The notes under the pieces were generated by a model. It was not told the DNA's origin, ran no database searches, and saw only the letters and a list, made by a program, of their open reading frames with translations. From positions 62,001-126,000 of the forward strand of contig NZ_JASISZ010000001.1 in assembly GCF_030063355.1 (NCBI RefSeq): DNA of 64,000 nucleotides, written 5' to 3'. The position numbers and the translations under genes were made by a program. Position 1 is the first letter of the stretch; each line of letters starts with the position of its first letter. Positions 1-64,000 of the stretch are shown piece by piece. The stretch comes from Streptomyces sp. PH10-H1. GTDB lineage: Bacteria; Actinomycetota; Actinomycetes; Streptomycetales; Streptomycetaceae.

Positions 1-211
1 CACCGCGGACGGCTGGGACCTGCCCGGCAGTTCGTGTACCCGGAGCAACGGCCGTGGCTTCTCGGTCGGGGCGGAGCCGCCGGTGGCCGGCTCCGGCTGG
101 CTGGTGCCGCCGGAGAGCGGATCCGGCCGGATCACGGCGACCGACCCGGCCGTACTGCGGGCGGCCCTCGGCGAGGCGGCCCGCACCATCAGGCTGGCCG
201 GCGGCGTCTGA
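1..211 (+). CDS. 3' end of an unrecognised protein (truncated by window edge)
   Basis: The reading frame that begins at base 2 is open to a TGA at 209-211 and gives the last 69 residues of a protein. The tail is rich in Gly, Ser, Pro and Ala and ends in a short helical stretch containing ALGEAARTIRLAGG. No motif is recognisable and the N-terminus lies outside the window, so no function is offered. Codon use (G/C at third positions) supports real coding. The next gene starts 52 bases downstream on the same strand. Confidence 0.6.
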   Translation, partial: TADGWDLPGSSCTRSNGRGFSVGAEPPVAGSGWLVPPESGSGRITATDPAVLRAALGEAARTIRLAGGV

Positions 212-263
212 GCCGGCTTCGCCGGCTGACCGTCCCTGGCTGATATTGGCCGATACTGGTCGG

Positions 264-1130
264 GTGGCAGGTAAGAAGCAGGGCGGCAGAGCACCGTCGA
301 GGGAACCAGTCGGCGCCGAGGTCGACGGCGGGCACGCCGAGCTGGTCCCGGACCGGGAGCGGCCGCACGGCTGGACGCTGCTCATCGACGGTGCCCCTCA
401 GTCGCATGTCGACCTCGACGACCCGGCGTATCTGGACTTCGCGTACCAGCGCAGACTCGGCCACATCATCGATCTGGCCGCGCCCCCGGGGCGTCCGCTG
501 CAGGTACTGCACCTGGGCGGCGGCGCGCTCACCCTGGCCCGGTACACGGCCGCGACCCGGCCGCGCTCCACCCAGCAGGCCGTCGAGATCGACGGCCCGC
601 TCGTCGAACTGGTCCGCCGTGAGCTGCCCTGGGACAGGACCTGGCGGATCAAGGTGCGCGGCGGGGACGCCCGTGCCGGGCTCGCCAAAGTCCCGGACGG
701 CTGGGCGGACCTGGTCATCGCCGATGTCTTCGGCGGCGCCCGCACCCCCGCGCACCTGACCAGCGCGGAGTTTTTGGCGGACGTCCGGCGCGCGCTGCGG
801 CCTGACGGGTTCTACGCGGCCAATCTCGCCGACGGCGGCGCACTCGGTTTCCTGCGGGCCCAGATCGCCACCGCGCGGTCGGCCTTCGCCGAGGTCTGCG
901 TGTCCGCCGACCCGGCCGTCCTGCGCGGCCGCCGGTTCGGCAATGCCATCCTGCTCGCCGCCGACCGTGAGCTGCCGATCGCCGAGCTGACCCGGCGGGT
1001 CGCCTCGGACCCGCATCCCGGCCGCGTCGAACACGGCCGCCCGCTGGCCGACTTCGCGGGCGGCGCGCCCCCGGTCACGGACGCGACCTCCGCCCCTTCG
1101 CCGGCCCCACCGGAGTCGGTCTTCCGCTGA
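264..1130 (+). CDS. Spermidine synthase-like / SAM-fold transferase
   Basis: A 288-residue Rossmann-type protein of the spermidine synthase superfamily. Glycine-rich motif I, HLGGGALTLARY, is at about residues 83-94; the acidic ligand-binding motif AVEID at about 106-110; GGDAR at 133-137; and DLVIADVFGG at about 149-158, where true aminopropyltransferases carry a DSSDP-like active site. That DSxDP sequence is absent, so polyamine synthesis is doubtful; a generic SAM-dependent or polyamine-synthase-like role is safer. The GTG at 264 is chosen because the frame upstream overlaps the preceding gene out of phase and lacks a ribosome site; no strong Shine-Dalgarno precedes 264 either. It converges on the next gene with a 15-bp gap. 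Confidence 0.75.
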   Translation: MAGKKQGGRAPSREPVGAEVDGGHAELVPDRERPHGWTLLIDGAPQSHVDLDDPAYLDFAYQRRLGHIIDLAAPPGRPLQVLHLGGGALTLARYTAATRPRSTQQAVEIDGPLVELVRRELPWDRTWRIKVRGGDARAGLAKVPDGWADLVIADVFGGARTPAHLTSAEFLADVRRALRPDGFYAANLADGGALGFLRAQIATARSAFAEVCVSADPAVLRGRRFGNAILLAADRELPIAELTRRVASDPHPGRVEHGRPLADFAGGAPPVTDATSAPSPAPPESVFR

Positions 1131-1145
1131 GCCGCACCCCAGGTC

Positions 1146-1670
1146 CTAGCCCCGGTACATCTCCACCACCGGCGGGTGGCCGTTCCAGGTGCAGAAGACC
1201 GACGAGGTCGTCGGGCCGCTGGTGAAGTCCACCCGGATCCATTCGTCCTGCTTCCAGACCTTCATCTCCCAGCCCGAGTCGGGGGTGGCCGAGACGAGGG
1301 TCGCCGAGGACGGCCCGAGGTCGAGGGCGACGCGGCCGCCGGTGACCTTGTAGCTGTGCACATTGCCGGTGGCGCTGGCCGTGGAGGCGTCGTGGGACGT
1401 GCCCGGGGGCCGTACCGGCGGCTCGGAGGGCGCCTTCGTCGCGGGCTTCGTGCTGGAGGGCGAAGGGGGCGCGGCCGGCTTGGGCCGGTGCGTGGAGGAG
1501 GCCAGTGGCTGCGTGGAGGAGTGGGCGGCGACGTCGTCGGAGATCGGCAGCGACCGCGGCGGGTCGTAGGCGGTCCCGGCGAGCACGGAGTGCACACCGA
1601 ACCACGACAGCGTCACCGCGGCGGTGGTCGTGAGCGTCCAGGCTCCGGCGTGAACGAATCCTCGTTGCAT
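1146..1670 (-). CDS. Small exported protein of unknown function
   Basis: 174 residues. The N-terminus has a hydrophobic segment (about residues 8-31) that fits an uncleaved signal anchor or signal peptide, followed by a Pro/Ser/Thr/Lys-rich extracellular linker (about 50-95). A compact C-terminal domain ends in a segment with Trp and one Cys, FCTWNGHPPVVEMYRG. No named family is recognised. The gene is divergent from the two-component regulator at 1830 with a 159-bp shared upstream region, so it may be a target or accessory of that system; this is inference from position only. Confidence 0.65.
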   Translation of the reverse strand: MQRGFVHAGAWTLTTTAAVTLSWFGVHSVLAGTAYDPPRSLPISDDVAAHSSTQPLASSTHRPKPAAPPSPSSTKPATKAPSEPPVRPPGTSHDASTASATGNVHSYKVTGGRVALDLGPSSATLVSATPDSGWEMKVWKQDEWIRVDFTSGPTTSSVFCTWNGHPPVVEMYRG

Positions 1671-1816
1671 CGGGACATCTTGTCGTACACGCTTCCGGGC
1701 CCGGACGTTCGGGCCGGAACAAGCCCCCTGGCGTGCTCGTATGCGCTATAACGCGGGAGACGGCGGCAGCGGCGGCGGCAAGTGGACGGGGCGGTACCGG
1801 CGTCGCCCGAATGGGC

Positions 1817-1829
1817 TACCGTGCGGGCC
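1817..1829 (+). promoter_or_regulatory. Leaderless promoter -10 of the response regulator
   Basis: TACCGT at 1817-1822 matches the actinobacterial TANNNT -10 hexamer and ends exactly 7 nt before the ATG at 1830. Transcription would start at the A of the start codon. No ribosome site precedes the ATG, which agrees with a leaderless message and supports this start. Confidence 0.5.
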
Positions 1830-2519
1830 ATGGCAAGTGTGCTCGTGGTCGAGGACGACCAGTTCGTGCGCTCCGCCCTCATCCGGCACCTCACCGAGGC
1901 GGCCCACACCGTACGCAGTGTGGGCACGGCTCTGGAGGCGCTGCGCGAGGTGGCGCAGGTCGGTTTCGATGTCGTGATCCTCGATCTCGGCCTCCCGGAT
2001 CTGGACGGGTCGGAGGCGCTGAAGATGCTGCGCGGGATCACCGATGTCCCGGTGATCATCGCCACCGCCCGGGACGACGAGGCGGAGATCGTCCGGCTGC
2101 TCAACGCGGGCGCCGACGACTACCTCGTCAAACCGTTCTCGGTCGAGCACCTGTCCGCCCGGATGGCCGCGGTGCTGCGCCGGGCGCGTGGCCGGGAGGC
2201 CGGGCCCGATGAGACCTCGCAGCTCATGGTCGGCGGGCTGCGGATCGACATCCGCAGTCGGCAGGCGGAGCTCGACGGGGTGACCGTGGACCTGACCCGC
2301 CGCGAGTTCGACCTGCTGGCCTTCCTGGCGGCGCGCCCCGGCGTGGTCGTGGGGCGCAAGGAGCTGCTCGCCGAGGTGTGGCAGCAGTCGTACGGCGACG
2401 ACCAGACCATCGACGTCCATCTGTCCTGGCTCCGGCGCAAACTGGGCGAAACCGCCGCCCGGCCGAGGTATCTTCACACGCTGCGCGGCGTCGGGGTGAA
2501 GCTGGAGCCACCGGCATGA
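1830..2519 (+). CDS. OmpR/PhoB-type two-component response regulator
   Basis: 229 residues. The receiver domain has the acidic pair E8/D9/D10, the phospho-acceptor D52 in ILDLGLPDLDG, the conserved Thr/Ala switch region around ATARDD and K101 in LVKPFS. A winged-helix DNA-binding domain follows (about residues 130-229) with the family motif TRREFDLLAFLAARPG and the C-terminal YLHTLRGVGVKL hairpin. It is translationally coupled to the kinase gene: ATG and TGA overlap at 2516-2519. Targets are unknown; the chitinase at 4036 and the exported protein at 1146 are its flanks. Confidence 0.93.
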   Translation: MASVLVVEDDQFVRSALIRHLTEAAHTVRSVGTALEALREVAQVGFDVVILDLGLPDLDGSEALKMLRGITDVPVIIATARDDEAEIVRLLNAGADDYLVKPFSVEHLSARMAAVLRRARGREAGPDETSQLMVGGLRIDIRSRQAELDGVTVDLTRREFDLLAFLAARPGVVVGRKELLAEVWQQSYGDDQTIDVHLSWLRRKLGETAARPRYLHTLRGVGVKLEPPA

Positions 2520-3910
2520 GATGGCTGCTCGTCAAGGTGTGCCTGGCGGTGACCGCGATGGTCGTCGTCGCGTTCGCCGTACCGCTGGGGCTGGTCGTGA
2601 AGGAACTGGCCCGGGACCGGGCGTTCTCCAACGCGGAACGGCAGGCCGCCGCGATCGGGCCCGCGCTGGCCATCACCACCGACCGCACCCAGCTGGAGCG
2701 GGCACTGGCCTCCACCCAGGCGGGCGCGGACGGCCGGATGGCGCTGCACGTACCGGCGACCGCCGGCACCGCGCCGGTCGAGATCGGCAGGCACCGTGCG
2801 CCCGACGCCGCGATGGACGCCGCATCCAGCCACGGCCGGGCCTCCACCGTCCCGGTCGGCGGCGGCTACGCGCTGCTGCAGCCGAACGCGGTCAGCTCGG
2901 GCACGGTCGCGGTCGTCGAGGTCTTCGTGCCGGACAGCGACATCACTCGCGGGGTCGCCACGGCGTGGATCGTGCTGGCCGCGGTCGGCATCGGCCTGAT
3001 CGTCGGCTCGGTCGCCATCGCCGACCGGCTCGGCACCCGTATGGTGCGGCCGGCCGGGCGGCTGGCGAACGCGGCGCACGCGCTCGGCCGCGGTGACCTC
3101 GGCGTACGGGTCGCGGAGGCCGGGCCGTCGGAACTGCGCTCGGTGGCCGTGGCGTTCAACGCGATGGCCGACCAGGTAGTCCAACTCCTCGCCAATGAGC
3201 GCGAGTTGGCCGCCGACCTGTCGCACCGGCTGCGCACCCCGCTCACCGTGCTCCGGCTCAACGCGGCCTCGCTCGGGGACGGTCCCGTCGCCGAGCAGAC
3301 CCGCGAGGCCGTCGCACAGCTCGAGCGCGAGGTCGACACGATCATCCGCACCGCGCGCGAGCAGCAGGCCGCCGCGCCGGTCGCGGCCGGCTGCGACGCC
3401 GCCGAGGTGATCCGCGAGCGGATGGCGTTCTGGTCCGCCCTCGCCGAGGACCAGGGGCGCGAGGCGCGTACGGCGGGCGTGGACCGGCCGGTCCGGGTGC
3501 CGGTCGCGCGCGCCGAGCTGGCCGCCGCGCTCGACGCCATGCTCGGCAACGTCTTCCGGCACACCCCGGAGGGCACCGCCTTCGCGGTGGATGTGCACAA
3601 CGGTGAGGACGCCGTGATCGTGCTGGTCTCCGACGCCGGCGCGGGCATCAAGGACCCCACGGCCGCGCTCCGCCGCGGCCAGGGCGACGGGGGGCCGGGC
3701 TCGACGGGTCTGGGCCTGGACATCGTGCGCCGGGTCGCCGAGTCCACCGGCGGTGACATCGCCATCGGCCACTCCGTCCTCGGCGGCACCGAGGTCCGGG
3801 TCTGGCTGGCGCTGCGCCCCGGCTCCGGTGACCCCGGCCGCGGTCACCGGGTGCCGCGCCGCCGTCGCAGGCCGTCGCAGAAGGACCGGCTGGATGGTCT
3901 GAACCATTAA
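2516..3910 (+). CDS. Membrane sensor histidine kinase
   Basis: 464 residues. TM1 is at about residues 7-28, an extracytoplasmic sensor region at about 30-147, and TM2 at about 148-170. A HAMP linker runs to about 225. The HisKA box ADLSHRLRTPL carries the phospho-acceptor H237. The HATPase domain has N345 in LGNVFRHTPEG, the G1 box DAGAGI (about 373-378) and the G2 box GSTGLGLDIV (about 395-404). The ATGA overlap with the response regulator fixes the start and implies a cognate pair. The extracellular domain is not recognised, so the signal is unknown. The C-terminal tail is strongly basic. Confidence 0.92.
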   Translation: MRWLLVKVCLAVTAMVVVAFAVPLGLVVKELARDRAFSNAERQAAAIGPALAITTDRTQLERALASTQAGADGRMALHVPATAGTAPVEIGRHRAPDAAMDAASSHGRASTVPVGGGYALLQPNAVSSGTVAVVEVFVPDSDITRGVATAWIVLAAVGIGLIVGSVAIADRLGTRMVRPAGRLANAAHALGRGDLGVRVAEAGPSELRSVAVAFNAMADQVVQLLANERELAADLSHRLRTPLTVLRLNAASLGDGPVAEQTREAVAQLEREVDTIIRTAREQQAAAPVAAGCDAAEVIRERMAFWSALAEDQGREARTAGVDRPVRVPVARAELAAALDAMLGNVFRHTPEGTAFAVDVHNGEDAVIVLVSDAGAGIKDPTAALRRGQGDGGPGSTGLGLDIVRRVAESTGGDIAIGHSVLGGTEVRVWLALRPGSGDPGRGHRVPRRRRRPSQKDRLDGLNH

Positions 3911-3920
3911 CCCCCTCCGA

Positions 3921-3940
3921 TGCCTCCCTTAAGGGCGGCA
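3921..3940. promoter_or_regulatory. 20-bp palindrome upstream of the chitinase gene
   Basis: TGCCTCCCTTAAGGGCGGCA is self-complementary at 9 of 10 pairs and has no loop; its core CCCTTAAGGG is perfect. The absence of a loop suggests a dimeric regulator site more than a terminator. It lies 10 bp after the kinase stop and 96 bp before the chitinase start. Confidence 0.45.
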
Positions 3941-3992
3941 TAAGAACCTCAACCCCTGCGCTGGTCAGGGCTTTTGTCCGTGCCGCCCGCGC

Positions 3993-4029
3993 TAGCGTCA
4001 TGCCGCACCCCGCCCCCCATGAAAGGCAG
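3993..4029 (+). promoter_or_regulatory. Probable -10 hexamer and ribosome site for the chitinase gene
   Basis: TAGCGT at 3993-3998 fits TANNNT. AAAGGCAGG at about 4021-4029 is a ribosome site 6 nt before the ATG at 4036. It supports 4036 over the in-frame ATG at 4000, which would lie at the predicted start of transcription. No convincing -35 was found. Confidence 0.4.
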
Positions 4030-4035
4030 GCCGGT

Positions 4036-5514
4036 ATGGCCAGCACGCATCGCCGTCGAGCCGGGCTCAAGACCAAAGTGATCGGCGGCATGGTCGCGGC
4101 CGGTGTCGTGGCGGGTGGCGCCTTCGCGCTGGCCGGTACCGCGAGTGCCGCCCCGGTCGGCGCCGCCTACACCAAGACCAGCGGCTGGACCGGTGGCTAC
4201 ACCGGGCAGTACGAGATCACCAACTCCTCGGGCCAGGCGCTGCCCGGCTGGACCCTGACGTTCGACCTCCCGGCCGGTACGAAGGTCAGCTCGCTGTGGA
4301 ACGGCAAGTTCACCGCGAGCGGGCAGCACATCACCGTGAAGCCCGAGAGCTGGAACACCACCATCGCGCCCGGCGCGAAGGTGTCCGTCGGCTTCGTGGC
4401 GGCATCCAGCGGCACCGCCGCCGACCCGGTCAACTGCCTGATCAATGACGCCAAGTGCTCGGTGGACGCCGGTCCGACCGCCACGCCGAGCGGCCGTCCG
4501 ACCGTGACCGCGAGCCCGACCCCGACGCCGACGAAGACCGCGTCCCCGACGCCGACGCCGACACCGACGAAGACCGCGACGCCCACGCCGACGCCCACCG
4601 GGACCCCCACCCCGGTCGCCGGCTCGGGCTTCTCGCCGTACATCGACACCTCGCTCTACCCGGCCTACGACATGGTCGGCACCGCGAAGAGCACCGGCGT
4701 CAAGCAGTACAACCTCGCCTTCATCACCTCTGGCGGCGGCTGCACCCCCAAGTGGGGCGGTGTGACGGATCTCGGCGCCGACGCGGTGGCCGGCCAGATA
4801 GGCGCGCTGCGGGCGGCGGGCGGCGACGTCCGTGTCTCGTTCGGCGGGGCGTCCGGCTCGGAGCTGGGGGTGGCCTGCTCCTCGGTCGCCGATCTGACGG
4901 CCGCGTACGGCAAGGCCGTCGACCAGTTCAAGCTGACGAAGGTGGACTTCGACATCGAGGGCGGCGCGCTCCCGGACACCGCGTCCAACGGCCGCCGCGC
5001 GCAGGCCATCGCCCAGCTCCAGAAGAGCCACAGCGGCCTGGACGTCTCCTACACCCTGCCCGCGATGCCGACCGGTCTGACCCAGGACGGCATCAACCTG
5101 CTCGCCGACGCCAAGAAGAACGGCGTGAGGATCTCGGCCGTCAACATCATGGCGATGGACTACGGGGCCTCGTTCAACGGTGACATGGGCCAGTACGCGA
5201 TCGACGCCGCCACCGCGACGCAGGCGCAGGTCAAGAGCGTGCTCGGGCTGTCGGACGCGGCCGACTGGAAGGCTGTCGCGGTCACCCCGATGATCGGTGT
5301 GAACGACGTCAACACCGAGATCTTCACGACTGATGACGCCAGTCGGCTGGTGACCTTCGCCAAGTCCAAGGGCCTGGGCTGGCTGTCGATGTGGTCCTCG
5401 ACCCGAGACAAGCAGTGCGCCGGCGGCGCGAAGAACTTCGCCGATGCGAGCTGCAGCTCGATCGTCCAGGGCGACCTGGCCTTCACCAAGGCGTTCGGCG
5501 CCTACGGCGGCTGA
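4036..5514 (+). CDS. Secreted chitinase: CBM2 plus GH18
   Basis: 492 residues. A basic N-terminus and hydrophobic signal peptide (to about residue 38, ASA|AP) direct export. A family 2 carbohydrate-binding module (about 42-145) has the conserved aromatic residues and a Cys pair. A Pro/Thr linker of repeated TPTPTP units (about 146-194) follows, then a GH18 catalytic barrel (about 198-492). The catalytic motif VDFDIEGG gives D304, D306 and the proton donor E308. It should hydrolyse chitin outside the cell. A two-component pair lies directly upstream on the same strand, an arrangement known for some chitinase genes, but no DasR-type site was found here. Confidence 0.93.
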   Translation: MASTHRRRAGLKTKVIGGMVAAGVVAGGAFALAGTASAAPVGAAYTKTSGWTGGYTGQYEITNSSGQALPGWTLTFDLPAGTKVSSLWNGKFTASGQHITVKPESWNTTIAPGAKVSVGFVAASSGTAADPVNCLINDAKCSVDAGPTATPSGRPTVTASPTPTPTKTASPTPTPTPTKTATPTPTPTGTPTPVAGSGFSPYIDTSLYPAYDMVGTAKSTGVKQYNLAFITSGGGCTPKWGGVTDLGADAVAGQIGALRAAGGDVRVSFGGASGSELGVACSSVADLTAAYGKAVDQFKLTKVDFDIEGGALPDTASNGRRAQAIAQLQKSHSGLDVSYTLPAMPTGLTQDGINLLADAKKNGVRISAVNIMAMDYGASFNGDMGQYAIDAATATQAQVKSVLGLSDAADWKAVAVTPMIGVNDVNTEIFTTDDASRLVTFAKSKGLGWLSMWSSTRDKQCAGGAKNFADASCSSIVQGDLAFTKAFGAYGG

Positions 5515-5552
5515 TCCGGCCGATCCGTCCAGCTGATCCATCCGGCTGATCC
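5509..5552. repeat. GCTGATCC-type short repeats overlapping the chitinase stop
   Basis: Four near-copies of a word like CCGGCYGATCC occur at 5509-5517, 5516-5526, 5530-5539 and 5542-5552. The first contains the chitinase TGA. The same word recurs in the tandem repeat inside bglC at 6192-6263. Confidence 0.55.
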
Positions 5553-5566
5553 GGCCCTTCCGGTCG

Positions 5567-5604
5567 CGGCGGCCCACCGGCGAAGTTCCCCCGGTGGGCC
5601 GCCG
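5567..5604. terminator. Bidirectional hairpin terminator between chitinase and bglC
   Basis: A perfect 14-bp stem (5567-5580 with 5591-5604) encloses a 10-nt loop. It sits between convergent genes, 52 bp past the chitinase stop and 77 bp past the bglC stop, so it can serve both. Confidence 0.75.
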
Positions 5605-5680
5605 TACCGCGTCAGGACGTCGAACGGTGTGACGCGACGGCACCCTCGAACCGCCGCGCCACACCGCGCCCCCGTGCCCG

Positions 5681-7210
5681 CTACGGGGCGTCGGACTCCG
5701 CGATCTCACCCGTGCGGGCTACCTGGGCGTACCAGCGGGCGCTGGACTTCGGGATCCGGGTCTGGGTGGCGTAGTCGACATACACGGCTCCGAAGCGCTT
5801 GCTGTAGCCGTAGGACCACTCGAAGTTGTCCAGCAGCGACCACAGGAAGTAGCCCCGGACGTCGGCGCCATCGGCGATCGCGCGGTGCACGGCCGCCAGA
5901 TGGCCGCGCAGATAGTCGATCCGCCGCGGGTCGTTCACCTCGCCCTCGGGGGAGACGTAGTCATCGAAGGCGGCGCCGTTCTCGGTGACCATCAGCGGCA
6001 GGCCGGGATTCTCCCCGGCGGTGCGCCGCAGCAGGTCGTACAGCCCGCTGGCGTCGACCGCCCAGCTCATCGCCGTGGTCTCGCCGGGCGGGAGGTGGAA
6101 GGCGACCTGCTCGGAGCCGGGCCAGGGGGAGTGCGCGCTGGCGCCGTGGCCGTCGAAGCGGGCGGGCGCCGGCGCGTCCGCGGACCCGGGTGAACCGGCT
6201 GATCCTGGTGAAGCGGCCGATCCCGGGGAACCGGCCGATCCCGTCGAACCGGCTGATTCCGGCGGCCCTGAGACGACGGTGGGCGTGTAGTAATTGATGC
6301 CCAGCAGATCGATGGGGCGGGAGATCTCGGCGAGGTCGCCGTCCCGCACCAGGGCGTCCCAGTCGACGACGTGCGCGGTGTCCGCGAGCAGGTCCGCGGG
6401 GTAGCCGCCGTGCAGGATCGGGCCGGTGAAGACCCGGTTGCCGACGGCGTCGATCCGGCGCGCCGCGTCGAGGCCGGCCGCCGAGTCGTCGAGTGGGCGC
6501 ACCTGGTGGAGATTGAGGGTGATCGAGGTCCGCGCGGTGGCGGGGAGTGTGGAGCGCAGGACCTCGATCGCCCGGCCATGAGCGAGATTGAGGTGATGGG
6601 CGGCCTTGAGCGCGGCGTCCGGCTCGGTGCGGCCGGGGGCGTGCACCCCCGATCCGTAGCCCAGGAACGCCGAGCACCACGGCTCGTTGAGGGTGGTCCA
6701 GTACGGAACGCGGTCGCCGAGTGCGCCCGCCATGATCGAGGCGAAGTCGGCGAACCGCTCGGCGGTGTCGCGTACGGTCCAGCCGCCGACCTCCTCCAGG
6801 TCCTGCGGCAGGTCCCAGTGGTAGAGGGTCACCACCGGGGTGATGCCCTTGCCCAGCAGCTCGTCCGCGAGCGCGCGGTAGAAGTCCAGGCCGCGCTGGA
6901 CGGCCGGCCCGCGGCCGGTGGGCTGGACCCGCGACCAGGAGACGGAGAAGCGGTAGGCGCCCAGGCCGAGGTCGGCCATCAGCGCGACATCGTCGCGGAA
7001 CCGGTGGTAGTGGTCGGCCGCGATATCGCCGGTGTCGCCGTTGTGAACCCGGCCCGGTGTGTGGCTGAAGGTGTCCCAGATGGAGGGGGTGCGGCCGTCT
7101 TCGGCCGCGGCGCCTTCGACCTGGTACGCGGCGGTGGCCGCGCCCCAGACGAAGCCGGGAGGGAAGCGGAGCAGACCGGTGGATGCGGTCTCGGGACGGA
7201 CAGCGGTCAT
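5681..7210 (-). CDS. bglC: GH1 beta-glucosidase (cellobiose hydrolysis)
   Basis: 509 residues with no signal peptide, so cytoplasmic. GH1 signatures are in order: [15 protein letters not shown] near the N-terminus, the acid/base E176 in TLNEP, GINYYTP (about 304-310) and the nucleophile E410 in VTENG. It should cleave cellobiose imported by the adjacent transporter. It is the last gene of cebE-cebF-cebG-bglC. A Gly/Ser/Pro/Ala insert at about residues 319-344, encoded by an 18-bp tandem repeat, lengthens a loop just after the GINYY strand and is unlike the rest of the enzyme. A degenerate CebR box at 7212-7225 overlaps the ribosome-binding region. Confidence 0.95.
6192..6263. repeat. 18-bp tandem repeat (4 units) inside bglC
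   Basis: Four contiguous 18-bp units at 6192-6209, 6210-6227, 6228-6245 and 6246-6263, each close to GAACCGGCTGATCCTGGT. On the coding strand each gives six residues near GSAGSP. The unit length is a multiple of three, so copy-number change would keep the frame. Confidence 0.8.
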
Positions 7211-7211
7211 A

Positions 7212-7225
7212 CGGGGGCGCTCCCA
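7212..7225. promoter_or_regulatory. Degenerate CebR box over the bglC ribosome site
   Basis: CGGGGGCGCTCCCA matches the 14-bp CebR palindrome TGGGAGCGCTCCCA at 12 of 14 positions. It lies 1 bp upstream of the bglC ATG, and the GGGAG that probably serves as its ribosome site is part of it. An internal operator before bglC is known in some Streptomyces; binding here is inferred. Confidence 0.6.
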
Positions 7226-7262
7226 AGGGTGAACGTGAAGGGCGGGGCGGGGACGGAGGGGG

Positions 7263-8186
7263 TCAGTTCTTGACCGCGCCGGCGCTGATGCCGCCCACGA
7301 TGTGTTTGCCGAGCAGCGCGAAGACCAGCAGCAGCGGCACGGTGGCGACCAGCGCGCCGGTCAGCACCACCGCGTGATCGATGGTGTGGTCACCGGAACC
7401 GAGCCCGGCCAGCGCCACCTGCACGGTGGGGTTCTGCTGGTTCAGCGCGATGAACGGCCAGAAGAAGTCGTTCCAGGACTGGACGAAGACCAGCATCCCC
7501 AGCACCGCCATGGCCGGCCGCGCGATCGGGAACACCACGTGCCAGACGATCCGCAGACTGTGCGCCCCGTCCACCCGGGCCGCCTCGATCAGCTCGATCG
7601 GCAGCGCCTCGGCCAGGAACTGCCGCATGAAGAACACCCCGAAGGCCGCCACCAGCGACGGCAGGATGACCGACTGCAGCCGGCCCACCCAGCCCAGATC
7701 GGTGATGATCTGGTAGAGCGGGATCACGCTGAGCTGGGGCGGGATCGTCATCGTGGCAACGACCAGGGTCAGCAGCCCGTTGCGCCCCCGGAAGCGCAGT
7801 TTGGCGAAGGCGAAACCGGCGAGCGTGGCGAACAGCACCGTACTGAGCGAGACGAAGCCCGCCACGATCGTGGAGTTGACCAGCGCCTGGCCCATGTGGA
7901 CCTGGTCCCAGGCGATCTTCAGGTTGTCGATCAGATGGCTGCCGGGCAGCAGCTCGGTCGGCGGCTGGACGATCTGGGTATCGGTGCTGGAGGCCGCCAC
8001 GACGGTCCAGTAGAGCGGGAAGAGCGAGACCAGCGCGGCGATCACGAGGACCGCGTAGGTGACGGGACCGGCGTGGTCCTGACGTCCGGCGCGTGCTCCG
8101 AAGCGCCGCGAGAAGCGCTTGCGCGGGGGTGCGGCGGGACCGGGCCCGTTCCGGGGCGCGGCCCGGTCGGCGACTGCGTGTGCCAT
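7263..8186 (-). CDS. cebG: ABC sugar permease, cellobiose/cellotriose importer
   Basis: 307 residues, a MalG-like inner-membrane permease. A cytoplasmic N-terminal tail rich in Arg/Pro precedes about six membrane segments, the first at about residues 43-65. The EAA loop that docks the ATPase is visible as [20 protein letters not shown]. The start lies 4 bp after the cebF stop, with GGGGAG inside the end of cebF. No ATPase gene is in the cluster, in line with use of a shared MsiK-type ATPase encoded elsewhere, as is known for the Streptomyces Ceb system. Confidence 0.93.
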
Positions 8187-8190
8187 GAGG

Positions 8191-9201
8191 TCAGCTCCCC
8201 GGCTTCCTGCGGTTGGCCCGCGTGATGATCAGTTGGACGGCGCCCACGAGCAGCAGGATGAGCAGCATCACCCACGCGACGGCCGATGCCTGGCCGAGCG
8301 CTCCGTTCTGCCAGCCCTTCTCATACATGTAGAGGCTGAGCGTCTGGTACTGGTGCGCCGACCCTCCGCTGACGCCCAACCCGCCGCCGAACAGCATCGG
8401 TTCACCGAACAGCTGGGTCGCACCGATCGTCGAGACGATGATCGTGAACAGGATCGTGGGACGGATCGACGGGATGGTGATGCTGATGAACTGCCGCCAG
8501 CGCGACGCCCCGTCGAGTGCGGCCGCCTCGTAGAGATCACCCGATACGGACTGCATCGCGGCCAGGTAGATCAGCGCGTTGTAGCCCGTCCAGCGCCAGG
8601 TGACGATCGTCGAAATGGCGATCTGGGACGGCCACTTGTCGGCCTCCCACTGGATGTGGTGCACCCCGAAGTGGCCGAGCAGCTGGTTGATCATCCCGTA
8701 GTCGGGATTGAAGAGCTGGACGAAGACCAGCGAGGCCGCCGCGATCGAGGTCGCGTACGGGGCGAGGACCGCGACCCGGAAGAACCCGCGGGCCCGGAGC
8801 TTGTAGTTGAGGAGATGGGCCAGGCCAAGCGCCATCAGCAGCTGCGGGACGGTGGAGATCACGCCCAGCGAGAACGTGTTGCGCAGCGCGTTCCAGAAGA
8901 ACTCGCTGTCCCACAGCCGGGTGTAGTTGTCGAAGCCGCGCCACTGCGCGGTGCCGCCCAGTTCGACCTGGTGGAACGAGAGCCAGCCCGTGTAGATCAG
9001 CGGGAAGAGCCCGAAGGCGGCGAAGCAGACGAAGAACGGCGCGATGTACGCGTACGGCGTCGCCTTGACGTCCAGGCGGTACAGCCGGGAGCGCCAGGAC
9101 GGGCCGGTGGGGGAGCCGGGGGTGTCCGGCGGTGCGGAGGGGCGAACGGGCCGGGCCGGCGGCGGGCTGCCGTCGGCCGATGCCCTGACGGAGGTGGCCA
9201 C
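8191..9201 (-). CDS. cebF: ABC sugar permease, cellobiose/cellotriose importer
   Basis: 336 residues, a MalF-like permease. A Pro-rich cytoplasmic N-terminus is followed by six membrane segments and an EAA loop, EAAALDGASRWRQFISITIP. The GTG at 9201 is chosen because GGAAGGA lies about 10 nt upstream. The frame stays open further upstream, but there it reads through the 15-bp tandem repeats and gives a repetitive Arg/Pro/Gly sequence unlike a protein N-terminus. It pairs with CebG in the membrane and receives sugar from CebE. Confidence 0.92.
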   Translation of the reverse strand: MATSVRASADGSPPPARPVRPSAPPDTPGSPTGPSWRSRLYRLDVKATPYAYIAPFFVCFAAFGLFPLIYTGWLSFHQVELGGTAQWRGFDNYTRLWDSEFFWNALRNTFSLGVISTVPQLLMALGLAHLLNYKLRARGFFRVAVLAPYATSIAAASLVFVQLFNPDYGMINQLLGHFGVHHIQWEADKWPSQIAISTIVTWRWTGYNALIYLAAMQSVSGDLYEAAALDGASRWRQFISITIPSIRPTILFTIIVSTIGATQLFGEPMLFGGGLGVSGGSAHQYQTLSLYMYEKGWQNGALGQASAVAWVMLLILLLVGAVQLIITRANRRKPGS

Positions 9202-9250
9202 GAGTGGCGTCCTTCCCGGTCGGGTCTGACGATCGGTCACGGTGGGGTCC

Positions 9251-9325
9251 TCGACGGCCGGGTCTTCGACGGCCGGTCCTGGACGACCCGGTCTCGGACG
9301 ACCCGGTCTTGGACGACCCGGTCTT
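9251..9325. repeat. 15-bp tandem repeat array between cebE and cebF
   Basis: Five 15-bp units run from 9251 to 9325. The last three are GGACGACCCGGTCTY at 9281, 9296 and 9311; the first two are degenerate forms (TCGACGGCCGGGTCT type). Each strong unit holds the odd palindrome GACC-C-GGTC. The array lies in the 193-bp gap between cebE and cebF and may affect relative expression or mRNA folding. Confidence 0.75.
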
Positions 9326-9394
9326 CGTCGGTCGGGTTTCGTCGGGAGGACGGGCCGTCCGGCAGGCGCGGGCACTGCCGGACGGCCCCGCCGG

Positions 9395-10741
9395 CTACTG
9401 GTCGATCTTGTCCTTGACCAGCGCCTGCACGTTCGACCACGCCTTGTCCTTGGACGTGCCGTGCTGCTCGATGTCGAGAATCCCGTTGTCGGTGAGGTAC
9501 GTCTTCACCTGGCCGTCGTAGCGGCCGATCGGCGCCGGTGTGACGCTCTTGGCGGTGGAGGTGTAGATCTTGCCGATCGGCGTCGTGCCGAAGTACGGGT
9601 TCGTCGCGTTCTGCACGGTGGGCGAGTCCAGTCCGGCCTTGGTGGACGGGATGTTGCCGTTCTTGGCGAAGACCTTCGCCTGCTGCTCGGGCGCGGTCAG
9701 CCAGGCGGCGAGCGCGGTCGCCTCGGCGGTGTGCTTGCCCGCCTTGGGAACGGAGAGGAAGGCACCGCCCCAGTTGCCGGCCTCCGGCGCGGCGGCGATG
9801 TCCCACTTGGCCTGGTTGGCGGGACCCGCCTGGTCCTTGATGATGCCGGTCATCCAGCTCGGGCACGCGATCGTGGCGAACTTCGAGTTCTTGAAGGCCG
9901 CGTTCCAGGTGCCCTTGTCGTCGAACTGCCGCAGCTTGCCGCTCAGACCCTGCTGAGCGGCCTCCACCGCCAGGTCCCACGCCTTCTTCACACCGGGGCT
10001 GGTGTCGTAGATCAGCTTGCCCTGGTCGTCGGAGTACTGCTGCGCCTGGCTGGAGACCACCGCGTTGAAGACCCCGCTCGCGGAGTCGGTGAAGGCGACT
10101 CCGGCCGGCGCCTTGGCCTTGAACTGCTTGCCGGCGTCGATGTACTTGGCCCAGTCGCCCGCCCACAGCGCGGCGACGGCCTCACGGTCGGTCGGCAGAC
10201 CCGCCTGCTGGAACAGGTCCTTGCGGTAGCAGATCGCCATCGGGCCGACGTCGGTGCCGAGCCCGATCACCTGGCCGCTCTTCGTGGTCGCCTGCTTCTC
10301 CTTCCAGTCCAGCCACTTGGTGGTGTCGACACCGGTGGCCTTGCCGAGGTCGGTGAACTTGTCCCCGAGCGTGGTGGTCGCCTCGGCGATGAAGCCGACC
10401 TCGATGGCCTGGACGTCGGCCAGGCCGCTGCCCTGCGACAGGTGGAGTTTCAGCGCGTCCCAGTACTTCTGGCCGTCGGCGACGTTGTCCTCGACGATCG
10501 TGATGTTCGGGTGCAGCGTGTGGTACTCGGAGAACAGGGCCGCGCCCGTCTTGTCGTCGTAGCCGAACGAACCGAAGTCGCCGACGTGCAGCGTGATGTT
10601 CCCGGTCCCGGTGCTCTCCTTCTTCCCGGAGTCCGAGCCGCTGCCGCTGCCGCAGCCGGTCATCAGGGTCGCGCAGGTCGCGAGCCCCGCGACCGCTATG
10701 AGTGCGGTCCTGCGGGCGCGAGTGCCGCTGGAAGTGCGCAT
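9395..10741 (-). CDS. cebE: Cellobiose/cellotriose-binding lipoprotein
   Basis: 448 residues. A lipoprotein signal peptide ends in the lipobox LMTGC with the lipidated Cys at residue 30, then a Gly/Ser/Asp spacer. The rest is a family 1 extracellular solute-binding protein with a mixed alpha/beta fold (for example DVGPMAICYRKDLFQQAGLP and CPSWMTGIIKD). It captures cello-oligosaccharides at the cell surface for CebF/CebG. It is the first gene of the operon; a perfect CebR palindrome lies 63 bp upstream. It is separated from cebF by a repeat-filled gap, unusual for a transporter operon. Confidence 0.94.
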   Translation of the reverse strand: MRTSSGTRARRTALIAVAGLATCATLMTGCGSGSGSDSGKKESTGTGNITLHVGDFGSFGYDDKTGAALFSEYHTLHPNITIVEDNVADGQKYWDALKLHLSQGSGLADVQAIEVGFIAEATTTLGDKFTDLGKATGVDTTKWLDWKEKQATTKSGQVIGLGTDVGPMAICYRKDLFQQAGLPTDREAVAALWAGDWAKYIDAGKQFKAKAPAGVAFTDSASGVFNAVVSSQAQQYSDDQGKLIYDTSPGVKKAWDLAVEAAQQGLSGKLRQFDDKGTWNAAFKNSKFATIACPSWMTGIIKDQAGPANQAKWDIAAAPEAGNWGGAFLSVPKAGKHTAEATALAAWLTAPEQQAKVFAKNGNIPSTKAGLDSPTVQNATNPYFGTTPIGKIYTSTAKSVTPAPIGRYDGQVKTYLTDNGILDIEQHGTSKDKAWSNVQALVKDKIDQ

Positions 10742-10803
10742 TCCACTCTCCTTGTCCAGGATGGGTCTGGTGTTCGTTCCGGCATTCGGTGGGCGACGAG
10801 GTG

Positions 10804-10817
10804 TGGGAGCGCTCCCA
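10804..10817. promoter_or_regulatory. CebR operator upstream of cebE
   Basis: TGGGAGCGCTCCCA is a perfect 14-bp palindrome and identical to the known CebR box. It lies downstream of the predicted cebE transcription start, a position suited to repression that is relieved by cellobiose. Confidence 0.9.
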
Positions 10818-10834
10818 CGAAGGCTTGCCGGAAC

Positions 10835-10862
10835 AGTCCTGCCTCGGAGGGGGAAGTGTCAA
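10835..10862 (-). promoter_or_regulatory. Predicted cebE promoter
   Basis: On the minus strand TTGACA (plus-strand 10857-10862) is followed after 16 nt by AGGACT (10835-10840). The -35 is a perfect consensus; the -10 is weak. Confidence 0.5.
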
Positions 10863-10961
10863 GGCGTGAAGTCGATTTCGTTGCCGGAACGTGTCCGGGC
10901 CGGACCTTTGGTCACTTCTTGAACGGACCGGGCGTCGGGCGGCCGCTATCGTGGGGGATCG

Positions 10962-10975
10962 TGGGAGCGCTCTCA
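10962..10975. promoter_or_regulatory. CebR operator upstream of cebR
   Basis: TGGGAGCGCTCTCA differs from the perfect box at one position. It ends 21 bp before the cebR -10 hexamer, so it covers the -35 region and would allow autoregulation. Confidence 0.85.
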
Positions 10976-10996
10976 CGATCGGTGTGCCCCAGCGCC

Positions 10997-11025
10997 TAGG
11001 ATGGCGCGTCAGCAATGTCGGGAGG
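10997..11025 (+). promoter_or_regulatory. cebR -10 hexamer and ribosome site that set the start codon
   Basis: TAGGAT at 10997-11002 is a good -10. GGGAGG at 11020-11025 precedes the GTG at 11031 by 5 nt. The in-frame ATG at 11001 overlaps the -10 and so cannot be the start if this promoter is used. Confidence 0.6.
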
Positions 11026-11030
11026 CGGAA

Positions 11031-12059
11031 GTGACCGTGAACGGTCGGCACAGCGGACGGCCCACCCTCGAAGAAGTCGCCGCCCGGGCCGGAGTGGGCC
11101 GCGGCACGGTCTCCCGGGTGATCAACGGGTCCCCCCGGGTGAGCGACCGGGCCAAGTCCGCCGTCGAGGTCGCCATCGCGGAACTGGGGTACGTCCCCAA
11201 CCGCGCCGCCCGCGCCCTCGCCGGCAACCGGACGGACGCCATCGCGCTCGTCATCCCCGAGCCCGAGACCCGGCTCTTCGCCGAGCCGTACTTCTCCGAC
11301 ATCATCCGCGGCGTCGGCGCCGAGCTCGCCGACACCGACATGCAGCTGCTCCTGACCCTGATCCGCACCCCCAAGGAACGGTCCCGCTTCGCCCAGTACC
11401 TCAGCGCCCACCGGGTCGACGGCGTGCTGCTCGTCTCCGTGCACGAGGACGACCCGCTGCCGGACCTGCTCGAACAGCTGGACATGCCCGCCGTACTGAA
11501 CGGCCGGCGCTCCGACCTTGAGTCCGTCTCCTATGTGGACTCCGACAACGTGGGCGGCGCCCGGTCAGCCGTCAGCTATCTGCTCGGCCGGGGGCGTCGC
11601 GCCGTCGCGACCATCACAGGGCCCGTCGACATGTACGTCGCCCGCTGCCGGCTCGACGGATACCGGCAGGCAGTCGAGGCGGGCGGCCTCGGAGACGACG
11701 CATCCCTCATCGCTCGCGGCGACTTCACCGAGGAGGGCGGCCGGCGCGCGATGCGCGAACTGCTCGCCCGGCGGCCCGACGTGGACGCCGTTTTCGCCGC
11801 CTCCGACGTCATGGCCTCCGGCGCGCTCCAGGTCCTCCGCGAGGCCGGACGCCGGGTGCCGGACGATGTGGCGCTCGTCGGCTTCGACGACTCCGTCATC
11901 GCCCGCCACATGGACCCGGCCCTCACGAGCGTCCGGCAGCCCATCGAGGAGATGGGCCGCACCATGGCCCGCGTCCTGCTGGAGGAGATCGCGGAACGGA
12001 CGTCGGTGCGGCGGCACGTGGTGCTCGCCACCGAGCTGGTCCGCCGGGACTCGGCGTAA
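11031..12059 (+). CDS. cebR: LacI-family repressor of cellobiose uptake
   Basis: 342 residues. The N-terminal LacI helix-turn-helix is at about residues 11-32 (PTLEEVAARAGVGRGTVSRV), followed by the hinge and a periplasmic-binding-protein-like effector domain, including the C-terminal VALVGFDDSVIARHMDPALT. It represses cebEFG-bglC and probably itself; cellobiose or cellotriose is the known inducer of the family member. It is divergent from cebE, with one operator at each end of the intergenic region. The GTG start is set by the promoter and ribosome site. Confidence 0.94.
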   Translation: MTVNGRHSGRPTLEEVAARAGVGRGTVSRVINGSPRVSDRAKSAVEVAIAELGYVPNRAARALAGNRTDAIALVIPEPETRLFAEPYFSDIIRGVGAELADTDMQLLLTLIRTPKERSRFAQYLSAHRVDGVLLVSVHEDDPLPDLLEQLDMPAVLNGRRSDLESVSYVDSDNVGGARSAVSYLLGRGRRAVATITGPVDMYVARCRLDGYRQAVEAGGLGDDASLIARGDFTEEGGRRAMRELLARRPDVDAVFAASDVMASGALQVLREAGRRVPDDVALVGFDDSVIARHMDPALTSVRQPIEEMGRTMARVLLEEIAERTSVRRHVVLATELVRRDSA

Positions 12060-12173
12060 CGGCGGGGCGGGGCGCTGGGGGCGGGGCCGCGGCGGCGGGT
12101 TCGGGTCTCCGGGGGATGTGACGGTAGTCATAGCCGTGGCCACCGCGACCGGGGACTTCATGACGGTTCATGA

Positions 12174-12209
12174 CGAAGGCCCGACCCGCTTTCGCGGACC
12201 GGGCCTTCG
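12174..12209. terminator. Hairpin downstream of tRNA-His and of cebR
   Basis: A 10-bp perfect stem (12174-12183 with 12200-12209) has a further CCGC/GCGG pairing inside. It lies 8 bp past the mature 3' end of the tRNA on the minus strand and 114 bp past the cebR stop, so it probably ends both transcripts. Confidence 0.7.
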
Positions 12210-12217
12210 TCGTTCAG

Positions 12218-12290
12218 GGTGAGTGACGGGACTTGAACCCGCGGCCACCTGGACCACAACCAGGTGCTCTACCAACTGAGCTACACCCAC
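12218..12290 (-). tRNA. tRNA-His (anticodon GTG)
   Basis: On the minus strand a full cloverleaf can be drawn. The acceptor GTGGGTG pairs with CACTCAC (one G-U); the D arm is GCTCAGTTGGTAGAGC; the anticodon stem CCTGG/CCAGG holds TTGTGGT with anticodon GTG (plus-strand 12255-12257); and the T arm has GGTTCAA. A C73 discriminator and a G immediately 5' of position 1 (base 12291) are the His identity elements. CCA is not encoded. Confidence 0.97.
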
Positions 12291-12323
12291 CATGTCCGGC
12301 GCTTCCCGGCGCCGACCTGAAGA

Positions 12324-12329
12324 AGCATA
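12324..12329 (-). promoter_or_regulatory. Possible -10 of tRNA-His
   Basis: On the minus strand TATGCT lies about 34 nt upstream of the tRNA. No clear -35 is visible. The orn stop is 28 bp upstream, so read-through from adpA-orn is also possible. Confidence 0.35.
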
Positions 12330-12357
12330 CAGGGTCCGGGAGGGTGCTCGCCTCCCG

Positions 12358-12960
12358 CTATTCGGCGGCCAGGACGTGCTTGGCGGCGATGGCGCGAGCG
12401 GTGTCGGTGTCGGGTCCCGGCTGGGGCACGAAGACCGCTTCGCGGTAGTAGCGCAGCTCCGCGATGGACTCGCGGATGTCGGCGAGAGCGCGGTGGTTGC
12501 CGCTCTTCTCCGGGCTGTTGTAGTAGGCCCGGGGATACCAGCGGCGGGACAGTTCCTTGATGGAGGAGACGTCCACGATGCGGTAGTGGAGGTGCTGTTC
12601 GAGGGCCGGCATGTCCCGGGCGAGGAAGCCGCGGTCGGTGCTGACCGAGTTTCCGCACAGCGGGGCCCTGCGCGGTTCCGAGACGTGCTCGCGTACGTAG
12701 TCGAGCACCAGCTTCTCGGCCTCTTCGAGCGTCACACCGCCGTCGAGTTCCTCCAGGAGGCCCGAGGCGGTGTGCATCTCGCGTACGACGTCGGGCATGG
12801 TCGCCAAGGACTCGGCGGGCGGGCGGATGACGATCTCCACCCCCTCGCCGAGAATGTTCAGCTCGGAGTCGGTAACCAGCGCGGCCACCTCTACGAGCGC
12901 GTCGTGGGCCAGTGAGAGCCCGGTCATCTCGCAGTCGATCCACACCATGCGGTCGTTCAT
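12358..12960 (-). CDS. orn: Oligoribonuclease (DEDDh exonuclease)
   Basis: 200 residues, the usual family length. The DEDDh catalytic residues are D9 and E11 (WIDCEMTG), D109 (VSTDRGFL), H156 and D161 (GNHRALADI). It degrades 2- to 5-nt RNA fragments, and pGpG from c-di-GMP turnover. It follows adpA after 5 bp, an arrangement known in Streptomyces where the gene is called ornA and affects development. The tRNA-His gene lies just downstream on the same strand. Confidence 0.96.
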   Translation of the reverse strand: MNDRMVWIDCEMTGLSLAHDALVEVAALVTDSELNILGEGVEIVIRPPAESLATMPDVVREMHTASGLLEELDGGVTLEEAEKLVLDYVREHVSEPRRAPLCGNSVSTDRGFLARDMPALEQHLHYRIVDVSSIKELSRRWYPRAYYNSPEKSGNHRALADIRESIAELRYYREAVFVPQPGPDTDTARAIAAKHVLAAE

Positions 12961-12965
12961 GAGTC

Positions 12966-14279
12966 TCACCCTAAGGGGCGATCGCGTGGTCCAGGCATAG
13001 CCGGGTTGCGGCCGCGTGCGGCGCGCTCCGCCCGCAGCCGGCCCCGGATGGTGCCGTCGGAGCCGTCCATGCGGCTCTGTTCGGGCACCCGGGAGGCGTA
13101 CAGGTCGGAGTCGGGCTTGCCCGGAACCATGAGGATCTGGGGCGGTCCGCCCCGGCGGGGCGGCAGGTGTTCGGTCGGGACGGGTGGCCGTTCCGGGTCG
13201 TCCTGCGGACGCCTGGCCCGGTACGCGGCCCGGTAGGAGGCGGGCGACGACCCGAGCTGGCGGCGGAAGTGCCCGCGCAGCGCGACGGGCGAGCGGAAGC
13301 CGCAGCGTCCCGCCACCTCGTCCACCGAGAAGTCGGACGTCTCCAGCAGCCGCTGCGCCTGCAGCACCCGCTGGGTGATCAGCCACTGCAGCGGAGCACT
13401 GCCCGTGAGTGACCGGAACCGTCGGTCGAAGGTCCGGCGGCTCATGTACGCGCGGGCCGCCAGCGCCTCCACATCGAACTGCTCGTGCAGATGCTCCAGC
13501 GCCCAGGCGACGACCTCGGCCAGCGGGTCGCCCCCGATCTCCTCAGGTAATGACCTGTCGAGGTGGCGCTGGCTGGACGGCCAGTCGCTGCGGCGCGGCG
13601 GCACGACGAGGCGGCGGGCGAGCGCGTTGGCGGCCTCGGCGCCGTGATCGGTGCGTACGACATGCAGGCAGAGGTCGATTCCGGCCGCGGTGCCGGCTGA
13701 GGTCAGTACATCGCCGTCGTCCACGAAAAGCTCCCGGGGGTCCACGTGCACGGAGGGATAGCGCTTGGCCAGGGTGGGCGCGTACATCCAGTGGGTGGTC
13801 GCGGGGCGGCCGTCCAGCAGCCCCGCTGCGGCCAGGACGAACGCCCCGGTACACAGGCCGATGATCCGCGCGCCCTCCTCGTGGGCCCGGCGCAGTGCGT
13901 CGAGCGCCTCGGGGGGTGGTGGCTGGGAGATCGAGCGCCAGGCGGGCACGACCACGGTGCCGGCCCGTGAGAGCGCTTCGAGTCCGTACGGGGCACTGAG
14001 TTCCAGGCCGCCGGTGGTGCGAAGTGGTCCGTCCTCGCCGGCACAGACCAGCAGGCGGTAGCGGGGAACGCCCGCGTCCTGCCGGTCGATGCCGAACACG
14101 GAGAGCGGGATGGAACTTTCGAAGATCGGCCCGCCGCTGAACAGCAGCACGGCGACGACTTCGGCGCGCCGCCGTGCCGACAGTCTGCGAGTGGCGCGGG
14201 ACGACGCTGACGGTGCTGAGGATCCGGCTGACAGCGACAGGTTCTCCGTCGCCGTACCGGTCCTGGACTCCTGGCTCAT
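12966..14279 (-). CDS. adpA: AdpA, AraC/XylS-type developmental regulator with a TTA codon
   Basis: 437 residues. A GATase1/DJ-1-like dimerisation domain (about 40-230) contains LLFSGGPIFESSIPLSVFGI and IIGLCTGAFVLAAAGLLDGR. An AraC-type double helix-turn-helix follows at about 260-350 (LAARAYMSRRTFDRRF, DEVAGRCGFRSPVALRGHFR). The conserved DRSLPEEI segment carries Leu244 as TTA (plus-strand TAA at 13548-13550), which makes translation depend on the bldA tRNA in Streptomyces. Two adjacent ATGs (14282 and 14279) are possible starts. The known role is pleiotropic control of morphological differentiation and secondary metabolism. It is followed by orn. Confidence 0.96.
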   Translation of the reverse strand: MSQESRTGTATENLSLSAGSSAPSASSRATRRLSARRRAEVVAVLLFSGGPIFESSIPLSVFGIDRQDAGVPRYRLLVCAGEDGPLRTTGGLELSAPYGLEALSRAGTVVVPAWRSISQPPPPEALDALRRAHEEGARIIGLCTGAFVLAAAGLLDGRPATTHWMYAPTLAKRYPSVHVDPRELFVDDGDVLTSAGTAAGIDLCLHVVRTDHGAEAANALARRLVVPPRRSDWPSSQRHLDRSLPEEIGGDPLAEVVAWALEHLHEQFDVEALAARAYMSRRTFDRRFRSLTGSAPLQWLITQRVLQAQRLLETSDFSVDEVAGRCGFRSPVALRGHFRRQLGSSPASYRAAYRARRPQDDPERPPVPTEHLPPRRGGPPQILMVPGKPDSDLYASRVPEQSRMDGSDGTIRGRLRAERAARGRNPAMPGPRDRPLG

Positions 14280-14390
14280 CATGGAGCTCAAGCCCCCCTC
14301 GATCGACGCGGCCCCTCGGTCCTGCACGTTTCCCCCGCCGTGTTACCCAAGATCGAATCTACTGTGTTTGGTGTGTCTGGTGAGGCAATT

Positions 14391-14403
14391 GTGAATAGTT
14401 CAC
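14391..14403. promoter_or_regulatory. BldD-like palindrome upstream of adpA
   Basis: GTGAATAGTTCAC has 5-bp perfect arms about a 3-bp spacer. It resembles the BldD consensus AGTGA-N-TCACC, and the C that follows extends the right half to TCACC. It lies about 110 bp upstream of the adpA start. adpA (bldH) is a known BldD target in Streptomyces; binding here is inferred. Confidence 0.5.
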
Positions 14404-14762
14404 CACCTGGCGCTAAGTCGACTTGACCACGTGGCGTGAAGCATTCGATCACGAAGCGTTCCACTCACCGAGCCTGCTGGGAAGTACGCCTCTCGCCCGC
14501 ACCGTGGCCTACAACGCTCCACGCGCCCCCCGGAGCCGTTTCATTGCAGGTGGCAGGCGGGTTGGCAAGCGTCTTTCCCAATAGGGGTACTGCGGCGAGA
14601 AGTTGGCCGAAAAAGATTGGCTCTGCTGCGTGTGCCACTGGTCGGCGCCCCGTTGTGCGCCCCCTGGCGGCCAACCGCCCCGGTGCGCCCCATTCGTGGG
14701 GGAGCGATGTCGGGCCACCGGGTGGGGACTGCGCCGCGCTCGGATGGCTTCGGACCGCCCCT

Positions 14763-14861
14763 GAGCTGTCATTGAGCTGTCATCGAGTGGCAATCGAGGT
14801 TTCATCGAGTGGTTCTTGAGTTCGTGGCTAATCGCTGGTGAGTCGCTGCCGAGTCGCTCTT
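14763..14861. repeat. 11-bp phased repeat array, 9 units
   Basis: Nine consecutive 11-bp units fill 14763-14861. Eight start with GAG: units 1-2 are GAGCTGTCATY, units 3-5 are GAGTGGCAATC, GAGGTTTCATC and GAGTGGTTCTT, and units 8-9 are GAGTCGCTGCC and GAGTCGCTCTT. The seventh unit (14829) begins TAA. The period is close to one DNA turn. Confidence 0.7.
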
Positions 14862-15298
14862 GGGGCGGGGCTCGGGCCGGGCGCTCGTGCCGCACTCGGG
14901 TTGCGGTGGGGTGACTCTGGCATCGTGGTGGAGTGGCTCCGGCGTTCGCGGTGGGGCCGAGCGCGGGCCGAGCCGCTTCCGGGGCGTCGCGCCCGCCGCG
15001 CGGGTTCGTCCGGCCGGATGGTGGCGCGGCGTTGCGTTCGGGGCCGGGCTCCGGCATTCTCCTGGAAACTCCGGGTACGGAAAGCCCGTGCAGAGCTTGA
15101 CGAGTCTGTGCAGGGATACGTCTCAGCCGTACTCTGGAGTCATCGGGACCGGAAGCCCCGAACTGGCCGAAACCGGTCAGGCTCGAGGCCGCCGCCCGGG
15201 TATAACCGAAGACGCAGTGCAGTCCGCTGCGAAGACCGCAGCACCGTCGTTGTCCGTCGGCCGGCGCACTTCCGCCGCCCTTGTCGAGAAACCGCATC

Positions 15299-15820
15299 AT
15301 GGCCGGTTATGAGCTCCCTGAGCCCGCTGAAGGCAAGCCGCTCGCCGAATCGGCGGCGCTCCCCGAGGCGGCCCCCGAGCTGCGCTCGTCCTGTGACCCA
15401 GCTTTCCGGCACGGCGTCGTGGTGGGCTTCGACGGCTCGGTGTCCAGTGAGCGGGCGCTCGCGTATTCGATCGGCATGGCCCGGCGACTGGGCTCCGCGC
15501 TGATCATCGTCCATGTCGCCAACCGGCTGCCGGCCACGGTGTGGGCCGGCTGTGAACCGCCGGTGTTCGTGGATGTCCCGGACCACAGGACCGAGGTGCT
15601 CGGGCTGGAACTCGCCTGTGCCGATCACCTCGCCGAGGTGCCGTGGATCCTGGTCGAACGGGGCGGCGACATCTGCCACGAACTGGAGGAGGTCGGCCGG
15701 GAGTACGAGGCCGACGCCATCGTCGTGGGCGGCACCCAGGGCATTATCGGCCGGATCTTCGGCTCGGTCGCGGGGCGGCTCGCACGGCGGGCGCAGCGGC
15801 CCGTCATCGTCATCCCGTAG
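15299..15820 (+). CDS. Universal stress protein (single UspA domain)
   Basis: 173 residues, with an N-terminal extension of about 35 residues before the domain. The UspA fold starts at VVVGFDGSVSSERALAYSI and ends with the ATP-binding-type loop GGTQGIIGRIFGSVAGRLARRAQRPVIVIP-like region (about residues 144-173), i.e. the G-x2-G-x9-G(S/T) class. The ATG at 15299 has only a weak purine-rich site before it. It is divergent from adpA across 1 kb. The role (energy, oxygen or dormancy stress) cannot be told from sequence. Confidence 0.88.
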   Translation: MAGYELPEPAEGKPLAESAALPEAAPELRSSCDPAFRHGVVVGFDGSVSSERALAYSIGMARRLGSALIIVHVANRLPATVWAGCEPPVFVDVPDHRTEVLGLELACADHLAEVPWILVERGGDICHELEEVGREYEADAIVVGGTQGIIGRIFGSVAGRLARRAQRPVIVIP

Positions 15821-15985
15821 AGCCGCCCGAGCAATATTCCGACCCGCCGGATGACGCCCACCCCAACCCGCGCCTGCCCCAACCCGCGCCTGCCCTCCTC
15901 ACTGCAGCTCACCCGACGGCCCGCAAACCGGGTGGGACGCAGGGTGCCCGGGGCCGCAGGGGTGGGGGCTCGAAATGCTGCCGAG

Positions 15986-16015
15986 CTATTTGTGGGCCAA
16001 AAGGCCCGTAAATAG
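15986..16015. terminator. Hairpin between the stress-protein gene and glmS
   Basis: CTATTT-GT-GGGCC, loop AAAA, GGCCC-GT-AAATAG gives a 13-bp stem including two G-U pairs. It is symmetric with A/T outer arms, so it can act in both directions. It lies between two convergent genes. Confidence 0.7.
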
Positions 16016-16084
16016 TCGATTTCGAACCGCCGCCCCGGAGGACCCGGGCACCGAAACCCAGAACCAGCCCGCGGTCTACTCGAC

Positions 16085-17899
16085 CTACTCGACAGTGACC
16101 GACTTCGCCAGGTTGCGCGGCTTGTCGATGTCCCGGCCCATGGCCTTCGCCGTGTGGTAGGCGAAGAGCTGCAGTGGGATGCCCATGAGGATCGGGTCGA
16201 GCTCGACCTCGTTCTTCGGCACCACGATGGTGTGGTCCGCCTTTTCCTGCTCCTGGTGGGCGACGGCGAGGATCCGGCCGCTGCGGGCCTTGATCTCCTC
16301 CAGGGCCGCCCGGTTCTTGTCCAGCAGATCGTCGTTGGGCACGATCGCCACGGTCGGCAGCGCCGGCTCGATGAGCGCGAGCGGACCGTGCTTCAGCTCG
16401 GAGGCCGGGTAGGCCTCCGCGTGGATGTAGCTGATCTCCTTGAGCTTCAGCGAGGCCTCACGGGCCACCGGATAGCCGCGCACCCGGCCGATGAACATCA
16501 TCGACTTGGCGCCCGCGTACTCCGCGGCCAGCTTCTCGATCTCCGCCTCGTTCTCCAGGATCTCGCTGATCTGGGCGGGCAGCTTGCGCAGGCCCGCGAT
16601 GATCCGCTTGCCGTCCGCGACGGACAGGTCGCGGATGCGGCCCAGGTGCAGTGCGAGCAGTCCGAAGGCGACGACCGTGTTGGTGAAGCACTTGGTGGAG
16701 ACGACGCAGACCTCGGGGCCCGCGTGCACATAGACGCCGCCGTCGGTCTCGCGGGCGATCGCCGATCCGACGACGTTGACCACGCCCAGCACCCGCGCGC
16801 CCTTGCGCTTGAGCTCCTGGACGGCGGCGAGCACGTCGTACGTCTCGCCGGACTGGGAGACCGCGATGTAGAGAGTGTCGGGGTCCACGACCGGGTTGCG
16901 GTAGCGGAACTCGGAGGCGGGCTCGGCGTCGGCGGGGATACGGGCGAGCTCTTCGATCATCTGGGCGCCGATCATGCCCGCGTGGTACGAGGTGCCGCAG
17001 CCGAGGATCTTGATGCGGCGCACGCCGCGTGCCTCACGCGGGTCGAGGTTCAGGCCGCCCAGGTGGACCGTGGAGAAGCGGTCGTCGATGCGGCCGCGGA
17101 GCACGCGGTCCACCGCGTCGGGCTGCTCGGAGATCTCCTTGTGCATGTACGTGTCGTGGCCGCCCATGTCGTACGACTCGGCCTCCCACTCCACGGTGGT
17201 CGGCGTGGCCGAGGTGCTGGACCCCTCGGTGGTGTAGGTGCGGAAGTCGTCGGCCTTGAGCGTGGCCATCTCACCGTCGTCGAGAGTGACGATCTGGCGG
17301 GTGTGGCTGACCAGCGCGGCGACGTCCGAGGCGACGAACATCTCCTTGTCGCCGATGCCCAGCACGACCGGTGAGCCGTTGCGGGCGACGACGATGCGGT
17401 CGGGGAAGTCCTGGTGCATGACGGCGATGCCGTAGGTGCCCTCGACGCGGCGCAGCGCCTCCTGGACCTTGGCCTCCAGGGTGTCGGCCTGCGAGCGGCC
17501 GATGAGGTGCACGACGACCTCGGAGTCGGTCTCGGAGGCGAAGACCACGCCGTCGACGATCAGCTTGGCGCGCAATTCGTCGGCATTGTCGATGATGCCG
17601 TTGTGGACGAGGGCGACTTTGCCCTCCGCGTCAAGGTGGGGGTGCGCGTTTTCGTCGTTCGGAGCCCCGTGGGTGGCCCAGCGGGTGTGGGCGATACCGG
17701 TGGTGCCGGTGAAGCGCTTGGGGATGCGGGCCTCGAGCTCACGCACCCGGCCCTTGGCCTTGACCGTCTTCAGAACGCCGGACTTCCCGGTGATGACGAC
17801 GCCCGCCGAGTCGTAGCCCCGGTACTCCAGCCGCTGCAGACCTTCCAGCAGCAGCGGAGCCACGTCGCGCTTACCGATGTATCCGACGATCCCGCACAT
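16085..17899 (-). CDS. glmS: Glutamine-fructose-6-phosphate aminotransferase (isomerising)
   Basis: 604 residues, full length. The catalytic Cys of the N-terminal glutaminase is at residue 2 (MCGIVGYIG), exposed after Met removal. The glutaminase domain (about 1-230) contains HTRWATHG and HNGIIDN. Two SIS domains follow (about 280-420 and 450-590) with CGTSYHAG and SQSGETYDV, and the invariant C-terminus is PRNLAKSVTVE. It makes glucosamine-6-phosphate for peptidoglycan. The nearby chitinolytic genes suggest a second role in amino-sugar balance. A 91-residue gene lies upstream on the same strand. No glmS ribozyme is expected or seen. Confidence 0.97.
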   Translation of the reverse strand: MCGIVGYIGKRDVAPLLLEGLQRLEYRGYDSAGVVITGKSGVLKTVKAKGRVRELEARIPKRFTGTTGIAHTRWATHGAPNDENAHPHLDAEGKVALVHNGIIDNADELRAKLIVDGVVFASETDSEVVVHLIGRSQADTLEAKVQEALRRVEGTYGIAVMHQDFPDRIVVARNGSPVVLGIGDKEMFVASDVAALVSHTRQIVTLDDGEMATLKADDFRTYTTEGSSTSATPTTVEWEAESYDMGGHDTYMHKEISEQPDAVDRVLRGRIDDRFSTVHLGGLNLDPREARGVRRIKILGCGTSYHAGMIGAQMIEELARIPADAEPASEFRYRNPVVDPDTLYIAVSQSGETYDVLAAVQELKRKGARVLGVVNVVGSAIARETDGGVYVHAGPEVCVVSTKCFTNTVVAFGLLALHLGRIRDLSVADGKRIIAGLRKLPAQISEILENEAEIEKLAAEYAGAKSMMFIGRVRGYPVAREASLKLKEISYIHAEAYPASELKHGPLALIEPALPTVAIVPNDDLLDKNRAALEEIKARSGRILAVAHQEQEKADHTIVVPKNEVELDPILMGIPLQLFAYHTAKAMGRDIDKPRNLAKSVTVE

Positions 17900-17992
17900 A
17901 TGGTCGTCCCTCTCCGTTGGGTGTCAGTTCCGTTGTGTGTCAGTGGGTGCCCGGCCCGCACGCGGGGCACCGGTTTCAGGTGTTCGGTGGTT

Positions 17993-18268
17993 TCAGCCGT
18001 AGACGATGCGGCGCAGCTGCCGCAGTGAGAGCTGGGGCGGAGCCACCGTGCGGTACGGCAGCTCCTCGGTGATCCGCTCGAAGATCACAGCGTTGACCAG
18101 GCCCTTGGCCTGGAGCTCGTGGTGTCTGCGGCGGACGAACAGCTCTGTCGTCTCGTCGAAGTACGCCAGCACGTCCTGCACCACCCGGGTCGCCTCACCG
18201 CGGTGCAACGGTGTGGTGCGGACCAGGTGGTCGACGAGGTCCTCATGGGACGTTTGGCGTTCCGGCAC
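17993..18268 (-). CDS. Small conserved protein of unknown function upstream of glmS
   Basis: 91 residues, charged and helical, with no signal or membrane segment. The stretches EDLVDHLVRTTPLHRGEATR and VVQDVLAYFDETTELFVRRR look like an N-terminal helical bundle, and the C-terminus LRQLRRIVYG is basic. Codon bias and a clean stop support coding. The start is a GTG with a weak ribosome site. It precedes glmS by 93 bp on the same strand. Its family is not recognised; a small nucleic-acid-binding protein is possible but unproven. Confidence 0.7.
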   Translation of the reverse strand: MPERQTSHEDLVDHLVRTTPLHRGEATRVVQDVLAYFDETTELFVRRRHHELQAKGLVNAVIFERITEELPYRTVAPPQLSLRQLRRIVYG

Positions 18269-18360
18269 CCGTCGATACTGATGTGCTCATCGCTTGTTTG
18301 CAAGAATTCTGCCCGATCTCGGGCAGGATGCGCGGCTAGGTGGGTGGAAAACGGGCGGAA

Positions 18361-18402
18361 AGTGGTCTACTCCTTGACCACTACGGTGGCGCGGGGTACC
18401 CA
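18361..18402 (+). promoter_or_regulatory. Promoter and DasR-like inverted repeat upstream of the GH20 gene
   Basis: AGTGGTC (18361-18367) and GACCACT (18376-18382) are perfect inverted arms 8 bp apart. The DasR site is usually AGTGGTCTAGACCACT with the arms 2 bp apart, so this is a stretched form. TTGACC (18375-18380) with TACCCA (18397-18402) and 16-bp spacing makes a plausible promoter whose -35 lies in the right arm. Confidence 0.55.
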
Positions 18403-18444
18403 AGTGCCAGTGGCTCTCTCCGCAGCCCGCTGAAGGGAACCCCC

Positions 18445-20190
18445 GTGAGACGACCCAGCGTCCGGAACCATCTGCCTCAGCTCCTGTGCGCTTTGCTCCT
18501 GGTCACCGGCGCCGCCGGAGCCACGGCCCCTACCGCTCCGGCCGCCTCGTCCGACGGCTCCCCGTCCGTCCTCGAGCGGGTCGTCCCCGCCCCGGCCTCG
18601 GTACGGTCCGGCGGCGCCTCCTACTCCATCCGCGCGGGCACCCGGATCCACGTGCCCCGCAACTCCGAAGCGGCGCGGGCTATCGGCGACTACCTTGCGG
18701 GCGCACTGCGGCCGTCCACCGGATACCGGGTGCCCGTCGTCGCGGACGGTGGCCATGACGGCATCGTGCTGCGGCTGGGAACCGGGGGGAACGGGGGGAA
18801 CGGGGGGAACGGGGGGAACGGGGGAGCGTGGGAAGCGTGGGGAGGAGACGCGACCGGGTCCGGTTCTGGGTCCCGTTCTGGGTCCGGGTCCGGGTCCGGG
18901 GTCGGGTCCGGGTCCGTGGGCGGTGGCAAGAGCACGGCGCTCGGCGCGGAGGGGTACCGGCTCGACGTTTCCGGGCGGTCGGTGACCCTCAGCGCCGTCG
19001 AGGCCGCCGGGCTCTTCCACGGTGTGCAGACGCTGCGCCAGCTGCTCCCCGCGGCGATCGAGAAGCACTCCGCGCAGCGCGGTCCCTGGACGGTGCCCGG
19101 CGGCACCATCACCGACGCGCCGCGCTACGCCTACCGCGGCGGCATGCTGGACGTGTCGCGGCACTTCTTCTCCGTCGCGCAGGTCGAGCGGTACATCGAC
19201 CAGCTCGCGCTCTACAAGATCAACCAGCTGCATCTGCATCTGTCGGACGACCAGGGGTGGCGGATCGCGATCGCCTCCTGGCCGCGGCTGGCCACCTACG
19301 GCGGCAGCACCCAGGTCGGCGGCGGGCCCGGGGGCGTGTACTCCCAGGACGACTACCGCGAGATCGTGCGCTACGCCGCGAGCCGCTTCCTGACGGTGGT
19401 GCCCGAGATCGACATGCCCGGCCACACCAACGCAGTGCTCGCCTCCTACGCGGAGCTGAACTGCACCGGCGTCGCGTCACCGCTCTACACCGGCACCAAT
19501 GTCGGCTTCAGTTCGCTGTGCGTGCCCAAGGACATCACCTACCGGTTCGCGGACCAGGTGCTGCGGGAACTGGCCGCTCTCACCCCGGGCCCGTATCTGC
19601 ACATCGGCGGCGACGAGGCGCTGTCCACCAGCCATGCCGACTACGTGACCTTCATGGAGAAGGTCCAGCCGATCGTCACCAAGTACGGCAAGACCGTGAT
19701 CGGCTGGCACCAGCTGGCAGGCGCGCACCCCGTCAAGGGCGCCATCGCCCAGTACTGGGGCAAGGACGGCAGCGAGAAGGAGGTCGCGGAGGCGGCCAAG
19801 GCCGGCACCCGGCTGATCCTCTCGCCCGCCAATCGTTCCTACCTGGACATGAAGTACAACGCCTCGACGCCGCTGGGCAAGGACTGGGCCGGACTCGTCG
19901 AGGTGAAGGACTCCTACAACTGGGACCCGGCCACGTTGATCAAGGGCGCACCCGCCTCCGCCGTCCTCGGGGTGGAGGCGCCGCTTTGGAACGAGACCAT
20001 CGTGACCAGCGCCGATGCCGAGTACATGACCTTCCCGAGGCTGCCGGGAATCGCCGAACTCGGCTGGTCCCCGCCGGCCACCCACCAGTGGAATGCCTAC
20101 AAGGTGCGGCTCGCCGCCCAGGGCCCGCGCTGGACTGCCCTGGGCATCACCTACTACCGCTCACCCCAGGTCCCCTGGCCCAGCCAATGA
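18445..20190 (+). CDS. Secreted beta-N-acetylhexosaminidase (GH20)
   Basis: 581 residues. A signal peptide covers about residues 1-34. A GH20b-type N-terminal domain follows, interrupted by a Gly/Asn then Gly/Ser low-complexity insert at about 112-162. The catalytic barrel has LHLSDDQGWR (about 264-273) and the catalytic pair D390-E391 in HIGGDEAL. It should release GlcNAc from chitooligosaccharides after GH18 attack. The GTG at 18445 is chosen because GAAGGGA is 6 nt upstream; the frame further upstream runs through the promoter. The insert replaces a loop that is normally short in this domain and is encoded by 9-bp and 6-bp repeats. Confidence 0.93.
   Translation: MRRPSVRNHLPQLLCALLLVTGAAGATAPTAPAASSDGSPSVLERVVPAPASVRSGGASYSIRAGTRIHVPRNSEAARAIGDYLAGALRPSTGYRVPVVADGGHDGIVLRLGTGGNGGNGGNGGNGGAWEAWGGDATGSGSGSRSGSGSGSGVGSGSVGGGKSTALGAEGYRLDVSGRSVTLSAVEAAGLFHGVQTLRQLLPAAIEKHSAQRGPWTVPGGTITDAPRYAYRGGMLDVSRHFFSVAQVERYIDQLALYKINQLHLHLSDDQGWRIAIASWPRLATYGGSTQVGGGPGGVYSQDDYREIVRYAASRFLTVVPEIDMPGHTNAVLASYAELNCTGVASPLYTGTNVGFSSLCVPKDITYRFADQVLRELAALTPGPYLHIGGDEALSTSHADYVTFMEKVQPIVTKYGKTVIGWHQLAGAHPVKGAIAQYWGKDGSEKEVAEAAKAGTRLILSPANRSYLDMKYNASTPLGKDWAGLVEVKDSYNWDPATLIKGAPASAVLGVEAPLWNETIVTSADAEYMTFPRLPGIAELGWSPPATHQWNAYKVRLAAQGPRWTALGITYYRSPQVPWPSQ
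18784..18819. repeat. 9-bp tandem repeat inside the GH20 gene
   Basis: Four perfect GGGGGGAAC units at 18784-18819 encode repeated Gly-Gly-Asn. They are followed from about 18861 to 18912 by GGGTCC-type 6-bp repeats encoding Gly-Ser. Both keep the reading frame. Confidence 0.8.
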
Positions 20191-20247
20191 CGACCGTCCG
20201 CTGCTGCCCAACGACTGACGACCGGCCGCCGGGTCCACCGCTGGCGC

Positions 20248-20289
20248 TCCACCGCCGACGACCGGCCCGCGCAGGCTGTCGGCGGTGGA
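20248..20289. terminator. Hairpin between GH20 gene and acyl-CoA dehydrogenase
   Basis: TCCACCGCCGAC at 20248-20259 pairs perfectly with GTCGGCGGTGGA at 20278-20289, with an 18-nt loop. It lies between convergent genes. Confidence 0.65.
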
Positions 20290-20306
20290 CGTTCAGCCAC
20301 TGACGT

Positions 20307-21473
20307 TCAGCCCGTGAGCCCCAGCTCGCGGGCGATCAGCATCCGCTGGACCTCGCTGGTGCCCTCGCCGATCTCCAGGATCTTGGAGTCCCGCCACATC
20401 CGGGCCACCGGGTACTCGTTCATGAAGCCGTATCCGCCGTGGATCTGCGTGGCCTCCCGGGCGTTGGTGACCGCGATCTCCGAGGAGTACAGCTTGGCGA
20501 GCGCCGCCTCCTTCTTGAACGGCTCACCCCGCAGGAGGCGGGAGGCCGCGTCGCGCCAGGCGAGACGGGCGGTGTGGGCGCGCATCTCCATGTCGGCCAG
20601 CTTGAACTGGATCGCCTGGTTCGAGCCGATCGGCCGGCCGAACGCCTCCCGGGTCTTGGCGTACGAGAGGGACTCGTCGACGCAGCCCTGGGCGAGTCCG
20701 GTGGCGAGCGCCGAGATGGCGATCCGTCCCTCGTCGAGGATCCGCAGGAACTGCGCGTAGCCGCGGCCCTCCTCGCCGAGCAGATTCGCGGCCGGGACCC
20801 GGCAGTCGGAGAAGGACAGCTCACGGGTGTCCGAGGCGTTCCAGCCGACCTTGGAGTACGGGGCGGCGACGCCGAAGCCCGGTGTGCCCGAGGGCACGAT
20901 GATCGATGAGATCAGCGGCCGTCCGTCGTCCTTGCGGCCGGTGACGGCGGTGACCGTGACCAGGCCGGTGATGTCCGTACCGGAGTTGGTGATGAAGCAC
21001 TTGGTGCCGTTGATCACCCATTCGTTCGTCGCCGCGTCCAGCCGGGCGGTGGTGCGGGTGCCGCCGGCGTCGGAACCGCATTCGGGCTCGGTCAGCCCGA
21101 ACGCGCCCAGGATCTCCCCGGAGCACATGCGCGGCAGCCATTCGCGCTTCTGCTCCTCGGTGCCGAAGCGGAAGATGGGCATCGCGCCGAGCGAGACGCC
21201 CGCTTCGAGCGTGATGGCCACCGAGGAGTCCACGCGCGCCAGCTCTTCGAGGACGATCCCGAGGGCGAGGTAGTCGCCGCCCATGCCGCCGTACTCCTCG
21301 GGGAAGGGCAGACCGAACAGGCCCATCCGGCCCATCTCGCGGATGATCTCGTACGGGAACTCGTGGTTCTCGTAGAACTCCCCGATCTTCGGCGCGATCA
21401 CATCGTGCGCGAACGCCTCGACGGTGCGGCGCAGTTCCTCGTGTTCGGGGGCGAGGCGGTGGTCGATCGACAT
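20307..21473 (-). CDS. Acyl-CoA dehydrogenase (isovaleryl-CoA type by context)
   Basis: 388 residues with the three-part acyl-CoA dehydrogenase fold. The FAD/substrate motif GAFGLTEPECGSDAGGTRTTA is in the middle domain, and the C-terminal signature QIHGGYGFMNEYPVARMWRD is present. AGGAG lies 9 nt before the ATG. The upstream HMG-CoA lyase stop is 2 bp away. With the carboxylase and lyase it matches the leucine/isovalerate route: isovaleryl-CoA to methylcrotonyl-CoA, then carboxylation, hydration (hydratase not in the window) and cleavage. Substrate specificity is inferred from the operon, not from active-site residues. Confidence 0.9.
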   Translation of the reverse strand: MSIDHRLAPEHEELRRTVEAFAHDVIAPKIGEFYENHEFPYEIIREMGRMGLFGLPFPEEYGGMGGDYLALGIVLEELARVDSSVAITLEAGVSLGAMPIFRFGTEEQKREWLPRMCSGEILGAFGLTEPECGSDAGGTRTTARLDAATNEWVINGTKCFITNSGTDITGLVTVTAVTGRKDDGRPLISSIIVPSGTPGFGVAAPYSKVGWNASDTRELSFSDCRVPAANLLGEEGRGYAQFLRILDEGRIAISALATGLAQGCVDESLSYAKTREAFGRPIGSNQAIQFKLADMEMRAHTARLAWRDAASRLLRGEPFKKEAALAKLYSSEIAVTNAREATQIHGGYGFMNEYPVARMWRDSKILEIGEGTSEVQRMLIARELGLTG

Positions 21474-21475
21474 GA

Positions 21476-22414
21476 CTACGACTCCTGGTGGGAGAGGGCT
21501 CGGACGGTGCGGGAGGGGCTTGGCCTCCCGAGCTGCTCCGCCATCCACACGCTTGTGGCGGTGAGGCGGTGGAGATCGACCCCGGTGTCGATGCCGAGGC
21601 CGTTCAGCATCCAGACGAGGTCTTCGGTGGCGAGGTTTCCGGTGGCGCTCTTCGCGTACGGGCAGCCGCCGAGGCCGCCCGCGGAGGCGTCGACGGTCGT
21701 CACGCCCCGCTGGAGCGCGGCCAGGGTGTTGGACAGGGCCTGGCCGTAGGTGTCGTGGAAGTGCACGGCGAGCCGGTCGACCGGGAGCCCCTGGTCCTCC
21801 AGGGCGGCGAGCAGCGCGGTGACATGGCCGGGAGTGGCCACCCCGATCGTGTCGCCCAGGCTCAGTTGGTCGCATCCCAGGTCGTACAGCCGGCGGGCGA
21901 CGGCGGCCACTTGAGGCACCGGGACCGAGCCCTCCCACGGGTCGCCGAAGCACATGGAGAGATAGCCGCGCACGGTGGCGCCGGCCGCACGGGCCTTGGC
22001 GACGACCGGCTCGAACATGGCGAGGGACTCATCGACGGTCCGGTTGAGGTTGGCCTTGGCGAACGCCTCGGTCGCGCTGCCGAACACCGAGATCTCCCGG
22101 ACACCGAGCGCCAGGGCGTGCTCCAGGCCCCGTTCATTGGGGACCAGCACCGGCAGATGCGCGTCCACATCCGCCAGCAGCGGCATCAGCTCCCCGGCGT
22201 CGGCCAGTTGGGGCACCCACTTGGGGTGGACGAAGCTGGTCGCCTCGATCGTTCCGAGACCGGCGGCGGCCAGCCGGTGGATGAATTCGGCCTTCACCGC
22301 GGTCGGGACGGTCGTCTTTTCATTCTGCAGCCCGTCGCGCGCGCCGACCTCGTGGATCGTGACGCGCGCCGGCAGCCCCGGCGCCGGTACGCGCATGGGC
22401 AGAGCGTCGGTCAT
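21476..22414 (-). CDS. Hydroxymethylglutaryl-CoA lyase
   Basis: 312 residues of the DRE-TIM metallolyase fold. It opens with IHEVGARDGLQNE, has metal-binding HFHDTYGQ (about 228-235) and the catalytic-Cys loop GGLGGCPYAKSATGN. It splits HMG-CoA to acetoacetate and acetyl-CoA, the last step of leucine breakdown. Its ATG overlaps the TGA of the upstream carboxylase alpha gene (ATGA at 22411-22414), so the two are coupled. Confidence 0.95.
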   Translation of the reverse strand: MTDALPMRVPAPGLPARVTIHEVGARDGLQNEKTTVPTAVKAEFIHRLAAAGLGTIEATSFVHPKWVPQLADAGELMPLLADVDAHLPVLVPNERGLEHALALGVREISVFGSATEAFAKANLNRTVDESLAMFEPVVAKARAAGATVRGYLSMCFGDPWEGSVPVPQVAAVARRLYDLGCDQLSLGDTIGVATPGHVTALLAALEDQGLPVDRLAVHFHDTYGQALSNTLAALQRGVTTVDASAGGLGGCPYAKSATGNLATEDLVWMLNGLGIDTGVDLHRLTATSVWMAEQLGRPSPSRTVRALSHQES

Positions 22415-24378
22415 GACTCCTCCCGGGGGGTGATGACGGCGAGCACCTGGTCCATGGCGACGGTGCTGCCGGGAGTGACGTCGATCTCGGTGACCGTGCC
22501 GTCATGGGGAGCGGTGATGACGTGTTCCATCTTCATCGCCTCGACGACCAGCAGGCTCTGGCCCGCGGTCACCTCGTCCCCGGTCGCGACCTTGACGACG
22601 GTCACAGTGCCGGGCATCGGCGCGGTGAGCGCGTCCGCCCCGCCCGCGCCCGCACGGCCGCTCAGAGCAGCCTCGACGGGATCGTGGTCGGCGACCTGCC
22701 AGCTGTCGCCGTCACGGCCGAGCCAGGCGCCGGCGTGGTGGAAGGAGTGGGTGGCGCCGTCCCAGTGCAGGACGCCGCGTCTGCCGTCGGTGACGAGTCG
22801 CGCCGGGACCGCCGCGGCCTCGCCCACGCGGACTTCGCCCGCGCGAACCTGGACGGACAGCGGATCGTGGCCCGGCACCCGCAGATGATGCACGGTCCAG
22901 GCCGCCGCGCCGCCCAGCCGCCAGCCGTCGGCCGCCGAGAACGGATCGGTCCAGGCGGTGCTGGTCGCCGGGGGGGCCAGAGCGGCCTGGCGCAGCAGCG
23001 CGGCGGCGGCGTAGACCTCGGGCGGGACGTCCGGCGATGTCAGGGAACCGACCTCGCGCTCGACCAGACCGGTGTCGAGGACTCCGGAGACGACCTCCGG
23101 GTGGGCCAGCAGCCGCCGCAGGAAACCGGCGTTGGTGGCGACACCAAGGGTGACGGTGCCGGCCAGTGCCGCGCGCAGCTTGCGCAGCGCGGTGGCGCGG
23201 TCGGGGCCGTAGGCGATGACCTTGGACAGCATCGGGTCGTAGAGGCTGCCGATCTCGGTGCCCTCGGCGAGGCCGGAGTCGGTCCGGACGCCGTCACCCT
23301 GCGGCTCATGGAGCGCCAGCACGGTCCCGCCGGAGGGCAGGAAGCCGCGGGCCGGGTCCTCGGCGCAGATCCGGGCCTCGACCGCGTGACCGGTGAGGGT
23401 GACGCCCTCCTGTCCGAAGGGCAGCCGCTCGCCCGAGGCGACGCGCAGCTGCCATTCGACGAGGTCCAGCCCGGTCACCAGCTCGGTGACGGGGTGCTCC
23501 ACCTGGAGGCGGGTGTTCATCTCCATGAAGCAGTACGCGGAAGGGTCCGCGCCCGGGACGATGAACTCGACGGTGCCCGCGCCGACATAGCCGCAGGACC
23601 GGGCGGCCTGGACGGCGGCCTCACCCATCGCCGCACGGGTGGCCTCGTCGAGCAGGACGCTGGGGGCCTCCTCGATCACCTTCTGGTGCCGGCGCTGCAG
23701 CGAGCACTCCCGCTCGCCCAGGTGGACGACATTGCCGTGGGCGTCGGCCAGCACCTGGATCTCGATATGGCGCGGCCGGTCGATCCAGCGCTCGACGAGG
23801 AGGGTGTCGTCGCCGAAGGAACCGCGCGCCTCGCGCCGGGCGGCGGCGATCTCCTCGCCGAGCAGCGCTTCGTCGCGCACCAGGCGCATGCCCTTGCCGC
23901 CGCCTCCGGCTGACGGCTTGAAGAGGACCGGCATGCCGATCCGCCGTGCCTCACCGATGAGCTGGGTGTCGGTGAGGCCGCTTCCAGAGGATCCGGGTAC
24001 GACCGGGACCCCGGCCTCGAGGACCGTCGCCTTGGCGCGGATCTTGTCGCCCATCAGCTGGATCGCGGTGGCCGGCGGACCGATGAAGACCAGCCCCGCG
24101 TCCGAGCACGCCTGGGCGAAGGCGGCGTTCTCGGCGAGGAAGCCATAGCCGGGGTGGATGCCCCGCGCTCCGGTACGGGCGGCGGCGCGCAACTGCTCGT
24201 CGATCGACAGATAGCTCTCGATACGGACCGCGGTGTCGGCCTCGCGGACATGCCGGGCATCGGCGTCGGCGTCACTGAACACGGCGGCCGAGCGCACACC
24301 GAGGCGGCGCAGAGTACGGATCACCCGGACGGCGATCTCGCCGCGGTTGGCGATGAGGACGGTGTCGAACATGGTCAT
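22411..24378 (-). CDS. Biotin-dependent acyl-CoA carboxylase alpha subunit (methylcrotonyl-CoA type by context)
   Basis: 655 residues. The biotin carboxylase domain (about 1-450) has LIANRGEIAVRVIRT, the ATP loop SAGGGGKGMRLV, ERECSLQRRHQKVIEEAPS and MEMNTRLQVEHPVTE. A middle region and a C-terminal biotinyl domain follow, with the biotinylated Lys in EAMKMEH. The ATG at 24378 is preferred because AGGACAG is at the right distance; a GTG at 24390 overlaps the beta-subunit stop, and an ATG at 24372 is also in frame. It lies between the beta subunit and HMG-CoA lyase, which argues for methylcrotonyl-CoA over propionyl- or acetyl-CoA. Confidence 0.93.
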   Translation of the reverse strand: MTMFDTVLIANRGEIAVRVIRTLRRLGVRSAAVFSDADADARHVREADTAVRIESYLSIDEQLRAAARTGARGIHPGYGFLAENAAFAQACSDAGLVFIGPPATAIQLMGDKIRAKATVLEAGVPVVPGSSGSGLTDTQLIGEARRIGMPVLFKPSAGGGGKGMRLVRDEALLGEEIAAARREARGSFGDDTLLVERWIDRPRHIEIQVLADAHGNVVHLGERECSLQRRHQKVIEEAPSVLLDEATRAAMGEAAVQAARSCGYVGAGTVEFIVPGADPSAYCFMEMNTRLQVEHPVTELVTGLDLVEWQLRVASGERLPFGQEGVTLTGHAVEARICAEDPARGFLPSGGTVLALHEPQGDGVRTDSGLAEGTEIGSLYDPMLSKVIAYGPDRATALRKLRAALAGTVTLGVATNAGFLRRLLAHPEVVSGVLDTGLVEREVGSLTSPDVPPEVYAAAALLRQAALAPPATSTAWTDPFSAADGWRLGGAAAWTVHHLRVPGHDPLSVQVRAGEVRVGEAAAVPARLVTDGRRGVLHWDGATHSFHHAGAWLGRDGDSWQVADHDPVEAALSGRAGAGGADALTAPMPGTVTVVKVATGDEVTAGQSLLVVEAMKMEHVITAPHDGTVTEIDVTPGSTVAMDQVLAVITPREES

Positions 24379-24386
24379 TTCTGTCC

Positions 24387-26000
24387 TCACATCCGGAAGA
24401 CGCCGTAGCCGGGCTCACCCAGCGGCGCGTTGGCGCAGGCGGTGAGCGCGAGGCCCAGGACGGTGCGGGTCTCCAGCGGGTCGATCACGCCGTCGTCCCA
24501 GAGCCGGGCGGTCGCGTAATAGGCGTTGCCCTGGGTGTCGTACTGCTCCCGGATCGGGTCCTTGAACGCGGTCTCCTCGTCGGGAGTCCACTCGGCGCCC
24601 GCCGCCTCGATCTGGTCGCGCTTGACGGTGGCGAGGACGGACGCGGCCTGTTCGCCGCCCATCACGGAGATCTTGGCGTTGGGCCACATCCACAGGAAGC
24701 GCGGTGAGTAGGCCCGCCCGCACATCGAGTAGTTGCCCGCGCCGTAGGAACCGCCGATGACCACGGTCAGCTTGGGTACCCGCGCACAGGCGACCGCGGT
24801 GACCATCTTCGCGCCGTGCTTGGCGATGCCGCCCGCCTCGTACTGGCGGCCCACCATGAACCCGGAGATGTTCTGCAGGAAGAGCAGCGGGATGCCGCGC
24901 TGGTCGCACAGCTCGATGAAGTGTGCGCCCTTCATGGCGGATTCGGAGAAGAGGATGCCGTTGTTGGCGATGATGCCGACCGGGTGGCCGTGCACATGGG
25001 CGAAGCCGGTGACGAGCGTCGCGCCGTACTCCGCCTTGAACTCGGCGAAGCGGCTGCCGTCGACGACCCTGGCGATAACCTCTCGCACGTCGTACGGGGT
25101 GCGGGAGTCGACGGGCACCGCGCCGGTGAGTCCGGCCGGGTCGACGACGGGCTCCTCGACCGGGGTGACGGCCCAGGGACGCGGCACGCGGGGACCGAGG
25201 GTGGACACGATGTTCCGCACGATGCGCAGTGCGTGGGCGTCGTCCTCGGCCAGGTGGTCGGTGACGCCGGAGATCTTGGAGTGCACCTCGCCGCCGCCCA
25301 GCTCCTCCGCGGTGACGACCTCGCCGGTGGCGGCCTTCACCAGGGGCGGGCCGCCCAGGAAGATCGTGCCCTGGTTGCGGACGATCACCGCTTCGTCGCT
25401 CATGGCCGGGACGTACGCGCCGCCGGCCGTGCACGAGCCCATGACGGCGGCGATCTGCGGGATGCCGCGGGCCGACATCGTCGCCTGGTTGTAGAAGATC
25501 CGGCCGAAGTGGTCGCGGTCCGGGAACACCTCGTCCTGCCGGGGCAGGAAGGCGCCGCCGGAGTCCACCAGATAGACGCACGGCAGCCGGTTGTCGAGCG
25601 CGATCTCCTGGGCCCGCAGGTGCTTCTTCACCGTCATGGGGTAGTACGTACCGCCCTTGACCGTGGCGTCGTTGGCGACCACCACGACCTCGCGCCCGGA
25701 GACCCTGCCGATGCCGGCGACGACGCCGGCGGCCGGGGCCTGGTCCTCGTACATCCCGTCGGCGGCCAGCGGGGCGAGTTCCAGGAAGGGCGAGCCGGGA
25801 TCGAGCAGCCCGTCCACCCGGTCACGGGGCAGGAGCTTGCCGCGCGCGGTGTGCCGGGCGCGGGCCTTCTCGCCGCCGCCGAGCCGGGCGGCGGCGAGCT
25901 TGTCGCGCAGCCGCGCACTCAGTTCGGCGTGCGCCGCCGCATTGGCGCGGAAGGTCTCCGACGCCGGATCGGCGGCGCTGGAGAGGACGGGTGCTGCCAT
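24387..26000 (-). CDS. Acyl-CoA carboxylase carboxyltransferase beta subunit
   Basis: 537 residues with the two crotonase-like domains of carboxyltransferases. Visible signatures are [21 protein letters not shown] near the N-terminus, [16 protein letters not shown] in the first half, and [20 protein letters not shown] and [20 protein letters not shown] in the second. The last two resemble methylcrotonyl-CoA carboxylase beta chains. It is the promoter-proximal gene of the operon. A long inverted repeat shared with the divergent TetR gene lies 18-63 bp upstream. Confidence 0.93.
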
Positions 26001-26017
26001 GTGTCGGGCCCCCGGAA

Positions 26018-26063
26018 GTTAGCGAGCGTTAACGTGGTGTCACTCACGTTAACGCTCGCTAAC
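26018..26063. promoter_or_regulatory. Operator: perfect 19-bp inverted repeat
   Basis: Arms of 19 bp at 26018-26036 and 26045-26063 are exact reverse complements, with an 8-bp spacer. Each arm reads GTTAGCGAGCGTTAACGTG or its complement and contains GTTAAC. It sits between the divergent carboxylase operon and the TetR gene, so two regulator dimers could bind and control both sides. Confidence 0.8.
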
Positions 26064-26072
26064 GAGATTGTC

Positions 26073-26078
26073 TAGACT
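26073..26078 (+). promoter_or_regulatory. Leaderless -10 of the TetR gene
   Basis: TAGACT at 26073-26078 ends 6 nt before the ATG at 26085. The inverted-repeat operator lies immediately upstream, which fits autorepression. Confidence 0.55.
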
Positions 26079-26084
26079 CGTTGT

Positions 26085-26696
26085 ATGCACCCCACGAAGG
26101 CGACCGAGAACCGCCGCGACCAGATCCTCCGGGAGGCCGCCCGGCTCTTCGCCGAGCGTGGTTTCCACGGCGTCGGCGTGGATGAGATAGGTGCCGCCGT
26201 CGGCATCAGCGGCCCTGGCCTGTACCGGCATTTCGCGGGCAAGGACGCGATGCTCGCCGAGCTGCTCGTCGGCATCAGCGGCCGGCTGCTCGCGGCCGGG
26301 AAGGCGCGCGTCGCCGAGGCCGCGGACCCGGCCGGCGCGCTGGACGCGCTGGTCCGCGGGCATATCGATTTCGCGCTCGACGACCGCCCGCTCATCACGC
26401 TGCACGACCGTGAGCTCGACCGGCTGCGTGATTCCGACCGCAAGCTGGTGCGTCAGCTCCAGCGGCAGTACGTCGAGCAGTGGGTGGAGGTCGTCCGACA
26501 GGTGCGTCCGGCCGTGCCCGAGCCGCAGGTGAGGGCCGCGGTGCACGCTGTCTTCGGGCTGCTCAACTCCACCCCGCACCTGGGCGCGCACAACGGGCTC
26601 CCGGACCGGCAGGAGACCGCGGCGCTGCTGCACCGGCTGGCACTCGGCGCACTGGCGGCTCTGGACAGCACGGGCGACCGGCGAGTAACTTACTGA
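26085..26696 (+). CDS. TetR-family regulator of the carboxylase operon
   Basis: 203 residues. The N-terminal TetR helix-turn-helix (about residues 8-55) reads RRDQILREAARLFAERGFHG and ISGPGLYRHFAGKDAML. The C-terminal part is an all-helical ligand domain. It is divergent from accD-like/accC-like/lyase/dehydrogenase and shares a 46-bp operator with them. The likely ligand is an acyl-CoA or branched-chain intermediate; this is inferred from the regulon. Confidence 0.9.
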   Translation: MHPTKATENRRDQILREAARLFAERGFHGVGVDEIGAAVGISGPGLYRHFAGKDAMLAELLVGISGRLLAAGKARVAEAADPAGALDALVRGHIDFALDDRPLITLHDRELDRLRDSDRKLVRQLQRQYVEQWVEVVRQVRPAVPEPQVRAAVHAVFGLLNSTPHLGAHNGLPDRQETAALLHRLALGALAALDSTGDRRVTY

Positions 26697-26759
26697 GCGC
26701 TTGCTTATTTTCCGGACTCCAGGTCCCGGATCCATGTCTCAGGCCAAAGGAGGCGCGAA

Positions 26760-27917
26760 GTGCGTCGGACGGTGTTCAACGAGGACCACGAAGCGTTCCG
26801 CGAGACGATCCGGGACTTCATCACGGCCGAGGTCGTCCCCGTCTACGACGAGTGGCTGGCGGCGGGCCAGGCGCCCCGCGACTTCTACCGCAAACTCGGT
26901 GAGCTGGGCGTCTTTGGTATCGAAGTGCCCGAGGAGTTCGGCGGCGCCGGCGAGACCAGCTTCAAGTTCCAGGCCGTCATCACCGAGGAGTGCGCCCGCG
27001 CGGGCGTCAGTTTCGGCGGCAGCGGCGTCCACACCGGCCTCTGCCTCCCGTACCTGCTGGCCTACGCCGACGACGCGCAGAAGAAGCGCTGGCTCCCGGA
27101 CTTCGTCTCCGGCGACATGATGACCGCCATCGCCATGACCGAGCCGGGCACCGGCTCCGACCTGGCCGGCATGAAGACCACCGCCAAGCTCTCCGAGGAC
27201 GGTTCCCACTACGTCCTCAACGGCGCCAAGACCTTCATCACCGGCGGCGTGCACGCCGACCGCGTCATCGTCTGCGCGCGGACCGCCCCGGCCACCCCCG
27301 AGGACCGCCGCGCGGGCATCTCGCTCCTGGTCGTCGACACCGCGGCCGAGGGCTACGCCGTCGGCCGCAAGCTGGAGAAGCTCGGCCTGAAGACCTCGGA
27401 CACCGCCGAGCTGTCCTTCACCGACGTGAAGGTGCCGGTCGAGGACCTTCTCGGCGAGGAGGGCAAGGGCTTCACGTACCTCGGCCAGAACCTGCCGCAG
27501 GAACGTCTCGCCATCGCCGTGGGCGCGTACGCGCAGGCGTCCGCCGCCATCGGCTTCGCCAAGGCGTACGTCCAGGACCGCACCGTCTTCGGCCAGTCCG
27601 TCGCCTCGTTCCAGAACACCAAGTTCGTGCTCGCCGACTGCAAGGCCGAGGTCGACGCGGCCGAGGCCGTCATCGACCGCGCCCTGGACGCGCACGACGC
27701 CGGTGAGCTGACGGCCGCCGACGCCGCCTCCGCCAAGCTCTTCACCACCGAGGTCGCGGCCCGCGTCATCGACAAGTGCCTGCAGCTGCACGGCGGCTAC
27801 GGCTACATGCTGGAATACCCCATCGCGCGCCTGTACGCGGACAACCGCGTCAACCGCATCTACGGCGGCACCAGCGAGGTCATGCGCTCCATCATCGCCA
27901 AGTCCATGGGCCTGTGA
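26760..27917 (+). CDS. Acyl-CoA dehydrogenase
   Basis: 385 residues. Motifs AIAMTEPGTGSDLAGMKTTA and LQLHGGYGYMLEYPIARLYADNRV mark the acyl-CoA dehydrogenase family. It starts at a GTG with a strong AAAGGAGG 6 nt upstream. It lies 64 bp after the TetR gene and before tesB. The gap contains a symmetric AGCGCT element (26694-26706) of the kind TetR fatty-acid regulators use. Substrate range is unknown; it is distinct in sequence from the dehydrogenase at 20307. Confidence 0.92.
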   Translation: MRRTVFNEDHEAFRETIRDFITAEVVPVYDEWLAAGQAPRDFYRKLGELGVFGIEVPEEFGGAGETSFKFQAVITEECARAGVSFGGSGVHTGLCLPYLLAYADDAQKKRWLPDFVSGDMMTAIAMTEPGTGSDLAGMKTTAKLSEDGSHYVLNGAKTFITGGVHADRVIVCARTAPATPEDRRAGISLLVVDTAAEGYAVGRKLEKLGLKTSDTAELSFTDVKVPVEDLLGEEGKGFTYLGQNLPQERLAIAVGAYAQASAAIGFAKAYVQDRTVFGQSVASFQNTKFVLADCKAEVDAAEAVIDRALDAHDAGELTAADAASAKLFTTEVAARVIDKCLQLHGGYGYMLEYPIARLYADNRVNRIYGGTSEVMRSIIAKSMGL

Positions 27918-27955
27918 GCAAGGCCCGGTGAGCAAGGTTCGCTGAGAGCAGTTCT

Positions 27956-28831
27956 GTGAACGAGGCGCTGACGTCCCTGCTCGGTCTGCTCGATCTGGAG
28001 CGGATCGACCGGGACATCTTCCGCGGCATCAGCAGATCGGCGGTTGTGCCCCGCGTGTTCGGCGGCCAGGTCGCCGCCCAGGCGCTGGTCGCGGCCGGCC
28101 GCACCGTGCCGGAGGACCGTGCCGCGCACTCGCTGCACGCGTACTTCCTGCGGCCGGGCGACCCCGGCGCGCCGATCGTCTACCAGGTGGACCGGATCCG
28201 CGACGGCCGCTCCTTCACCACCCGAAGGGTGGTGGCCGTGCAGCACGGACAGCCGATCTTCCACCTGTCGGCGTCCTTCCAGGAGTACGAGGAAGGGCTC
28301 GAGCACCAGGAGCCGATGCCTCCGGCACCGGACCCCGAGACGCTCCCCACGGCCGAGGAACTGCTGCCCGCGCACGCCGACAAGTTCCCCGACCCCAAGG
28401 TCGTCGACCGCCTCCTGGAAGCGCGGGCCGCCGTCGACCTGCGCTACGCCGAGGACCCGCCCTTCCTGGTCGCCGGACAGGGACCGCGCGAGCCGCGCTC
28501 CCAGGTGTGGTTCCGCACCCGCGGCAAGCTCGCGGACGACCCGCTGCTGCATGTCTGCCTGGCCACCTACGTCTCCGACATGACGCTGCTCGACTCGGTG
28601 CTCCTCGCCCACGGGCGCGGTGGCTGGGCGGTCGGTGACGTGGTCGGCGCCAGCCTGGACCACGCCATGTGGTTCCACCGGCCGTTCCGCGCCGACGAGT
28701 GGCTGCTGTACGACCAGCAGAGCCCGTCGGCGTCCGGCGGGCGGGGGCTGGGCACCGCCCGTATCTACACCCAGGACGGGCGGCTCGTGGTGTCCGTGAT
28801 CCAGGAGGGCGTGGTCCGCGTCCCGCGCTAG
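27956..28831 (+). CDS. tesB: Acyl-CoA thioesterase II
   Basis: 291 residues, double-hotdog fold. Family features include VFGGQVAAQALVAAGRTV near the N-terminus, SLHAYFLRPGDP, the DG(R/K)SF region, and a second hotdog with SLDHAMWFHRPFRADEWLLY. The expected Asp/Gln/Ser-Thr catalytic network is spread over both halves. It hydrolyses medium- to long-chain acyl-CoA. It begins at a GTG 38 bp after the dehydrogenase; the gap holds a short duplicated GTGAGCAAGG. Confidence 0.92.
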   Translation: MNEALTSLLGLLDLERIDRDIFRGISRSAVVPRVFGGQVAAQALVAAGRTVPEDRAAHSLHAYFLRPGDPGAPIVYQVDRIRDGRSFTTRRVVAVQHGQPIFHLSASFQEYEEGLEHQEPMPPAPDPETLPTAEELLPAHADKFPDPKVVDRLLEARAAVDLRYAEDPPFLVAGQGPREPRSQVWFRTRGKLADDPLLHVCLATYVSDMTLLDSVLLAHGRGGWAVGDVVGASLDHAMWFHRPFRADEWLLYDQQSPSASGGRGLGTARIYTQDGRLVVSVIQEGVVRVPR

Positions 28832-28864
28832 GGCCCAGCCGACCGGTTGGGGACGGCTGAGCCC
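28831..28864. terminator. Hairpin between tesB and the NarL-type kinase gene
   Basis: An 11-position stem with one mismatch (28831-28841 with 28854-28864) lies between convergent genes, starting at the last base of the tesB stop codon. Confidence 0.6.
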
Positions 28865-28909
28865 GGATCAGCGGCGCCCGACCGGGGGACCCGGCGGCGT
28901 TGCGGGCGG

Positions 28910-30106
28910 TCAGCCGGCGGGGAGGACGGCCCGCACCAGGAAGCCGCCGTCGGGCTGAGCGGACGCGTCGAGGGTGCCGCCCAGCTGGGCGGCACGTTCG
29001 CGCAGGCCCGCGAGGCCGTGGCCTCCCGAGGGGAGCGCGGGGGCCGGCGCATCACCCGGCGGCCCGTTGCGGACGCCGACGAGCAGCCGGCCCCCGGCCA
29101 GCCGGACGACCACCTCCGTCTCCGCCCCCGTCGCGTGCTTGCGCACATTCGTCAGTGACTCCTGCACGATCCGGTAGGCGGCGTGCCCGACGTCCGCCGG
29201 GCAGCCCGCCGCCTCGACCCGCCCGTGCACCCGGGGCCCCGCCGTCGCCAGCAGCGCCGGCAGTTCGCCCAGCCCGGGCCCGGACGGGGTGACGGCCGCG
29301 TCAGCCGGGTTCGCGGTGTCCGCCCGGGTGGTCGCGCCCGTCGGGTTCGCCGTGTCCGTGGCTTGGGTCACGGGAAGCCGTAGCAGCCCCACCATGCGGC
29401 GCAGCTCGTCGAGCGCGTCCCGGCTCAGCCGCCGTACCGCACTCGCCGCCTCGCGCGCCTCCTGGCTCTGCGCGGTGACCTCCAGGGCGCCGGACTGCAC
29501 CGCGATGAGGCTGATGTGGTGAGCCACGGTGTCGTGCATCTCGCGGGCGAGCCGGGCGCGTTCCCAGACGACCGCCTGTTCGGCGGCGAGCCGGTGTTCG
29601 CGCTCACGGCTCTCGGCCAGCTCGTCGAGGCGCGCCGCCAGCTCCTGCCGGGACGCGCCGAGCAGCCCCAGCGCGGTGGGGGCGGTGGCCAGCAGCGCGG
29701 AGAGCAGCAGCGCCAGGATGGTGGGGGCGGGCTCCCAGTCGATCGTGCCGAGCCATGGCCAGGGGACGAAGGAGACCACGGCCACGGCGGCCGCGCAGCC
29801 GCCGGTGACCCACATCCGCGGTGTGACGCGGGAGCGGCCGGGCCAACCCGGCGCCGCGCGGCCCGTCCCGCCGGAGGCGACCTGGTAGAGCGCGGCCATC
29901 GGCGCCAGCCAGACGTAGCCGAGCGACAGCGCGGGCAGTGTCGCGGCGAAGGCGAGCAGCGGGAGGCGGCGGCGTACCAGGAGGGCGGCGGTGGCGGTGC
30001 AGGCGACGGCGAGCGCGAGGGAACCGCCCATCGAGCGGGTCGCCCACACCTCGGTGGCCGAGAGGGCGATGAGGGCGGCTTGGGGAACGGCGGGCCGCAC
30101 TCTCAC
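28910..30106 (-). CDS. NarL-type sensor histidine kinase (HisKA_3)
   Basis: 398 residues. Several hydrophobic membrane segments occupy about residues 5-165. A coiled linker is followed by the HisKA_3 box ERARLAREMHDTVAHHISLIA with the phospho-acceptor His, and a C-terminal HATPase domain with IVQESLTNVRKHA and GGHGLAGLRERA. A stretch of about 20 residues rich in Thr, Asn and Ala between the two is low-complexity. The GTG at 30106 overlaps the response regulator stop (GTGA), so they are co-translated. Confidence 0.9.
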   Translation of the reverse strand: MRVRPAVPQAALIALSATEVWATRSMGGSLALAVACTATAALLVRRRLPLLAFAATLPALSLGYVWLAPMAALYQVASGGTGRAAPGWPGRSRVTPRMWVTGGCAAAVAVVSFVPWPWLGTIDWEPAPTILALLLSALLATAPTALGLLGASRQELAARLDELAESREREHRLAAEQAVVWERARLAREMHDTVAHHISLIAVQSGALEVTAQSQEAREAASAVRRLSRDALDELRRMVGLLRLPVTQATDTANPTGATTRADTANPADAAVTPSGPGLGELPALLATAGPRVHGRVEAAGCPADVGHAAYRIVQESLTNVRKHATGAETEVVVRLAGGRLLVGVRNGPPGDAPAPALPSGGHGLAGLRERAAQLGGTLDASAQPDGGFLVRAVLPAG

Positions 30107-30771
30107 GTGCGCTCCGCCGCCTGAGTGATTCCCGCGCGGTGGGCGAGGACGGCCGCGGCGACCCGGTTGGGCGTGCCCAGCTTCCGCAGCACCGCGCGCA
30201 CATGGTCCTTGACGGTGGCGACCGTGATACCCAGCCGTACGGCGATGCCGGAGTTCGGCAGACCGGTCGCGAGGAGGACGAGCACCTCGCGTTCGCGCGT
30301 GGTGAGCAGAGCGAGCGCAGCAGTGTCCTCGCCGTCGGGGCCGGGTCCCGGGCCGGTCCCGAGGTAGCCGCCGACGACGGTGCGGCTGACGGTCGGCGTG
30401 AAGACAGTCCCACCCGACGCGAGGACCCGTACCGCGTCGATCAGCGTGCCCACGGCCGTGTCCTTGAGCAGGAAACCGGTGGCTCCCGCCCGCATCGCCG
30501 CACTGATGTGGGCGCTGGTGTCGAACGCCGTCAGCATCGCGACGGCCGGCGGCTCCGGCAGCGCGCGCAGCCCCCGCAGCACCGTCAGCCCGTCCGGTTC
30601 CGGCATGACCGCGTCGAGCAGTACGAGGTCGGGGCCGGCCGATGCGATGGCGGCCACCGCGTCCCGGCTGTCGCATTCCACGACCACCGCGATGTCTCCG
30701 GCGGTCTCCAGAATGCGCCGCAGGGCAACCCTGACCAGCGCCTCGTCGTCGACGATCGCTACATGGATCAC
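30103..30771 (-). CDS. NarL/LuxR-type response regulator
   Basis: 222 residues. The receiver domain has the DDE acidic cluster near residue 9-11, the phospho-acceptor Asp in DLVLLDAVMPEPDG, and the Lys in FLLKDTA. The C-terminal LuxR helix-turn-helix is LTTREREVLVLLATGLPNSG with TVKDHVRAVLRKLG. The GTG at 30771 has AGGAG 5 nt upstream; a TTG further up is not needed. It is transcribed before its kinase. Confidence 0.92.
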   Translation of the reverse strand: MIHVAIVDDEALVRVALRRILETAGDIAVVVECDSRDAVAAIASAGPDLVLLDAVMPEPDGLTVLRGLRALPEPPAVAMLTAFDTSAHISAAMRAGATGFLLKDTAVGTLIDAVRVLASGGTVFTPTVSRTVVGGYLGTGPGPGPDGEDTAALALLTTREREVLVLLATGLPNSGIAVRLGITVATVKDHVRAVLRKLGTPNRVAAAVLAHRAGITQAAERT

Positions 30772-30876
30772 TTGCTCCTGCCTTCTCAAGCCCCTCTGGC
30801 GATCGTAACCAGAGACGCCGGATCCGCAGAGTTCTGATCCGCTGCGCAGGGTCCGGATCCGCTCGCCCGGAAGGAT

Positions 30877-31680
30877 TCAGATCCGCGCTTCGAGACCCGC
30901 GGCGGCCAGCAGGTAGGCGGTCAGCGGAGCGTAGAGATGCGGCGGCACATTGTCGTCCAGGGGGACGGTCACGGTCAGATCTCCCTCGGCCTCGCCGACG
31001 AACAGCGCCGGATCGTTGCAGTCGGCGAAGCCGACCGTGTCGATGCCGCGGCTGCCCGCGTGGCCTGCCCAGCCGTGGTCGGCGACGACGAGTTCCGGCA
31101 GCTCCCGGCCGTCGTGCTCCATGGCGTCCAGAACCTCCCGCATCGGCTCGGGGGAGTGGGTGTGCATGAGGTTGCCGCCGCGGTGCAGAACGGCCACGCC
31201 GCCGATGTGCCGGATGTCGCCGTGGTCGCCGTACAGCCGGTCCGCGGGCAGCAGGATCTCGCAGCCCGCGTCGCGCAGGGCGGCGGCCAGCACCTGGTGC
31301 ACGGCGAACATCCCGGCCGGGTGGCCGGTCGCGAACAGCACCCGGGCCCGGGATTCCGCCGCCTTGCGCAGCGCCACGGCCATCCGGTCCAGCGCGTCGA
31401 TCGTCAGCTCCGCGTCGATGGTGTCCTGTCCGATGCGGTGCTTCGGGCTGGCCACGACCCCGCAGCGTTCCGCCATCAGATCCAGCACGTCCCGCGGGTT
31501 CGTCCAGCGGTCACCGAGGTCGAGGCCCAGCCAGTAGTAGCGGTTTCCCTCGGCGAGCTCGCGGTAGTGATCGAGGTTGTTCTCGCGGCTCGTGGCCACG
31601 TCACCGGCGATGCGGGAGCGTATGAGGTGCTCGGCGAGGGACTGGCGGGACGGCGTCGTGTCATGGGGCATGTGTCTCAT
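30877..31680 (-). CDS. Putative phosphatase, function uncertain
   Basis: 267 residues, soluble. It contains FATGHPAGMFAVHQVLAAAL, LPADRLYGDHGDIRHIGGVA, VVADHGWAGHAGSRGIDTVG and FADCNDPALFVGEAEGD, a His/Asp-rich set that suggests a metal or phosphate site. I recall related proteins being labelled phosphatases, but I cannot assign a family from sequence alone. ATGs at 31680 and 31671 are both possible starts; 31680 has GAGG 7 nt upstream. It lies between the NarL-type pair and the broken PucR gene, all on the minus strand. Confidence 0.6.
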   Translation of the reverse strand: MRHMPHDTTPSRQSLAEHLIRSRIAGDVATSRENNLDHYRELAEGNRYYWLGLDLGDRWTNPRDVLDLMAERCGVVASPKHRIGQDTIDAELTIDALDRMAVALRKAAESRARVLFATGHPAGMFAVHQVLAAALRDAGCEILLPADRLYGDHGDIRHIGGVAVLHRGGNLMHTHSPEPMREVLDAMEHDGRELPELVVADHGWAGHAGSRGIDTVGFADCNDPALFVGEAEGDLTVTVPLDDNVPPHLYAPLTAYLLAAAGLEARI

Positions 31681-31892
31681 TGTCGCGCCTCGCCGCACGG
31701 GCGTACGGGGCGAGGGTGATCGACACCGATGTGTGACCGATCGGTGGTCCGTGGCGGTCGGTCGCGGGTCGATCGAGAGTCGAATTGGGGACTCGTCGCG
31801 GGTTCGTCGCGGGTCCGTTGCAGGGCCGTCGTCGGCCTGGAGCCCGGTCCTTGGGCCCGAACTCGGGGACGGGTGCCGGGATTTCCGCCGCC

Positions 31893-31944
31893 GCTCGGAT
31901 TCCGCGCTCGGATTCCGCGCTCGGATTCCGCGCTCGAATTCCGC
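31893..31944. repeat. 13-bp tandem repeat (4 units) just downstream of the PucR gene
   Basis: Three perfect GCTCGGATTCCGC units (31893, 31906, 31919) and one with a single change (31932). The array ends 6 bp before the PucR stop codon on the plus strand. A 13-bp period excludes in-frame coding. Confidence 0.85.
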
Positions 31945-31950
31945 CGCCGT

Positions 31951-33699
31951 TCAGAGCCAGCGCAGCGCGAACCACAGGTCCATGCGGGTATCCGGGTCGT
32001 CGAGGTCCGCGTCGAGCAGCGCGGCGGTCCGCGCGATGCGCTGCCGGACCGTGTTGCGGTGCACTTCCAGCGCGACGGCGGTGCGGTCCCAGCTGCCGTG
32101 CAGCGCCAGCCAGGAGCGCAGTGTCTCCACCAGCGCTGGGGAGTCCAGCAGCGGCTCCAGCCGGGCGCGGGCGTGGGCGCGCGCCTCCTCCGGTGCGACG
32201 AGCGCCGCCACACCCGCGTCGCCGCTGCGGTGCCGGGCCAGCCCTGAGCGGTTCGCGACGGCCCGGCGGAGCGCCCCCGCCGCCTGGGCGTCGGCGACGG
32301 CCAGCTCTCCGGTGGACGCGGCGCCGCTGACCCCGAGCGTCCAGCCCGGCTGCGCCGAGATCCTGCGGTCGGCGGGGAGCAGGGCCCGTACGGCGTCGCC
32401 GTCCGCGTCGACCAGGGCGGTGCCGAGCGCCGCGGCCAGGGAGGCCGCTGCCAGGGGCGCCGCCTCGCGCGCCGGACCGGAGCCGCGGCGGTGCCCGTGC
32501 ACCACGGTCCAGCGCGGCCCGGCGGGGCCGGACCGCTCGGTGCCCGGCGCCGGATCCGTCTCTGTACCTGCTTGCGTGCTCGCCCCGGCGATCGGCCGGA
32601 CGGGTCCGACCAGCAGGTTCGCGACGTCCTCCGGCCGGGCGCCGAGCAGCAGCCGCACCAGGGCGGCCGAGCGGTCGGTGTCGGCCGTGCCCTGGTAGGG
32701 GCCGGTGAGGAGCGACAGCAGGACGGTGGCGACCCCGGTGAGCGCGTGGTCCGCCGGTTCGCGCCGCCCGGCCGAGACCGCCAGCACCAGGCCCTCGCCG
32801 GGAACGCCCCCGGCGAGGGCGTAGGCCGCCAGGTGCCCGCCGCCGACCGTGTCGGTCGCGGACGAGGGCGCCGGGCCGGCGGCCTGCGCGCGGGCTGCCG
32901 GGGAGCGGGCCGGCTGCGCGCGGGCGGGCTGCGGGTGGGCGGCCCGCGAGCGGGCTGCCGGTGGTGGAGCGGCCGACGGGTGGTCCGCCGGTGTGGGAAC
33001 GGCCGGGGCGTGCGTGGCGTGCGGGGCGGGCGGCTGGGTGGGCGCGAGGGGCCGTACCACCCGCGCCAGCTCGCTGAGCGCGGCCCGGACCGCCGGCCCG
33101 GGCCGGGAGCCCGCCCCGTACAGCTCCCCGCCGCCGGGGGCCAGGAGCGCGGCCCAGCCGCCCAGGTGGTGAGCGAGCTGACGCAGCACGGCGGGGACGG
33201 GTTCGGGGCGGGCGGCGGCGGAAGCCAGGGACTGCTGCGCCTCGGTGACGCGGCGCAGCTCGCGGTGACGGGCCTCGGCCATCGCCTGCCAGACGGCGCG
33301 GGCGACAGCGGTGAAGGGGGTTTGCGGCGGAACCTCCACCAAAGGCAGGCCATGGCGGTCGCACGCCTCGACGAGGGCACGCGGCGTCTCATGGTGAACG
33401 GGCGCGAGCCCGAAGCCGAGCGCCGCGGCACCCGCCTCGACGGCACGGGCCACGTAGCGGTCGAGATAGGCGGGGTCGACGCGGGCCCCGGAGCCGCCGG
33501 CCGACGGGAAGTGCACCCCGGCCGTCAGCAGCAGCTCGCCGCCCAGCAGCTACGGAACCGGGTCCTCCATCTCGCTGGTGTGCGCCCAGTGGATGGGAAT
33601 GTCCTCGCGCGGCCCCGCGACTTGCCGAAGGCCCAGGTCCGCGCGGGCCAGCAGGTCGGCGAGCGGTACCGGGGGAGTGGGCGGCGCCAAGATCGGCAT
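31951..33699 (-). pseudogene. PucR-family regulator interrupted by an in-frame TAG
   Basis: The frame from the ATG at 33699 (GGATGGA 6 nt upstream; another ATG at 33705) reads PILAPPTPPVPLADLLARAD and so on, the usual PucR N-terminal domain, but codon 50 is TAG (plus-strand CTA at 33550-33552). Beyond it the same frame continues with LLGGELLLTAG, where relatives read YLLGGELLLTAG, so TAC to TAG is the likely change. The rest (to residue 582) is intact: a long Pro/Ala-rich linker, a GGDEF-like middle region and the C-terminal PucR helix-turn-helix with HGSWDRTAVALEVHRNTVRQ. Restart at the GTG at 33516 would drop about 61 residues. It is divergent from the symporter. Confidence 0.8.
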
Positions 33700-33705
33700 G
33701 TGCAT

Positions 33706-33733
33706 TCCATCCACAGAAATAACATTGGATGGA
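33706..33733. promoter_or_regulatory. Inverted repeat between PucR gene and symporter
   Basis: TCCATCCA (33706-33713) and TGGATGGA (33726-33733) are perfect arms 12 bp apart. The site abuts the PucR start and lies 93 bp before the symporter gene, so it may be the PucR operator. Confidence 0.5.
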
Positions 33734-33825
33734 TAGAACGTACACTTCAGTGACTTCTTTCGGCCGCCTAGGGTCATCCCCGAATCGCCCGCATCCAGTA
33801 GGGCGTTTCGGACGGAGGAGAGCCC

Positions 33826-35361
33826 ATGGCTGTCGACTACGCGGTGATCGTCGTCTACCTGGCCGGCATGCTCGCCGTCGGGTGGTGGGGCATGCGCCGC
33901 GCCAAGTCCAAGAGCGACTTCCTGGTGGCGGGCCGCAGGCTCGGTCCCACGATGTACTCCGGCACCATGGCGGCGATCGTCCTCGGCGGCGCGTCGACCA
34001 TCGGCGGCGTGGGCCTCGGCTACAAGCACGGGCTGTCCGGCGCCTGGATGGTCTTCGCGATCGGCCTCGGCCTGCTCCTGCTGAGCGTCTTCTTCTCGGC
34101 GCGCATCTCCCGCCTGCGGGTCTACACGGTCTCCGAGATGCTCGACCTGCGCTACGGCGGCAAGGCCGGCGTGATCTCCGGCGTCGTGATGTGGGCGTAC
34201 ACGCTGATGCTCGCCGTCACCTCGACGATCGCCTACGCGACCATCTTCGATGTGCTCTTCGGCCTCGACCGCGCGCTCGCCATCATCCTGGGCGGCGCGA
34301 TCGTAGTCGCCTACTCGACGCTCGGCGGCATGTGGTCGATCACGCTCACCGACATGGTGCAGTTCGTCGTCAAGACGATCGGCGTACTGCTGCTCCTCCT
34401 CCCGATCGCGATCGTCAAGGCGGGCGGATTCTCGGCGATGAAGGCGCAGCTGCCGACCGAGTACTTCGACCCGCTGGGCATCGGCGGCGAGACGATCTTC
34501 ACCTATGTGCTGATCTACACCTTCGGCATGCTCATCGGCCAGGACATCTGGCAGCGGGTGTTCACCGCCCGCACCGACAAGGTCGCCAGGTTCGGCGGCA
34601 CGGTCGCCGGTACGTACTGCCTGGTCTACGCACTGGCCGGCGCGGTCATCGGCACGGCCGCCCGGGTGATCTACCCGAACCTCGGGGCTGCGGACGACGC
34701 CTTCGCCACGATCGTGAAGGACTCGCTGCCGGTCGGTGTCCGCGGCCTGGTACTGGCCGCCGCGCTCTCCGCCGTGATGTCGACCTCGTCCGGCGCGCTG
34801 ATCGCCTGCGCCACCGTCGCCAACAACGACATCTGGTCGCGGCTGCGCGGCGCGGTCACCGGCCGCCGGGAGGACGGGGACCACGACGAGGTGCGCGGCA
34901 ACCGGATCTTCATCCTGATCATGGGCATCGCGGTGATCGCCATCGCCATCGTGCTCAACGATGTCGTCCAGGCGCTCACCGTCGCCTACAACCTGCTGGT
35001 CGGCGGGCTGCTGGTGGCGATCCTCGGCGGCCTGCTGTGGAAGCGCGGCACCGGGGCGGGGGCGCTGGCCTCGATCATCACCGGCGGCGGCGCCGTCGTC
35101 GGCCTGATGTGGCGGTACGGCATCCTCGCCAACGAGCCCTTCTACTACGGCCTGCTGGCCTCGCTCGTCACGTACGTGGTGGTGAGCCTGGCCACGAAGC
35201 CGACCGACGCCGCGGTCCTGGCGGCCTGGCGCGAGCGGCTCGCGAGCCGCGGCGCCACCGGTTCGGAGGGCGCCACCGGCCCGGACTCCGCCACTGGTTC
35301 CGGCGGGTCGGACGGCTCCGGTGGGCCGGCTGCCGCAGAACTGGTGCCGGCACAGGGCTGA
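33826..35361 (+). CDS. Sodium:solute symporter (SSS family)
   Basis: 511 residues with about 13 membrane segments. Family features include the N-terminal [15 protein letters not shown] and [20 protein letters not shown] regions and the Na+-site helix around [18 protein letters not shown]. The C-terminal tail is soluble and repeats [18 protein letters not shown], a low-complexity extension. GGAGGAG lies 5 nt before the ATG. The substrate is unknown; the downstream ureohydrolase suggests a guanidino compound or amine. It is the first gene of a three-gene operon. Confidence 0.92.
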
Positions 35362-35377
35362 ACCTGAGTTATCCACA

Positions 35378-35407
35378 GCCCCGGCCCGCTTGTCGGCGGG
35401 CCGGGGC
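35378..35407 (+). terminator. Strong hairpin between symporter and ureohydrolase genes
   Basis: A perfect 12-bp GC-rich stem (35378-35389 with 35396-35407) has a 6-nt loop. It may be a partial terminator or processing site that lets the two downstream genes be expressed at a different level. Confidence 0.65.
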
Positions 35408-35459
35408 ACACTCGAATCACACCGAAACATCACGAGTAATACGAAAGAAGGCAGCCGCG

Positions 35460-36431
35460 ATGAGCAGCAACGAACCGCGTGGACCGATCGACTCGTCCCG
35501 CATCCCGCGGTACGCCGGGCCCGCCACGTTCGCCCGGCTGCCCCGCCTGGACGAGGTCGGCACCGCCGATGTCGCCGTGGTCGGTGTGCCGTTCGACAGC
35601 GGTGTCTCGTACCGCCCCGGCGCCCGCTTCGGCGGCAACGCCATCCGTGAGGCCTCACGTCTGCTCCGCCCGTACAACCCGGCGCAGGACGCCTCGCCCT
35701 TCGCGCTCGCCCAGGTCGCGGACGCGGGCGACATCGCCGCGAACCCGTTCAACATCAACGAGGCCGTCGAATCCATCCAGGCCGCCGCCGATGATCTGCT
35801 CGACACCGGCGCCCGTCTGATGACCCTCGGTGGCGACCACACCATCGCGCTGCCGCTGCTGCGCTCGGTCGCCCGCAAGCACGGGCCCGTCGCCCTGCTC
35901 CACTTCGACGCGCACCTCGACACCTGGGACACCTACTTCGGCGCCGAGTACACCCACGGCACGCCGTTCCGCCGCGCCGTCGAGGAGGGCATCCTCGACA
36001 CCGAGGCACTCTCCCACGTCGGCACCCGCGGCCCGCTGTACGGCAAGAAGGACCTCGATGACGACGAGAAGATGGGCTTCGGCATCGTCACCTCGGCGGA
36101 CGTCATGCGCCGTGGTGTCGACGAGGTCGCGCAGCAGCTGCGCGAGCGCATCGGCGACCGGCCGCTGTACATCTCCATCGACATCGACGTCCTCGACCCG
36201 GCGCACGCCCCCGGCACCGGCACGCCGGAAGCCGGCGGTCTGACCTCCCGGGAGCTGCTGGAGATCATCCGCGGGCTCTCCTCCTGCCATCTGGTCTCCG
36301 CCGATGTCGTCGAGGTCGCTCCCGCTTACGACCACGCGGAGATCACCTCCGTCGCGGCCTCCCACACGGCGTATGAGCTGACCACGATCATGACCCGGCA
36401 GATCTCCGCGGCCCGCCAGGCCGCCAAGTGA
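35460..36431 (+). CDS. Agmatinase / guanidinobutyrase-type ureohydrolase
   Basis: 323 residues of the arginase/agmatinase family. All binuclear Mn-binding motifs are present: [21 protein letters not shown] and [22 protein letters not shown]. It removes urea from a guanidino substrate. Agmatine (giving putrescine) and 4-guanidinobutyrate (giving GABA) are the main options. The overlap with a ThDP-dependent decarboxylase-like gene favours 4-guanidinobutyrate from a 2-ketoarginine route. The ATG at 35460 has AAGAAGG about 10 nt upstream. Confidence 0.92.
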
Positions 36432-38053
36432 CGGCCCGCAACGGTGGCGACCTCGTCGTCGAATCGCTCGGCGCGCTCGGCGCGACCACCGTCTTCGGGC
36501 TGCCGGGACAGCACGCCCTCGGCGCATTCGACGCCCTGCGCCGCTCCTCGCTCACCTACGTGGGGCTGCGCGTCGAGAACAACGCGGGCTTTGCTGCCGA
36601 CGCGTACGCCCGGGTCACCGGCGGCGTGGCCCCGCTGCTGGTCTCCACCGGACCCGGCGCGCTGATGACGCTCGCCGCTCTCCAGGAGTCCGCCGCCGCG
36701 TCAGCGCCCGTGCTCGCCATCGCCAGCCAGGTCCCGACTGCGGGACTCGGCGGCGGCCGGCACGGCTACCTGCACGAACTGCGAGACCAGAAGGCGTCGT
36801 TCCGCGACGTGGTCAAGTCCGTGCACACGGTCCGCACCGCGTCGCAGATCCCCTCGGCCATCGCCGAGGCCTGGGAGTCCGCGATCACCGCTCCGTACGG
36901 ACCGGTGTGGGTGGAGATCCCTCAGGACGTGCTGCTCGCCGGGACCAGCGTCCCGCCCGTCACCTCGCTGCGTGCCGAGCCCCGACCGCTGGCGCCGCGC
37001 GCCGAGCTGATCACCGAGGCCGCCCGCCTGCTGTCCGAGGCGCACCGGCCGGTCATCCTCGCCGGCGGCGGCGTCGTACGGTCCGGTGCCGCCGGTGAGC
37101 TCCTCGCGCTGGCCGAGCAGCTCGACGCCCCGGTGGCCTCGACGTTCGGCGGCAAGGGCGCGTTCCCCTGGGAACACCCGCTGTCGCTGCAGTCCTGGAT
37201 CGAGGACCGGCACACCACCGACTTCCTCGAATCCGCCGATGTGCTGCTCGTCGTCGGCTCCGGACTCGGCGAACTCTCCTCGAACTACCACACGTTCCGC
37301 CCGCGCGGCCGGGTGATCCAGATCGAGGCGGATCTCGGGAAACTGGAGGCCAACCACCCGGCGCTGGGCATCCACGGCGACGCCCGGCTCTCGCTGGCCG
37401 CCCTGTGCGACCTGACGGTGCCGCGCCCGGACGACGAGGCCGCCAAGGCCGTCGCCGAAGTGCTGGCTCTCGTCGGCGACCGGATCGCCGGCCAGGGGCT
37501 CGACCTGGAGCAGCGGCTGCTGGCAGCGGTCCGTGACGCCCTCCCCGACACTGCGCCCAGCTGCTGGGACATGACGATCCTCGGCTACTGGGCCTGGTCC
37601 GCCTTCGATACCCGGCACCCCAACACCATGCACTCCGCTCAGGGCGCCGGCGGCCTCGGCTACGGGTTCCCCGCCGCTCTCGGCGCGGCCGCCGCCGATC
37701 CCTCGCGTCCCGTACTCGCCGTCTCGGGCGACGGTGGCGCCATGTACTCCATAGCCGAGCTGGCCACCGCGCGGCAGTACGACCTGCCTGTCACCTGGCT
37801 CATCGTCGACGACGGCGGATACGGCATCCTCCGCGAGTACATGACGGACGCCTTCGGCCAGGCCACAGCCACCGAGCTGGCCCGTCCCGACTTCGTCGCC
37901 CTCGCCGAGTCCTTCGGAGTCCCGGCCACCGCCACCACCCCCGACACCCTGCGCGACGACCTCGCGGCGGCCCTGGCCGCCCCGGGTCCCTCCGTCGTCG
38001 TCCTCCCGGCCCATCTCCGGATGTTCGCCCCCACCCACCTCGGCGAGATCTGA
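36428..38053 (+). CDS. ThDP-dependent enzyme (acetolactate synthase / 2-oxo acid decarboxylase family)
   Basis: 541 residues with the three ThDP domains. The catalytic Glu is in [18 protein letters not shown] near residue 50; the central domain is [15 protein letters not shown]-like; and the ThDP-Mg motif runs from [17 protein letters not shown] to DDGGYG, with Asp where Asn-Asn is usual. There is no FAD-specific feature I can name. It overlaps the ureohydrolase by 4 nt (GTGA). True acetolactate synthase is unlikely here because no small subunit is present. A 2-ketoarginine decarboxylase role, like AruI of Pseudomonas, is plausible from the neighbour. Confidence 0.88.
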
Positions 38054-38157
38054 CCCGATCCGACCCGATCCGAACTGAAACGCCCCTATGCCGGACGTCC
38101 CCGGCTCCACCAGGGCTTAGGTCCACCGACCGACAGGAGTGAGACCTTGGCCCCACA

Positions 38158-38193
38158 TTGACAGCGGATTTGTTGCAGCAGGATGAAATCCGC
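38158..38193 (+). promoter_or_regulatory. Promoter -35 with overlapping palindrome before the ABC exporter
   Basis: TTGACA (38158-38163) is a perfect -35. It is followed at once by GCGGATTT (38164-38171) and AAATCCGC (38186-38193), perfect arms 14 bp apart that span the spacer and the -10 region. This is a repressor-site layout. The -10 itself (GGATGA at 17-bp spacing) is poor. Confidence 0.5.
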
Positions 38194-38244
38194 ACGCCGG
38201 CGCGTTGCAGCGTCGGGTAGTGGCGGATCAGTGGGAGGACCCGG

Positions 38245-41200
38245 GTGACATCGGCGAAGGTTGAGCCGGAGCAAGGCTGGTTGCGGCGGCTGGTCGGCTA
38301 TTGCTGGCGGTACCGCCGCAATGTGCTGCTGGCGCTGGGCGCGTCGCTCGGCGGGATGGCGGTCAGCGCGCTGGTGCCGCTGGTGCCGAAGCTGATCATC
38401 GACGATGTCGTGCTCGCGCATGACCGTCCGCTGCTGCCGCTGGCGCTGCTGCTGGTGGCCGCCGCCGTCGCCGTGTACGTCCTGACGTATCTGCGCCGCT
38501 TCTACGGCGGACGGCTCGCCCTCGATGTGCAGCACGATCTGCGCAGCGACATGTTCCGTTCGCTGACCAGGCTGGACGGCCGCAGGCAGGACGAGCTGGA
38601 CACCGGCCAGGTGGTGGGCCGGGCGACCAGCGACCTGCAGCTCATCCAGGGCCTGCTCTTCATGCTGCCGATGATGATCGGCAATGTGCTCCTGTTCGTG
38701 CTGTCACTGATCGTGATGCTCACGCTCTCCCCGCTTCTGACCCTTGTCGCGCTGGCCGTCGCCCCCGCCCTGTGGTTCATCGCCGACCGCAGCCGCAGGA
38801 AGCTCTTCCCCGCCACCTGGTACGCACAGGGGCAGGCCGCGGCCGTGGCGGGCATCGTGGACGGGTCCGTCACCGGTGTCCGTGTGGTGAAGGGCTTCGG
38901 CCAGGAGCAGCAGGAGATGGACAAGCTGGAGGGCGTCAGCAAGAAGCTGTTCGCCGGCCGTCTCCGCACCGTCCGGCTGAACGCGCGCTACAGCCCGGCG
39001 ATGCAGGCCGTGCCCTCGCTCGGCCAGGTGGGCATGCTGGCGCTCGGCGGATGGATGGCGACCCGCGGGCAGATCACGCTCGGCACGTTCGTCGCGTTCT
39101 CCACCTATCTCGCCCAGCTCACCGGGCCGGTGCGGATGCTCACCATGATGCTGACCGTCGGACAGCAGGCACGGGCCGGCGTCGAGCGGGTCCTGGAACT
39201 GATCGACACCGAGCCGACGCTGGAGGAGGGCACGAAGACGCTGCCCGACGGCGCCGCCACGGTCGAGTTCGACCATGTCAGCTTCGGATACGACCCCGAG
39301 CGGCCGGTGCTGGCGGACTTCTCGCTGCGCATCGCGCCTGGTGAGACCGTCGCCGTCGTCGGTGCCTCCGGCTCAGGGAAGTCCACCGTCTCGCTGCTGC
39401 TGCCGCGCTTCTACGACGTCACCGGCGGCGCGGTGCGGATCGGCGGCGAGGACGTCCGCGACCTCGCCTTCGACTCGCTGCGGGCCGCCATAGGCCTGGT
39501 GCCCGAGGACAGCTTCCTCTTCTCCGACACCGTGCGCTCGAACATCGCCTACGGATACCCGGACGCCACCGAGGAGCAGATCCTCGCCGCGACCAGTGCC
39601 GCGCAGGCCCATGAGTTCATCGCCGCGCTGCCCGAGGGCTACAACACCGTCGTCGGCGAGCAGGGCCTGACCCTGTCCGGCGGCCAGCGGCAGCGTGTCG
39701 CCCTCGCCCGGGCGATCCTGACCGACCCGCGGCTGCTGCTGCTCGACGACGCGACCTCGGCGGTCGACGCGCAGGTCGAGGCCGACATCTTCGACGCGCT
39801 GCGCGAGGTCACGACCGGCCGCACGACGCTGCTCATCGCCCACCGCCGTTCGACACTGGCGCTGGCGGACCGGATCGCCGTGCTGGAGCACGGCCGGCTC
39901 GCGGACATCGGCACCCATGAGGAGCTCGAGGAGCGCTGCGCGCTGTTCCGCAAGCTGCTGACCGACCCGGACGCGCTCGGTGCGGACGTCGTCACCGCCG
40001 ACCCGGCGGGCCTGCTCGCCGCGGGCTGGGCGGGCGAGGGCGCCGCGACCGGACTCGCTGAGCGGCCGGACACCGTACCCGTACTCGACGGGGTGACGTC
40101 CGAGCTCTGGCCCAGGGAACTGCGCCCCTCGGACGGCCAGGTGCCGGACAGGGCGCATGTGAACGGCGCGGCAGGCGCCGCTCCGGCCCCCGCCGCCCCG
40201 CCGCAGGCAGGGCCTGGCGGACCCGGCGGCATGGCCGCCGCGATGGCCGGCATGCCGTCCTCGCCGGAGCTGCTCGCGAAGGTTGCCGCGCTGCCGCCCG
40301 CCAATGACACCCCTGACGTGGACGAGGCGCGGGCCCGCATGGTCGACCCGGAATTCGGGCTCCGCAGCCTGCTGCGCGGCTTCCGTACGCCGCTGCTGCT
40401 CAGCCTGCTGCTGGTGGCGGGCGACGCCATCGCCGGGCTGATGCTGCCCGTGCTCATCAGGCACGGCATCGACTCCGGCGTCCGGGAGGCCGCGCTCGGC
40501 GCGGTGTGGGCGGCCTCGGCCGCCGGCCTGGTGATCGTGTTCGTGCAGTGGTCGGCGCAATGGGGCTCGGCGCGGCTGACCGGCCGCACCGGCGAACGTG
40601 TCCTCTACACGCTGCGGGTGAAGATCTTCTCCCATCTGCACCGGCTCGGGCTCGACTACTACGAGCGTGAACTGACCGGCCGGATCATGACGCGGATGAC
40701 GACAGACGTCGACGCTTTGTCGACATTTCTGCAGACCGGCCTGGTCACCGCCCTGGTCAGCGTGCTCACCTTCTTCGGCATCCTGGTCGCGCTGCTCGCC
40801 CTCGACGTGCAGCTCGCCCTGCTGGTCTTCGCGACCCTTCCGTTCCTCGTCGTGGCCACCTGGGTCTTCCGCCGTAAGTCCGTCAGGGCCTACGAACTGG
40901 CCCGCGAGCGCGTCGGTGTCGTCAACGCCGACCTGCAGGAGAACGTCGCGGGCCTGCGCATCGTGCAGGCGTTCCGCCGTGAGCGCGGCGGCGCCGAGCG
41001 GTTCACCGAGCGCAGCAGCGCGTACCGCGAGGCCCGGGTGCGCGGGCAGTTCCTGATCTCCGTCTACTTCCCGTTCGTGCAGCTGCTGTCCAGCGGCGCG
41101 GCCGCACTGGTCCTCATCATCGGCGCGCACCGGGTCGGCGCGGGCACGCTGACCGCGGGCGCGCTCGTCGCGTATCTGCTCTACATCGACCTGTTCTTCG

Positions 41201-42078
41201 CGCCCGTGCAGCAGCTGTCGCAGGTCTTCGACGGCTACCAGCAGGCGTCCGTGTCGCTGGGGCGGATCCGCGAACTGCTGCGGGTGCCGAGCACCACGCC
41301 GGCCGCGGCCGAGCCGCTGGCCGTCCCGTCGCTGCGCGGCGAGATCGCGTTCAAGGATGTGCACTTCCGGTACGGAGACGGGGCCGAGGCGCTGAGCGGC
41401 GTGGAGCTGCGCATTCCGGCCGGGCAGACGGTCGCCTTCGTCGGTGAGACGGGCGCGGGCAAGTCCACGTTGGTCAAGCTGGTCGCCCGGTTCTACGACC
41501 CGACCGAGGGCGGCGTCCTCGTCGACGGCACCGACATCCGTGAACTGGACATGACCGCCTACCGGCAGCGCCTGGGCGTCGTACCGCAGGAGCCGTACCT
41601 GTTCGCCGGCACGGTGCGCGACTCCATCGCGTACGGGCGGATGGACGCGACCGACGCCGAAGTCGAGGGGGCGGCCCGGGCGGTCGGCGCGCACGAGATG
41701 ATCGCGACGCTCAACGGCGGCTATCTGCACCAGGTCAACGAGCGCGGCCGCAACCTGTCCGCAGGACAGCGGCAGTTGATCGCCCTGGCCCGCGCCGAGC
41801 TCGTCGATCCCGACATCCTGCTGCTGGACGAGGCGACGGCCGCGCTCGACCTGGCCACGGAAGGGCTGGTCAACCAGGCCGCCGACCGGCTGGCGATACG
41901 GCGTACCACTCTGGTCGTCGCGCACCGACTGACCACCGCGGCGCGTGCCGACCGCGTCGTGGTCCTGGACCACGGCCGCGTCATCGAGGACGGTACCCAC
42001 GCCGAACTGCTGGCCGCGGACGGGCGTTACGCACGGCTGTGGCGGACATTCGTCGGTGAGGTACGGGCCGCCGCCTGA
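38245..42078 (+). CDS. Fused double ABC multidrug-type exporter
   Basis: 1277 residues, two complete TM-ATPase half-transporters in one chain. Half 1 (about 1-590): six TM helices, Walker A GASGSGKST, signature LSGGQRQR, Walker B LLLLDDATSAVD, where Asp replaces the catalytic Glu. A Pro/Ala/Gly linker (about 590-690) joins half 2 (about 700-1277): six TM helices, Walker A GETGAGKST, signature LSAGQRQ, Walker B ILLLDEATAALD with the normal Glu. This is the asymmetric layout of heterodimeric exporters such as BmrCD. GGGAGGA precedes the GTG at 38245. Substrate unknown. Confidence 0.94.
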   Translation: MTSAKVEPEQGWLRRLVGYCWRYRRNVLLALGASLGGMAVSALVPLVPKLIIDDVVLAHDRPLLPLALLLVAAAVAVYVLTYLRRFYGGRLALDVQHDLRSDMFRSLTRLDGRRQDELDTGQVVGRATSDLQLIQGLLFMLPMMIGNVLLFVLSLIVMLTLSPLLTLVALAVAPALWFIADRSRRKLFPATWYAQGQAAAVAGIVDGSVTGVRVVKGFGQEQQEMDKLEGVSKKLFAGRLRTVRLNARYSPAMQAVPSLGQVGMLALGGWMATRGQITLGTFVAFSTYLAQLTGPVRMLTMMLTVGQQARAGVERVLELIDTEPTLEEGTKTLPDGAATVEFDHVSFGYDPERPVLADFSLRIAPGETVAVVGASGSGKSTVSLLLPRFYDVTGGAVRIGGEDVRDLAFDSLRAAIGLVPEDSFLFSDTVRSNIAYGYPDATEEQILAATSAAQAHEFIAALPEGYNTVVGEQGLTLSGGQRQRVALARAILTDPRLLLLDDATSAVDAQVEADIFDALREVTTGRTTLLIAHRRSTLALADRIAVLEHGRLADIGTHEELEERCALFRKLLTDPDALGADVVTADPAGLLAAGWAGEGAATGLAERPDTVPVLDGVTSELWPRELRPSDGQVPDRAHVNGAAGAAPAPAAPPQAGPGGPGGMAAAMAGMPSSPELLAKVAALPPANDTPDVDEARARMVDPEFGLRSLLRGFRTPLLLSLLLVAGDAIAGLMLPVLIRHGIDSGVREAALGAVWAASAAGLVIVFVQWSAQWGSARLTGRTGERVLYTLRVKIFSHLHRLGLDYYERELTGRIMTRMTTDVDALSTFLQTGLVTALVSVLTFFGILVALLALDVQLALLVFATLPFLVVATWVFRRKSVRAYELARERVGVVNADLQENVAGLRIVQAFRRERGGAERFTERSSAYREARVRGQFLISVYFPFVQLLSSGAAALVLIIGAHRVGAGTLTAGALVAYLLYIDLFFAPVQQLSQVFDGYQQASVSLGRIRELLRVPSTTPAAAEPLAVPSLRGEIAFKDVHFRYGDGAEALSGVELRIPAGQTVAFVGETGAGKSTLVKLVARFYDPTEGGVLVDGTDIRELDMTAYRQRLGVVPQEPYLFAGTVRDSIAYGRMDATDAEVEGAARAVGAHEMIATLNGGYLHQVNERGRNLSAGQRQLIALARAELVDPDILLLDEATAALDLATEGLVNQAADRLAIRRTTLVVAHRLTTAARADRVVVLDHGRVIEDGTHAELLAADGRYARLWRTFVGEVRAAA

Positions 42079-42163
42079 CATTTTGCTGTCTCAACACCCT
42101 CTGGTGGTAAGACCGTTGCTCCCCTAGGTTCGCGGAGACGTCCGTGAACCCAGGGGAGGGTGC

Positions 42164-43609
42164 ATGCTTAAGACGCTCAGATGGCTGCTGTCACTGATGC
42201 TGCTCGTTGGTGCGGCCGGGGCGGGTGCGACCGGGACGGCCACCGCCGCCGGCGGACCGGCCGGTGCTGATACGACCAGTGCCGGCACAACCGGTGCGGA
42301 TACGGCCGGTACGGATATCAAGGACCGCATCCTGGCGATACCCGGGATGAGCCTCATAGAGGAGAAGCCGGTCAGCGGCTACCGGTACTTCGTGCTCGAC
42401 TACACCCAGCCGATCGACCACCGCCGCCCCTGGAAGGGCACCTTCCAGCAGCGGCTGACAGTGCTGCACAAGGCGACCGACCGCCCGACGGTCTTCTTCA
42501 CCTCCGGCTACGGGCTCTCCACCAACGCGAGCCGGTCCGAGCCGACCCGGCTGATCGACGGCAACCAGGTCTCCATGGAGTACCGGTTCTTCACGCCGTC
42601 CCGTCCCGCCGAGCCGGCCGACTGGTCCAAGCTCGACATCTGGCAGGCCGCCAGCGACCAGCACCGGTTCTTCCGGGCGCTGGACCGGATCTACCACCGG
42701 AACTGGATCGACACCGGTGGCAGCAAGGGCGGCATGACCGCCACCTACTTCCGTCGCTTCTACCCCAACGACATGGACGGAACGGTTGCCTACGTCGCGC
42801 CCAACGACGTGGTCAACAAGGAGGACTCGGCCTACACGAAGTTCTTCGAGACCGTGGGCAACGCCGATTGCCGTGCCGCACTCAACGCCGTACAGCGCGA
42901 GGCGCTGGTACGCCGGGACGAGATCGTCGCCCGTTATCAGCGGTACGCGGACACCAACAGCCTGACCTTCACCACCGTCGGCAGCGCCGACAAGGCGTAC
43001 GAGAACGTCGTACTCGACCTGGTGTGGGCGTTCTGGCAGTACCACCTGGAGTCGGAATGCCCGACCGTACCGAAGCCGACCGCGACCACCGATGAGCTGT
43101 ACAGCTTCATCGACACCATCTCCGGCTTCGACTTCTACACCGACCAGGGCCTGTCGTACTACACGCCGTACTACTACCAGGCCGGGACCCAGCTCGGCGC
43201 GCCCACCTTCGCGACCCCGCACCTCAAGGGGCTGCTGCGCTACCCGGGCATCTACCAGCCGCGCTCGTACGTGCCGCGTTCCATCCCGATGACCTTCCAG
43301 CCGTGGGCGATGCCCGACGTGGACAACTGGGTGCAGCACCACGCCCAGCGGGTGCTGTTCGTCTACGGCACGAACGACCCGTGGGGCGCAGAACCGTTCC
43401 GCCTCGGAAAGGGCGCGAAGGACTCCTTCGTGATGTGGGCGCCGGGCGCGAACCACGGTGCGAATATCGCGAAGCTCAATCCCGCGGACAACGCCAAGGC
43501 GACGGCCGAGGTGCTGAAGTGGGCAGGCGTGACACCGGGCACGACGCTCGCCCCGTTCAACGCGAAGCTCGATGTGCGGGACGATGTCATGGAACGCCGC
43601 CCGCTGTAA
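42164..43609 (+). CDS. Secreted S37-type tripeptidyl aminopeptidase
   Basis: 481 residues. The signal peptide (about 1-29) is followed by a short Thr/Gly/Ala/Asp repeat (about 30-50), then an alpha/beta-hydrolase domain. The nucleophile elbow TGGSKGGMTA holds the catalytic Ser, the acid is in YGTNDPWGAEPF and the His in PGANHGANI. These match the PS-10 (S37) peptidases of Streptomyces, which remove tri- or tetrapeptides from exported proteins. GGAGGG lies about 6 nt before the ATG. A candidate -10, TAGGTT, is at about 42125. Confidence 0.88.
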   Translation: MLKTLRWLLSLMLLVGAAGAGATGTATAAGGPAGADTTSAGTTGADTAGTDIKDRILAIPGMSLIEEKPVSGYRYFVLDYTQPIDHRRPWKGTFQQRLTVLHKATDRPTVFFTSGYGLSTNASRSEPTRLIDGNQVSMEYRFFTPSRPAEPADWSKLDIWQAASDQHRFFRALDRIYHRNWIDTGGSKGGMTATYFRRFYPNDMDGTVAYVAPNDVVNKEDSAYTKFFETVGNADCRAALNAVQREALVRRDEIVARYQRYADTNSLTFTTVGSADKAYENVVLDLVWAFWQYHLESECPTVPKPTATTDELYSFIDTISGFDFYTDQGLSYYTPYYYQAGTQLGAPTFATPHLKGLLRYPGIYQPRSYVPRSIPMTFQPWAMPDVDNWVQHHAQRVLFVYGTNDPWGAEPFRLGKGAKDSFVMWAPGANHGANIAKLNPADNAKATAEVLKWAGVTPGTTLAPFNAKLDVRDDVMERRPL

Positions 43610-43627
43610 CGCCTATACGGACGTGGC

Positions 43628-44296
43628 TCACAGCCGGCGGGCGCAGCCGACGCCCGCCGGCCCCACGTTCACGAACAGTGCTGTTCCGGGCGGGCACAGC
43701 GCACGATCCCGGGTGATCGACACCACCAGGTACTGGGCTTTGTTCCGAGTGGAGTTGTCGCAGGACGTCTCCTTCACCTCGCCCTTGCCCGTGGCGTAGA
43801 CGCAGTCGCCGACGATCGTGCGCGGACCGCCGCCCGCCCCGGGGTCGCCGGGGTGCGGGCTGCCGAGCTCGCGCATGCAGGCGTAACCCTGCGACCGGCC
43901 GGACGGTATGGACAGGACGAGGTCCGTCGTCTCGGGGCAGCGGTTACCCGCCCGCGCGGTGGCCGCCGGGGACGGTGAATCCGGCAACGGGCCGTAGAAC
44001 CTGGCCAGGACACGGGCGATGGCGCTCGGGTCCGCGCACGCCACTTCGCGGTACGAGCCCAGGGGATCGCTCTGCGCGCACGCGCCCTCAGCGAGGAATG
44101 CCGCGCCGGTGGCCGCGGCCGTCAGCGTCGGCGAAGGGGTCACGGAACCCTGCCAGGATCCGCTGCCGGCTGGTCCCTGGCCCGTCGTGCAGGCCGCGAG
44201 TACGGCGAGTACGGCGAGTACGGCGACCGCGAAGAGCACGGTGGCCGATGCCACCACGGAGTGCAGAAACGATCCCACATGGCCGTATCCGCGCAT
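43628..44296 (-). CDS. Putative lipoprotein, function unknown
   Basis: 222 residues. The signal peptide ends in the lipobox VLAAC; its hydrophobic core is built from repeated AVLAVLAVL, encoded by 9-bp tandem repeats at 44198-44224. The mature part holds several Cys residues (for example ACAQSDP, VACADPSAI, NRCPETTD, YACMREL, GDCVYATG, TSCDNST, LCPPGT, GCARRL) that probably form disulfides outside the cell. The ATG at 44296 has GGGGGG 6 nt upstream. It is convergent with the S37 peptidase gene; no family is recognised. Confidence 0.7.
   Translation of the reverse strand: MRGYGHVGSFLHSVVASATVLFAVAVLAVLAVLAACTTGQGPAGSGSWQGSVTPSPTLTAAATGAAFLAEGACAQSDPLGSYREVACADPSAIARVLARFYGPLPDSPSPAATARAGNRCPETTDLVLSIPSGRSQGYACMRELGSPHPGDPGAGGGPRTIVGDCVYATGKGEVKETSCDNSTRNKAQYLVVSITRDRALCPPGTALFVNVGPAGVGCARRL
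44198..44224. repeat. 9-bp tandem repeat in a lipoprotein signal sequence
   Basis: Three perfect GAGTACGGC units (44198, 44207, 44216) encode the repeated Ala-Val-Leu of the signal peptide core. Confidence 0.8.
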
Positions 44297-44351
44297 GATG
44301 GCCCCCCTAGGACTCCCCCGAGCAACATGCACCATTAGTCATGGTAGAGGG

Positions 44352-44385
44352 TGGAACCGGCGGGCGGGAGGGCTCACCGGTTCCA
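44352..44385 (-). terminator. Hairpin downstream of the GH3 gene
   Basis: TGGAACCGG (44352-44360) pairs with CCGGTTCCA (44377-44385), a 9-bp perfect stem 40 bp past the GH3 stop. Confidence 0.6.
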
Positions 44386-44424
44386 TTCCGCGACGGCTCA
44401 CGACCGGTCACGGCGTCCCGTCGG

Positions 44425-46257
44425 CTAGCGGAATCTCAGACCGTGGCCGATCGGATAGAGCACCTGCTTCGGATCGTCCGCGCGCGGTACCGCGACCGGC
44501 AGCCTGCCGACCGGGGCCGCCCTGCCGGCGATGACGCGGGCCACGGCGCGCAACGACACATCGGTCCAGCCGTAGACAGCCAGACCCGCCGCGACGCCGC
44601 TGAGCCACGCGATGTCGTACGGGTTGCGGATGGCGATCTGGACGACGGGCACGCCGGTGGCCACCAGGGCCTTGACCAGGGCGATTTGGCCGGAAAAGGC
44701 CGCCGTGACGTTGTAGGTGGCGACGATGACTCCGTCCTTGCCGAGGGCGGCCGCCACCGCCCGGTCGATCAGGGCCTGGCCGGGCGCGGTGCCGGTGGGC
44801 AGCGCCTGCGCGGGGTGGCCGAGACCGGTGAGCGCCTCGGCGAGCACGGCGGTCGGCGGGCCTCCGGTGCCGGACGGTGCGGCCGGATCCGCGCCGACCA
44901 CCAGCAGATTCCGGTGAGCGCGGCGCGGCAGGGGCAGGATCTGGGCGCGATTGGTGAGCAGCGTGACGGTGCGGTCCGTGATCCGGTCGGCGGTGGCGCG
45001 ATGCGAACGGATGCCGACGGCCCGGTCGACGCCCTGATGGGTGACGTACGGGTTCCGGAACAGACCGTTGCGGGCCTTGAGTTCCAGGATCCGGACGAGG
45101 GACTCGTCGATCCGCCGTTCGGAGATCTCCCCCGACTTCACCGCGTCGAGCACCGCGTTCCAGGCGACGTCGAGCAGGGGCGGGTTGAGCAGCTGGTCCG
45201 CACCGGCCTTGAGGGCGAGCACGGGCACCCGGTCGTCGCCGTACTTCTGCCGCACACCGGCCATGCCAAGCGAGTCGGTGATCACGACTCCGTCGTAGCC
45301 GAGTTCCTCGCGGAGGATCCCGGTGAGAATGGGACGGGAGAGGGTGGCGGGGTCTCCGGAGTCGTCGAGCGCGGGGACCAGGATGTGGGCCGTCATGATC
45401 GAGTCGATACCAGCGGCGATCGCGGCGCGGAACGGCGGCGCGTCGATCCGCCGCCACTCCTCCAGCGAGTGGGTGATGACCGGCAGCTCGAAGTGGCTGT
45501 CGGTGCCGGTGTCGCCGTGCCCGGGGAAGTGCTTGGCGGTGGAGGCGATCCCCGCCCCCTGGTAGCCCTTGACCTGGGCGGCGGTCAGAGCGGCGACGGC
45601 CTGCGGATCGGCGCCGAAGGACCGCACACCGATCACGGGGTTGGCCGGATTGATGTTCACATCCGAGACCGGTGAGAAGTTCTGGTTGACGCCTATGGCG
45701 CCGAGTTCGGTGCCGATGACATGGGCGGCGGCGCGGGCATCGTGCGGATCACCGTCGGCGCCCAGCGCCATCCCGCCGGGAAAGAGGGTGGCCGGCGACC
45801 CGATCCTGGCGACCGCGCCCTGTTCCTGGTCGGTGGAGATCAGCAGCGGAATGGGGGTCCCATGGGTGAGCCCGGCGCGCTGGATGCCGTTGGAGAGGCC
45901 GGCGATCTGGTGCGGGTCACGGGTGTTGTGGGCCCAGGCGAAGTAGATGATGCCGCCGAGATGGTACTTGGCAATGAGCTCGGCGGCGTTGGAGACACCC
46001 ATCTCGCTCTGGTTGGAGGCGGCATCGGCAGGGTCGGGGGCGGTGGCGGAATGGCCGTAGACCCGCATCACGAAGAGTTGCCCGACCTTCTCCGCACGGC
46101 TCATCCGCGCGATGATCGCGCGGATCATTCTGCGGTCCGGAGCGGCGGCCTCGGCCGCCGGGATTCCGGCGGCGAAAGAGCCCGCGGTGACGGCGGTGAC
46201 GGCGGTGGCGGCCGCGGTGGTGAGCACGGTGCGGCGGGAGGGCAGGCGGTGGTGCAT
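44425..46257 (-). CDS. Exported GH3 beta-N-acetylhexosaminidase-like enzyme
   Basis: 610 residues. A twin-arginine-type leader (PSRRTVLTTAAATA) and Ala-rich region end near residue 40. The GH3 barrel (about 45-380) has the NagZ-type His/Asp dyad motif KHFPGHGDTGTDSH and the nucleophile Asp in VVITDSLGM. A C-terminal alpha/beta sandwich domain follows. The KHFPGHG signature marks the N-acetylglucosaminidase branch, acting on chitooligosaccharides or peptidoglycan fragments outside the membrane. AGGAG lies 7 nt before the ATG at 46257. The upstream 80 bp is rich in GAAA/TTTC palindromes. Confidence 0.9.
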   Translation of the reverse strand: MHHRLPSRRTVLTTAAATAVTAVTAGSFAAGIPAAEAAAPDRRMIRAIIARMSRAEKVGQLFVMRVYGHSATAPDPADAASNQSEMGVSNAAELIAKYHLGGIIYFAWAHNTRDPHQIAGLSNGIQRAGLTHGTPIPLLISTDQEQGAVARIGSPATLFPGGMALGADGDPHDARAAAHVIGTELGAIGVNQNFSPVSDVNINPANPVIGVRSFGADPQAVAALTAAQVKGYQGAGIASTAKHFPGHGDTGTDSHFELPVITHSLEEWRRIDAPPFRAAIAAGIDSIMTAHILVPALDDSGDPATLSRPILTGILREELGYDGVVITDSLGMAGVRQKYGDDRVPVLALKAGADQLLNPPLLDVAWNAVLDAVKSGEISERRIDESLVRILELKARNGLFRNPYVTHQGVDRAVGIRSHRATADRITDRTVTLLTNRAQILPLPRRAHRNLLVVGADPAAPSGTGGPPTAVLAEALTGLGHPAQALPTGTAPGQALIDRAVAAALGKDGVIVATYNVTAAFSGQIALVKALVATGVPVVQIAIRNPYDIAWLSGVAAGLAVYGWTDVSLRAVARVIAGRAAPVGRLPVAVPRADDPKQVLYPIGHGLRFR

Positions 46258-46324
46258 GTCGAACTCCTTCCGGCAGGAGGAGATGAGCACGCTGAAAGAA
46301 ACCTTCAGTTGAAACGGATAGCCG

Positions 46325-46334
46325 GAAAGCTTTC
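46325..46334. promoter_or_regulatory. GAAAGCTTTC palindrome upstream of the GH3 gene
   Basis: A perfect 10-bp palindrome about 70 bp before the GH3 start. Between it and the gene, CTGAA and TTCAG (46292-46296, 46304-46308) form another inverted pair. Both resemble operator words of sugar regulators. It also abuts the stop codon of the next gene. Confidence 0.4.
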
Positions 46335-46335
46335 G

Positions 46336-47340
46336 TCAGTCAATGGCTGTGGCGTGAGCCGGCAGAAGATTCCCCTGGATGGCCAGGACCGCCGCGTAGT
46401 ACTCGGCCCGGATGCAGCGGATGTTCTCGTCGCCGGCCGGGCTCGCCGACAGCCGTCCCTCGGGGCTGATCAGGAGTGCCGCACCGGTCGGCCTGCAACC
46501 GGCCAGCAGGTACCCGAAGCGCCGCTCACCGCTCTGCGGCGGGAGTGCGGCCAACTCCCCGCGTACGGCCGCAGCTCCGGCGCCGGGCAGGCCCGCCAGG
46601 TAGGCGTTCAGCTGGGCCGGCCGGGTCACCTCGGCGGCCTTGGACCGCTGGTCCTGAGCGCTCACGACGTCGAGACGCGTGAACGCCACCGTCCTGCCGG
46701 GGCCGGCCGGGGTGGCTACCTCGCTCCCGTTCCCGAACATCGGGTGCTTCGGCATCCGGCTGCGCGGTACCTCGAACACCGCCGTGGCCCGGTACGGGGC
46801 CAGGCACTCCGGCATGGGCTTCGGCTGGTTGACGCCGAGCGTCAGCCGGTCGCCGGTGGCGAGAAGCGTCGCCCCGGTGGCCTGACTGCAGCCGGTGGTC
46901 TCCACCCAGCCCACCAGCACATTGCGCGAGAAGTCCGTCGTCCGGGTTCGCGCGGCGATCTCACGGGCCGCCTGCGGGTCGTTTCCCGCGAACCAGCTCG
47001 GGAAGCGGGCCAGCTCGAGCTGGCTGTTCACCACCGTGTGGATCCCCGGCGGCCTGCGCACCCCGACGGAGAAGTACACGACCCGGGACTCGATCCCATG
47101 AGCCCCGGGCTTGCCGGGGACCGACGAGGGACCGCCGGACGAAGGGCTGCCCGATGGGGAACCATCGGTCGACGGCGCGACCGTCGACGGTGAGGCGGAC
47201 GCACTGTGGTCGCCACCGGCGCTGTCGGAGGGATGCGTGCCGGTGGCGGACCGCTGCTGGCCGCAGGCGGTGAGGAGAGCGGCCAGTGACGCTGCCAGCG
47301 CCATGACCGACACGGCTCTGCGGAGCTTCCTCAGCGGCAT
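46336..47340 (-). CDS. Putative lipoprotein, function unknown
   Basis: 334 residues. The signal peptide ends at the lipobox LLTAC (Cys26). A Ser/Pro/Gly/Thr-rich tether (about 27-75) precedes a soluble domain with no recognised family; it contains ESRVVYFSVGVRRPPGIHTV and a Cys near TTGCSQATG. The ATG at 47340 has AAGG 5 nt upstream and gives a normal-length lipoprotein signal; the frame is open about 17 codons further upstream. It lies 78 bp upstream of GH3 on the same strand. Confidence 0.7.
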   Translation of the reverse strand: MPLRKLRRAVSVMALAASLAALLTACGQQRSATGTHPSDSAGGDHSASASPSTVAPSTDGSPSGSPSSGGPSSVPGKPGAHGIESRVVYFSVGVRRPPGIHTVVNSQLELARFPSWFAGNDPQAAREIAARTRTTDFSRNVLVGWVETTGCSQATGATLLATGDRLTLGVNQPKPMPECLAPYRATAVFEVPRSRMPKHPMFGNGSEVATPAGPGRTVAFTRLDVVSAQDQRSKAAEVTRPAQLNAYLAGLPGAGAAAVRGELAALPPQSGERRFGYLLAGCRPTGAALLISPEGRLSASPAGDENIRCIRAEYYAAVLAIQGNLLPAHATAID

Positions 47341-47537
47341 GAGCCTTGGACGGGCGAATCCGCGGACCGGTTCCGCGCGGTGGCTGGGCATGGGCCCATG
47401 GTCGCGTCAGCCGGGGCCACTGGGCAGCGTGTGATGGGCCGTTTGGCCGAGAGCGGAGGGGGACGGCGCGGCGACCCTCCCAGGTGACCGATCTGGTGAC
47501 CGGCTCCCGGGATCGGCCTCAGGGGCCGGCTCCGGTG

Positions 47538-48335
47538 TCACGCCGAGCTGGCGAGCAGCCGTGACAGGTGTTGCCTGGCCGGTGCCAGCAGCCCCGAAAG
47601 ATCCGCCACATGCGGATACCAGCGCTTCTCGTACTCCCAGCACAACCAGCCGTCCCAGTCCGCCCGGCTCAGCAGCTCAATGGTCTCCGCCAGCGGCAGC
47701 ACACCCGCACCCAGCGGCAGCGGGGTGGTGTCCTCAGCCGAAGCGATGTCTTTGACCTGCACATATCCGAGGTACGGGGCGAGTACGGGGTAGGTGGCGG
47801 ACGGTTGCTCGCCGCCGCGCCAGGTGTGCATCACATCCCAGATCGCACCCACGCTGCGGTGCCCGACCAGACCCAGGATCCGGGCCGCGTCCGCGCCGGT
47901 CCGGTGCGAGTCATGCGTCTCGAGGAGCACCCGCACCCCGAGGTCGGCGGCTTCCGGCGCCACCGCAGCGAGCCGCCGAGCGGCGTGCTCGTCGGCCTCC
48001 GCCGCCGGCAGCTCTCCGCCACCAGGGAAGACCCGCACGAACGGGGCCCCCAGATCGGCCGCGAGCGCGAGATTGGCCCGGAGATCCGCCAGCACCGGCC
48101 CATCGTCCCCCGGCGCGGCGACCTTGGTGTAGGCCGCCACCGTCAGGATCTCCACCCCCGACTTCTCGAACTCCGCCACGACCGCGTTCCGTTCCGCCGG
48201 TGAGAGGCCGGTGTGCACTGGTTCCTCGGCATTGGCCCGGATCTCCACTCCGTGGAAACCATGCTCAGCGGCGAGACGGACGACCTGCTCGATGGGGAGT
48301 GCGGGGACACCGAGGGTGGAGAACGCGAGCTTCAT
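47538..48335 (-). CDS. Sugar phosphate isomerase/epimerase-like TIM barrel
   Basis: 265 residues of the AP_endonuc_2 / xylose-isomerase-like family. It opens MKLAFSTLGVPALPIEQV, with metal-ligand positions around VEIRANAEEP, LLETHDSH, IWDVMHTW, YVQVKDIAS and CWEYEKRWYP. The start ATG at 48335 is leaderless: TAGTGT (plus-strand 48343-48348) ends 7 nt before it. The exact reaction is unknown. It is adjacent to, but not clearly co-transcribed with, the vWA gene upstream, which is on the same strand. Confidence 0.85.
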   Translation of the reverse strand: MKLAFSTLGVPALPIEQVVRLAAEHGFHGVEIRANAEEPVHTGLSPAERNAVVAEFEKSGVEILTVAAYTKVAAPGDDGPVLADLRANLALAADLGAPFVRVFPGGGELPAAEADEHAARRLAAVAPEAADLGVRVLLETHDSHRTGADAARILGLVGHRSVGAIWDVMHTWRGGEQPSATYPVLAPYLGYVQVKDIASAEDTTPLPLGAGVLPLAETIELLSRADWDGWLCWEYEKRWYPHVADLSGLLAPARQHLSRLLASSA

Positions 48336-48342
48336 CCGCCGG

Positions 48343-48348
48343 ACACTA
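48343..48348 (-). promoter_or_regulatory. Leaderless -10 of the isomerase gene
   Basis: On the minus strand TAGTGT is followed by 7 nt and then the ATG at 48335. No ribosome site is present between them. Confidence 0.5.
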
Positions 48349-48367
48349 GGCACCGTGCCGGGCGCGG

Positions 48368-49078
48368 TCAACCTCTGACGATGCCCTGCGCGCGCGCTGC
48401 CGCCAGCCAGTCCGGGAACTCCGCCATCAGCTGGTCGTACAGGCCCGCGTCGGGTATCGCGAGCGGGTCCTTGCCGGCGGCGAAGAACCCGGCGTTGTCC
48501 ACCACTCGTTTGGCCGGTACCGGAAGTTCGTCCAGTCGGCGCAGGAAGCGGAACTCATCCGCGCCGAAGCCGACGAACTGCCAGAAGAGGGGCAGCGCCG
48601 CCGCCCTGCACAGCACCTCGGTGGCGGCGCCCTTGTTGATCGGACCGCCGTCCGTCTGGAAGACGACGAAGGCGGGCACGGTCGCGCCCGACCGCTGGTA
48701 GTGCGCGATCACCGCTTCCATGGCGGCCGCGTAATTCGTTCTCCCCATGTGCCCGTACGACTTGTTGAGCGCGTCGATCCGCCCGCTGTAGTCGGTCAGC
48801 GAGACCTCGGCGATGCCGTCCACCCCGGTGGAGAAGAAGACGACCGGGACGGTGCCGTCGTCGTCGAAGTGCGCGGCCAGCCCGAGGATCTGCTCGGCGA
48901 GGTGCTGGACCGTGCCGTCCTTGTAGAATTCGCGCATGCTGCCGGACCGGTCCAGGATGAGATAGACGGCGGCCCGCTCACCGGACAGCCGGTGCTTGTC
49001 CAGGCTGACGGCGGCCTGTTTGTAGAGGCTGACCAGGCCCGGGGCGGTCTGCTGGACCTTGTCGAGCGAAATGGGCAT
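48368..49078 (-). CDS. vWA-domain protein of the TerF type
   Basis: 236 residues, cytoplasmic. The von Willebrand A domain shows the MIDAS metal site DRSGSM (about 43-48), a Thr in GRTNYAAAM and an Asp in QTDGGPINKG. The C-terminal pattern FGADEFRFLRRLDELP with FFAAGKDPL resembles TerF and other tellurite-resistance-cluster vWA proteins. No other ter gene is nearby, which is unusual for that group. AGGAGG precedes the ATG by 6 nt. Confidence 0.85.
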   Translation of the reverse strand: MPISLDKVQQTAPGLVSLYKQAAVSLDKHRLSGERAAVYLILDRSGSMREFYKDGTVQHLAEQILGLAAHFDDDGTVPVVFFSTGVDGIAEVSLTDYSGRIDALNKSYGHMGRTNYAAAMEAVIAHYQRSGATVPAFVVFQTDGGPINKGAATEVLCRAAALPLFWQFVGFGADEFRFLRRLDELPVPAKRVVDNAGFFAAGKDPLAIPDAGLYDQLMAEFPDWLAAARAQGIVRG

Positions 49079-49107
49079 GAATCCTCCTGAGCCGTATGCG
49101 GCGTTTT

Positions 49108-50025
49108 CTACAGCACCAGACGCCAGTCCTGTCCCATGAGTTCCTTGCCGAAGCTGTGATGCGGCTTCTCCGCGAGGAGCTCGAACCCGGCTCTCTGGTA
49201 GATCCTCCGGGCCGCGGACAGTACGTCATTCGTCCACAGCACCAACTCGCGGTAGCCGGCGTCGCGGGCGAAGGATATGCACTGCGCCACCAGCCGGTCG
49301 CCTATGTGGTGCCCCCGCGCACCCGGTTCGACCAGGAGCAACCGCAGTCGCGCGGCGCCGGGCACCTCGTCGCGGACGCAGAAGACACAGCCGGCCGGCG
49401 CGCCGTCGAGCTCCGCCATCCACATCGCCTCGCGCCCGGGATCCGGATGTGCGGCGAAGTCCGCGATGATCCGGGCCACCAGCGCTTCGTACTCGCTGTT
49501 CCAGCCGAATTCGGCCGCGTACACCTCCGCGTTCCGCTGGATCACCCATCCCAGATCGCCGGGTTGCGGCCCGCGCAGTTCTATCCGGGCCGGGCCCGGC
49601 TGCCGGTCGTCATGCAATATCTCCCGGACGGTGCGCATGGCTTCGGCCAGCCGCGGGCGGTCCCGCGCCGGCACCTCGCTCAGCAGCGACCCGACCGCTT
49701 CCTCGGCGCGTTCCTCCAGGAGTGTGGCCGCCTCCCGGCCGCGCGGAGTCAGCTCTATGCGCTGCCGCCGGGCGTCCCGCTCGGACGGCGCGCGGGTGAC
49801 CAGCTGCTGTTGCTCGAACTTCGACAACATGCGGCTCAAATGCCCGGCGTCGAGGGAGAGTTCCACTCGGAGGTCGGCGGCGTCGGTCCGGCGGGAGTGT
49901 GCGAGTTCGTACAGCACCCGCGCTTCGGTCAGGGTGTACGGGGTGTGCAGATGGCGGCTGTAGTCCAGTGCGCCGATGAGGTTGGTGTAGAAGCGGTTGA
50001 AGGCGCGGATCTCTTGCACGGCCAT
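49108..50025 (-). CDS. MarR-GNAT fusion (regulator with acetyltransferase domain)
   Basis: 305 residues. The N-terminal MarR winged helix (about 1-145) has LTEARVLYELAHS, AADLRVELSLDAGHLSRMLS and the basic wing RQRIELTPRGREAA. The C-terminal GNAT domain (about 150-305) has motif A as LLVEPGARGHHIGDRLVAQC and the end motif YQRAGFELL. The two are joined by a short Pro-rich linker. Such fusions are known in actinobacteria; the acetyl acceptor is unknown. The ATG at 50025 is set by GAGGTGA 6 nt upstream. A palindrome at 50042-50060 probably serves autoregulation. Confidence 0.9.
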   Translation of the reverse strand: MAVQEIRAFNRFYTNLIGALDYSRHLHTPYTLTEARVLYELAHSRRTDAADLRVELSLDAGHLSRMLSKFEQQQLVTRAPSERDARRQRIELTPRGREAATLLEERAEEAVGSLLSEVPARDRPRLAEAMRTVREILHDDRQPGPARIELRGPQPGDLGWVIQRNAEVYAAEFGWNSEYEALVARIIADFAAHPDPGREAMWMAELDGAPAGCVFCVRDEVPGAARLRLLLVEPGARGHHIGDRLVAQCISFARDAGYRELVLWTNDVLSAARRIYQRAGFELLAEKPHHSFGKELMGQDWRLVL

Positions 50026-50041
50026 GGGATCACCTCGAATT

Positions 50042-50060
50042 CCTTTGCCTGAGTCAAAGG
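50042..50060. promoter_or_regulatory. MarR-type operator
   Basis: CCTTTGCCTGAGTCAAAGG: arms CCTTTG and CAAAGG are perfect, with a 7-bp spacer whose inner CT/AG also pair. It lies 17 bp upstream of the MarR-GNAT start. Confidence 0.65.
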
Positions 50061-50108
50061 TAAGGTCCCGTCGGCACCATGAAAAGGCCTGTGGATAACT
50101 CACCGGAT

Positions 50109-50128
50109 GCTTCGCCGGACAGCGAAGC
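50109..50128 (-). terminator. Hairpin downstream of the LacI gene
   Basis: GCTTCGC (50109-50115) pairs with GCGAAGC (50122-50128), loop of 6 nt, 20 bp past the lacI-type gene stop. Confidence 0.5.
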
Positions 50129-50148
50129 GGCCCGGCCCGGCGATCGGC

Positions 50149-51225
50149 TCAGGCAGTGCCGCCCCGCGGCCGCGCCGTGGACGCGCGCACCATCAACTCC
50201 GTACGAATCGTCGCGAGGCCGCACGGCGGCGGAGCCTGGCGCCCCATGACGAGGCGGCCGGCCCGGGCGCCCGCCTCCTGCAACGGGATGCGGACCGTGG
50301 TGAGGGCCGGGGTGGCGTCCACGCTGAACGGCAGATCGTCGAAGCCCGCCACCGAGATGTCGCCCGGAATGCTGAACCCCCGGTCGCGCACCGCCGCACA
50401 CACACCCAGCGCGACAGTGTCGTTGGCGGCGACGATGGCGGTCAGCGAGGGTTCCCGGCGCAGGAGTTCCAGCGCCGCGTCGTAGCCGGAGGAGCGGTCG
50501 TACGAGCCGTGCACCGTGAGCCGCTCGACGTCGGGGCCGCCGGAGGGCAGGCCGTGTGCCGCCAGTGCCGCCCGGTGGCCCTCCAGCCGGTGCCGGGTGG
50601 TGGTGCGGTCGGCGGGGCCCGCGACATAGCCGATCCGGCGGTGGCCCAGCGAGAGCAGATGCTCAGTGAGCCGCCGCGCGCCGCCCAGGTTGTCGAACGC
50701 GACAGTGGCGACGGGTATCGCCGTGGCCGGGGGGTCCAGCGGGGGGCGCCCGCACAGCACGATCCGAGTTCCGGACTCCGCCAGCCGGGCGAGCCGTGCG
50801 GCGACCGCCGCGCCGTGCCCGGCGCCCTCGATCGCGCCTCCGGTGATCACCACGCCGGCCGCGCGCTGGCGCTCCAGCAGGGTGAGGTAGGTGAGCTCGG
50901 CCTCGGGGGAGCCTCCGGTATTGCAGACCACCGCGAGCTTCCCGCCACCAGGAGCGGACCCGTCGCTGATCTCGGCCTGTACGGCGCTCGCGATCAGCCC
51001 GAAGAACGGGTCCGCGACGTCATTGACGAGCACGCCGACCAGGTCGGATGTGGCGGCGGCGAGCGCCCTGGCCTGCCCGTTGACCACGTAGTCGAGATCA
51101 TCGACGGCCCGCTGCACGCGTTCGCGGGTGCTGCCGGCAACCGGGTAATTGCCATTGAGGACGCGCGAGACGGTCGCGGACGACACCCCGGCGCGCGCCG
51201 CGACATCGGCGAGGGTCACTGCCAT
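50149..51225 (-). CDS. LacI-family repressor of the adjacent sugar operon
   Basis: 358 residues. The N-terminal LacI helix-turn-helix is VTLADVAARAGVSSATVSRVLNG (split here: residues 3-25). The hinge and a periplasmic-binding-like domain with FDNLGGARRLTEHLLSLGHR and VAGFDDLPFSVDATPALTTV follow. It is divergent from the oxidoreductase operon; an AAAGCGCTTG box sits at the operon's transcription start. The inducer is probably the sugar or cyclitol the operon degrades. Confidence 0.92.
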   Translation of the reverse strand: MAVTLADVAARAGVSSATVSRVLNGNYPVAGSTRERVQRAVDDLDYVVNGQARALAAATSDLVGVLVNDVADPFFGLIASAVQAEISDGSAPGGGKLAVVCNTGGSPEAELTYLTLLERQRAAGVVITGGAIEGAGHGAAVAARLARLAESGTRIVLCGRPPLDPPATAIPVATVAFDNLGGARRLTEHLLSLGHRRIGYVAGPADRTTTRHRLEGHRAALAAHGLPSGGPDVERLTVHGSYDRSSGYDAALELLRREPSLTAIVAANDTVALGVCAAVRDRGFSIPGDISVAGFDDLPFSVDATPALTTVRIPLQEAGARAGRLVMGRQAPPPCGLATIRTELMVRASTARPRGGTA

Positions 51226-51290
51226 CTGCGTCCGTACCTCCTGCTGGTCGTCCCGGGACCGCACCGCCCGTTGCGGGACATGTTCTCACC

Positions 51291-51341
51291 TTGTCGGATC
51301 GGTCCGCTCAGGGCTAGCGTGCCCGAGAAGAAAGCGCTTGC
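51291..51341 (+). promoter_or_regulatory. Promoter and LacI-type operator of the sugar operon
   Basis: TTGTCG (51291-51296) and TAGCGT (51315-51320) are 18 bp apart. GAAAGCGCTTGC (51330-51341), with the perfect core AAGCGCTT, lies just after the expected start of transcription, a standard repression position. Confidence 0.7.
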
Positions 51342-51383
51342 TATCGCTTGCCGGGCGGTCGCAGCCGAAGGGGAGGAACCGAC

Positions 51384-52535
51384 GTGACACGCAGGACAGT
51401 GCGGATCGCCATGAACGGCGTCACGGGCCGCATGGGCTATCGACAGCACCTGGTCCGCTCGATCCTTAGCCTGCGGGAGCAGGGCGGGCTCGACCTCGGG
51501 GACGGCACGACGCTGTGGCCCGAGCCGGTTCTCGTCGGCCGTCGCGAGCACGCGCTGCGCGCGATGGCGGACCTGTACGGCCTGGAACACATCTCCACCG
51601 ACCTCGACGCGGTCCTCGCCGACCCCACCGTCGAGATCTATTTCGACGCGCAGGTGACAGCGGCCCGTGAGGAGTCGGTGCGCAAGGCCATCGCCGCCGG
51701 AAAGCACATCTACTGTGAGAAGCCCACCGCGACTTCGCTCGACGGCGCCCTGGAACTGGCCCGGCTCGCCACCGCCGCCGGCGTCAAGCACGGCGTGGTC
51801 CAGGACAAGCTCTTCCTCCCCGGGCTGCTCAAGCTCAAGCGGCTCATCGACGGCGGCTTCTTCGGGCAGATCCTGTCCATCCGCGGCGAGTTCGGCTACT
51901 GGGTCTTCGAGGGCGACTGGCAGAGTGCCCAGCGGCCGTCCTGGAACTATCGCTCCCAGGACGGCGGCGGCATCGTCGTCGACATGTTCCCGCACTGGGA
52001 GTACGTGCTCCACGAGCTGTTCGGCCGGGTCCGTACCGTCCAGGCGCTGACCGCCACCCACCTTCCGCGCCGCTGGGACGAGCAGGGCAAACCGTACGAC
52101 GCGACCGCCGACGACGCCGCGTACGGCATCTTCGAACTCGACAGCGGAGCCATCGCGCAGATCAACTCCTCCTGGACAGTCCGCGTCAACCGCGATGAAC
52201 TGGTGGAGTTCCAGGTCGACGGCACCCATGGCTCGGCCGTCGCGGGCCTGCGCAATTGCCGCGTACAGCACCGCTCCGCGACCCCCAAGCCGGTCTGGAA
52301 CCCGGACCTCCCGGTCACCGAGCCCTTCCGCGACCAATGGCAGGAGGTCCCGGACAACGCCGAATTCACCAACGGCTTCAAGAGCCAGTGGGAGCTGTTC
52401 CTGCGGCATGTCGTGCTCGATGAGCCGTGGCAGTGGGACCTGCTGGCCGGCGCGCGAGGCGTCCAGCTCGCCGAACTGGGCCTGAGGTCGTCCGCCGGGG
52501 GCCGCCGCTTCGACGTACCGGAGCTGTCCCTGTGA
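51384..52535 (+). CDS. Gfo/Idh/MocA-family oxidoreductase
   Basis: 383 residues. An N-terminal NAD(P)-binding Rossmann domain opens TVRIAMNGVTGRMGYRQHLV. The catalytic-region motif IAAGKHIYCEKPTATSLDGA contains the conserved EKP. The C-terminal alpha/beta domain follows with DGGGIVVDMFPHWEYVL. It should oxidise a sugar or cyclitol hydroxyl. GGGGAGGA precedes the GTG at 51384. Its stop overlaps the next start (GTGA), so the operon is translationally coupled. Confidence 0.9.
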   Translation: MTRRTVRIAMNGVTGRMGYRQHLVRSILSLREQGGLDLGDGTTLWPEPVLVGRREHALRAMADLYGLEHISTDLDAVLADPTVEIYFDAQVTAAREESVRKAIAAGKHIYCEKPTATSLDGALELARLATAAGVKHGVVQDKLFLPGLLKLKRLIDGGFFGQILSIRGEFGYWVFEGDWQSAQRPSWNYRSQDGGGIVVDMFPHWEYVLHELFGRVRTVQALTATHLPRRWDEQGKPYDATADDAAYGIFELDSGAIAQINSSWTVRVNRDELVEFQVDGTHGSAVAGLRNCRVQHRSATPKPVWNPDLPVTEPFRDQWQEVPDNAEFTNGFKSQWELFLRHVVLDEPWQWDLLAGARGVQLAELGLRSSAGGRRFDVPELSL

Positions 52536-53698
52536 GCGGCAGGACGGGCATCCGGCTCCCCGGCGTTGCGGGCGAACTGCGCTCCTATGTGCCGCGCACC
52601 CAACCCGCGGTGCACGCTCCGGGCGGCGAACTGCGCAGCCGCATCGTCTACTCGGCCGCGCACGTCGTCGCCGACCCCTACCGCAGCGTCCGCGACGGGC
52701 CGGCCGCCATCGACTGGGACGCCACCCTCGCCTTCCGCCGCCACCTGTGGTCCCAGGGACTCGGCGTCGCCGAGGCGATGGACACCGCCCAGCGCGGCAT
52801 GGGTCTGGACTGGGCGGGCGCGGCCGAACTGATCCGCCGCTCCGCCGCCGAGGCACGTTCCGCCGGCGGAAGGATCGCCTGCGGCATCGGCACCGACCAG
52901 CTCATGGCGCCCGCCCGGACGCTCGCCGAAGTCATCGCGGCCTACGAGGAGCAGCTCGCCGTCGTCGAGGAGTCCGGCTCGCGGGCCGTCCTCATGGCGT
53001 CCCGCGCGCTGGCAGCCCTGGCCAAGGGCCCGGAGGACTATCTGGAGGTCTACGGCCATCTGCTGCGCCAGTCGGCCGTACCCGTCATCCTCCACTGGCT
53101 GGGCCCGATGTTCGACCCGGCGCTGACCGGTTACTGGGGCAGCGATGACCTCGACGCCGCCACGGGCACGTTCCTCGACGTCATCGCGGCCCACCCGGAC
53201 AAGGTCGACGGGATCAAGGTGTCGCTTCTCGACGCCCGGCGCGAGATCGGCCTGCGACGCCGGCTGCCCAAGGGCGTGCGCTGCTACACCGGCGACGACT
53301 TCCATTATCCCGAGCTGATCGAGGGCGACGAGCAGGGCTTCAGCCATGCGCTGCTCGGCATCTTCGACCCGCTGGCACCGGTCGCGGCCGGCGCCGTGCG
53401 CACCCTGGACACGGGGGACGCGGCCGGTTTCCGGGCGCTCCTCGACCCGACCGTCCAGCTGTCCCGGCACCTGTTCGGCGCTCCGGCGCGCTTCTACAAG
53501 ACAGGTGTCGTGTTCCTGGCCTGGCTGGCGGGTCATCAGTCGCACTTCACGATGGTGGGCGGGCTGCAGTCGGCACGCTCCCTCCCGCACCTCGCGCGCG
53601 CCTATGAACTGGCCGACGGCCTCGGCCTGTTCCCCGACCCGGCGCTCGCCGAGGCGCGGATGCGGCAGCTGCTCGTCATCAACGGGGTGCCCGCATGA
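52532..53698 (+). CDS. DUF993 dihydrodipicolinate-synthase-like protein
   Basis: 388 residues, soluble. The central part resembles a TIM-barrel aldolase: ESGSRAVLMASRALAALAKG, VPVILHWLGPMFDPALTGYW, KVDGIKVSLLD (with a Lys where class I aldolases form a Schiff base) and GDDFHYPELIEGDEQGFSHAL. I recognise it as the DUF993 group; its reaction is not established. It lies between an oxidoreductase and an isomerase, overlapping both by 4 nt, so it probably cleaves or rearranges a keto-sugar product. Confidence 0.8.
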   Translation: MSGRTGIRLPGVAGELRSYVPRTQPAVHAPGGELRSRIVYSAAHVVADPYRSVRDGPAAIDWDATLAFRRHLWSQGLGVAEAMDTAQRGMGLDWAGAAELIRRSAAEARSAGGRIACGIGTDQLMAPARTLAEVIAAYEEQLAVVEESGSRAVLMASRALAALAKGPEDYLEVYGHLLRQSAVPVILHWLGPMFDPALTGYWGSDDLDAATGTFLDVIAAHPDKVDGIKVSLLDARREIGLRRRLPKGVRCYTGDDFHYPELIEGDEQGFSHALLGIFDPLAPVAAGAVRTLDTGDAAGFRALLDPTVQLSRHLFGAPARFYKTGVVFLAWLAGHQSHFTMVGGLQSARSLPHLARAYELADGLGLFPDPALAEARMRQLLVINGVPA

Positions 53699-54528
53699 CC
53701 GGTGACCTGGTGCGGCTGAGCATCAACCAGGAGACCATCAAGCAGTGGTCGCTGCCCGAGCTGGCCGACGGCTGCGCCAGGCTCGGAGTGCCGGGCGTGG
53801 GTCTGTGGCGCGCACCGGTCCAGGAGTACGGAGTCGAGCGCGCTGCCCGGCTGATGCGCGAAACCGGCCTCTTGGTGACGTCTTTGTGCCGTGGCGGCTT
53901 CTTCACCGCGACCGACCCCGCCGCCCGGCGTACGGCGCTGGACGACAACCGGGCCGCGATCGACGAGGCGGCCGTCCTGCAAACCGACACCTTGGTGCTG
54001 GTTTCCGGCGGCCTCCCCTCCGGAGACCGCGATATCGCGGCCGCGCGGGAGCGGGTCGGCGACGCGCTGGCGGAGCTGGCTCCGTATGCCGCCGAACGGT
54101 CGGTGCGGCTCGCGATCGAACCGCTGCACCCGATGTACGCCTCGGACCGCTGTGTCGTCTCCACGCTCGGCCAGGCGCTGGACATCGCGGAGCGCTTCCC
54201 CGCCGAGCAGGTCGGGGTCGTCGTGGACACCTATCACCTGTGGTGGGACGACCGGGTCCCGGCGCAGATCGTCCGGGCGGGCGCTGCCGGCAGGATCGCG
54301 TCCTTCCAACTCGCGGACTGGGTCACACCGCTCCCCGAGGGCGTACTGCTGGGTCGCGGGCAGCTCGGGGACGGCTGCGTTGACCTGCGACGTTTCCGCG
54401 AGCAGGTCGACGCGGCCGGGTTTTTCGGCGCCATGGAGGTGGAGATCTTCAACCCCGCCCTGTGGGCGCGTGACGGCGCCGAGGTTCTCGCGGAGATCGC
54501 CGGACGGTACCGCGAGCACGTGCTCTGA
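53695..54528 (+). CDS. Sugar phosphate isomerase/epimerase-like TIM barrel
   Basis: 277 residues, AP_endonuc_2 family. It opens RLSINQETIKQWSLPELADG, with metal-site segments LAIEPLHPMYASDRC, VVDTYHLWWDDR, SFQLADWVTP and MEVEIFN. It is the last gene of the LacI-controlled operon and starts in an ATGA overlap. It probably isomerises or epimerises the sugar intermediate. No transporter gene is in the operon, so uptake must be encoded elsewhere. Confidence 0.88.
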   Translation: MTGDLVRLSINQETIKQWSLPELADGCARLGVPGVGLWRAPVQEYGVERAARLMRETGLLVTSLCRGGFFTATDPAARRTALDDNRAAIDEAAVLQTDTLVLVSGGLPSGDRDIAAARERVGDALAELAPYAAERSVRLAIEPLHPMYASDRCVVSTLGQALDIAERFPAEQVGVVVDTYHLWWDDRVPAQIVRAGAAGRIASFQLADWVTPLPEGVLLGRGQLGDGCVDLRRFREQVDAAGFFGAMEVEIFNPALWARDGAEVLAEIAGRYREHVL

Positions 54529-54673
54529 AGAATCTTGAAATTACTTCTGTCCGGCGTACAACCGTTTGTAGGGGTGGTCGGTCTTATAGGCATCAAGGTT
54601 CCCGGGAGGGGTTCGGGGAACTGAGGTAGTGATATGCGCCCGAGGGGGGCTTCGGGGGTACTGGGGGAACGGC

Positions 54674-54703
54674 AAAGGGGTCCGGCTCACGCCGGACCCC
54701 TTT
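54674..54703 (+). terminator. Strong terminator after the sugar operon
   Basis: AAAGGGGTCCGGC, loop TCAC, GCCGGACCCCTTT: a perfect 13-bp stem followed by a T-containing tail. It is 145 bp past the isomerase stop. The stretch between them holds TACAA-CCGT-TTGTA (about 54557-54570) and a TATAGG, so a short separate transcript is possible. Confidence 0.85.
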
Positions 54704-54796
54704 CGTCTGTCCTGCTTCGTCTGTCATGCGGGTTGCGGGCGGCGGGCTGTGCGCGCGTGCCCGCGGGCTCCGCGCGTGACGCTCACCGCCCGGCGC

Positions 54797-55234
54797 TCAC
54801 TTCGCGGAACGGGCGCGCTTGGCGAGCACCGTCGCCACCACCGGGATGACGAGTTCGAGCGCCCCGGCGACAGCCGCGACCGGTAGGCCCGTCTTCTTCG
54901 ACACGGCCCGGGCGGTCGGCGCCGTCACCTTGCGCAGCACGGTGAGCAGCATGCCGCCGCCAGCTGCCGACCCCAGTACCCCCAGCCCGGCGAAGCCGGC
55001 GGCCCCGGCAGGCGGCTCGGGTTCCGTCGCGGCCTGTTCCAGCGCCTGGCTGAGCTCGGCGGTGCCGCCCGGGGTCACCGCGTCATCGGTGAGGACACCG
55101 GTCAGCGAGGTGACCGAGGTCCCCACAAGCTTCCGGGCCGATTCCGGATCGGTGCCCAGCAGACCCGCGATCTCCTGGAGCCGGTCGTCGCCGATTTCGG
55201 ACAGCACTTCGTTCTGCAGCGGTTCGTCGCTCAT
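54797..55234 (-). CDS. DUF937 protein
   Basis: 145 residues. The N-terminal half (about 1-65) has the DUF937 pattern of short helices, NEVLSEIGDDRLQEIAGLLG and ARKLVGTSVTSLTGVL. A Gly/Ala/Pro-rich middle and a C-terminal hydrophobic segment ending in Lys/Arg (about 115-140) suggest membrane association. The function of the family is not established. Confidence 0.8.
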   Translation of the reverse strand: MSDEPLQNEVLSEIGDDRLQEIAGLLGTDPESARKLVGTSVTSLTGVLTDDAVTPGGTAELSQALEQAATEPEPPAGAAGFAGLGVLGSAAGGGMLLTVLRKVTAPTARAVSKKTGLPVAAVAGALELVIPVVATVLAKRARSAK

Positions 55235-55327
55235 GCTCCGGACGCTACGCGCGAAGGCCGCCGGCGGCCCGTGGTGGGCGGCCGAACGCGTTAGAGCCTG
55301 CCCCTGGAGGGCGGGGCTGGGGCGGGG

Positions 55328-55950
55328 CTATCGCAGGGAGGCGTACACGATGAGGTTGTCGACGGGGTGGCCGCCGGCGTCCAGGGAGCCGTCGCAGGTG
55401 ACCAGCCGCAGTACGGGGGCGGCGGTGGGACCGTAGACCTTCTCCGCCGGGAAGGCGTCCTTGTCCACCGTCTCGGTGCCGGTCACGGTGTAGTGCACGG
55501 TCTTCCCGGCGGCGTCACGGACGCCGATGTCCGTGCCCTTCTTCGCCTTGCCGAGGTCATGGAAGACGGCCTTGCCGTAGCGGGTGTCTTTGTGGCCGAT
55601 GAGCACGGTGCGCCCTTCTCGCAGGGGGCGGCGCTGCCGCTGTACCAGCCGGCCGTCATGCCCTTGTCCGGCGGCGGGACCTGGACCGTCTGGTCGCCGT
55701 TGAGGCCGAGACGCATCAGCGAACTGTCCACGCCGATGGAGGGAATCGTCACCCGCGTAGGAGCCGCGCTCCGACCCGGGGCGGTGGAACCGGACACGCT
55801 GGAACCGGACATGCTGGAGCCGGAAGGTGAGACCTCCTTGCCGGAGGCGCCCCCGCCCGATGCGCAGGCGGCCAGCGAGCCGACGAGCAGCACGGCGAAC
55901 AGCGCCATCACCGTGCGCAGGGGGCCGATCCGAGGAGTGCGGCGGGACAT
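55328..55950 (-). pseudogene. Class E/F-type sortase with a one-base frameshift
   Basis: From the ATG at 55950 (AGGAGG upstream) the frame gives a leader with a lipobox-like SLAAC, a Gly/Ser spacer from 15-bp repeats, then sortase sequence RVTIPSIGVDSSLMRLGLNG and DKGMTAGWYSGSAAPCEKG. The frame is lost near 55607. The rest of the domain continues in another frame: VLIGHKDTRYGKAVFHDL with the catalytic His, and LRLVTCDGSLDAGG with the catalytic Cys, ending at 55328. Adding one C to the coding strand (CACC to CACCC) restores a 207-residue sortase. Catalytic residues are intact, so a sequencing error is possible. Confidence 0.75.
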
Positions 55951-56024
55951 GGGTGCCTCCTGGGCACGTGAGGAGATGCGCGGTGGGGCGCCGCCCGTTG
56001 CGGCGGCGCCCCGTTCCGCCAGGC

Positions 56025-56598
56025 TCAGTTCTCGCAGCGGCGGCGCGGCGGCGCATCACGACGATGCCGGCGCCCGCGACTGCGGCGGCCGCGGCGGCGC
56101 TCCCGGCTATGGCGGCCGGACTCATGCCGTGGTCGGCGGCGATGATCTGCTCACCGGCGGCCACGCCGCCCTTGGGAAGGGCCTTCTTGCCGTGGGTGCT
56201 GACGGCGCCCTTGTCCTTGTCCTTGTCCTTGGCCGCGGACTTGTCGGTGGACTTGTCGCCCTCCAGCCAGGAGGTGATCCTGCCGTCCTTGTGGAGCGTG
56301 ATGTGCAGCCCGTTGTGGTTGGCCGTCGGGTAGCGGTGGTCAGCGTGCCGACGACACCGGCGTTGGGGCCGTTCACGACAGTGATGACGGCTTTGTAGCC
56401 GCCGCCCGGCTGCTGCGTCACGGTGGCGACGCTGCCGTCCTTGAGGGTGAACGTCTTGGCGGTGCTCGGGACCTGAGGAGAGGTGACGGGGGCGGCGGTG
56501 TCGCCGTCCGCCGCGAAGGCGCCGGTGACCGGGACGAGCACCGCGCCGGTCACGTCGGCCGTGGCGACGAGGGTGCGGAGGGAGGCGCGGGTGGTCAT
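56025..56598 (-). pseudogene. Exported, C-terminally membrane-anchored protein with two frameshifts
   Basis: From the ATG at 56598 there is a signal peptide to about residue 30 (ending GAFAAD), then KTFTLKDGSVATVTQQPGGG. The frame breaks near 56341 and resumes as RYPTANHNGLHITLHKDG, then a Lys/Asp repeat (KDKDKDK), a hydrophobic segment AAIAGSAAAAAAVAGAGIVV and RRR. A second break near 56033 is needed to reach the TGA at 56025-56027, giving a tail RRRAAAAEN. Two added bases give 191 residues. It lies just upstream of the sortase and is the likely partner, although I see no LPXTG or LAXTG motif. Confidence 0.6.
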
Positions 56599-56910
56599 GG
56601 GGGTCTCCGTATGCGGATCGACAAGTCGGGGATATTTGCGGTGGTGTGTGCCGACATCCACAAAGTTATGAGGAATGCCCTGGCCGGGGCCTCGGGAGAA
56701 TGGCCATAGGCCCATCGGCCGAAAAGACGGGAACACCGGGACCGGCGTCAGCCCAGCGGCGTACGAGGCGCGCGCCGGAGTTGTCCACAGGCGTACCCGG
56801 AGTGTCGGGGGCAGGCGGTACCTTCGGATCAGATCGCCGCTGGGAAGCCGTTGAAGGCCGTTGAAGGCCATTGAAAGCCGCCGGGAGCCGCTGAGGGGGG
56901 AGGCCGGGTC
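56599..56910. other. 312-bp intergenic region before recD2
   Basis: No gene is apparent. It holds the divergent upstream regions of the exported protein (minus strand) and recD2 (plus strand). TACCTT at about 56818 is a possible -10 for recD2. A 10-bp repeat occupies the last 60 bp. Confidence 0.55.
56841..56900. repeat. 10-bp phased repeat upstream of recD2
   Basis: Six 10-bp steps run from 56841: TGGGAAGCCG, TTGAAGGCCG, TTGAAGGCCA, TTGAAAGCCG, CCGGGAGCCG, then a degenerate CTGAGGGGGG. The last unit supplies the G-rich ribosome site. Confidence 0.6.
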
Positions 56911-59127
56911 ATGGGGGATGCGAGACTCGCCGTGCTCGAAGCCGTCCTCGAGCGGATCACCTACGCCAACGAGGACAACGGCTACACCGTCGCGCGGGTC
57001 GACACCGGCCGCGGCTCCGGCGACCTGCTGACTGTGGTCGGCGCCCTGTTGGGGGCGCAGCCGGGCGAATCGCTGCGGATGGAGGGCCGTTGGGGCTCTC
57101 ACCCGCAGTACGGCAAGCAGTTCACCGTGGAGAACTACACGACCATCCTGCCCGCGACGATCCAGGGGATACGCCGTTATCTCGGTTCAGGGCTGATCAA
57201 GGGGATCGGGCCCAAGATCGCCGACCGGATCGTGGAGCACTTCGGCACCGGGACCTTGGATGTCATCGAGGGGGAGCCGAAGCGACTGAACGAGGTGCCG
57301 GGGCTGGGTCCGAAGCGGACGAAGATGATCGCCGTCGCCTGGGAGGAGCAGAAGGCGATCAAGGAGGTGATGGTCTTCCTGCAGGGAGTGGGCGTGTCCA
57401 CCTCCATCGCGGTGCGGATCTACAAGAACTACGGCGACGCGTCGATCTCCGTGGTGAAGAACCAGCCCTACCGGCTGGCAGCCGATGTGTGGGGCATCGG
57501 CTTCCTGACCGCCGACCGGATCGCCCAAGCGGTGGGGATACCGCACGACAGCCCTGAACGGGTCAAGGCAGGGCTCCAGTACGCCCTGTCGCAGGCCACC
57601 GACAGCGGGAACTGCTTCCTGCCCGAGGAGCAGCTGCTCTCGGACTCAGTCAAGCTGCTGCAGGTGGACGCCGGGCTGGTGATCGACTGCCTCGCGGAGC
57701 TGGTGGGTGAGGAGGGTGTGGTCCGGGAGTCGGTGCCGGATCCGGGGGGCGGAGATCCGGTCAGGGCGGTGTACCTGGTGCCCTTCCACCGGGCGGAGAT
57801 CTCGCTGGCCGGCCAGCTGCTCAGGCTGCTCCGCGGGCCGGAGGACCGTCTTCCGGTCTTCCAGGACGTCCAGTGGGACAAGGCGCTGTCCTGGCTGGCC
57901 GAGCGCACCGGCGCGGATCTGGCGCCCGAGCAGCAGCAGGCGGTGCGGTTGGCGCTGACGGAGCGGGTCGCGGTGCTCACCGGCGGGCCCGGCTGCGGCA
58001 AGTCGTTCACCGTGCGCTCGGTGGTGACTTTGGCGCAGGCGAAGAAGGCCAAGGTGGTGCTGGCCGCACCGACCGGCCGCGCCGCCAAACGGCTGTCCGA
58101 ACTGACGGGCATGGAGGCGTCGACCGTGCACCGGCTGCTGGAACTCAAGCCCGGCGGTGACGCGGCCTACGACAAGGACCGGCCGCTGGACGCCGACCTG
58201 GTGGTCGTGGACGAGGCTTCGATGCTGGACCTGCTGCTGGCGAACAAACTGGTGAAAGCGGTGCCGCCGGGCGCGCATCTGCTGTTCGTCGGGGATGTGG
58301 ACCAGCTGCCGAGCGTCGGCGCGGGCGAGGTGCTGCGGGATCTGCTGGCCCCGGGCAGCCCGGTCCCGGCCGTACGGCTCACCCGGATCTTCCGCCAGGC
58401 CCAGCAGTCGGGTGTGGTGACCAACGCCCACCGGATCAACTCGGGGGTCCCGCCGATCACCCAGGGGCTGCCCGACTTCTTCCTCTTCCCCGAGGAGGAC
58501 ACCGAGGCGGCGGGGCGGCTCACCGTGGAGGTGGCGGCCCGGCGGATCCCCGCCAAGTTCGGCCTCGATCCCCGCCGCGACATCCAGGTGCTCGCCCCGA
58601 TGCACCGCGGTCCGGCCGGGGCCGGTGCGCTGAATGCCCTGCTCCAGCAGGCCATCACCCCGGCCCGCCCGGACCTTCCGGAACGCCGGTTCGGCGGCCG
58701 TACGTTCCGCGTCGGCGACAAGGTCACCCAGATCCGCAACAACTACGAGAAGGGGGAGAACGGCGTCTTCAACGGCACGGTCGGGGTGGTCACCGCGCTG
58801 GACACCGTCGAACAGAAGCTCACCGTGCTCACCGACGAGGACGAGGAGATCCCGTACGACTTCGACGAGCTGGATGAGCTGGCCCACGCGTACGCGGTGA
58901 CGATCCACCGTTCGCAGGGCAGTGAATACCCGGCCGTGGTGATCCCGGTCACGACGGGTGCCTGGATGATGCTGCAGCGGAATCTGCTGTATACGGCTGT
59001 TACCAGGGCGAAGCGCCTTGTGGTGCTGGTCGGCTCGCGCAAGGCGATAGCCCAGGCGGTGCGTACAGTTTCGGCCGGCCGGCGCTTCACCGCCCTCGAT
59101 CACCGGCTCTCCCAGAGCGCGAAATAG
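56911..59127 (+). CDS. recD2: RecD2-type ATP-dependent DNA helicase
   Basis: 738 residues, the usual RecD2 length. The N-terminal domain (about 1-85) is OB-like. Tandem helix-hairpin-helix motifs are IKGIGPKIADRI and VPGLGPKRTK. SF1B helicase motifs are Walker A LTGGPGCGKSF (about 355-365), Walker B VVVDEASM (about 430-437), GDVDQLPSVGAGEVLRDL, TRIFRQ and the C-terminal TIHRSQGSEYPAVV (about 660-673). It unwinds DNA 5'-3'; without RecB/RecC nearby it is the stand-alone type linked to repair. Confidence 0.95.
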   Translation: MGDARLAVLEAVLERITYANEDNGYTVARVDTGRGSGDLLTVVGALLGAQPGESLRMEGRWGSHPQYGKQFTVENYTTILPATIQGIRRYLGSGLIKGIGPKIADRIVEHFGTGTLDVIEGEPKRLNEVPGLGPKRTKMIAVAWEEQKAIKEVMVFLQGVGVSTSIAVRIYKNYGDASISVVKNQPYRLAADVWGIGFLTADRIAQAVGIPHDSPERVKAGLQYALSQATDSGNCFLPEEQLLSDSVKLLQVDAGLVIDCLAELVGEEGVVRESVPDPGGGDPVRAVYLVPFHRAEISLAGQLLRLLRGPEDRLPVFQDVQWDKALSWLAERTGADLAPEQQQAVRLALTERVAVLTGGPGCGKSFTVRSVVTLAQAKKAKVVLAAPTGRAAKRLSELTGMEASTVHRLLELKPGGDAAYDKDRPLDADLVVVDEASMLDLLLANKLVKAVPPGAHLLFVGDVDQLPSVGAGEVLRDLLAPGSPVPAVRLTRIFRQAQQSGVVTNAHRINSGVPPITQGLPDFFLFPEEDTEAAGRLTVEVAARRIPAKFGLDPRRDIQVLAPMHRGPAGAGALNALLQQAITPARPDLPERRFGGRTFRVGDKVTQIRNNYEKGENGVFNGTVGVVTALDTVEQKLTVLTDEDEEIPYDFDELDELAHAYAVTIHRSQGSEYPAVVIPVTTGAWMMLQRNLLYTAVTRAKRLVVLVGSRKAIAQAVRTVSAGRRFTALDHRLSQSAK

Positions 59128-59251
59128 GCACTCCGTGCCATGTTTCGGCCCTATGGCCGACCCCGAGTGCACGCGCCAGTGCCAAATGGGGGACAGTGGA
59201 CCAAGTCAGGGCACCTCGAAGAAGAGGCAAAACCGTCGGTGAGGGAATGAC

Positions 59252-60541
59252 GTGAGCGACAACTCTGTAGTACTGCGGTACGGGGACAGCGAGCACAGCT
59301 ACCCGGTGGTCGACAGCACTGTCGGCGACAAGGGCTTCGACATCGGCAGGCTGCGCGCCGACACCGGTCTGGTAACCCTGGACAGCGGATACGGCAACAC
59401 CGCGGCCTACAAGTCCGCGATCACTTTCCTTGACGGTGAAGAGGGCATCCTTCGCTACCGCGGTTACCCGATCGAGCAGCTCGCCGAACGCGGCAGTTTT
59501 CTCGAAACCGCCTATCTGTTGATCAACGGTGAGCTGCCGACCGTCGATGAGCTTTCCACCTTCAAGGGTGAGATCACCCAGCACACGCTGTTGCACGAGG
59601 ACGTCAAACGGTTCTACGACGGCTTCCCGCGCGACGCCCACCCGATGGCGATGCTGTCGTCTGTGGTCAGCGCGCTGTCGACGTTCTACCAGGACAGCCA
59701 CAACCCGTTCGACCCGCAGCAGCGCCATCTGTCCACGATCCGGCTGCTCGCCAAGCTGCCGACCATTGCGGCCTACGCGTACAAGAAGTCCGTCGGCCAG
59801 CCGGTGGTCTACCCGCGCAATGACCTCGGCTATGTCGAGAACTTCCTGCGCATGACCTTCTCGGTGCCTGCCGAGGAGTACGAGCTCAACCCGGTCGTCG
59901 TCGGCGCCCTGGACAAGCTCCTCATCCTGCACGCGGACCACGAGCAGAACTGCTCGACTTCCACGGTCCGCCTGGTCGGCTCCTCGCAGGCGAACCAGTT
60001 CGCCTCGATCTCGGCCGGCATCAGCGCCCTGTGGGGCCCGCTGCACGGCGGCGCCAACCAGTCGGTGCTGGAGATGCTCGAGGGCATCAAGAACGACGGC
60101 GGCGACGTCGACGCCTTCATCCGCAAGGTGAAGAACAAGGAAGACGGCGTGAAGCTCATGGGCTTCGGGCACCGCGTCTACAAGAACTTCGACCCCCGGG
60201 CGAAGATCATCAAGGCGGCTGCGCACGATGTCCTCTCCGCGCTCGGCAAGTCCGACGAGCTGCTGGACATCGCGCTCAAGCTCGAGGAGCACGCGCTCAG
60301 TGACGACTACTTCGTCTCGCGCAAGCTCTACCCGAACGTGGACTTCTACACGGGCCTGATCTACCGGGCCATGGGCTTCCCGACCACTATGTTCACGGTG
60401 CTCTTCGCGCTCGGCCGGCTTCCCGGCTGGATCGCCCAGTGGCACGAGATGATCAAGGAGCCCGGATCCCGTATCGGCCGCCCGCGCCAGATCTACACGG
60501 GCGTCGAACTGCGCGACTACCTTCCGGTCGAGTCCCGCTGA
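59252..60541 (+). CDS. citA: Citrate synthase
   Basis: 429 residues. The N-terminal beta domain precedes LDSGYGNTAAYKSAITFLDG and ILRYRGYPIEQLAE. Catalytic His residues are in GPLHGGANQ (about 262-270) and GFGHRVYKNFDPR (about 304-316), and the C-terminal Asp/Arg region is present. It condenses oxaloacetate and acetyl-CoA. The GTG at 59252 has GAGGGA 7-8 nt upstream. The length and N-terminal domain fit the hexameric, NADH-regulated group of citrate synthases. Confidence 0.97.
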   Translation: MSDNSVVLRYGDSEHSYPVVDSTVGDKGFDIGRLRADTGLVTLDSGYGNTAAYKSAITFLDGEEGILRYRGYPIEQLAERGSFLETAYLLINGELPTVDELSTFKGEITQHTLLHEDVKRFYDGFPRDAHPMAMLSSVVSALSTFYQDSHNPFDPQQRHLSTIRLLAKLPTIAAYAYKKSVGQPVVYPRNDLGYVENFLRMTFSVPAEEYELNPVVVGALDKLLILHADHEQNCSTSTVRLVGSSQANQFASISAGISALWGPLHGGANQSVLEMLEGIKNDGGDVDAFIRKVKNKEDGVKLMGFGHRVYKNFDPRAKIIKAAAHDVLSALGKSDELLDIALKLEEHALSDDYFVSRKLYPNVDFYTGLIYRAMGFPTTMFTVLFALGRLPGWIAQWHEMIKEPGSRIGRPRQIYTGVELRDYLPVESR

Positions 60542-60609
60542 CCAAGGTGCACGCGCCGCACGGCACGCGGCAGTGAGTGCCGGGTGCGGACACCGCCGCG
60601 AACACTGCG

Positions 60610-60651
60610 GCGGACAGAACCGCAGAGCATGCGGACAGAACCGCAGAGCAT
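60610..60651. repeat. Perfect 21-bp direct repeat downstream of citA
   Basis: The 21-bp unit that begins GCGGACAGAACC and ends GAGCAT occurs twice without a gap, at 60610-60630 and 60631-60651, identical at every position. Confidence 0.9.
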
Positions 60652-60656
60652 AAAGA

Positions 60657-60700
60657 AGCGCCCCGCGCTGGATCCCCCCACGGGTCCGGCACGGGGCGCT
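60657..60700 (+). terminator. citA terminator
   Basis: AGCGCCCCG (60657-60665) pairs with CGGGGCGCT (60692-60700). Inside, GGATCC and GGGTCC can form a second short stem. Confidence 0.7.
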
Positions 60701-61029
60701 CCCGTCCCCCGGATCGGATCCCCCCACGGGTCCGTACCGGGTGCTTTGTGGCGCGCTATGCCGGGACGAGAAAGGCCCGAGAGGGCCGCTCAAGCTCTCC
60801 GGGCACTTTCGCCCCGGCGACGCGATTGGGCCGTCCCCCAAGACAGCCCGCTCATTCACCCCACCACGCTCCCCGGGAGCGCGGTGTTCGCTTCCATAGA
60901 CCCACGAGTGGCGGTAATGGTTACGTTCCATTCGGTGTGATCTACGTCTCTTTGTGGCCCGAGGCCCCCGCTCGCGGGCCGTGGTGGCCGATCCCGTAGC
61001 GTGCTGTCACTTCTCGAGGGGCGGAGCGC

Positions 61030-61779
61030 ATGGCACAGAACGAGACAGCGGGCCGGAACATCGTCGTGACCGGTGGCGGTACGGGCATCGGCCGGGCCAT
61101 CGCGACCCGGTTCGCCGGGTCGGGAGACCGTGTCACGATCGTCGGCCGCCGCCGGGAAGTGCTCCGGGCCACCACCGAGGAGCTGCGCGGCGAGCACGGC
61201 CTGGACGTCACCCCCGTCGCCTGTGACCTCGCCGATCCCGATGATGTGGAGACCGCGCTCACCCGGCTCCCGGACCGGGTCGACGTTCTCGTCAACAACG
61301 CAGGCAGCCGGGAGCTGGCGATCGGGACGGGTCCGCATGGAGTGCGGACCCGTTGGCGCGGCGACTTCGAGCGCAATGTGCTGACCGCGGTGCTGCTGAC
61401 CGAGTCCCTGCGGGACCGGCTCACCACGGACGGCGGCCGGGTGATCACCGTGACCTCGGTCGCGGCACTGCGCGGAGGCGGCTCGTACGGCGCGTCCAAG
61501 GCCGCCCTGCACGCCTGGAACCACTCGCTGGCGGCCCAGCTCGGCCCGCAGGGCGTGACCTGCAACATCGTCGCTCCAGGGACCGTCGCCGGCACCGAGT
61601 TCTTCGGCGCCCGGCTCAATGACGCCGAGCTGACCCGGCGGGCCGGGCGCACCCTCGTCGGCCGGGTTGGCAGGCCCACCGACGTGGCAGCGGCCGTGGT
61701 GTTCCTGGCCTCGCCCGAGGCGGGTTTCATCACGGGCGAGATCCTGCAGTGCAACGGCGGCGAGCTGCTCGGCCGCTAG
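61030..61779 (+). CDS. Short-chain dehydrogenase/reductase
   Basis: 249 residues, classical SDR. The cofactor motif TGGGTGIG is at residues 14-21, NNAG at 89-92, the catalytic Ser in VTSVAAL, and Y153 with K157 in SYGASKAA. Arg residues after the second strand (VGRRREV) favour NADP(H). GGGGCGGAG precedes the ATG. Substrate unknown. A perfect 11-bp hairpin lies inside the gene at 61327-61353. Confidence 0.92.
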   Translation: MAQNETAGRNIVVTGGGTGIGRAIATRFAGSGDRVTIVGRRREVLRATTEELRGEHGLDVTPVACDLADPDDVETALTRLPDRVDVLVNNAGSRELAIGTGPHGVRTRWRGDFERNVLTAVLLTESLRDRLTTDGGRVITVTSVAALRGGGSYGASKAALHAWNHSLAAQLGPQGVTCNIVAPGTVAGTEFFGARLNDAELTRRAGRTLVGRVGRPTDVAAAVVFLASPEAGFITGEILQCNGGELLGR

Positions 61780-61958
61780 GGCCTGTCCGGTACCGGTCCG
61801 TTCCGCGGTCCTGCGACTCCAGGCGGAGCCTGGCTGGACCCTGAGGATGACCTCTTCCTGGCAATCCCCTGGGAAACCCCCCATCAGAGCGAAACTCTCT
61901 TGCGGCGTTCCAGCCGCCGCTGCCAGCGTGGATGTACGGCGGGAAGAGGGGCAGCCTC

Positions 61959-62804
61959 ATGGACGTTGAAAAGCTTGTGCAGTCATTCGACTTCACCGCC
62001 GGTCTCGTTGAGCACCTGCGGGGTGGAAACGTCGTGTGGGCATACGCGCTACTGGCCGCGACCACGCTGCCACCGCTCGTGCCCAACGCTGTGCTGCTCG
62101 TAACCGGCGGAGTGCTGGCGGCCCAGGGCCGGCTGGACATCACTCTCGTCCTCCTGGTGGTCGCGCTGAGCGCTCTGCTGGGGGACATGCTGATCCACCG
62201 CGCCGGGCGGGCCGTGAGCGGACGCGTCGTGTCCCGTATCCACCGCAGGCCCCGGCAGGTCGCCCTGCTCAGATGGGCGGCGCTGCGTATCCAGCGGTAT
62301 GGGGTGCCGTTCGTGATCGCGGTGCGCTTCCTGCCGAGCGGGCGCCTGGTCGGCGGCCTCGCGGCCGGCGTCGTCCGCTATCCCGCGCGCCGCTATCTGG
62401 CGGGAGCGGGCGTGGCCGAGGCGGTGTGGGCCACCTACTCCGTCGGCGTCGGCTATGTCAGCGGCCGAGCGGCCTCCAACTCCCTGTATGCCGTCGGGCT
62501 CGGTTTCGGCACCTCCCTGCTGGTGGCGGGTGCGGGGATGCTGGCCCAGTGGGCCTCCCGGACCCGCGAACGGCACCAGTTGGCGGTCCCCTTTCCCGCA
62601 GTTCTCCCCGCGCCCGCCCCGGCGCCCGCTACTGCGGTGGTTGCGGCGTCGGCTTCGGTTCGGACCCCGGCCTCGGTACAGCCAGGGCCGGCCCCGGGCG
62701 CTGGGCCGCACCAGGTCCCCGGGACCGGCGGGACGCCGGGAATCCACCCGTCGGACAGCAGCCTGAAGGCGGGTTTCTGCGGGTCGGCCGGGCGCGGCAG
62801 ATAG
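61959..62804 (+). CDS. DedA-family membrane protein
   Basis: 281 residues. The VTT/DedA domain spans about residues 20-200 with several membrane helices: VVWAYALLAATTLPPLVPNAV, LLVVALSALLGDMLIHRAG and the conserved loop VRFLPSGRLVGGLAAGVVRY, where Arg and Gly are typical. The C-terminal third is an Ala/Pro/Val-rich tail with no fold expected. The family acts as lipid scramblase-like or flippase proteins. The ATG at 61959 has AAGAGGGG upstream; the in-frame ATG at 61932 has no ribosome site. Confidence 0.88.
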   Translation: MDVEKLVQSFDFTAGLVEHLRGGNVVWAYALLAATTLPPLVPNAVLLVTGGVLAAQGRLDITLVLLVVALSALLGDMLIHRAGRAVSGRVVSRIHRRPRQVALLRWAALRIQRYGVPFVIAVRFLPSGRLVGGLAAGVVRYPARRYLAGAGVAEAVWATYSVGVGYVSGRAASNSLYAVGLGFGTSLLVAGAGMLAQWASRTRERHQLAVPFPAVLPAPAPAPATAVVAASASVRTPASVQPGPAPGAGPHQVPGTGGTPGIHPSDSSLKAGFCGSAGRGR

Positions 62805-62846
62805 CTTCGAGGACCTGCCCGGGCTCAGTGGCGGTCCTGCCCGGGC

Positions 62847-63491
62847 TCAGTGGTGGCCGAGCGGGGGACGGGACTCGGTGCCGACGTACGGGGCCAGGTA
62901 GCGATACAGCAGGCCCTTCAACTCATCGATGTACGCGACCTGTTCCGCGCCCTCGTGGGCCAGGACGAGCTCCAGGCCCGTCTTGAACATGGCGAACGCG
63001 AATTCGGAGATGCGGGCGCAGTCCTCGGCCGACAGCATTGGCGCGCGCAGCTCGATCATCCGGCCTACCCGTTCCAGCAGGGCGGCATGCAGCTGATCGT
63101 GTTCATCGGTCACCTTGCCCGGCGCGTCGGGGCCCTTGATCAGCGCGAGAAATGCCGGGTTGGCGCAGTTGAAGTCGATGAACGGATCGACTATCCGGTC
63201 GATCATCTCGGAGAGCGGGAGCGCGGCGTTCTCCGGCGTGAAGACCAGGCCATGCGTCTGCTGCATCTGGCGTATGAGCCGGCCGCCGAGTTCGACCGCG
63301 ATGGCTTGCTTGTTGGGGAAGAACTGGTAGAGCGTGCCCGGGGAGACGCCGGCCTCGCGGGCGATGGCGTTCGTGCTCGCCGCGCGGTATCCGGACGTGC
63401 AGAACACGCTCGCGGCCGCCTCCAGTAGCTGCGTCACCCGCCGCTCGCCGCGCGCCTGCCGACGGCGCGGCTTCTCCTCCACCTCGGACAC
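62847..63491 (-). CDS. TetR-family regulator, divergent from an MMPL gene
   Basis: 214 residues. The TetR helix-turn-helix (about 14-60) reads RRVTQLLEAAASVFCTSGYR and AGVSPGTLYQFFPNKQAIAV. The rest is a helical ligand domain. Its GTG start has a poor ribosome site. It faces the MMPL transporter gene across 117 bp that contain two copies of a GCGAG-N6-CTCG site, so it probably represses the transporter and itself. Confidence 0.9.
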   Translation of the reverse strand: MSEVEEKPRRRQARGERRVTQLLEAAASVFCTSGYRAASTNAIAREAGVSPGTLYQFFPNKQAIAVELGGRLIRQMQQTHGLVFTPENAALPLSEMIDRIVDPFIDFNCANPAFLALIKGPDAPGKVTDEHDQLHAALLERVGRMIELRAPMLSAEDCARISEFAFAMFKTGLELVLAHEGAEQVAYIDELKGLLYRYLAPYVGTESRPPLGHH

Positions 63492-63515
63492 GTGTAGGCC
63501 CCAATCATGATTGAC

Positions 63516-63567
63516 AAACGCGAGTGGCCGCTCGCATTATTGAAAACGCGAGTGGCTGCTCGTGTTT
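63516..63567. promoter_or_regulatory. Two direct copies of a TetR operator
   Basis: AAACGCGAGTGGCYGCTCG occurs at 63516-63534 and 63544-63562, 28 bp apart. Each holds GCGAG-N6-CTCG. The first is a near-perfect 16-bp palindrome (63520-63535). The second extends outward as AAAC and GTTT (to 63567). TATGCT at 63575-63580 is a likely -10 of the MMPL gene. Confidence 0.75.
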
Positions 63568-63608
63568 TTCATTCTATGCTTGCTCTACGGGGAGGGGACA
63601 CCTCAGTG

Positions 63609-64000
63609 ATGCCCGATGTCAACCGCGAGCGAACCGTCGGGGGCTGGACCGGGGTGGTCACCGCCCGGCCCAGGCTCACGCTGCTGCTGGCGCTGCTTTT
63701 CACCGCTCTCGCCGTGGTCGCCGGAAGCGGTGTAGCGGACCGTCTGAGCGGCGGCGGATGGGAGGCTCCGGACTCCGAGTCGTCCTATGCGACCAAGGCG
63801 CTGGAAGAGCGGTTCCCCGCCTCCCAGCCCAATCTCGTCCTGCTGGTGGACAGCCGTGGAGCGGGCGTCGACAGCCCTCAGGTGGCCGCCGCGGGACGTG
63901 AACTGGCCCGCAGGCTCGCCGCCGACGCGTCCATCGCCGGCGTCACCTCGTACTGGAGCACCGGAGCGCCCGGACTGCGCGCGAAGGACCACGGCGAAGC
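63609..64000 (+). CDS. MMPL/RND-family transporter, N-terminal part (truncated by window edge)
   Basis: The frame from ATG 63609 is open to the end of the window (130 codons). A basic N-terminus precedes one hydrophobic segment, LTLLLALLFTALAVVAGSGV, then an extracytoplasmic region with DRLSGGGWEAPDSESSYATK and FPASQPNLVLLVDSRGAG. This is the start of actinobacterial MmpL-type exporters of lipids or drugs. A GTG at 63606 is the alternative start; GGGGAGGGG lies about 9-10 nt upstream. Expression is probably set by the divergent TetR. Confidence 0.85.
   Translation, partial: MPDVNRERTVGGWTGVVTARPRLTLLLALLFTALAVVAGSGVADRLSGGGWEAPDSESSYATKALEERFPASQPNLVLLVDSRGAGVDSPQVAAAGRELARRLAADASIAGVTSYWSTGAPGLRAKDHGE

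Follow-up and report, generated by a model that had tools for sequence, protein, structure and literature searches.

The intergenic region between adpA and a universal stress protein gene (usp) holds a lineage-specific, non-coding tandem repeat of 11-bp units with a TCGAG-type core, in which whole units are gained and lost. It lies in our window, the stretch of 64,000 nucleotides that we analysed. Our tentative preference is that this repeat, specific to its lineage and variable in length, is an operator-like array at which an OmpR/SARP-type protein would act, mainly on usp. We infer the binding of a protein, the identity of that protein and the gene that it regulates; the repeat, its relatives and its setting are observed and are described below.

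Positions 14763-14861 had been cut into nine 11-mers in the initial annotation, and the letters bear this out. Eight of the nine units begin with GAG (the seventh is TAATCGCTGGT), and shared letters are present too, with CATT or CATC at the end of units 1, 2 and 4 and GTCGCT within units 8 and 9. Written from 14761, in the TCGAG register, the units are CTGAGCTGTCA TTGAGCTGTCA TCGAGTGGCAA TCGAGGTTTCA TCGAGTGGTTC TTGAGTTCGTG GCTAATCGCTG GTGAGTCGCTG CCGAGTCGCTC, with a mean column identity of 0.52. Identity within the array is 0.60, 0.60 and 0.47 at lags of 11, 22 and 33 bp and about 0.25 at other lags. The periodic signal exceeds shuffled controls: when the intergenic region was shuffled 2000 times with dinucleotides preserved, the array score was never reached, and 14763-14861 has the highest 11-bp-period score among 99-bp stretches of the window. 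The annotation was also right that this phasing puts the units on the same face of the helix. By segment score, a weak continuation to about 14945 brings the periodic segment to 183 bp.

Table 1. Features of the adpA-usp region, in window coordinates.
Feature	Position	Strand	Basis or remark
adpA (DJ-1/PfpI and AraC-type HTH)	12966..14282	-	Pfam; relatives at most 97% identical
adpA-side block, strongly conserved, AAGCATTCGATCACGAAGCGTT...	14439..14470	.	Alignment of relatives
Main array, nine 11-bp units	14762..14861	+	11-bp periodicity; TCGAG register starts at 14761
Degenerate continuation of the 11-bp periodicity	14862..14945	+	Maximum-scoring lag-11/22 segment, 14762-14945
usp promoter-like block, conserved, GTTGCGTTC...GGCATTCTCCTGG	15031..15065	+	In 5/5 lineage genomes
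usp, universal stress protein	15299..15820	+	Pfam PF00582; ortholog in 35/35 genus genomes

The flanks of the array are as first annotated, with AdpA encoded on the minus strand, a Usp-family protein on the plus strand and a gap of about 1 kb between them. The view that the array is non-coding also stands. GC content is flat by codon position (0.63-0.73) in the open reading frames that cross it, unlike in adpA and usp, where GC at position 3 is 0.86-0.87, and we therefore reject a coding reading; a structured RNA is rejected because Rfam gives no match. Upstream of usp lies a block that reads GTTGCG...GGCATTCTCCTGG and may serve as a promoter. This block is also readable in aligned relatives that lack the array, and a consensus scan found no sigma-70-type promoter. 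In the window, the block begins 86 bp past the degenerate end of the array or 170 bp past its strong end, and in the relatives 38-51 bp separate the two. In each of the five lineage genomes the array sits on the usp side, upstream of this block, and its separation from the adpA-side block ranges between 323 and 446 bp. Given this arrangement, we place the array with the usp promoter rather than with adpA, and it more probably serves usp. The suggested link to the developmental regulator is thus weaker than had been assumed. On the far side of usp, between the convergent usp and glmS-like genes, positions 15940-16050 form a long imperfect inverted repeat that includes GGGCC-AAAA-GGCCC and looks like a bidirectional terminator.

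We searched the same locus in other Streptomyces, using 35 genomes of the genus, all with a usp ortholog. In the four genomes nearest to that of the window (G019, G007, G020 and G021; Usp 99-100% identical), an 11-bp array lies in the same intergenic region in every case. None of 300 shuffles reaches the score of any of these arrays and no other tested period stands out. The unit in the four relatives is roughly GAGCCGTTCTG. Both the letters and the copy numbers differ among the lineage genomes, the letters of the window being the most divergent of the five, and the periodic segments measure 183 bp in the window and 132, 99, 78 and 77 bp in the others. When the four relatives are aligned, G021 and the other three are set apart by a gap of exactly 33 bp, or three units of 11 bp. 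No comparable array turned up at the loci retrieved from the other genus members, though usp and the promoter-like block persist. Among the genus members examined, an array at adpA/usp was thus found only in these five closely related genomes. Upstream of adpA, 6 of 80 loci hold an 11-bp segment scoring above 12, with letters that are mostly different and in some cases G-rich and ambiguous. A literature search that covered few subscription papers turned up no earlier description of an array upstream of adpA.

The 33-bp difference is a change of whole units between relatives, and in this and in its tandem arrangement the array resembles intergenic minisatellites, or VNTRs. However, minisatellites of recent expansion have near-identical units, whereas the units here are only about 52% identical on average, indicating that the array is not young. 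In the sister pair G019 and G007, the strong part of the array has 1 difference in 48 bases, compared with 16 in the 101 bases immediately before it (Fisher p = 0.0125); set against the wider variable intergenic region, the low divergence of the array in this pair is not significant (p = 0.15).

The unit is best written as TCGAG-N6, which corresponds to the heptamer-plus-four layout of SARP targets. The targets of ActII-ORF4 and DnrI are described as TCGAGXX heptamers with 4-bp spacers (PMC6510168), and the SARP PimR binds cooperatively with one monomer per heptamer (PMC5930380). We compared the in-phase match of a consensus to the array with its match to column-permuted arrays; four consensuses were tried and the p values are uncorrected. 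On this footing, the SARP heptamer TCGAGCS fits in phase with p = 0.01 in the window, 0.047 in G021 and 0.06 in G019. An exact TCGAG, however, is present in only three of the nine window units. The genome of the window has 14 matches to BTAD (SARP) and 39 to Trans_reg_C.

Like operators of the ActII-ORF4/DnrI type, the array is made of direct repeats at an 11-bp spacing (11 or 22 bp being the spacing of SARP operators), lies on one helix face and appears to combine a TCGAG core with a variable remainder. It differs from them in having nine or more units where SARP operators usually have few, and in having no known link to an antibiotic cluster. It also differs in its relation to the promoter. 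In the usual SARP architecture, the 3' repeat lies 8 bp upstream of the -10 box (PMC10936776) and overlaps the -35 box, whereas the array stands 38-170 bp upstream of the promoter-like block, and we found no -10-like hexamer (TANNNT) on either strand in the stretches scanned near it. Since this defining feature is lacking, we stop short of classing the array among SARP operators. A further likeness is offered by the PimR operator upstream of pimM, in which SARP heptamers with 4-nt spacers lie clear of the -35 box (PMC10972967) and a second heptamer triplet raises transcription (PMC5930380), although that operator has three plus two heptamers and belongs to an antibiotic pathway gene. The initial annotation had pointed to arrays bound by cooperative proteins. 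Given the TCGAGXX-plus-four layout and the retention of the array in five of five lineage members, such binding is plausible. If it occurs, an OmpR/SARP-type protein would bind the 11-bp TCGAG units cooperatively on one face of the helix and would act on the promoter-like block downstream.

The first two units of the array contain CTGTCAT-N4-CTGTCAT, the form of the E. coli PHO box. That the array is a PHO-box or AfsR-box operator upstream of adpA/usp would also suit its period, as AfsR and PhoP sites are 11-nt direct repeats (PMC10972967, PMC6988585), and operators of the PhoP/AfsR type may, as the array does, comprise several core units with weaker flanking ones (PMC7866108). However, its letters differ from both the PhoP box (GTTCACC-N4) and the AfsR box (CGTTYATCGNN). 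The in-phase fits of GTTCACC (p = 0.70), CGTTYATCGNN (p = 0.25) and the E. coli CTGTCAT (p = 0.29) are no better than those of column-permuted arrays, so all three boxes are rejected and we consider a PHO or AfsR operator very unlikely indeed.

The array is AT-rich for its surroundings, with 53.5% GC in a window of 70.7% GC. An intrinsically curved, AT-richer element, in which the phased repeat would bend the DNA upstream of the usp promoter, its effect being mediated by DNA shape or by a nucleoid protein such as Lsr2, is a further candidate. In a dinucleotide wedge model, predicted curvature across the window peaks in the 66 bp from 14757, at 16.9 degrees per turn against a mean of 4.5. The bent DNA proposed in the initial annotation is borne out to the extent of this strong predicted curvature, but over 183 bp the prediction is ordinary (61st percentile), and near-helical repeats of any kind sum coherently, so the predicted curvature is not independent evidence. 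Furthermore, the longest A/T run in the array is four bases and occurs once, and the related arrays found elsewhere are rich in GC (0.68-0.84). Such an element seems distinctly unlikely.

We searched for four TCGAG cores at 11-bp spacing with at most three mismatches. The genome of the window has 11 such matches, of which 10 fall within three intergenic arrays. Besides the one at adpA/usp, these are an array of seven TCGAGNNNGGA units that separates the divergent MarR and TetR genes (C66:45690-45768 in G000 or, more narrowly, 45696-45766) and an array of six 11-bp units upstream of an SsgA-like gene (C66:9726-9800 in G000 or, more narrowly, 9730-9789). The MarR-TetR array has three units in G020 and G021 and is not recognisable in G019 and G007; at the SsgA-like locus, the close relatives have the flanks but not the array. 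Long 11-bp arrays are also present in orthologous places in G021 (157 bp, L294 about 1499-1655) and G020 (189 bp, L299 about 1489-1677), upstream of the same small-protein gene and next to a phosphomannomutase-like gene, both names being read from sequence. Arrays of this sort thus recur at several loci and, being shortened or missing in relatives, turn over fast, with no clear functional theme shared. In a census of about 0.87 Mb sampled from the 8.5 Mb of the window's genome, 13 segments have period 11, compared with 3, 5, 2 and 4 at periods 10, 13, 14 and 16. This modest excess is absent in the sampled DNA of G021, G019 and G030; because it is seen in the window's genome only, it does not hold for the genus as a whole. 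Nor are ATCGAG triples enriched at period 11 across the genus: with overlaps counted once, there are about 9 loci at that period, compared with 7 at period 10 and 9 at period 13.

Almost as likely as an operator is a neutral, degenerate tandem repeat, in which slippage or unequal exchange within fast-evolving intergenic DNA duplicated an 11-bp unit that is now decaying, with no protein reading it. We simulated tandem duplication with mutation and compared simulated and real arrays for column-to-column unevenness. With p = 0.24 for the window array, 0.59 for that between MarR and TetR and 0.22 for that of G021, these three fit the neutral simulation, and the SsgA-like array alone exceeds it (p = 0.0013). 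It is this fit, together with the coming and going of similar arrays between relatives, that makes neutral drift nearly as probable. It would also account for the copy-number changes by whole units and for the few unrelated Streptomyces that carry 11-bp arrays with other letters upstream of adpA, and the intergenic DNA of these genomes commonly holds degenerate tandem arrays, their periods varied and their units unrelated. Against drift stand the retention of the array upstream of the usp block throughout the lineage, its low divergence in the sister pair and the TCGAG core common to three separate arrays of one genome. In addition, 15 of 33 period-11 loci are real arrays (5 scoring at least 25), compared with 7 of 33 (none at that score) at period 10. 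An operator is further favoured by the periodicity here and in four relatives, the 33-bp difference and the in-phase TCGAGCS; it is disfavoured by the lack of TANNNT, the neutral column heterogeneity, the absence of the array in other genus members, the turnover of two other arrays and the occurrence of TCGAG arrays of period 10, which are shorter.

As an operator, the array would greatly exceed in length the SARP/OmpR-type sites described to date, would sit on a stress gene beside adpA and would evolve by whole helical turns, and the lineage would offer a natural series of about 77 to 183 bp in which to measure promoter output against repeat number. If it is neutral, it serves as a warning that drift can produce phased repeats next to well-known regulators. 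A more general proposal, which we regard as unlikely, is that in this lineage a winged-helix (SARP-like) regulator acting outside antibiotic clusters has as its operators, at several chromosomal genes (adpA/usp, MarR/TetR, SsgA-like and the small-protein gene beside manB), long TCGAG-N6 arrays of tunable length (about 6-16 units), with promoter strength evolving by gain and loss of 11-bp units.

Elsewhere in the window, a degenerate 11-bp array of TCGTCGCGGGT units, followed nearby by a four-copy 13-bp array (CGCTCGGATTCCG), lies between two minus-strand open reading frames at 31785-31957, and positions 60610-60651 are a perfect tandem duplication of 21 bp (GCGGACAGAACCGCAGAGCAT).
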